Positions 1 to 22,111 of a stretch of DNA of 22,111 nucleotides are shown piece by piece. The translations under genes and the position numbers were made by a program. The DNA comes from a virus. Under the pieces are notes generated by a model. The model was given only the letters and a program-made list of their open reading frames with translations. It had not been told where the DNA came from and ran no database searches. The number at the start of each line of letters is the position of its first letter. The stretch's first letter is position 1. The stretch is taken from positions 1-22,111 of IMG/VR virus record IMGVR_UViG_3300033143_001259; one strand, 5' to 3'.

Positions 1-1
1 T

Positions 2-178
2 GATACCACAGGCTCTATAATACTTAATCGTGTTAAAGCAGGAGATGTAGAATCAGAGAAGGAATATTCTAATAATGGAAGAAGTCCTTTGAATATAGAT
101 AGATTTCAAGATGTTACACTCTTGCTAAGCCAATTTTGTTCCTATGGCAATGGCACTAGGACGCTTACAAGAGTATGA
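2..178 (+). CDS. C-terminal end of a probable head-tail adaptor (partial at window start)
   Basis: The window opens inside a reading frame that gives 58 residues before TGA at 176-178. The start lies outside the window. The visible tail contains the segments GDVESEKEY and GNGTRTLTRV. In phage head-tail connector/adaptor proteins (HK97 gp6 and DUF4054-like groups) a similar stretch, often of the form GD-x-x-x-x-Y followed by a Tyr-Gly-x-x-x motif, closes the protein. The family is inferred mainly from position: the next genes look like head closure, tail completion and tail terminator, which normally follow the adaptor. Such a protein would sit as a ring under the portal. It could also be a small neck protein of unknown type, since too little is visible to identify a domain. 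Confidence 0.45.
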   Translation, partial: DTTGSIILNRVKAGDVESEKEYSNNGRSPLNIDRFQDVTLLLSQFCSYGNGTRTLTRV

Positions 179-186
179 ACACTAGA

Positions 187-238
187 AAACAAAAATTAGA
201 GCATGAAAATAAAAAATCTTATGTTTTAATTTTTGTTT
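187..238 (+). terminator. Long A/U-rich hairpin between two neck genes; possible terminator or processing site
   Basis: Arms at 187-204 and 221-238 pair over 18 positions without a gap: 16 Watson-Crick pairs and two G-U pairs. The loop is the 16 bases 205-220. The left arm is A-rich and the right arm ends in a T-rich tract (TTTTTGTTTCTT), so it looks like an intrinsic terminator that could work in either direction. It fills most of the gap between the adaptor stop (178) and the next start (272). A full terminator inside a structural operon would be unexpected, so partial attenuation or an RNA-processing or stability element is as likely. Confidence 0.5.
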
Positions 239-271
239 CTTATTGTTATGACGGATTCTATTTAGTTGTTG

Positions 272-685
272 ATGGAATCAAATGCAGTAGAGCATTTAAG
301 ACATATAGTGGTGCAAGTAATGGGTCTTCGTGAAACAGTTAATACAGAAATAGCTAAAGCTATGGAAACAGATTTGAAAGATGCTGTTTTTGATTTTGTA
401 TTTACTACATATATAACTTCTGGATATGATGTAGATGCAGGAGCACCAGTAGAAACTACATCAACAGATACAATAAGAGGATTTGTTGTAAAGTATGTTG
501 TTGGTGAGATAGTAGATGTTGCAACTATAAAAGATACTGCAATAATACTAATTATGAGTGATGATGCTACAATAGATTTCTTAATAGATATGAAAGTTAC
601 ATTTAATGATAAAGATTTTAAAATAAATGGAATATCTAGAGATCCAGCAAGTGCTTCTTGGAAGCTTTGGTGCAGGGGAATATAA
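272..685 (+). CDS. Head-closure-like neck protein
   Basis: The protein is about 137 residues. Its length and C-terminal pattern resemble head-closure / head-tail stopper proteins (Hc1-type, HK97 gp7 and SPP1 gp16 relatives). There is a run of beta-strand-like segments, then FKINGISRDPASASWKLWCRG, matching the usual ending in which a 'determine / prior step' strand is followed by P-x-G/A-S-x-x-x-x-L-x-x-R. Such proteins plug or seal the portal after DNA packaging and provide the surface to which the tail docks. The order adaptor, this gene, gp10-like gene, terminator supports the role. The start is uncertain: ATG at 272 follows two TTG codons (266, 269) and no good Shine-Dalgarno site precedes any of them. 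The stop overlaps the next ATG (TAATG). Confidence 0.5.
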   Translation: MESNAVEHLRHIVVQVMGLRETVNTEIAKAMETDLKDAVFDFVFTTYITSGYDVDAGAPVETTSTDTIRGFVVKYVVGEIVDVATIKDTAIILIMSDDATIDFLIDMKVTFNDKDFKINGISRDPASASWKLWCRGI

Positions 686-1107
686 TGGGCGTTGTAAGAA
701 CAAAGAAAACATTTGGTGAATTTGCTAATATAATAGAAGAAGCTGTTGATGGCATTAAAAGAAATGTAGCTCAAGAGATTTATAATGAGTTAATAAAAAA
801 AGGAACTCCATATGATACTGGTACGTTAGTTCATAGCTGGAGAGTCAGCACAGCAACTAGAGGAACTGACGCAAAGGGAGTTACGCAGGAGGGAGTTATA
901 CCAGAAGTTTTTGATCATGGTGGTGTTTACCCTAGTCCAATTATTCTTAATGCAAAATACAAAAGTAGTAAAAGACCATTTTATGTATATAATAATCAAC
1001 CATATGTTACCAAATTAAACGATTCTCAAAAATGGTACAAATGGATAGATGGAGCTGTTGAAAGAGCTATGAATCGAGTAAACAATATGCCAATAAAATA
1101 TGCCTAA
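685..1107 (+). CDS. HK97 gp10-like tail completion / neck protein
   Basis: A 140-residue protein of the HK97 gp10 family, in which small neck proteins complete the tail end or join tail to head. The family signature is clear. An N-terminal helix (residues about 10-45, EAVDGIKRN...) leads into TPYDTGTLVHSWRVS, the usual [TP]-x-D-T-G-x-L-x-x-S/N-W motif. Further on, FYVYNNQPYVTKLNDSQ matches the 'hxxNxxPYxxxLExGxS' block, and a final helix has WIDGAVERAM. Start ATG 685 overlaps the previous stop and has AGGGGAA about 5 bases upstream, which favours it over a TTG nine codons earlier. The 3' end overlaps the next gene by 8 bases, so translation is probably coupled. Confidence 0.78.
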   Translation: MGVVRTKKTFGEFANIIEEAVDGIKRNVAQEIYNELIKKGTPYDTGTLVHSWRVSTATRGTDAKGVTQEGVIPEVFDHGGVYPSPIILNAKYKSSKRPFYVYNNQPYVTKLNDSQKWYKWIDGAVERAMNRVNNMPIKYA

Positions 1108-1507
1108 TCTAGATACAACAAGAAAAGATTTATCAAATCTATTTACTGATGGATGGAATAGCACAACACCAATAGTATATGATAATATAAAATCTACAAA
1201 TAATAGTGCAAATGAATTTGTCGAAGTTAGATTTGTAGTTTATGATTCTAACAATATTGCTGTAGGTTCACAGGATTATAAAGCAATAAGACACACTGGT
1301 GTTTTTGCTGTGGTGATAAACGTAGAACTAAATAATGGTTCTGGTAATGCTTGGAGATATGCAGATCAAATAAAAGATTTCATGTCTAATAAGCAAGTGT
1401 CATCAGGCCTATTCACACTAGGAACAGAAGTTAGAAGAAATGGTGACACACAGGATGGATACTTTAGTCTTATATGTGATACTAGATATTCTTCTGATGA
1501 ATTTTAA
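1100..1507 (+). CDS. Tail terminator-like protein (DUF4128-type)
   Basis: A 135-residue protein of the size and position of a siphophage tail terminator (lambda gpU functional class), which caps the growing tail tube once the tape measure length is reached. The N-terminus (TTRKDLSNLFTDGWNSTTPIVYDN) fits the family start, where a helix is followed by 'T-P-I-x-x-x-N'. Then come FVEVRFVVYDS, a strand ending in RHTGVFAVVINVEL (usual pattern 'r-x-x-G-x-x-x-v-x-v'), and a helix WRYADQIKDFM, which matches the conserved 'A-x-x-x-A-D-x-I-x-x-x-F'. No clear ribosome binding site precedes ATG 1100; the 8-base overlap with the upstream gene suggests coupling. The assignment rests on pattern and gene order. 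Confidence 0.65.
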   Translation: MPNLDTTRKDLSNLFTDGWNSTTPIVYDNIKSTNNSANEFVEVRFVVYDSNNIAVGSQDYKAIRHTGVFAVVINVELNNGSGNAWRYADQIKDFMSNKQVSSGLFTLGTEVRRNGDTQDGYFSLICDTRYSSDEF

Positions 1508-1512
1508 AAAGA

Positions 1513-1526
1513 GTCCATTAATGGAC
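1513..1526 (+). promoter_or_regulatory. Perfect 14-base palindrome in the leader of the tail tube gene
   Basis: The sequence GTCCATTAATGGAC is a perfect inverted repeat lying just after the terminator gene (stop at 1507) and 32 bases before the tail tube start. It is followed by ATTTATAATAT, which holds a TATAAT-like hexamer at 1530-1535, but I see no matching -35 element 16-18 bases upstream. It may be a 5' stability hairpin for the strongly expressed tube gene, a weak terminator or a binding site. Confidence 0.35.
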
Positions 1527-1558
1527 ATTTATAATATAACACTTAAAGGTGAACAATA

Positions 1559-2728
1559 ATGGCTTCTACAAATACAACTTCAATAGGCTACTTGAAAGAA
1601 ACTACTACTCCAGGCGTGATTGAGGCTACACCACTATTTCAATTACTACCTGTTACATCCAGCTCACTAACAAAGAATATTACGACTGCCACATCAGAGG
1701 TTATTCGTGATGATAGACAGACTGATGATTTAACTGTTGTTGATGCTGATGTTTCTGGTGATATAGGGTTTGAATTATCTTATGCTCCTTGGAAGCCTTT
1801 GATGATTGCATTACTTCAGAATGAAGGACAGTCTACTACAGTATCAGAAATTACTACCGTAGATGCTGATTATGCAGCATCAACATTCGGAGCAACTGGT
1901 ATTGGTACTGATAGAGCAGTTGGTGATTCTGTTTACATATCTTCTTCTACAGATTCAGATATTGACGGAACATATACAATTACTACTGTGACAGGCACAT
2001 TACTAACTGTAACACCAGCTCCAAGAGGTACAGCAGATGCATCTGATTGTGTAGTTCGTGAAAACATAATTCATAAAAATGGAGCATTGGTTCCTAATAG
2101 CTATACATTCCGTTCTGTTTATCAAAATGATGCAGGAACACCTTACTACTTCTATTCAGCTGGGTGTCAAGTTTCTTCAATGGCATTTACGTTTTCTACT
2201 GGATCTATCTTAACAGCGACAATGTCTGTAATTGGACTGAGTGAGATTTCTCAATCTACTTTATATGATAGTGATCCTACACCCACAGTAATCCCAGCAT
2301 ACACTATTATGAATAGTGTTACATCAGTAGGTTCTATTTCTATTGATGGTGTATCTACTGGAACATGTAAATTTAGCTCTCTTAGTCTTACTGTTGATAA
2401 TAATATCAATAAAGCTAGTTCTATAGGAGTCTTAGGTGCATGTGCATTAGCTAGTTATAGCTTAAATGTTACAGGGAACATTGAAATCTACTTCAATAAT
2501 CTAGAAGCATATACTAAATTCCAAGAAGCTGAATCGTTTTCAATCGGAATGTCTCTGGAAGATGGTGACAAGAATATGATTGCTATTAATTTGAAGACAT
2601 GTAAATTTGAGTCATTAACTCATCCAGTATCAGGTCGTGACCAATTCCTAATGGAATCAGGAACTTTCCGTTCTCTTAGAGATACTGCTGGTAATTCTAT
2701 GGTAGAATTTACATTTTCTGATGTATAA
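1559..2728 (+). CDS. Major tail (tube) protein
   Basis: A 389-residue protein that probably forms the tail tube. The N-terminus is characteristic of the large tail-tube families: IGYLKETTTPGVIEATPLFQLLPVTSSSL, then ATSEVIRDDRQTDDLTVVDADVSGDIGFELSYAPWKPLM, i.e. 'E-t-t-y-G-x-T-P', 'S-x-E-I-r-x-D-R-x-x-x-D-x-x-x-g' and 'G-x-x-x-x-E-l-s-y'. Residues about 95-165 form an extra beta-rich insert (VGDSVYISSSTDSDIDGTYTITTVTGTLLTV) resembling the SH3-like inserts of such proteins. The late part has repeated beta-strand patterns (LSSLSLTVDNNINKASSIG, NLEAYTKFQEAESFSIGMSLED). AAAGGTGA sits 6 bases before ATG 1559. It follows the terminator and precedes the assembly chaperones, the standard order. Confidence 0.85.
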   Translation: MASTNTTSIGYLKETTTPGVIEATPLFQLLPVTSSSLTKNITTATSEVIRDDRQTDDLTVVDADVSGDIGFELSYAPWKPLMIALLQNEGQSTTVSEITTVDADYAASTFGATGIGTDRAVGDSVYISSSTDSDIDGTYTITTVTGTLLTVTPAPRGTADASDCVVRENIIHKNGALVPNSYTFRSVYQNDAGTPYYFYSAGCQVSSMAFTFSTGSILTATMSVIGLSEISQSTLYDSDPTPTVIPAYTIMNSVTSVGSISIDGVSTGTCKFSSLSLTVDNNINKASSIGVLGACALASYSLNVTGNIEIYFNNLEAYTKFQEAESFSIGMSLEDGDKNMIAINLKTCKFESLTHPVSGRDQFLMESGTFRSLRDTAGNSMVEFTFSDV

Positions 2729-2865
2729 TAGCACTAAAGAGTTTGTCAGAAATGGCTAACACTTGGCTTGAGGTACTCTTCCTGTGGATGCCTCTCTCCA
2801 TTTTAATATGTGAAATCACAGGTCTTACTAATACTATATATAGAATAAAACACAGGACTTATAAT
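2729..2865 (+). other. 137-base spacer of unlike composition before the tail chaperone gene
   Basis: If the chaperone starts at 2866, this stretch is untranslated. Bases about 2760-2800 are visibly richer in G and C than the flanks. Possible structure: AAGAGT (2737-2742) can pair with ACTCTT (2775-2780), GAGGTA (2771-2776) with TGCCTC (2789-2794; one G-U), and TGTGAAATCACA (2809-2820) is a near-perfect palindrome. The chaperone frame is open through the whole spacer from 2743 and would add a hydrophobic 41-residue N-terminus. I judge that extension unlikely because it has no chaperone-like character and the ATG at 2866 has a good binding site. Confidence 0.35.
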
Positions 2866-3282
2866 ATGAAAAAAGTTACAAATACGAACTCAGATCACCA
2901 AATTAATGGTGTATGGACTACGGATTATAATGATGTATCATTATTAATTGCAAGAGCTGATTCTGCTAATGCAAATTATGAGAATGTTCTTACGAGAGCT
3001 ATGGCTCCTCATAAGAAGAAAATGGAAAGAGGAAAATCACTAGATAATGCTACTGCAAAGCGCATAATGATTAAAGTTGTTTCTGAAACTATCCTTTTGG
3101 GTTGGAATAAAAAGGGTCACGCAGGAAAAACTGTTAATGATGATGACGGAACACCAGCATCATATAGTATTGAGAACGCTGTTGATCTATTAAATATTGA
3201 CCCAGACTTACGCAAGTTTGTTGATGATTATTCTACTGATATTGATAGCTACTTAGATGTAGAGGGTATCGCAAAAAAATAA
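2866..3282 (+). CDS. Tail assembly chaperone (gpG-like, zero-frame product)
   Basis: This 138-residue protein has the hallmark of phage tail assembly chaperones. GVWTTDYNDVSLLIARADSA corresponds to the 'G-x-W-x-x-x-x-x-x-x-x-I-A-R-x-x-N' block. Next comes a helix with LTRAMAPHKKKMERGKSLD ('l-x-P-y-r-x-x-x-x-x-x-x-d'), then KRIMIKVVSETILLGW ('x-x-x-a-x-T-I-L-x-x-W') and YSIENAVDLLNIDPDLRKFVDDYSTD ('Y-S-x-e-n-A-x-x-l-L-x-x-p-x-l-x-x-f-v'). Such chaperones bind the tape measure and tail tube subunits during assembly and are absent from the virion. ATG 2866 is chosen because AGGA lies 8 bases upstream. The stop TAA follows directly on a run of seven A, the site of the predicted frameshift to the T frame. 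Confidence 0.85.
   Translation: MKKVTNTNSDHQINGVWTTDYNDVSLLIARADSANANYENVLTRAMAPHKKKMERGKSLDNATAKRIMIKVVSETILLGWNKKGHAGKTVNDDDGTPASYSIENAVDLLNIDPDLRKFVDDYSTDIDSYLDVEGIAKK
3261..3282 (+). promoter_or_regulatory. Programmed -1 frameshift signal (A AAA AAA) with upstream Shine-Dalgarno-like element
   Basis: The zero frame reads GCA AAA AAA TAA at 3271-3282, so the heptamer A AAA AAA (3273-3279) is in the correct phase for a tandem -1 slip. After slipping, reading resumes at ATA (3279-3281) and stays open to the TAG at 3624-3626. AGAGGG at 3261-3266 lies 6 bases upstream; Shine-Dalgarno-like sequences at about this distance stimulate -1 slippage in bacteria (dnaX is the classic case). Tail chaperone genes of lambda-like phages use exactly this arrangement (G and GT). 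I did not find a convincing downstream stem-loop. Confidence 0.8.
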
Positions 3283-3626
3283 TCAGCCGAGTAAACTGGA
3301 ACATAGAGTTTGGCCCTGTCATTGATGATTTTAAAGAGATGTACAGGAATGGAGAGGAATCTCCTATTGATATTTATCCTAAATTAGATCGTTTTGAAGA
3401 ACTAGTCTGTAAAAGATTTTTAATGATTAGTCAAATGCGATCTGGTGAAGGATTAATAACAGCTTCTGATTACTTGGCATCGTTTAAATTACTCAATATG
3501 TGGAAAAATGTGCATATCCTACTACCAATCTTCATAAAAGTTGATAAAGAAACAACTAAATTCAATCAAGCAAATAAGAAAAGACTTCAAGAAAAAGAAG
3601 TCGCAAAGAAGAAAATCAAAAAATAG
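3279..3626 (+). CDS. T-frame extension of the tail assembly chaperone (gpGT-like fusion made by -1 frameshift)
   Basis: Entered by the -1 slip at 3273-3279, this frame adds 115 residues to the 138-residue chaperone, giving a fusion of about 253 residues. The segment right after the slip (SRVNWNIEFGPVIDDFKEM) is in frame and protein-like but has no start codon. The first ATG, at 3339, has no proper binding site, which argues against independent translation. The C-terminus is very rich in lysine (KKRLQEKEVAKKKIKK), which in this class of extensions is thought to contact the tail tube. The order G, GT, tape measure is the standard one. If translated alone from 3339, it would be a 95-residue protein. 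Confidence 0.75.
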   Translation: MISRVNWNIEFGPVIDDFKEMYRNGEESPIDIYPKLDRFEELVCKRFLMISQMRSGEGLITASDYLASFKLLNMWKNVHILLPIFIKVDKETTKFNQANKKRLQEKEVAKKKIKK

Positions 3627-3635
3627 GATTATATT

Positions 3636-6600
3636 ATGGCTGTTAGTATTGGTGCAAAAATTGAGATTAGTGCTAGTGAAGCTAACCGTGAACTACAAAT
3701 TTTATTAGATAGACTTACTAGAACTGACTCCACTACATTGAGACTAGTTGGTGCAATAGAAAAACTTGAGACAGAGCAAAAAAGATTAGCTAAAAATACC
3801 CGTGAAGTAGCAACTGAGGATATGAAGGTTTCATCAGCTAAAAAAATAAGAATCTCTGATAGCAAAAAATTATCACAAGCATTTACAGATGAAACAGCTA
3901 AAATAAGATCTCATGTTGATATGCTTGGTAAAGAATCAAAAGCTCTTAATAATCTTCATTCAGAAGCAATTCGTATGAATAAAGATTTTGATTCAGCTAA
4001 AGTAAAAGCTGATGCTTTATCATCAGCAATGAATAAATTATCAAATTCAACAATGAGTTATTCAAACTCAGTAAAATCTGCAAAAACATCTTCAAACACA
4101 CTTAAAAAATCTTTTGAGGGGCAAAGTAAAATAGCTGGAGGGATTGGTGGGGCTTTTAGTAATATGGCTCTTGCTGTTGGCGTAGCTATGGGTTCATATA
4201 CTGCTAGTACAAAAATGGCAGGAAAAGAATCTCAAACTTTAAACAATACAACAAAAGAATTAAGTAGTAATACTGAAAAGCTATCTAGTGGAAATAGAAG
4301 GCTTGCTAAAAATACACAAGGTGCTGCTAAATCAATGGATTTGTTGAATGAAGCGTCATCTGCTGTAAGTCATATTTGGCGCATAGTATTAGGTTACTAT
4401 ATGGCTAAGCAAATGGCTGATATAGCATTAGCTTTTGAGCACACAGCCGAGAATGTAGAATTGCTTGGCAAGAAGATGGCTCACTTTACAAATGAAGCAA
4501 ATTCACTTGATACAATAGTTAGTAAGTCTATTGAAATAGGTTATTCAATACAAGACTTAGGTAAGATTGTTACTAGGTTTTCTATTACTACTAAAGGTAT
4601 GTATAATACAGAAGAGATGACTAAATGGGCTGAAACACTTGTAAGAAGTGCAAGAGCCGCTGGCACATCTACTATGGAATTAAATAGTGCATTAATACAG
4701 TTATCACAGTCTTTCTCAGCAGGAAGATTGATGGGTGATGAGTATCGTTCTATATCAGAGAACTTGCCAATGCTAAAACAAGCATTAGAGCAAGTATTTG
4801 AAGGAACGGAAGATGCAGGAGTTGGTCTCAAAAAATTGTCATCACAAGGAAAAATTACTACTGAAGTATTAATACAAGCATTTGATATACTAGGGGTTAC
4901 AATTCAAGATATACCAGGAACTATAAATACTATTGATGCTGCATTATCAAGATTTAATTCATCCTGGCAAATATTTACTAAAGAAGTCAATGATGGATCA
5001 ACATCATTAAAAGATTTCATAAATATTATGGCTGGAATATTAACTCATATCAGTGAAAATCAAGCTGCCATAGATGGCCTAAGCAGGACTAGTAAAAAAC
5101 TATCAAAAGAAACAAAAGAATATGCTGATATTATTAGAAGCGTTATTGATGTTCTTAAAGATTTAATATCTTTGGTCCCATCAATAAAAACTTTCGCAGC
5201 AGCTATGGCAATAGCTTTTGGTGTTAAAGCAGCAGCGGCTCTATGGACTTGGGCAAAAGCTGCTACAGCAGCTGGATTGGCAATGACTACCTTTTCAATA
5301 CTTGCTCCTATTGGTGTTATGATTGGTAAGTTTGTAACATTGATAGGAGGCTTGCCAGGTGTATTGGCTTTGGCGGCTTATGGCTTGTTTGATTTACACC
5401 AAGGATTTGTTGAAAATAGAGAGGCTGCTAGAGAATTATCACGTGAAGTGCAAACTCTAACTTATTCATATGCTAGTCTTTTGGAAATATATGATAATAT
5501 AGATGCTGAAGAAGAAGCAAGAACATTAATTGCACTAACTCAAGGAAAGGTTCGATTACAAGCAATATTAAATGAGAAAATAGCCACTGAAAATTTATTA
5601 AGAGCAAAAGTTGCTATTGGTGAAATGCAAAATGAGTCGTTTGATTGGAAAGCTTCATCTGCTGAGATGCAAAATTTATTGAGTCAATTAAGAGAGTTAC
5701 AAGCGCATATAGATGCTATAACAGATAAGACTCCATTAAATTTAGTTGGAGAAGATGAAACTGATAAGATAATAAGATTGAATAAAGAACTTCATACAAT
5801 GTTTGAAGATTTAGATAAAGATTTCAAAGCATTTAATGAAATGAATAGTAAATTAAAACGAGCAATGGAAATTGCATTTGAAATAGATCTGCCAGATGAT
5901 GAATTATCTATAATTCTAAATAAGATAACAAAAGAATACATAGAAGCAATAAAAGCAACCAAAACACTAACAGCAGAACAGAGATTATTAAAGAAATTTA
6001 CTGATGATTTGGTATCTGGATTAGACCCATATGTGAAATTAATCAAACAAGTGAATGAACAACATAATGAAGGAAATATAAGCTTAGAAAAGAAAAATGC
6101 TCTACTGGCAATATATGAACCAAAAACTAAGAAAGCTATTGCAGCAGCAAAAGCTTTGGCTGATGTAGAAAAAATAAGATTAGAATTATTTAAAAAATTT
6201 CATCCTGAATTAAATAAATATTTAGAAGAGGTTATTGATATAACAAAAGCATATCAACAACAGATGATAACTCTTGATGAAATGAATGAAAAAATAGCAA
6301 GACAAAAAGAGATAATGGATGCTAGTGAAATATGCAAGACTGCCCAAAAAGAGGCAACTTGCATAGAAGATATGAGGGCTTCTTATGACGCTGTATATTC
6401 TGCTACTAGAGATTTTGAGCAAGCACAGCGAGAATTAGAAATTGCTGTTACGCATGGTGGAATGTCACAAGAACTAGCAACTAAAAAATTACAAGAATTA
6501 AGAAAAGAAATAGTACAAGCTCAAGCAGATGCAGGTGATTTAGGTTCTAAATTTAGATTGATGTGGGGTGAGTTTGCAGAAGGTATTGATGAAAATGTAA

Positions 6601-8273
6601 AAGGATTATTTTCAGATATTCTAAAAAGTGAAGCGGATGCATGGGATAACTTCATGGATAGAATCAAAGATTCTTGGACAGACATGCTAGCTGATATGGC
6701 ATATGAAGCCTTACTTTCTTCAATTACTATAGGCTTAAATGCCACAGGTGGTGGAAGTGTTGGTGGAGGCAGTATAGCTTCTACACAGACTGGAATTGGA
6801 ACAATAACAGCAGCACCAGGAACAATAAGTGCAGCCACAAATGGAATTATATCAGAAAAAACACTTACAAATTCATTAATTAAAGCTATTAATGCTAATG
6901 GAACTACTAGCATGTTTTCTAGCGGAAATGCATTTTCTATGAATGAATTGAGCAATGTCTTTAGCGGAACACCAACATACACAAGCCCAGTTGGCCCAAC
7001 AACAGGTACTTATGGTTTTTCAAATGCAGCAAATGCTGGAGCTGCTGGATTAACTGGTGGATATGTTGCAGGTCAAATTGGTGGTTGGGATGGTGTTGCG
7101 GCAGGTAGTCTAGTTGGAGTTGGAACAGTAGCCGCATCAGGCGCTTTGTTTGGAGCTGCGGGAACCGCTGGCGCTTTAGGTGGAGGCACTATGATGGGAG
7201 GAGCAGGAGCAGCCTTAGCAGCTATGGGGCCAGTTGGCTGGGCTGCATTAGCAGTTGGAATAATATTGAGTAGTGGTGTGTTGAACGGAGATAGTGATTA
7301 TACTCCTGATTTAAATATAGGTGGATTCATGGGAGGAGATGGATCAGGAACATATATAAATTCTATGGGTTCTGAGGGGAATGGAACTTACGATCCAGTA
7401 TTTGGATATAAAGGAACATTTGGAACTATAGGTGTTGGAACACAACATGACGCTTTTGATAGTGAAGAAGCTGCAATGAATTTTGTAAATGCAATAACTT
7501 CTGAATTTGCTATGATGGATACATCTATATCAGATGCACTTGGAAAGAAAATTACTGCATCAGTTGTTGAGTCTATTGGTAATATACAACTACCTGAGTT
7601 AAAGGGGGAAGAGAGTGAAGATTGGACTGCAACATTAGAAAATCAATATAGAATTATATTTGGCACAGTAATGAACAAAGCTGCTGAATTAACTGGTAAT
7701 GAAGATTGGAATATTTGGTCATCTCTTGAAGGTGATATGAAATCTATAGTGTATGTTACAACTCAATATGTTGAATCAACAGGTGAGTTGCGTAAGCTAT
7801 ATGAAGAAATGATTGATGTGAATGATAGAAATGCTAATATAATAGCAAAACAGATGGGTAATTGGGATGCAGTAAATAGTGTAATGGAAATGCTAGGAGT
7901 TAGTTTGTATAGCATATCAGTGCATGGAGTAGAAGCTGCAAACTCATTAGTTGAAGCTGCTGGCGGATTAATTAATTTAGCAAATCTAACAGGATATTTC
8001 TTTGAAACATTTTACACAGCACAAGAGCAGGGTGCATATCATACTAAATTATATGCAGATACTATTAAAGATTTAAATGAGAAATATGATACTCATATAA
8101 GTACAGCAACATCTGGTTACAGATATTGGACTGAAGCCATACTTAATAATAAAGATGCCAGTGCTGACTTGGTTGTGGAGTTATTAGCACTTGGTCCAGT
8201 AGTTACTCAAGTAATACAGGCTGAGCAAGCTGCAAATGTTTGGTATAGTTGGAGATGCCGCAAGCTACACTGA
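3636..8273 (+). CDS. Tape measure protein, N-terminal 1545 residues
   Basis: The tape measure sets tail length and is ejected through the tube at infection. Residues 1-240 are mostly helical and Lys/Ser/Asn-rich. Residues about 290-420 match the tape measure N-terminal domain (TIGR02675-like), with LVRSARAAGTSTMELNSALIQLSQSFSAGRLMGDEYRSISENLP as the key block. Hydrophobic stretches at about 505-590 (AAAMAIAFGVKAAAALW..., FVTLIGGLPGVLALAAYG) and 1145-1220 (Gly/Ala-rich) are potential membrane segments, typical of siphophage tape measures. Coiled-coil-prone Glu/Lys-rich helices fill about 690-1010. AGGA lies 7 bases before ATG 3636. The last residues (WYSWRCRKLH) look out of frame, and the coding pattern continues in the +1 frame (next entry). 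Confidence 0.85.
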   Translation: MAVSIGAKIEISASEANRELQILLDRLTRTDSTTLRLVGAIEKLETEQKRLAKNTREVATEDMKVSSAKKIRISDSKKLSQAFTDETAKIRSHVDMLGKESKALNNLHSEAIRMNKDFDSAKVKADALSSAMNKLSNSTMSYSNSVKSAKTSSNTLKKSFEGQSKIAGGIGGAFSNMALAVGVAMGSYTASTKMAGKESQTLNNTTKELSSNTEKLSSGNRRLAKNTQGAAKSMDLLNEASSAVSHIWRIVLGYYMAKQMADIALAFEHTAENVELLGKKMAHFTNEANSLDTIVSKSIEIGYSIQDLGKIVTRFSITTKGMYNTEEMTKWAETLVRSARAAGTSTMELNSALIQLSQSFSAGRLMGDEYRSISENLPMLKQALEQVFEGTEDAGVGLKKLSSQGKITTEVLIQAFDILGVTIQDIPGTINTIDAALSRFNSSWQIFTKEVNDGSTSLKDFINIMAGILTHISENQAAIDGLSRTSKKLSKETKEYADIIRSVIDVLKDLISLVPSIKTFAAAMAIAFGVKAAAALWTWAKAATAAGLAMTTFSILAPIGVMIGKFVTLIGGLPGVLALAAYGLFDLHQGFVENREAARELSREVQTLTYSYASLLEIYDNIDAEEEARTLIALTQGKVRLQAILNEKIATENLLRAKVAIGEMQNESFDWKASSAEMQNLLSQLRELQAHIDAITDKTPLNLVGEDETDKIIRLNKELHTMFEDLDKDFKAFNEMNSKLKRAMEIAFEIDLPDDELSIILNKITKEYIEAIKATKTLTAEQRLLKKFTDDLVSGLDPYVKLIKQVNEQHNEGNISLEKKNALLAIYEPKTKKAIAAAKALADVEKIRLELFKKFHPELNKYLEEVIDITKAYQQQMITLDEMNEKIARQKEIMDASEICKTAQKEATCIEDMRASYDAVYSATRDFEQAQRELEIAVTHGGMSQELATKKLQELRKEIVQAQADAGDLGSKFRLMWGEFAEGIDENVKGLFSDILKSEADAWDNFMDRIKDSWTDMLADMAYEALLSSITIGLNATGGGSVGGGSIASTQTGIGTITAAPGTISAATNGIISEKTLTNSLIKAINANGTTSMFSSGNAFSMNELSNVFSGTPTYTSPVGPTTGTYGFSNAANAGAAGLTGGYVAGQIGGWDGVAAGSLVGVGTVAASGALFGAAGTAGALGGGTMMGGAGAALAAMGPVGWAALAVGIILSSGVLNGDSDYTPDLNIGGFMGGDGSGTYINSMGSEGNGTYDPVFGYKGTFGTIGVGTQHDAFDSEEAAMNFVNAITSEFAMMDTSISDALGKKITASVVESIGNIQLPELKGEESEDWTATLENQYRIIFGTVMNKAAELTGNEDWNIWSSLEGDMKSIVYVTTQYVESTGELRKLYEEMIDVNDRNANIIAKQMGNWDAVNSVMEMLGVSLYSISVHGVEAANSLVEAAGGLINLANLTGYFFETFYTAQEQGAYHTKLYADTIKDLNEKYDTHISTATSGYRYWTEAILNNKDASADLVVELLALGPVVTQVIQAEQAANVWYSWRCRKLH

Positions 8274-9447
8274 AGAAGGATTAAAAGGTTTTCTTGAATA
8301 TTTGAGTACTTTAGATTTAGTTGGTGACGCGGCTACACTTGCAGCAGAAAAAGCTGGCAATCTATCATCTAGTTTTTATACACTACAAGATGTCACTAGT
8401 GGAATTGATAAAGATTTACAAAAAGCTATTGATACTACTGATGATTTATTTGAATCACTAATTATGTTAGGAATGACAGATATAGAGAAATCAACATATG
8501 ACTTAGATAAATTTTTTAAGAAAGTTGATAGTTTTGGATTTAGCTTAACTCCTGAAGATTTAGGTGTTGCTGGGTTTGAGTTAGCACTTTTTGAAGAAGG
8601 ACACATATCATTAGCACAAATGGGACTAGATATTAAAGATTTAGGATTCACATCTGACATGACATCTAATGAGATAATAGAATTTACACAATCATTAAGA
8701 GATGCTGGTATTAATTTAGATGATTCAATTGGATCTATTTATGATTTTGCAAATGCCGTGTTACAAACAGAGAATGATTTACGTAGTGCATCAGATGTAA
8801 TTATTGATTCTGTGTATAATTTGATAGATTCGTTTGTTGATGCATCTAATACAATAAATGGAATTATATCTTCCAGTACAGAAAGTTGGCTATTAGATAC
8901 GTACACAGATGATCAAAAATATAATTATCATAGAGACTCTGCTAATGCTAATTATGAATTAATAAAAACTTCACTAGACCCAGCTGAAATAACTAGTTTG
9001 GTTGGAAGTATTGTTGATTCTGGTAATATCCTTTGGGGATTGCTAGATGACACTGGTAAGTCTATAAACCTACAAGGTTTCATTGATTATGTTGAAAACG
9101 TACAAGACTTAGCTGATGAAAGAATAGAAGCGATTATAGGAGATCTTGAGACAGGAGTTCAAGGTATTGTTGATGATCTTGGTTTAGATGAACTTAGCTC
9201 TGATTTAGATTCTAATTTTGGTGTACAAGATCCTCCTGATCCAATTGATGAAATCGATTTCAAAGTAATAGAATTGGCATCAGCAGACCAAAAAGTAGCA
9301 GCTGAAACTATGAAAATTGCATCAAATGCAATAAAGAAAGCAGCTGATACAATTAACGTAGCAGCAAATACAAGTTTGGTTGCGGCAAGAACAGAGAAGC
9401 AAGTGTCTGTTAGTGTTAATATAGAGCGTGATGAGGTAGGATATTAA
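8236..9447 (+). CDS. Tape measure protein, C-terminal 403 residues in the +1 frame
   Basis: This frame takes up the tape measure coding pattern where the previous one ends. The part in common is 8236-8273, and the frame is open only from 8215. The sequence GIVGDAASYTEEGLKGFLEYLSTLD continues naturally from QVIQAEQAAN of the upstream piece, and the composition (Asp/Leu/Ile/Ser-rich helices, many Asn-Asp turns) is the same. The final 60 residues (VIELASADQKVAAETMKIASNAIKKAAD...) form an amphipathic helix typical of tape measure C-termini. ATG 8236 has no Shine-Dalgarno site, so a separate start is doubtful. An extra base in AAATGTTTGG (8234-8243), or a genuine +1 frameshift, explains it better. 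It ends at TAA 9445-9447, overlapping the next ATG. Confidence 0.7.
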   Translation: MFGIVGDAASYTEEGLKGFLEYLSTLDLVGDAATLAAEKAGNLSSSFYTLQDVTSGIDKDLQKAIDTTDDLFESLIMLGMTDIEKSTYDLDKFFKKVDSFGFSLTPEDLGVAGFELALFEEGHISLAQMGLDIKDLGFTSDMTSNEIIEFTQSLRDAGINLDDSIGSIYDFANAVLQTENDLRSASDVIIDSVYNLIDSFVDASNTINGIISSSTESWLLDTYTDDQKYNYHRDSANANYELIKTSLDPAEITSLVGSIVDSGNILWGLLDDTGKSINLQGFIDYVENVQDLADERIEAIIGDLETGVQGIVDDLGLDELSSDLDSNFGVQDPPDPIDEIDFKVIELASADQKVAAETMKIASNAIKKAADTINVAANTSLVAARTEKQVSVSVNIERDEVGY

Positions 9448-9959
9448 TGAAAACTTTGACAGCACATAATTCTACAGAAACAGAAAAGCAAATAACAGAA
9501 CCATTTTATTTAGTATTTATGAATTTTGACACTCCTGTTTATTTGTGTAGCTTAAAAACTATAACAGTAAATAGCATACTTTGGTCTGGGTCAAGAAATA
9601 TTAGTGTATCTTCAATAAATACAAACTCATCAGGAAACCAAACTGGATCAATTCAATTATCAGATGTAGATGATTTAATATCTGGATTGATTTTAACTGA
9701 AGGCTGTGCTGAGAAGATATTAAAAATATACAAAGGGTATGGTGATCCTTCTGATGCTGATATAGTTATAGAATTTGATGGATATATGGACAGTGCAACA
9801 ATAAGTGATGTAACTGTTTCTATAAATTTATTGAGTAAAAATTCAACTAGATTTGGCCCAGGAATAACAATTGGTAAGCCATATTTTAATTATCTACCAC
9901 CACCAGGCACAATAATACAGTCTGGTAACACAACGATAACATTAGAGAGTGCAAACTAA
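9447..9959 (+). CDS. Minor tail protein downstream of the tape measure (DUF2163-like or distal-tail-like)
   Basis: A 170-residue beta-rich protein of probable tail-tip function. The segment PFYLVFMNFDTPVYLCSLKTITVNSILWSG resembles the opening of tip/hub proteins, in which a strand pair is followed by 'W-x-G' and then a mid-section with D-V-D-D-L-I. The end GKPYFNYLPPPGTIIQSGNTTITLESA has a pattern seen at the end of several phage minor tail proteins ('f-n-h-l-P-P-P-G-t-x-I-x-x-g'). Its position directly after the tape measure is where the distal tail protein or lambda gpM/gpL-like proteins lie. AGGTAGGA lies 5 bases upstream of ATG 9447, which overlaps the previous stop. The family name is tentative. 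Confidence 0.5.
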   Translation: MKTLTAHNSTETEKQITEPFYLVFMNFDTPVYLCSLKTITVNSILWSGSRNISVSSINTNSSGNQTGSIQLSDVDDLISGLILTEGCAEKILKIYKGYGDPSDADIVIEFDGYMDSATISDVTVSINLLSKNSTRFGPGITIGKPYFNYLPPPGTIIQSGNTTITLESAN

Positions 9960-10294
9960 TGGCTACATATCCAGTTCTAAAACAATCATATTCATCAACA
10001 AGAAGCGCAATTTCGAATGTTAAAATAGAAATTGCCGCTGATGGAACACAAAGAGGACAGAATAATTATAGTAAAACAGTTTATAATTTTAATATAATGC
10101 ATCCATATTTAACTGATGATGAGCAAACTAGCATCCAAAGCTTTTATGATGCTAATAGTGATATTCCATTCACATTCAATTATGCAAAAGATTTAGAAAA
10201 TTATACGTTGATTTTTACACAAGAGCCAGATTTTAATAAAGTTACATATAATAGATGGGATGTAACAATGAAGGCTATAGGATCAATAGCATGA
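9959..10294 (+). CDS. Small minor tail (tip) protein
   Basis: A 111-residue protein. It begins MATYPVLKQSYSSTRSAISNVKIEIAADGTQRGQNNY and contains the block FNIMHPYLTDDEQTSIQSFYDANSDIPFTFNY, then a final strand WDVTMKAIG. The pattern 'h-x-x-L-t-x-x-e-x-x-x-i-x-x-F-y-x-x-n-x-x-x-x-F-x-f' is typical of small tail-tip proteins in the gpM / DUF2460-like functional niche, which have an N-terminal Y-P-x-L and a short beta sandwich. Position between the tape measure and a J-like protein supports the role. ATG 9959 overlaps the previous stop (TAATG). The end overlaps the J-like start by four bases (ATGA), so the three genes are likely translated in series. Confidence 0.55.
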   Translation: MATYPVLKQSYSSTRSAISNVKIEIAADGTQRGQNNYSKTVYNFNIMHPYLTDDEQTSIQSFYDANSDIPFTFNYAKDLENYTLIFTQEPDFNKVTYNRWDVTMKAIGSIA

Positions 10295-12951
10295 TACCAG
10301 TAGGTTTACAGAATATACTTGATAGGGTAGCTTATAATGCTACTTATAATGCGTCAGTTAGTAGTGCAGAAACTAACGGTTTGCAATATCCTGATTATAT
10401 TCCACCAGTTCCTCAAACGACTATTAACACAGCCACAACCACTAGGCCATCAAGACAAACAGTAAATAGTGTTGCTACTAGTTCTGCTGAGCGCCAAATG
10501 ATGGTTGCTGCTGACAGAGCAGTGATACCATTAATATATGGAAGGCAAAGAGTTGGTGCAAAAATTGCAGTAGTTAAGCTTCATGAAGACTACTTGTATA
10601 TATTAGCTGTTTTTGCATTAGGTGAGTGCAATGCCATTGAAAGCATATTGTTTGAAGGTGAGGAAAATACTGATTATATTGTTTCTGAATATTTAGGAAC
10701 TACTACCCAAACAGCAGATACAACACTAGCAGGAATAATATCTGGATATACAGATGATTTAGTTATTAATTATAATGGACAAGATATAGGTACATGCTAT
10801 GCTGTACTAAAAGTTCCTGTTGATGATTTTCCTAATAAAATTGAAGCCATAATACAAGGCCAAAGTAATATTTATGACCCTCGCACTACAACATCATATT
10901 ATAGCACAAATCCAGCATTGTGTTTAGCTGATTTTAAAAGCAATGATATTTATGGGCAAGGATTAACACCAGACTGGGATAGTATAGAATTAGTAGCGGA
11001 TGATAATGATGAGTTAGTTGGAGTTGATAAAAGGCGTGAAATTAATATAGCTATTGATAAGATGTCGGATATATCTAATCATATTGAAGCAATGCGTGTA
11101 TATGCTGGATGTTTTATTTTACAAGAAGATACTTTTAAATTAGTTTCAGATAGACCAGCTACTGTAACAAGAAATCTAACAAATACAGATATAGTAGATG
11201 GTAGCTTAATAATTAAAAAAAGCGGAACTGCAAAGCTACCAACTGTTATGACAGTGGTATACACTGATATTACAGCAGAGCCTTGGAAAGATGCAGAAGC
11301 AAAAACAGAGCTATTAGGACTAACAGAGCGTAGAGAGTCTATTATAAAGCTACAGGGGATAACAACATACAATCAAGCAATGCGAGAAGCAATAGAGCGA
11401 CTAAATGCACTAAATCTTTCAGACTTAGTTGTTGAATTTACTAGTTTTGATGAATCATTAGCAGATCAAGTTGGTGATGTTATTACAATAACACATCATA
11501 AAGGATTAACTTCAAAGAAATTACGAATACTTAGCGTCAATCAAGAATCTATTGGTAGGTATAAAATACTATCAGCTGAGTATGATGAGGCTGTGTATAG
11601 TGATAATTTAGAGACTGAACCAACTTATCCAGATACAACATTGCCAAGTCCTAATGCTCCTATTCCTGTAACCAATCTTCAAGCATCAGAAGAATTGTTC
11701 CAACAAGGCACTGGTGTTTATGCGTCAAGAATAAGAATAACATGGGACGCTCCTGATTATCCATATATACAATATTATAGAGTTATAGTTAAAGTTGGTG
11801 TTGATGTAGTATTTGAAGTAAATGCTATTAGTCCAGAAGCAGCAACTGGCGCGGTTCTTGATACACAATCAGATATTGATGGAATTATAGAATTAAAACA
11901 ACATGATATAGAAGTGTCTGTTTATTCAGGATTATCATATAGCTCAATAGAAACAACAAGCATAACTCCACAAGGAAAGTATTTACCACCAGGAGATGTG
12001 TCTACCTTATCTGGATTTGAAGCAGGTGGAACTGTGTACTTGCAATGGCCACAAGCTATAGATATTGATATTTGGAAGTATGAAGTTCGATATGGACTAG
12101 TAGGTACTACTTGGGAAACAGCTGATTTATTAGACAGAACTGACAGCCTAAGATTAACAACTGAAGAGATAGCGGCAGGTACTTGGAAATTCTTTGTTAA
12201 GGCACTTGATAGCGTTAGTAATTATTCAGAAAACGCAGCCACAAAAACCTTATCAGTTACTATAGACTCAGATGCTTTTTTAGTTGAAGAAAGACAATTT
12301 TCTAATCCTTCTTTAACTGATATGCATGAATATACTCCACAGCGAGGAGTAGATCCAATTTACGCAGTTAGTGAAAGTACGCAGAGTTGGGCCACGCTAT
12401 TTCCTAACGCTATGAGCACTTATGTGAACTCAGTCAACAGTTATCAGGCTTCTGTTACTAGTGAATATTTATCAGAGACTTGGGACGCTGGACTAGAACT
12501 ATCAGGTGACTGGGCGGCAGAAATTGATACATCTACTATCAGTGGAACAGTGGTTACTCAGATGGAGCTATCAACAGATGCATCGAGTTGGGATGCTTAT
12601 ACTAATCTTAGTGCTAAGGCAACAGCTCGCTATGCAAGGGTAAGAGTAGAGTCGAATACTGGGTTGTTTATTATTAATTGGCCTAGCGTATTGATTAGAA
12701 TCAACGCGATCCCAAAAGCTGAAAATGGTGAAACTATCAGTCTAAGCACTGGTGGGAAAGAGATTCAATTAGTAAACGATTACACGAAAGTCAAAGCAAT
12801 CACCGTAACGCCTGTTGGCACAACATCATTGACTAGCGTGATTAATGATATTGATTTAACTAGCACACCAAACACGTTTGATGTCTACATATTTAATTCT
12901 AGCGGAACAAGAGTAGCAAATAATTTTATCTGGAAATTTGAAGGAGTATAG
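10291..12951 (+). CDS. Lambda J-like tail tip / host-specificity protein with fibronectin-type domains
   Basis: An 886-residue tail tip protein. Residues about 65-110 (AERQMMVAADRAVIPLIYGRQRVGAKI... LYILAVFALGECNAIESILFEG) match the J family block 'P-l-x-v-i-Y-G-r-x-R-v-g-G... v-x-a-l-g-E-c-x-g-i'. Residues about 205-300 have LCLADFKSNDIYGQGLTPDWDS, matching the J 'tdp.yG.G' region. Two fibronectin-III-like repeats follow, at about 455-560 (ITWDAPDYPYIQYYRVIV) and 566-665 (VYLQWPQAIDIDIWKYEVRYG). The C-terminus (about 780-886) has EIQLVNDYTKVKAITVTPVG and a final FDVYIFNSSGTRVANNFIWKFEG, the small beta module seen at the end of J relatives, which may bind receptors. ATG 10291 has AGGA 8 bases upstream and the ATGA overlap, so it is preferred over ATG 10255. 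Confidence 0.8.
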   Translation: MIPVGLQNILDRVAYNATYNASVSSAETNGLQYPDYIPPVPQTTINTATTTRPSRQTVNSVATSSAERQMMVAADRAVIPLIYGRQRVGAKIAVVKLHEDYLYILAVFALGECNAIESILFEGEENTDYIVSEYLGTTTQTADTTLAGIISGYTDDLVINYNGQDIGTCYAVLKVPVDDFPNKIEAIIQGQSNIYDPRTTTSYYSTNPALCLADFKSNDIYGQGLTPDWDSIELVADDNDELVGVDKRREINIAIDKMSDISNHIEAMRVYAGCFILQEDTFKLVSDRPATVTRNLTNTDIVDGSLIIKKSGTAKLPTVMTVVYTDITAEPWKDAEAKTELLGLTERRESIIKLQGITTYNQAMREAIERLNALNLSDLVVEFTSFDESLADQVGDVITITHHKGLTSKKLRILSVNQESIGRYKILSAEYDEAVYSDNLETEPTYPDTTLPSPNAPIPVTNLQASEELFQQGTGVYASRIRITWDAPDYPYIQYYRVIVKVGVDVVFEVNAISPEAATGAVLDTQSDIDGIIELKQHDIEVSVYSGLSYSSIETTSITPQGKYLPPGDVSTLSGFEAGGTVYLQWPQAIDIDIWKYEVRYGLVGTTWETADLLDRTDSLRLTTEEIAAGTWKFFVKALDSVSNYSENAATKTLSVTIDSDAFLVEERQFSNPSLTDMHEYTPQRGVDPIYAVSESTQSWATLFPNAMSTYVNSVNSYQASVTSEYLSETWDAGLELSGDWAAEIDTSTISGTVVTQMELSTDASSWDAYTNLSAKATARYARVRVESNTGLFIINWPSVLIRINAIPKAENGETISLSTGGKEIQLVNDYTKVKAITVTPVGTTSLTSVINDIDLTSTPNTFDVYIFNSSGTRVANNFIWKFEGV

Positions 12952-12953
12952 GA

Positions 12954-13313
12954 ATGGCTTATAACCAATTTGATGATGCATTGCCAGTTAGCACAGCAAC
13001 AGGGCCACAAGTAATAACTGACATCAGAGACAATCAACAATCCATGAGAGATATGATTGTTATCGGTGGGATGCAGGGTTGGAATATGGCTGCAACAGGA
13101 GGTACAGCGGCAGAGCCTACACAATTACTCTACTCGAAAGGTGTTGAGCGATTGAAAGCGGCTTTGACATGGGCCACGTCAGGAGGTCAAGACGGCAATG
13201 TCACTCAAGCAATTTATTCATATAGCAGTAACAGTGGTGGAGCTTATGATGTAATTGGAACATTTCACGTCACATATGACACGAGTGGTAATGTTACAGC
13301 TACTTATTGGTAA
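12954..13313 (+). CDS. Small tail-tip-associated protein of unknown function
   Basis: A 119-residue protein three bases after the J-like gene, with GGAGTATAGGA upstream of ATG 12954. It begins MAYNQFDDALPVSTATGPQVITDIRDNQQSMRDMIVIGGMQGWNM, then alternates strands and turns (VERLKAALTWATSGGQDGNVTQAIYSYS) and closes with GTFHVTYDTSGNVTATYW. The 'N-F-D-x-x-x-P-x-x-x-x-x-x-x-x-x-x-x-x-R-x-N' start and the 'K-A-x-L-T-W-x-x-x-G-G-x-d-G-N-V-T-x-a' core occur together in small phage proteins found next to J-like genes. No function is known to me. Location and beta character suggest a tip or fibre component, possibly binding the J C-terminus. No catalytic motif or signal peptide is visible. Confidence 0.6.
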   Translation: MAYNQFDDALPVSTATGPQVITDIRDNQQSMRDMIVIGGMQGWNMAATGGTAAEPTQLLYSKGVERLKAALTWATSGGQDGNVTQAIYSYSSNSGGAYDVIGTFHVTYDTSGNVTATYW

Positions 13314-13330
13314 TATAAACTAGGAGATTT

Positions 13331-13876
13331 ATGATGGTAGATTATTTATTAGGAGTACCAGGAAAACTAAAAACTTTACTGGATAGATGGACTGCAACAA
13401 AAGCAGGCTATCTTGATACCACAGTATCAAGCAGGGCTAGTGCATCAGCATTAACAACTGTTGATACTGTTGTTGATGCTGTTTTGCAAGACACATCAGT
13501 TATGCAACCAAAAGTTACTGACATATTAATAGATACAGCAAGTATTCAACCAAATGCTGCTGCCATTTTACAAGATACAGCAAATATGCAACCAAGACTA
13601 GCTAGTATGTCTTTATATGGGACTACAGTTAGAAGAACTGTACAAGGTTCTGTTAGTATTTCTGGAAACTCCAGTACAACATATGATCTTACGATAGGTA
13701 CGGTAACAAATATAGCAAAATGTGTGGTGACTACATGTGCGTTCACAAATAGTTCTGGATATTCATGGCCAGCATCTGGTCTTGTTGTAAGTACAACGAA
13801 AGTTAGAGTATATGTACCGTCAAATACCGGTAGCACTGGTGTGTATTATGCCGTAACAGTAGTGGAGTTTTACTAA
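13331..13876 (+). CDS. Fibre-like protein with N-terminal 14-residue repeats and C-terminal beta domain
   Basis: Up to 181 residues. The N-terminal half (about 1-95) is helical and contains three consecutive 14-residue units, LQDTSVMQPKVTDI, LIDTASIQPNAAAI and LQDTANMQPRLASM (residues 52-93). A 14-residue period equals two heptads, suggesting a parallel (perhaps trimeric) coiled coil. The C-terminal half (about 98-181) is a beta domain with SVSISGNSSTTYDLTIGTV and VRVYVPSNTGSTGVYYAVTVVEFY. A shaft plus head like this is typical of small fibre or tip-decoration proteins. TAGGAGAT lies at 13321-13328. Of the two adjacent ATG codons (13331, 13334), the second has the better spacing, so the product may begin MVDYLLGVPG. 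Stop overlaps the next start (TAATG). Confidence 0.6.
   Translation: MMVDYLLGVPGKLKTLLDRWTATKAGYLDTTVSSRASASALTTVDTVVDAVLQDTSVMQPKVTDILIDTASIQPNAAAILQDTANMQPRLASMSLYGTTVRRTVQGSVSISGNSSTTYDLTIGTVTNIAKCVVTTCAFTNSSGYSWPASGLVVSTTKVRVYVPSNTGSTGVYYAVTVVEFY
13484..13609 (+). repeat. Three tandem 42-base units coding a 14-residue repeat
   Basis: Residues 52-93 of the fibre-like protein consist of three uninterrupted 14-residue units with the consensus L-[QI]-D-T-[SA]-x-[MI]-Q-P-[KNR]-x-x-x-[IM], i.e. 3 x 42 bases. The amino-acid match is stronger than the DNA match, so the repeat is old and kept by selection on the protein. Confidence 0.75.
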
Positions 13877-14325
13877 TGAATAATTATCATACTATAAATG
13901 AGCAAGGTTATATCATCGGTTCTTGTGGCAGTTCAGATGAAGAAGATTTAGATATAAGGACTGATCTACTAGAAGATGACGGAACTGATCGCAGAAATCA
14001 TATGTGGGATCTTATTGCTAAAATCTGGAAACCTGATGACCGTCCGCTACCAGATGAAATAAGACAAATTTCTAAAATAGACTTTATTGAATTATTCACT
14101 GATGCTGAGATGGAAAGTCTAATTGACTTTGCAAAGACCAACACGAAAGCAGCATTATTCTTAAATAAACTGGATGCTTATGATGTGATTAACCTTAATA
14201 ATGCAAAGTTACAGACATCCATTAATGCAATGGAGAATGTTGGGGTTCTATCAGCTGGCAGAGCGAGTGAGATTATTAACTCAACTTCTGATGTAATTAC
14301 TGTTATTCAGCCACCAAGAGTGTAA
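13876..14325 (+). CDS. Tail-fibre-assembly-like or tail-associated protein of unknown function
   Basis: A 149-residue acidic protein. The N-terminus (MNNYHTINEQGYIIG, acidic run EEDLDIRTDLLEDDG) is followed by a helical C-terminal half: ISKIDFIELFTDAEMESLIDFAKTNTKAALFLNKLDAYDVINLNNAKLQTSINAMENVGVLSAGRASEII. The second part matches a recurring phage pattern, 'i-s-x-x-x-F-l-x-l-F-T-x-x-E-x-x-x-i-x-x-a-A-x-x-n-x-x-v-x-x-f-l-x-k-l-x-a-x-x-x-i-n-L-d-x-p', found in genes near tail fibres. It may be a fibre chaperone or a virion part. I do not recognise a named family. ATG overlaps the preceding stop by one base. Confidence 0.5.
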   Translation: MNNYHTINEQGYIIGSCGSSDEEDLDIRTDLLEDDGTDRRNHMWDLIAKIWKPDDRPLPDEIRQISKIDFIELFTDAEMESLIDFAKTNTKAALFLNKLDAYDVINLNNAKLQTSINAMENVGVLSAGRASEIINSTSDVITVIQPPRV

Positions 14326-14330
14326 TGTAA

Positions 14331-14354
14331 ATGGATTCTTTAACAATAGAATCA
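14331..14354 (+). terminator. Short hairpin between two tail-fibre-associated genes
   Basis: GATTCT (14334-14339) pairs with AGAATC (14348-14353) across an eight-base loop, and flanking bases can extend the stem if one G is bulged. It lies in the 66-base gap after the stop at 14325. There is no clean T-run after it, so a weak terminator or an mRNA stability element are both possible. Confidence 0.3.
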
Positions 14355-14391
14355 TAATTACACTAGACATAATATATAAAGGAATTTTGAG

Positions 14392-14919
14392 ATGCAATAT
14401 TTAAAAATAACAAGTCCTACAATAACACATCAAGATAAAGAGTCATCTAATCTTACATTTAAATATTATGGTAGAGATTATATTTCTGTTGATGGAACAC
14501 TTGATTTTGAAAATGCTTGGATATTGCGCGAAGGTGCTTTATTAATAAATGAAGAAACTGATATAGGATTTTTGGAAGTTGTTAGAGTAATAGAAAAAAA
14601 TGATATAGAAAGAATATTTTTACAAGAAATAGAATCTTTCTTATCTCAATATACTCAAGCTGAAATAGATACATTTGGATTGCAGTATACTGAAGTCCTT
14701 AATTATACTGCTGATAATCAAGTAATAACTCCATTCATAACAGCATTGGCTGACAGCCGTGAAACTACAAGAGGTATTGTGGCTGCTGAAGTAATTTCTT
14801 TTTTCACTGCATATAGAGATTTATTAGCTTTTAATATGGGAATTAAACAAAAGAAATTTATTGAAATAGATGAAGCTGTAACATTTACAGAAATTAATGC
14901 AATAACCTGGACTAGCTAG
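14392..14919 (+). CDS. Tail-fibre-associated protein with DUF4376-like C-terminal region
   Basis: A 175-residue protein. The N-terminal 60 residues form beta segments (KITSPTITHQDKESSNLTFKYYGRDYISVDGTLDFENAW). The helical C-terminus, about 75-170, reads FLSQYTQAEIDTFGLQYTEVLNYTADNQ... TPFITALADSRETTRGIVAAEVISFFTAYRDLLAFNMGIKQKKFIEID. The block with 'T-x-x-E-x-x-x-w-x-x-Q-x-x-E-A', then 'T-P-f-l-x-x-l-a-x-x-R-g-x', then 'y-x-x-x-x-g-x-x-x-G-x-x-Q' is the pattern of DUF4376-like phage proteins, often encoded with tail fibres and of unknown function. AAAGGA lies 8 bases before ATG 14392. It differs in N-terminus from the previous gene but may play a related role. Confidence 0.55.
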   Translation: MQYLKITSPTITHQDKESSNLTFKYYGRDYISVDGTLDFENAWILREGALLINEETDIGFLEVVRVIEKNDIERIFLQEIESFLSQYTQAEIDTFGLQYTEVLNYTADNQVITPFITALADSRETTRGIVAAEVISFFTAYRDLLAFNMGIKQKKFIEIDEAVTFTEINAITWTS

Positions 14920-14946
14920 TCAATTATTATTTACTAAGGAAAGATA

Positions 14947-15393
14947 ATGGAATTTTTTAATAAAATAATAGTACATCCTCTTCCAGACGGATATAATTGG
15001 GTTACTGAAGATTGGATAGCAGTATTAACCAATAAAGGATTAATCTTTATACCAAAAGGATTTAAGACAGACTTTGGTTCTATAGCACGTTTTCTTTGGG
15101 CTATAGTAGGTGCTCCTGCTACTGGAAAACATAGAAGAGCAGTTCTATTCCATGATTGGTTATATTCAACTCAATTAGTTTCAAGAGAAGAAGCTGATGT
15201 TATATGCCTAGAAATAATGAAAGAAGATGGAGCTAATTTCTTTAAAAGATATACTATTTTTCTTGGAGTGAGAGTTGGAGGATTTGCTGCTTGGAGTAGA
15301 AAAACAGAAGAGTCAAAAACAAATTATATTAACAAACAACAGAGGCAATTTCATGAAAATTCTATTAGTTACAGTTATAATCTTTACGCTTAA
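14947..15393 (+). CDS. DUF1353 family protein
   Basis: A 148-residue DUF1353 protein. The family motif is clear: WIAVLTNKGLIFIPKGFKTDFGSIARFLWAIVG (usual 'i-x-V-P-x-G-F-x-T-D-f-A-S-i-P-r'), then HRRAVLFHDWLYSTQLVSREEADVICLEIMKEDG ('y-g-x-A-A-v-l-H-D-w-L-Y', 'x-x-x-A-D-x-i-f-l-e-a-M'), then FLGVRVGGFAAW ('a-V-r-x-g-G-x-x-a-W'). The conserved His-Asp pair and the G-F-x-T-D loop suggest a small enzyme or binding protein, but no activity is established. In phages it often sits close to tail or lysis genes. AAGGAAAG precedes ATG 14947. The last 41 bases overlap the next gene in another frame. Confidence 0.88.
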   Translation: MEFFNKIIVHPLPDGYNWVTEDWIAVLTNKGLIFIPKGFKTDFGSIARFLWAIVGAPATGKHRRAVLFHDWLYSTQLVSREEADVICLEIMKEDGANFFKRYTIFLGVRVGGFAAWSRKTEESKTNYINKQQRQFHENSISYSYNLYA

Positions 15394-15625
15394 TGGATGT
15401 TCAGCTTTAGACAATATAGCAAAAAATAGAGATCTTGATTACACACTAGGATGCGTTTTAGTAGAATCTGGATTAAAATTAGGATACTTTAATCAAGCTG
15501 GAGAGGCTGAGGTGTTTAAAGTAAAATGCTCAGATGAATTACCAAAAGGTTATTGTTTTGAGTATGAGAGTAGAACAGGAGCAAAGGTTAAAGTAGGAGA
15601 TTGCGAGCCAGATAATATCATTTGA
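15353..15625 (+). CDS. Small predicted lipoprotein, candidate outer-membrane spanin
   Basis: A 90-residue protein with a bacterial lipoprotein signal: MKILLVTVIIFTLNGC, charged n-region, hydrophobic core and lipobox L-N-G-C, so Cys16 would be lipidated. The mature part has four more cysteines (LGCVLVE, VKCSDELPKGYCFEY, VGDCEPDN), which could form disulfides in the periplasm. The start ATG 15353 is chosen because AGAGG lies 7 bases upstream and it begins the signal peptide; an upstream in-frame ATG at 15275 has neither. It overlaps DUF1353 by 41 bases. Placement before a membrane coiled-coil gene and an endolysin makes an o-spanin possible, but it lacks the proline-rich character of Rz1, so superinfection-exclusion lipoprotein is an alternative. 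Confidence 0.7.
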   Translation: MKILLVTVIIFTLNGCSALDNIAKNRDLDYTLGCVLVESGLKLGYFNQAGEAEVFKVKCSDELPKGYCFEYESRTGAKVKVGDCEPDNII

Positions 15626-15654
15626 TAACTGTACATTAAACAATAAACTAATTA

Positions 15655-15683
15655 TTTACTTTACTTAGATTAGATAGTATAAT
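15655..15683 (+). promoter_or_regulatory. Sigma70-like promoter upstream of the lysis genes
   Basis: A perfect -10 hexamer TATAAT (15678-15683) lies exactly 17 bases after TTTACT (15655-15660), a 4/6 match to the -35 consensus TTGACA. Transcription would begin near 15690, about 28 bases before the next gene. The gap 15626-15717 is the longest purely AT-rich non-coding stretch next to a complete gene in the lysis region. Confidence 0.6.
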
Positions 15684-15717
15684 AAAATAGGGTATGTTTA
15701 AAATATAGTTCTTAGGT

Positions 15718-16203
15718 ATGTGTATGTGTACAAAAGAAGAGGTAAGACAAGTAATGGTTGAAACAGTGACACCATTATGGATGAGAAAAGCCCTTAGTGT
15801 AATTGGCATGATTTCAGTGTTATTTATTGGCTGGCTGGCTTATGAGGTGCATGTTCAAGGCACTATAACAGCTAATAAATTAAATGCAGCAGAATTGAAG
15901 CACGCAGAAAGCAACTCAGAATTATTGGCTAAAATTGATAATGTTAGGTTTGTTTATTCTACTGTGAACATAGAAATGTTGGGAAAAATAGACAGACTTT
16001 CTGACCAGATAGATCACATAAAAGAGATAGCTATTGGCAGAAGCAAAGATAGATATACTGGAACACAAGCAGAGGCCAGAGCAAAGTTAATTGATGCAAG
16101 GAACAAGGCCAGCGATCAATTAGAAGATGAGCGTTGGAAAACAATCTCTAGTCGTATCAATAGAAATAAAAACCTAATTGAAAAGTATCATAAAATACCA
16201 TGA
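15718..16203 (+). CDS. Membrane protein with a coiled-coil tail, candidate inner-membrane spanin or holin-like
   Basis: Up to 161 residues. One membrane segment lies at about 24-44 (ALSVIGMISVLFIGWLAYEVHV), with basic residues before it (WMRKALS), which favours an N-in, C-out orientation. The rest (about 50-160) is charged and helical: LNAAELKHAESNSELLAKIDNV, IDRLSDQIDHIKEIAIG, ARAKLIDARNKASDQLEDERW. This matches i-spanin topology (one TM plus a periplasmic coiled coil, length near Rz), but holin-like or anchor roles remain possible. There are two candidate starts, ATG 15718 and ATG 15724; AGG at 15714-15716 has a better distance to the second. The stop TGA overlaps a short ATG frame (next entry). 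Confidence 0.55.
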   Translation: MCMCTKEEVRQVMVETVTPLWMRKALSVIGMISVLFIGWLAYEVHVQGTITANKLNAAELKHAESNSELLAKIDNVRFVYSTVNIEMLGKIDRLSDQIDHIKEIAIGRSKDRYTGTQAEARAKLIDARNKASDQLEDERWKTISSRINRNKNLIEKYHKIP

Positions 16204-16253
16204 GCAATTTAAACAACAAGCAGTTTAAATTTACAAGAGCATATTCTTATTAG
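16200..16253 (+). pseudogene. Remnant of a second endolysin 5' end
   Basis: ATG at 16200 opens a 17-residue frame, MSNLNNKQFKFTRAYSY, that stops at TAG 16251-16253. Over its first 15 residues it is 14/15 identical to the start of the intact endolysin (MRNLNNKQFKFTRAY, from 16397). The DNA differs mainly at third codon positions (AAT/AAC, CAG/CAA, ACA/ACT, GCA/GCT), so the two copies are diverged homologues and the copy is not recent. The peptide is cut off where the intact gene continues PLLMLYANY, and no further homology is apparent downstream. It probably marks the site at which foreign DNA entered. Confidence 0.7.
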
Positions 16254-16286
16254 ACAAAGAATGTTTAGAATAGAGAATAATAAATA

Positions 16287-16409
16287 ATGGTATTTTTTAA
16301 AAGCAAATTAGATGACTGGTATAAACCAAAACATCTTTATTGGTGGTTATTAGGTTTGTGGGCTATTTTAATTTTTTGTATGTGGTTGATAATTAAATGC
16401 GTAACTTAA
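16287..16409 (+). CDS. 40-residue single-TM protein, candidate holin
   Basis: ATG 16287 to TAA 16407-16409 encodes 40 residues beginning MVFFKSKLDDWYKPKHLYWW, followed by one strong membrane segment (residues 19-38, WWLLGLWAILIFCMWLIIKC) and a short C-terminus. A one-TM, Trp-rich small protein directly before an endolysin gene is a plausible class III-type holin or pinholin, or a lysis regulator. It shares 13 bases with the endolysin start (16397-16409) in another frame, suggesting coupling. No good Shine-Dalgarno site precedes it (GAGAAT only), so expression may be low. It lies between the endolysin remnant and the intact gene, so it probably arrived with one of them. Confidence 0.6.
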   Translation: MVFFKSKLDDWYKPKHLYWWLLGLWAILIFCMWLIIKCVT

Positions 16410-16717
16410 ATAATAAGCAATTTAAATTTACTAGAGCTTATCCATTACTAATGCTCTATGCTAATTACATTGGATATGAGTTGAGCGATGGTGATGCTTA
16501 TAGAGATGATCGTTGTAAATATGGTCATGATAACTCAACGCATAGAGTTAGACTTGCAAGAGATTTTAATATCTTTAAAGATGGCATTTATTTAAGAAAT
16601 GAAGCGGCAAAAATAGCTTTTAATAAATTACATGATTTTTGGGATATGTTAGGTGGATCAAGACGTATTAAAAAAGATTTACGTCATTTTAGTTTTAAAC
16701 ATAATGGTATAAGGTAA
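16397..16717 (+). CDS. M15-type (VanY-like) peptidase, probable endolysin
   Basis: A 106-residue protein of the short phage peptidase M15 type, expected to cut peptidoglycan cross-links at lysis. Visible motifs: STHRVRLARD (residues 47-56), which fits the zinc-binding S-x-H-x-x-x-x-A-x-D with His49 and Asp56; FWDMLGGSRR (81-90), resembling the family 'x-x-W-e-x-L-G-G'; and DLRHFSF (94-100), the D-x-x-H-F-S motif giving the third zinc ligand His97 and likely catalytic Asp94. The N-terminus has AYPLLMLYANYIGYELSDGDAYRD, the usual 'l-x-x-a-x-x-x-G-y-x-v-x-x-G-d-a-y-R-d'. No signal peptide is seen, so a holin must let it out. A clear binding site is lacking. The end overlaps the next ATG (TAATG). 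Confidence 0.8.
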   Translation: MRNLNNKQFKFTRAYPLLMLYANYIGYELSDGDAYRDDRCKYGHDNSTHRVRLARDFNIFKDGIYLRNEAAKIAFNKLHDFWDMLGGSRRIKKDLRHFSFKHNGIR

Positions 16718-17004
16718 TGAGAAAAAATTTATTTTACACAGCACTTCTTTTAATTTTTCTTATAGTATTCTTCGCTAACTATTCGTATGCGAAAGATTAT
16801 TCTGTGACTCTAACTGATAGAAGTAAAGCAAAGCAAACTTATTGCGTCTTGCAAAAAAATAACGGGAATAGAATGTTGATATGTTCAGAAAGTGACTTTG
16901 AGCTTAGTGAACTTATACCAATAAAAAAGTTACGGGTGGAAACACCAAAACCTTCAAAGAAAGCATCATCAAGTTTTGAAGAGCTTTTAATGAAAATGCG
17001 ATAA
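16717..17004 (+). CDS. Small exported protein of unknown function in the lysis cluster
   Basis: A 95-residue protein with a clear N-terminal hydrophobic segment (MRKNLFYTALLLIFLIVFFANYSYA). A signal peptidase I site after SYA (residue 25) is plausible; alternatively the segment stays as a membrane anchor. The mature part has two cysteines (YCVLQ, ICSES) that could pair in the periplasm, and a Lys/Pro/Ser-rich linker (ETPKPSKKASSS) before a short C-terminal helix (FEELLMKMR). It begins by TAATG overlap with the endolysin stop. It could be a spanin-like or lysis-inhibition factor or a lysogenic conversion protein. I do not recognise a family. Confidence 0.55.
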   Translation: MRKNLFYTALLLIFLIVFFANYSYAKDYSVTLTDRSKAKQTYCVLQKNNGNRMLICSESDFELSELIPIKKLRVETPKPSKKASSSFEELLMKMR

Positions 17005-17012
17005 CATAGAAT

Positions 17013-17038
17013 GATAATTATTTTAATAATTATCTTTT
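17013..17038 (+). terminator. Intrinsic-type terminator hairpin after the lysis genes
   Basis: A perfect 10-bp inverted repeat, GATAATTATT (17013-17022) and AATAATTATC (17025-17034) with a two-base loop, is followed by TTTTAT. The stem is almost all A-T, so it is weak for a classical terminator. It does, however, sit 8 bases after a stop and opens a new gene block. It could also act on the opposite strand, since the other arm is preceded by A-rich DNA. Confidence 0.45.
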
Positions 17039-17069
17039 ATATATAAAATTACAATAAGGTGAAAATAAA

Positions 17070-17504
17070 ATGGCTAAGAATTTACATATTACAGACGTAG
17101 GTCAGCAATCAGCAATGGATGCCTTTGCAGCATTAATAGATGGTGGTGCTACATTTGGTTATCTTGAACTCTATGATGACACAGGTTCACAACCAGCAGA
17201 CGCAGATGATGCAGTTGGTTCTAGTGTGCTGCTAGGTACTCTAACTTTTAGCGACCCTGCTTTTTTAGGTGCTAATGCTTCTGGTGTTACCACAGCAGAT
17301 ACAATTACTGGTGACTCAGCAGCTGATGCGACTGGTACAGCTCTTTGGGCTAGAGTATATGATAGTGATGCAACTGCTATTTTTGATTGTAATGCTGGAG
17401 AAGCAGCTGATGTAACTACTATTACTTTGGACAATAAAAATATTGTTCAGAATGGTACTATTGACATTACATCATTTACTTTAACTATGCCCGATGGAAC
17501 CTAA
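17070..17504 (+). CDS. Small Asp/Ala/Thr-rich beta protein, putative virion component (first of three)
   Basis: A 144-residue acidic, Ala/Thr/Gly/Asp-rich protein. Its core, LLGTLTFSDPAFLGANASGVTTADTITGDSAADATGTALWARVYDSDATAIFDC, matches a widely seen phage block ('L-a-t-L-t-f-s-d-P-A-f-g-x-x-x-x-G-v-a-t-a-x-x-i-x-x-d-x-x-A-d-a-t-G-T-a-x-w-f-R-v'). The protein ends in TSFTLTMPDGT. Members are common next to structural genes and are taken as small virion proteins, but no role is proven. AAGGTGA lies 7 bases before ATG 17070. This gene and the next two share size, composition and spacing and may be a capsid- or tail-decoration set. Confidence 0.6.
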   Translation: MAKNLHITDVGQQSAMDAFAALIDGGATFGYLELYDDTGSQPADADDAVGSSVLLGTLTFSDPAFLGANASGVTTADTITGDSAADATGTALWARVYDSDATAIFDCNAGEAADVTTITLDNKNIVQNGTIDITSFTLTMPDGT

Positions 17505-17533
17505 TAGCATAATTGAAATAAAGGAGTAGTAAA

Positions 17534-17968
17534 ATGGCTCAAGGAACAGTACAGTTTTTTGAAGAGGCATTGGTATATCTAGGCAATGGAGCTGTTGATT
17601 TAGATGCTGGAGGGATGAGAGTTGCTTTATATGATGCTGCTGCTGGATGGGCAGCAGGTACTACATCTCCAGCTTACACAGCTACTAATGAAGTTTCTTC
17701 TGGAAATGGGTATACTTCTACTGGAGAATCAATCACAGTAACATATACAGAAGATGCTGGAATAGCTACTTTTGCTATTACTGTTGATGTAGTATGGACA
17801 CAAAACGGATCTGGACCAACCAATATATATTGGGGTCTTATCTATGATGATAATGCTGCTAGTAAAGAAGCAATAGCATTTATTGATATGGGTGATCTAG
17901 CTAATATATCTTTGCAAGATGGAAATATAACCATCAATGCTGGAGATGTTTTTAAGCAACAACTATAA
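17534..17968 (+). CDS. Small beta-rich putative virion protein (second of three)
   Basis: Like its left neighbour it has 144 residues. It begins MAQGTVQFFEEALVYLGNGAVDLDAGGMRVALYDAAAGW, then 'Y-T-A-T-N-E-V-S-S-G-N-G-Y' and a beta block ESITVTYTEDAGIATFAITVDVVWTQNGSGPTNIYWGLIYDD, and closes with ISLQDGNITINAGDVFKQQL. The pattern 'k-x-a-L-x-x-G-x-x-D-l-x-x-g-x-x-x-v-a-L' with later 'a-t-n-e-v-x-g-x-G-Y' is typical of a family of small phage proteins found in virion gene clusters; function is unknown. AAGGAG sits 7 bases before ATG 17534. The stop is followed by a small inverted repeat (17968-17982, ATGTAA/TTACAT). Confidence 0.6.
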   Translation: MAQGTVQFFEEALVYLGNGAVDLDAGGMRVALYDAAAGWAAGTTSPAYTATNEVSSGNGYTSTGESITVTYTEDAGIATFAITVDVVWTQNGSGPTNIYWGLIYDDNAASKEAIAFIDMGDLANISLQDGNITINAGDVFKQQL

Positions 17969-17994
17969 TGTAACAATTACATAAGGCACGAAAA

Positions 17995-18438
17995 ATGGCT
18001 ACATATAATAAGTTTGAACAATTCGTAGAAGATGTAGCACAAGGTGTGCATAATCTCACTCCATCAACTGGTGACTCTCTTAAGGCTTGCCTATTAACTA
18101 ATGCAAATGCCCCAGTTGCTGGTGATGCTATTTTCGGTGATCTTACATCTCCTATTACTGCGGCAGGTAGTGATCTTGACACAGATTCACTTGTAATAAA
18201 TGCTAGTTCTGGTCAAACAGCTGGTGCTTATCAACTAGTGATAAATGATTTAACAATGACAGCTTCAGGTGGTTCTGTTGGTCCATTTCAGTGGATTGTT
18301 ATTTATAATGATGATCAAACTACTCCAGCTAAACCACTTATATCATATTATACTTATCCTTCAGAAATCACTCTTCAAGATGGTGAAACATTTACCCTTG
18401 ATTTTGGTTCTACATTCTTTACAATACCAGCATCTTAA
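17995..18438 (+). CDS. Small beta-rich putative virion protein (third of three)
   Basis: A 147-residue relative of the preceding gene by layout: N-terminal helix (MATYNKFEQFVEDVAQGVHNLTP), then SLKACLLTNANAPVAGDAIFGDLTSPITAAG and VINDLTMTASGGSVGPFQWIVIYNDDQTTPAKPLISYYTYPSEITLQDGETFTLDFG. The final 'i-x-L-q-d-G-e-t-f-x-v-d-f' resembles ISLQDGNITINAGDVF of the preceding product, so the two may be old duplicates. AAGG lies 8 bases before ATG 17995. A decoration or fibre-head role is possible; nothing diagnostic is visible. Confidence 0.6.
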   Translation: MATYNKFEQFVEDVAQGVHNLTPSTGDSLKACLLTNANAPVAGDAIFGDLTSPITAAGSDLDTDSLVINASSGQTAGAYQLVINDLTMTASGGSVGPFQWIVIYNDDQTTPAKPLISYYTYPSEITLQDGETFTLDFGSTFFTIPAS

Positions 18439-18451
18439 TTAAGGATTTCAA

Positions 18452-19123
18452 ATGGATTACGCCAACACTAAAGATATCATTCTGAAAAGTAATTTTTTAT
18501 TAGACAAAGATGAGCAATTCATTGAATCTAATATAATGAATATACAGGATAACTGGAAGAAACGCCAGACTTTTCGTACTGAAACAGAAATGAGAATTTC
18601 TGTTTTGAATGATCTTAAATTTCCAACACCTGCTGCTAAGTATTGGCAATGTGTTAGAGAACAGGGCGTATTCTATGAAAATCTTGTGTCATTATCGTTT
18701 GATTACAGGCGCAATAGAATTGAACAAAAGAAATTAAAGAAGGAAATTGAAGAAGAATCTGATGAATTAGACAGAGAGTTACTTCAAATAGATTTAGAAG
18801 AAAAGCAATTTGGTCAACTTAATATGGAACATGTTGCTAAAAATCGTATGCGAGAAATTCGCCTATGGTCACAATTAATGGAAGAGTCTATAAAAGATGA
18901 TCCATCGTTTGACACAACAGATGTAAATACACACCAGCTAAAAAGCTACGCTATGCGTTTTGAAAATCAAATGAAAAACATAGGTAATGCTTCCCCTTCA
19001 GAAATGTCTAATCTTGTTGGGCAATATGAATCCTCTATTAAACAGCTAAAGAAAGAAAAAAACCAAACTAAATTAACACAGTCTAATAACGTAAGAGCTG
19101 TAAGGTTCGATTTACAATACTAG
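18452..19123 (+). CDS. Coiled-coil protein upstream of the Kelch protein, unknown function
   Basis: A 223-residue, charged, mostly helical protein. Recognisable segments: FPTPAAKYWQCVREQGVFYENLVSLSFDYRRNRIEQKKLKKEIEEESDELDRELLQIDLEEKQFGQLNMEH (about 53-125, a long heptad-rich helix), then AKNRMREIRLWSQLMEESIKDDPSFDTTDVNTHQLKSYAMRF. There is no signal peptide or TM. Its place directly before the Kelch protein suggests a chaperone or adapter for that product, or a DNA-terminus or replication-type protein displaced here. I do not recognise a family. AAGGA lies 6 bases before ATG 18452, and 9 bases separate its stop from the next start. Confidence 0.55.
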   Translation: MDYANTKDIILKSNFLLDKDEQFIESNIMNIQDNWKKRQTFRTETEMRISVLNDLKFPTPAAKYWQCVREQGVFYENLVSLSFDYRRNRIEQKKLKKEIEEESDELDRELLQIDLEEKQFGQLNMEHVAKNRMREIRLWSQLMEESIKDDPSFDTTDVNTHQLKSYAMRFENQMKNIGNASPSEMSNLVGQYESSIKQLKKEKNQTKLTQSNNVRAVRFDLQY

Positions 19124-19132
19124 GAGTAAGTC

Positions 19133-22111
19133 GTGGGATATTGGAGTTCTGGAGGTGATTTAAATACTGCTAGATATGGTTTAGCTGGTGCTGGTACTCA
19201 ATCAGCAGGATTATCTTTTGGAGGTCTTACTGGAAGTTATTCAGCAGTAACTGAATCTTATAATGGAGATTCTTGGACTTCAGAGAATGATTTAAATACT
19301 GATAGATACTTATTAGCAGGAGCGGGAATTCAAACAGCTGCTTTATCATTTGGTGGAAATCCGACTGCGCCAACCGAATCATACAATGGAACTTCTTGGA
19401 CTTCTGAAAATGATCTAAATACTTCTAGATACGGATTAGCAGGCTGTGGAACACAATCTTCTGCTTTATCCATTGGAGGTAACCTTCATCTTTATACTAC
19501 TGAAGAATATAATGGAGTTTCATGGTCTTATTCAGATGATTTAAACATAAGTAGAACATCAAGTGCGGCATGTGGAACAACTAGTGCTTCTTTATGTTTT
19601 GGAGGAAACAATGGATCAACATATCCATTTTATTCTACAGAAGAATATGATGGTGCTTCATGGAGTAATGTTAGTGATTTAAATGTCCGTAGAGAATCAT
19701 TAACAGGTTGTGGAACTCAATCTGCTGGGTTGTCATTCGGTGGTCTTACCTATGATTTAGTATTTTTATATGATACTGAAAAATACGATGGAATTGTATG
19801 GAGTTATTCAGATCATTTAAATGCTGGTAGACATAGATTAGCAGGAGCAGGAACTCAATCAGAAGGATTAACTTTTGGCGGATATGATGGATCATCTTTA
19901 GCAACAACAGAAGAATATGATGAAACATCATATAAGATGTTACCACTTATAGGAACTTGGTCTACATCAAATGATTTAAATACAGCTAGATATTGTTTAG
20001 CAGGATGTGGAACTCAAACCGCAGGTTTATCTTTTGGTGGGCAAATATCCGCAGTTGATTATTATGGATATACCGAAGAATACGATGGAAGTTCATGGAC
20101 TAATTCTAATGATTTAAATACTGCAAGGTCAAATCTAGCAGGTTGCGGAACTCAAACCACAGGTTTATCTTTTGGTGGTCGTGCTGGTTCTTATATAGCA
20201 GTAACAGAAAAATATAATGGAACCACTTGGGCAACTGCAAATGATCTAAATGCTGACAGAGGGTATCTAGCAGGTTGCGGAACTCAATCAGCAGGTTTAT
20301 GTTTCGGTGGTTATGATGGATCTAATTTAGCAACTACTGAATCTTATGATGGTACTTCTTGGGTTTCTGAAAATGATCTAAATACTGCTAGAACATCATT
20401 GTCAGGTTGTGGAACTCAATCTTCCGCTTTATCGTTTGGTGGATATATTTCTGGGGCATTGGGATTAACTGAAGAATATAATGGATCTACTTGGTCTACT
20501 TCTAATGATTTAAATGTAGCGAGACACAAATTAGCAGGATGTGGAACTCAAGAAAATGCACTATCTTTTGGTGGAACAAATGGTTTTTTGTTAGCAGAAT
20601 CTGAGCAATATAACGGAATCTCTTGGATTATTTCTGGAGCGTTAAACACAGCTAGAGATAGTTTGGGAAGTTGTGGAACTAAATCAGCTTGTTTATCTTT
20701 CGGTGGTTATGCTTCATCTGCTTTAGTAACTACCGAAGAATATAATGAACCAGCAGAAGCTACAGACGTACCAGATTACGAAGTTTCAGGAGCAAGAGTT
20801 TGGGTAACTGTTAGTGATTTAAATGAAGCTAAAAGAAGTGTTGGAGGTTGTGGAACTAAAACTGCCGCATTAGCATCTAATGGTTATGATGATTCTAGTT
20901 TATTAACAACTGAAGAATATAATGGAACTTCTTGGTTTATTACAAATGATACCATTGCAGATCGAATGGGGCCAGCAAATTCAGGAACACAAACATCTGC
21001 TTTATCTTTTGGTGGTTGGGAAGGATTATCAGCAAGCGATACAACTGAATCATATAATGGCACTTCGTGGACTACTGAGAATGATTTAAATCAGGCTAGA
21101 CAATATTTATCAGGATGTGGAACTCAAACAGCTAGTTTATCTTTTGGTGGTTATCTTGGTCTTACAGAAGAATATAATGGAACTTCTTGGATTATTGTCA
21201 ATAGTTTAAATGAAAATAAAGTAGAAGGCTCTGGCGCTGGTACTCAGACCGCTGGATTAGCTTTTGGAGGATCTTATCAAAATGACACAGAAGAGTATAA
21301 CGGAACAATCTGGACACATACTAGTCAATTAAATGGTGAACCAGATGGCTTAGCTGGTAGTGGTGTTCAATCAGCAGCATTAGCTTTCGGTGGTAATAGC
21401 ACTGAAACAAGAACTGAAGAATATGATGGAACATCATGGTCTTATAAATCTAACTTAAATACTGGTAGAAGATCTTTAGGAGGAGCTGGCACTACAATAT
21501 CTTCACTATCTTTTGGCGGAGATGATGGAGATTATTCAGCAACAACTGAAGAATACTCAGATGGCGAATCTTTTGTAATAACTCAACCTGAACCATATAC
21601 TGTATGGGTCATTGCTAGTGATCTAAATACTTCTAGACATAGATTAGCAGGTTGTGGAACGCAGTCAGCAAGTATATCTTTTGGTGGATATACTACAACT
21701 GATTCAGCAGTTACTGAAGAATACGATGGTACTTCTTGGACTTCTGAAAATGATCTAAATACTACTAGATGTAGTCTTGCTGGAGCAGGAGTTCAATCAG
21801 CATGTCTGTCTTTTGGCGGGTATGATGTAGGTTATTTAGCAACAACTGAATCATATAACGGAACTTCTTGGACTTCTGAAGATGATTTAAATACAGCTAG
21901 ATTACGTCTAGCAGGAGCTGGAACACAGACCGCTAGTTTATCTTTTGGTGGAACACGACTTTCTGCATCAGCTGTAACAGAAGAGTACAATGGAACTTCT
22001 TGGACAACTTCTAATGATTTAAATACTGCTAGATATAGTTTAGCAGGTTGTGGTACTCAGTCAGCGGCATTATCAATCTCTGGATTCGATGGCATTGAAC
22101 TATCAACAATT
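19133..22111 (+). CDS. Giant Kelch-repeat protein, putative receptor-binding fibre (partial at window end)
   Basis: A GTG at 19133 with AGGAG (19122-19126) six bases upstream opens a frame that runs without a stop to the window edge (at least 993 residues). It starts MGYWSSGGDLN, and from Trp4 on consists only of Kelch-type repeats of about 41-50 residues, with consensus W-[ST]-x-x-[NS]-D-L-N-[TV]-[AS]-R-x-x-L-A-G-[CA]-G-T-Q-[ST]-x-x-L-[SC]-F-G-G-Y-x-G-x-x-x-[AT]-T-E-E-Y-[ND]-G-[TS]-S. I count 22 blades in the window. The FGG and T-E-x-Y motifs are the Kelch double-glycine and the Y half of the blade; the Trp opens each following blade. Kelch blades form beta-propellers, commonly six. Long linkers follow blades 6, 12 and 18. 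It is probably an extracellular binding protein. No N-terminal anchor domain is visible. Confidence 0.85.
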   Translation, partial: MGYWSSGGDLNTARYGLAGAGTQSAGLSFGGLTGSYSAVTESYNGDSWTSENDLNTDRYLLAGAGIQTAALSFGGNPTAPTESYNGTSWTSENDLNTSRYGLAGCGTQSSALSIGGNLHLYTTEEYNGVSWSYSDDLNISRTSSAACGTTSASLCFGGNNGSTYPFYSTEEYDGASWSNVSDLNVRRESLTGCGTQSAGLSFGGLTYDLVFLYDTEKYDGIVWSYSDHLNAGRHRLAGAGTQSEGLTFGGYDGSSLATTEEYDETSYKMLPLIGTWSTSNDLNTARYCLAGCGTQTAGLSFGGQISAVDYYGYTEEYDGSSWTNSNDLNTARSNLAGCGTQTTGLSFGGRAGSYIAVTEKYNGTTWATANDLNADRGYLAGCGTQSAGLCFGGYDGSNLATTESYDGTSWVSENDLNTARTSLSGCGTQSSALSFGGYISGALGLTEEYNGSTWSTSNDLNVARHKLAGCGTQENALSFGGTNGFLLAESEQYNGISWIISGALNTARDSLGSCGTKSACLSFGGYASSALVTTEEYNEPAEATDVPDYEVSGARVWVTVSDLNEAKRSVGGCGTKTAALASNGYDDSSLLTTEEYNGTSWFITNDTIADRMGPANSGTQTSALSFGGWEGLSASDTTESYNGTSWTTENDLNQARQYLSGCGTQTASLSFGGYLGLTEEYNGTSWIIVNSLNENKVEGSGAGTQTAGLAFGGSYQNDTEEYNGTIWTHTSQLNGEPDGLAGSGVQSAALAFGGNSTETRTEEYDGTSWSYKSNLNTGRRSLGGAGTTISSLSFGGDDGDYSATTEEYSDGESFVITQPEPYTVWVIASDLNTSRHRLAGCGTQSASISFGGYTTTDSAVTEEYDGTSWTSENDLNTTRCSLAGAGVQSACLSFGGYDVGYLATTESYNGTSWTSEDDLNTARLRLAGAGTQTASLSFGGTRLSASAVTEEYNGTSWTTSNDLNTARYSLAGCGTQSAALSISGFDGIELSTI
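19142..19957 (+). repeat. Kelch blades 1-6, first predicted six-bladed propeller
   Basis: Six blades, the sixth ending in an aberrant linker (EEYDETSYKMLPLIGT, ending at 19957) in place of the usual EEYNGTS. Blades 1-2 have AGAG and 3-5 have ACG/GCG before T-Q. Length is 272 residues. Confidence 0.8.
19958..20800 (+). repeat. Kelch blades 7-12, second predicted six-bladed propeller
   Basis: Six regular blades, nearly all with GCGTQ/K. The last ends in the long Pro/Asp/Glu-bearing linker EEYNEPAEATDVPDYEVSGARV. Length is 281 residues. Confidence 0.8.
20801..21604 (+). repeat. Kelch blades 13-18, third predicted six-bladed propeller
   Basis: Six blades that deviate most from consensus: blade 13 has LASNG for LSFGG, blade 14 replaces DLN with DTI, and blades 15-17 have shortened loops. 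Blade 18 ends in the linker EEYSDGESFVITQPEPYTV. Length is 268 residues. Confidence 0.75.
21605..22111 (+). repeat. Kelch blades 19-22, start of a fourth propeller (cut by window edge)
   Basis: Four near-consensus blades (WVIASDLNTSRHRLAGCGTQ and following), the fourth cut by the window edge after FDGIELSTI. Blades 19-20 share a 33-base identical stretch with blades 2-3. Confidence 0.8.

Follow-up and report, generated by a model that had tools for sequence, protein, structure and literature searches.

The analysed window, i.e. the whole stretch of 22,111 nucleotides, comprises bases 1-22111 of a 30,596-base IMG/VR record of an uncultured tailed phage and closes with a plus-strand reading frame that starts with a GTG codon and is still open at the window end (Table 1). 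Cutting the encoded 993-residue protein at its TEEY motifs yields 22 kelch-like blades in units of 40-46 amino acids, the last of which is truncated by the window edge, and thus reproduces the blade number given in a first-pass annotation of this DNA. At 18 of the 21 junctions, the Y of TEEY is separated from the following W by exactly four NGTS-like residues, while the three longer linkers occur only after blades 6, 12, and 18, with the same end coordinates as annotated before. With three odd junctions among 21, a placement at these positions has a chance probability of p = 0.00075, and a placement at any regular interval (d, 2d, 3d) one of p = 0.005. Propeller 1 opens with an outer D strand containing the W and closes with a C strand containing TEEY, and the linkers separate a C strand from the D strand that follows. 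Propeller 3 is the most degenerate of the blade blocks. Blades at equal hexad positions are no more alike than the others in an internal comparison of the window protein (96.0 at the same position vs. 95.1), and the chain therefore does not consist of recent copies of one propeller.

Table 1. Features of the array gene and its immediate upstream region.
Feature	Position	Strand	Size or residues	Basis or remark
Partner gene, directly upstream of the array	18452..19123	+	223 aa	Conserved beside kelch arrays in relatives
AGGAG, likely ribosome-binding site	19122..19126	+	6 nt before GTG 19133	Sequence
Multi-propeller kelch-like protein, 5' part of gene	19133..22111	+	993 aa	ORF and blade parsing, phrog_27227
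Propeller 1, blades 1-6	19133..19918	+	Residues 1-262	Blade parsing, AlphaFold2, Foldseek, sequence match
Linker 1	19919..19957	+	13 aa, residues 263-275	Blade parsing and pLDDT dip
Propeller 2, blades 7-12	19958..20743	+	Residues 276-537	Blade parsing, AlphaFold2, Foldseek, KLHL12 phmmer
Linker 2	20744..20800	+	19 aa, residues 538-556	Blade parsing
Propeller 3, blades 13-18	20801..21556	+	Residues 557-808	Blade parsing, KLHL2 phmmer
Linker 3	21557..21604	+	16 aa, residues 809-824	Blade parsing
Propeller 4, blades 19-22 in window	21605..22111	+	Residues 825-993	Blade parsing

The end of the protein lies outside of the window, as had been noted in the first-pass annotation. A scaffold gap of 24 N follows directly at the window end (G000 22112-22135; same contig, L003), and past this gap blades 23 and 24 are encoded, followed by a non-kelch C-terminal region. 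If the gap conceals no whole blade, the total would amount to 24 blades, i.e. 4x6, and the next break in the array would again comply with the six-blade spacing. An in-frame TGA codon inside blade 23 (G000 about 22200-22202) may represent a genuine stop codon, an error of sequencing, or a sign that the downstream part is a separate ORF, and no other contig bridging the gap was found in an exact DNA search. For marine viruses, kelch repeats have been reported to be nine times more common in long reads than in assemblies, because short-read assemblies are fragmented by repeats (PMC9238414), so that both the gap and the TGA may be assembly effects. Of the at least four propellers in series that were proposed previously, three are thus complete in the window, and the fourth crosses the gap and the TGA.

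Further features were noticed elsewhere on the contig. A tandem repeat with a 42-base unit (2.7 copies) is present at window positions 13482-13595 inside an ORF at 13331-13876. An NAD-dependent DNA ligase is encoded in two pieces on the minus strand (L003 9448-11597, G000 about 28447-30596), one with the OB fold and one with the zinc finger-HHH-BRCT part, separated by about 1 kb containing two ORFs without Pfam match; this segment looks like an inserted element, and no intron RNA was recognized there by Rfam. The region L003 7334-9088 codes for a 584-amino acid protein with repeats around GDLFSINGISSGNT and without Pfam match.

Propeller fold and six-blade period

An AlphaFold2 model of blades 1-12, based on a 60-row alignment, shows a pLDDT of 94 and a pTM of 0.71, the latter value being expected for two confident domains of uncertain relative orientation, and the sole internal stretch with pLDDT below 50 (residues 267-270) is located inside linker 1. 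About half of this model (246-285 columns) is matched in Foldseek by the kelch domains of NS1-BP, KLHL17, Keap1, and the designed SAKe6, with target-normalised TM-scores of 0.77-0.80 in the better matches and poor superposition in some others. As judged from these matches to six-bladed kelch domains, each half of the model closes as a ring of six four-stranded blades. The closure at six proposed in the first-pass annotation is supported in this way for blades 1-12 and, above all, by the blade counts of the relatives, whereas propellers 3 and 4 are putative closed six-bladed units as deduced from their sequences. An AlphaFold2 run on the whole chain (993 aa, 9-row alignment) yielded a pLDDT of 30. 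The ring of each propeller is probably completed when its leading W-containing outer D strand pairs with the last blade. Such a closure by the N-terminal strand would create a free join at the very site of the linkers, between C and D strands, and spacers would be possible only between propellers.

A hydrophobic-GG motif as well as the conserved Y and W recur in the window protein with the spacing of kelch repeats, and the W, R, G-Q, GG, and TEEY columns are conserved across 715 blades. A sequence match to a kelch protein was obtained for block 1 (E = 2.7e-8), and phmmer matches for block 2 with KLHL12 (E = 2e-10) and for block 3 with KLHL2 (E = 1.5e-4). No Pfam or NCBIfam kelch model scored above its curated threshold on the window protein, and sub-threshold kelch hits were seen for the relatives L016 and L060. 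As judged from this pattern, the protein belongs to a divergent kelch subfamily. It matches the profile of phrog_27227 (E = 7.9e-209, in seven stretches), a PHROG family of 617 positions and unknown function whose profile also matches relatives with 6 and 12 blades; the length of this family fits about two six-blade propellers, whereas the window protein is longer, with 993 amino acids and continuing.

The period of six is a general feature of the relatives, which were collected from IMG/VR as well as from MAG and single-cell contigs and carry 6, 12, 18, 24, or 30 blades. The pooled collection comprises 291 complete ORFs after removal of redundancy; 235 of them contain exact multiples of six in the HMM count, and 280 of the 291 do so after adding missed blades implied by gaps of 85-100 amino acids, a heuristic rule which misfired on L086 because of a long linker. 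Apparent 5- and 11-blade relatives mostly turned out to contain missed degenerate blades, as indicated by such gaps, with at least one true exception of five blades (L059 9825-10664). Every sixth junction is extended in the relatives as well: 92 out of 97 contain at least eight intervening residues (median 10, vs. medians of 3-5 elsewhere), and the gene boundaries also fall at multiples of six blades. Loci that were recovered with the partner gene rather than with the kelch repeats show the same picture. Hundreds of relatives carry blade numbers divisible by six in separate genes of about 320 and 610 amino acids. The number of propellers in complete arrays ranges from 3 to 8, with 4 or 5 as the most frequent values, and the propellers are either fused in one gene or split as 1+2+2, 2+2+2, 1+1+2, and so on. 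In 12-blade relatives, similar blades are often direct neighbors (separation 1), as expected under blade-by-blade exchange, and a second peak occurs at separation 6. The maintenance of multiples of six despite this similarity of neighboring blades suggests selection for ring closure. With blades occurring almost only in sixes across hundreds of phage genes, and with propeller boundaries as the places where genes are joined or separated, the fold apparently fixes the count in a repeat protein that changes fast.

Two further arrangements were observed among the relatives. A 103 kb contig binned as SAR324 carries seven tandem genes of about 757 amino acids (L086 597-16926), each with about 12 blades, corresponding to 14 propellers in a row. 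A 24-blade protein (L006 5578-10773, also in L026 and L033) additionally contains DUF5122 beta-propeller repeats (E = 1.3e-45), apparently in and around the linkers, as if another propeller type were interleaved with the kelch propellers.

Partner gene and tail setting

The partner gene, coding for about 225 amino acids in the relatives, is found beside the array in 33 of the 34 kelch loci with 1.5 kb flanks, and a search seeded with the partner shows kelch repeats in 57 of the 61 partner loci with 2 kb upstream, some of these loci being near-identical copies, so that the counts are not fully independent. The partner may act as an assembly factor or an anchor for the chain. No PDB homolog of weight was found for the partner, the only hit being a weak one to DivIVA (E = 0.1), and an assignment to phrog_1409 was rejected, because the weak match of the window partner (4e-5) was not reproduced for a relative. 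A gene of about 100 amino acids with a GKxF motif is present within or beside the arrays in 33 of the 34 loci (e.g. L018 7742-8035 and L068 7726-8016) and is absent from the window. In two loci, genes resembling 2OG-oxygenases, sulfotransferases, and nucleotidyltransferases by eye follow downstream of the array, after the partner (L068 9885-13771, L018 9851-13244); their products may possibly modify tail proteins or surface sugars.

Upstream of the array, the window codes for a tape-measure protein (PF20155) and a tail-fibre-J-like gene, placing the array in a tail gene neighborhood, and fusions to tail modules are seen in relatives. In L004, the 30-blade protein runs on into a tail-protein domain (phrog_6079, E = 1.7e-20), 12 blades are fused to collagen and tail-fibre repeats in L084, and the array of L006 adjoins tail fibre genes. 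Among cultured phages, the structural protein QHZ54126.1 of the Paenibacillus phage phiERICV contains exactly six Kelch_1 motifs in the same circular phase as the window protein, on a tail-collar-fibre N-terminus, and its gene follows that of tail protein I. It differs from the window protein by comprising one propeller only and by passing the Pfam kelch thresholds, and shares only 27% identity with a relative of it. Taken together, gene location and fusions point to the tail as the place of the array protein. The window protein itself begins directly at the first propeller strand, lacking the N-terminal head present in most relatives, and no tail-attachment N-terminus or attachment domain was recognized in it, which is why the chain is described here as working like a tail fibre rather than being filed as one.

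Variable blade faces and probable function

The most variable columns among the 715 blades, as judged by entropy, are 12-13 and 29-36, which belong to the DA and BC loops. In kelch domains, the substrate is bound at the bottom face, which is made up of these two kinds of loop, whereas the AB and CD loops make up the top (PMC6650413). A comparison of 14 close orthologue pairs shows a substitution rate of 0.19 in both the DA and BC loops, compared to 0.02-0.09 in the strands. Blades also diverge far faster than neighboring genes between related phages: in phage pairs with partners of 90-94% identity, the identity drops to 80% for the other ORFs and to 45% for the best kelch pair, and the kelch proteins of L228 and L234 share 57% identity between flanks of 95-99% identity, with conserved head, mid-linker, and tail. 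Over 92 comparisons, identity amounts to 79% in the N-terminal head, 59% in the mid-linker, and 51% in the blades. Diversity-generating retroelements introduce adenine-directed changes into a short variable repeat and come with a template and a reverse transcriptase; the divergence between L228 and L234, with indels, is spread over all blades and does not look like such a target, as far as the sequences indicate. The fast divergence could alternatively result from immune or defence escape or from relaxed constraint.

The chain of six-bladed kelch propellers probably represents a tail-attached, multivalent, and fast-diversifying host-binding appendage. In the proposed scheme, the gene would encode three complete propellers in the window and a fourth continuing past the gap, with the DA and BC loops of each propeller making up one variable face. 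The string of several propellers, most likely attached to the tail of the virion, would then allow multivalent and rapidly diversifying binding to ligands on the cell surface, probably glycans or surface proteins. A comparable layout is known from the LRP5/6 ectodomains, which are multivalent extracellular binders with several six-bladed propellers in series, although these are YWTD propellers with EGF spacers and belong to an unrelated family. The KLHL/Keap1 domains and SAKe6 share the six-bladed kelch fold of the window model as well as the DA/BC ligand face, yet each of them occurs as a lone propeller, either in an E3 adaptor of eukaryotes or in a designed protein.

The main rival to multivalent host binding is a structural decoration, such as a tail whisker or another capsid or tail adornment, with non-specific binding to environmental surfaces or glycans, a role which would be suited by long chains but which we consider rather unlikely. 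Kelch-type propellers matching the model in Foldseek are encoded by phage CBB (CBB_550/552/554), which carries whisker-like tail hairs and contains CBB_552 in its virion (PMC5259590), and by the Pseudomonas jumbo phages phiPA3 (gp360), PS119XW, and Noxifer, whose kelch proteins are annotated as structural. The proteins of CBB and these jumbo phages show only 10-17% sequence identity to the window protein, and in the literature on them neither a chain of 3-5 propellers nor a tandem array with such a partner was found. A purely structural role would not need blade faces that outpace the neighboring genes in change, and the tail-protein domain fusion in a relative and the tail-fibre N-terminus in phiERICV rather suggest tail tip or fibres.

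Kelch domains are commonly intracellular protein binders, as in Keap1 and the KLHL family, and neither anchor nor signal was seen in the window protein. It might be made during infection as a secreted or intracellular binder outside of the virion, e.g. of host proteins or defence factors; this appears improbable in view of the location of the array among tail genes, the fusion of relatives to tail modules, and the structural annotation of the phiERICV protein next to tail protein I. It is hardly conceivable that the repeats arose as an artefact of assembly, or that they form an open solenoid scaffold which does not close and has a coincidental period of six, since the gap and the in-frame TGA at the window edge and the breakage of short-read assemblies by repeats (PMC9238414) are outweighed by the AlphaFold2 and Foldseek matches to closed six-bladed propellers and by the multiples of six in hundreds of relatives, which refute this reading in general.

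The preferred reading as a host-binding appendage extends a known kind of protein, since single kelch propellers on phage tails have been described before; the novelty lies in the chaining of propellers, in the rule of six blades, and in the partner as well as the hypervariable blades. There is perhaps an even chance that the arrays constitute a widespread, undescribed class of adhesion devices in uncultured phages, in which trains of 3-8 propellers, made from interchangeable genes of 1 to 5 propellers, would combine a conserved frame (heads, ends, and partner) with hypervariable faces into a multivalent variable-binder array. At the limits applied, 50,697 records of cultured phages contained no match to the window protein or to the partner, where low-complexity filtering may hide matches and records near the genome of the window were possibly left out, and the hits of the relatives were limited to a distant one and a marginal one. 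Provided that the arrays bind hosts, uncultured phages would offer in them a natural collection of variable propellers. A contig from a Pelagibacteraceae single-cell genome (L088) carries a kelch array together with the partner and the small gene, hinting at a SAR11 host for some of the relatives.
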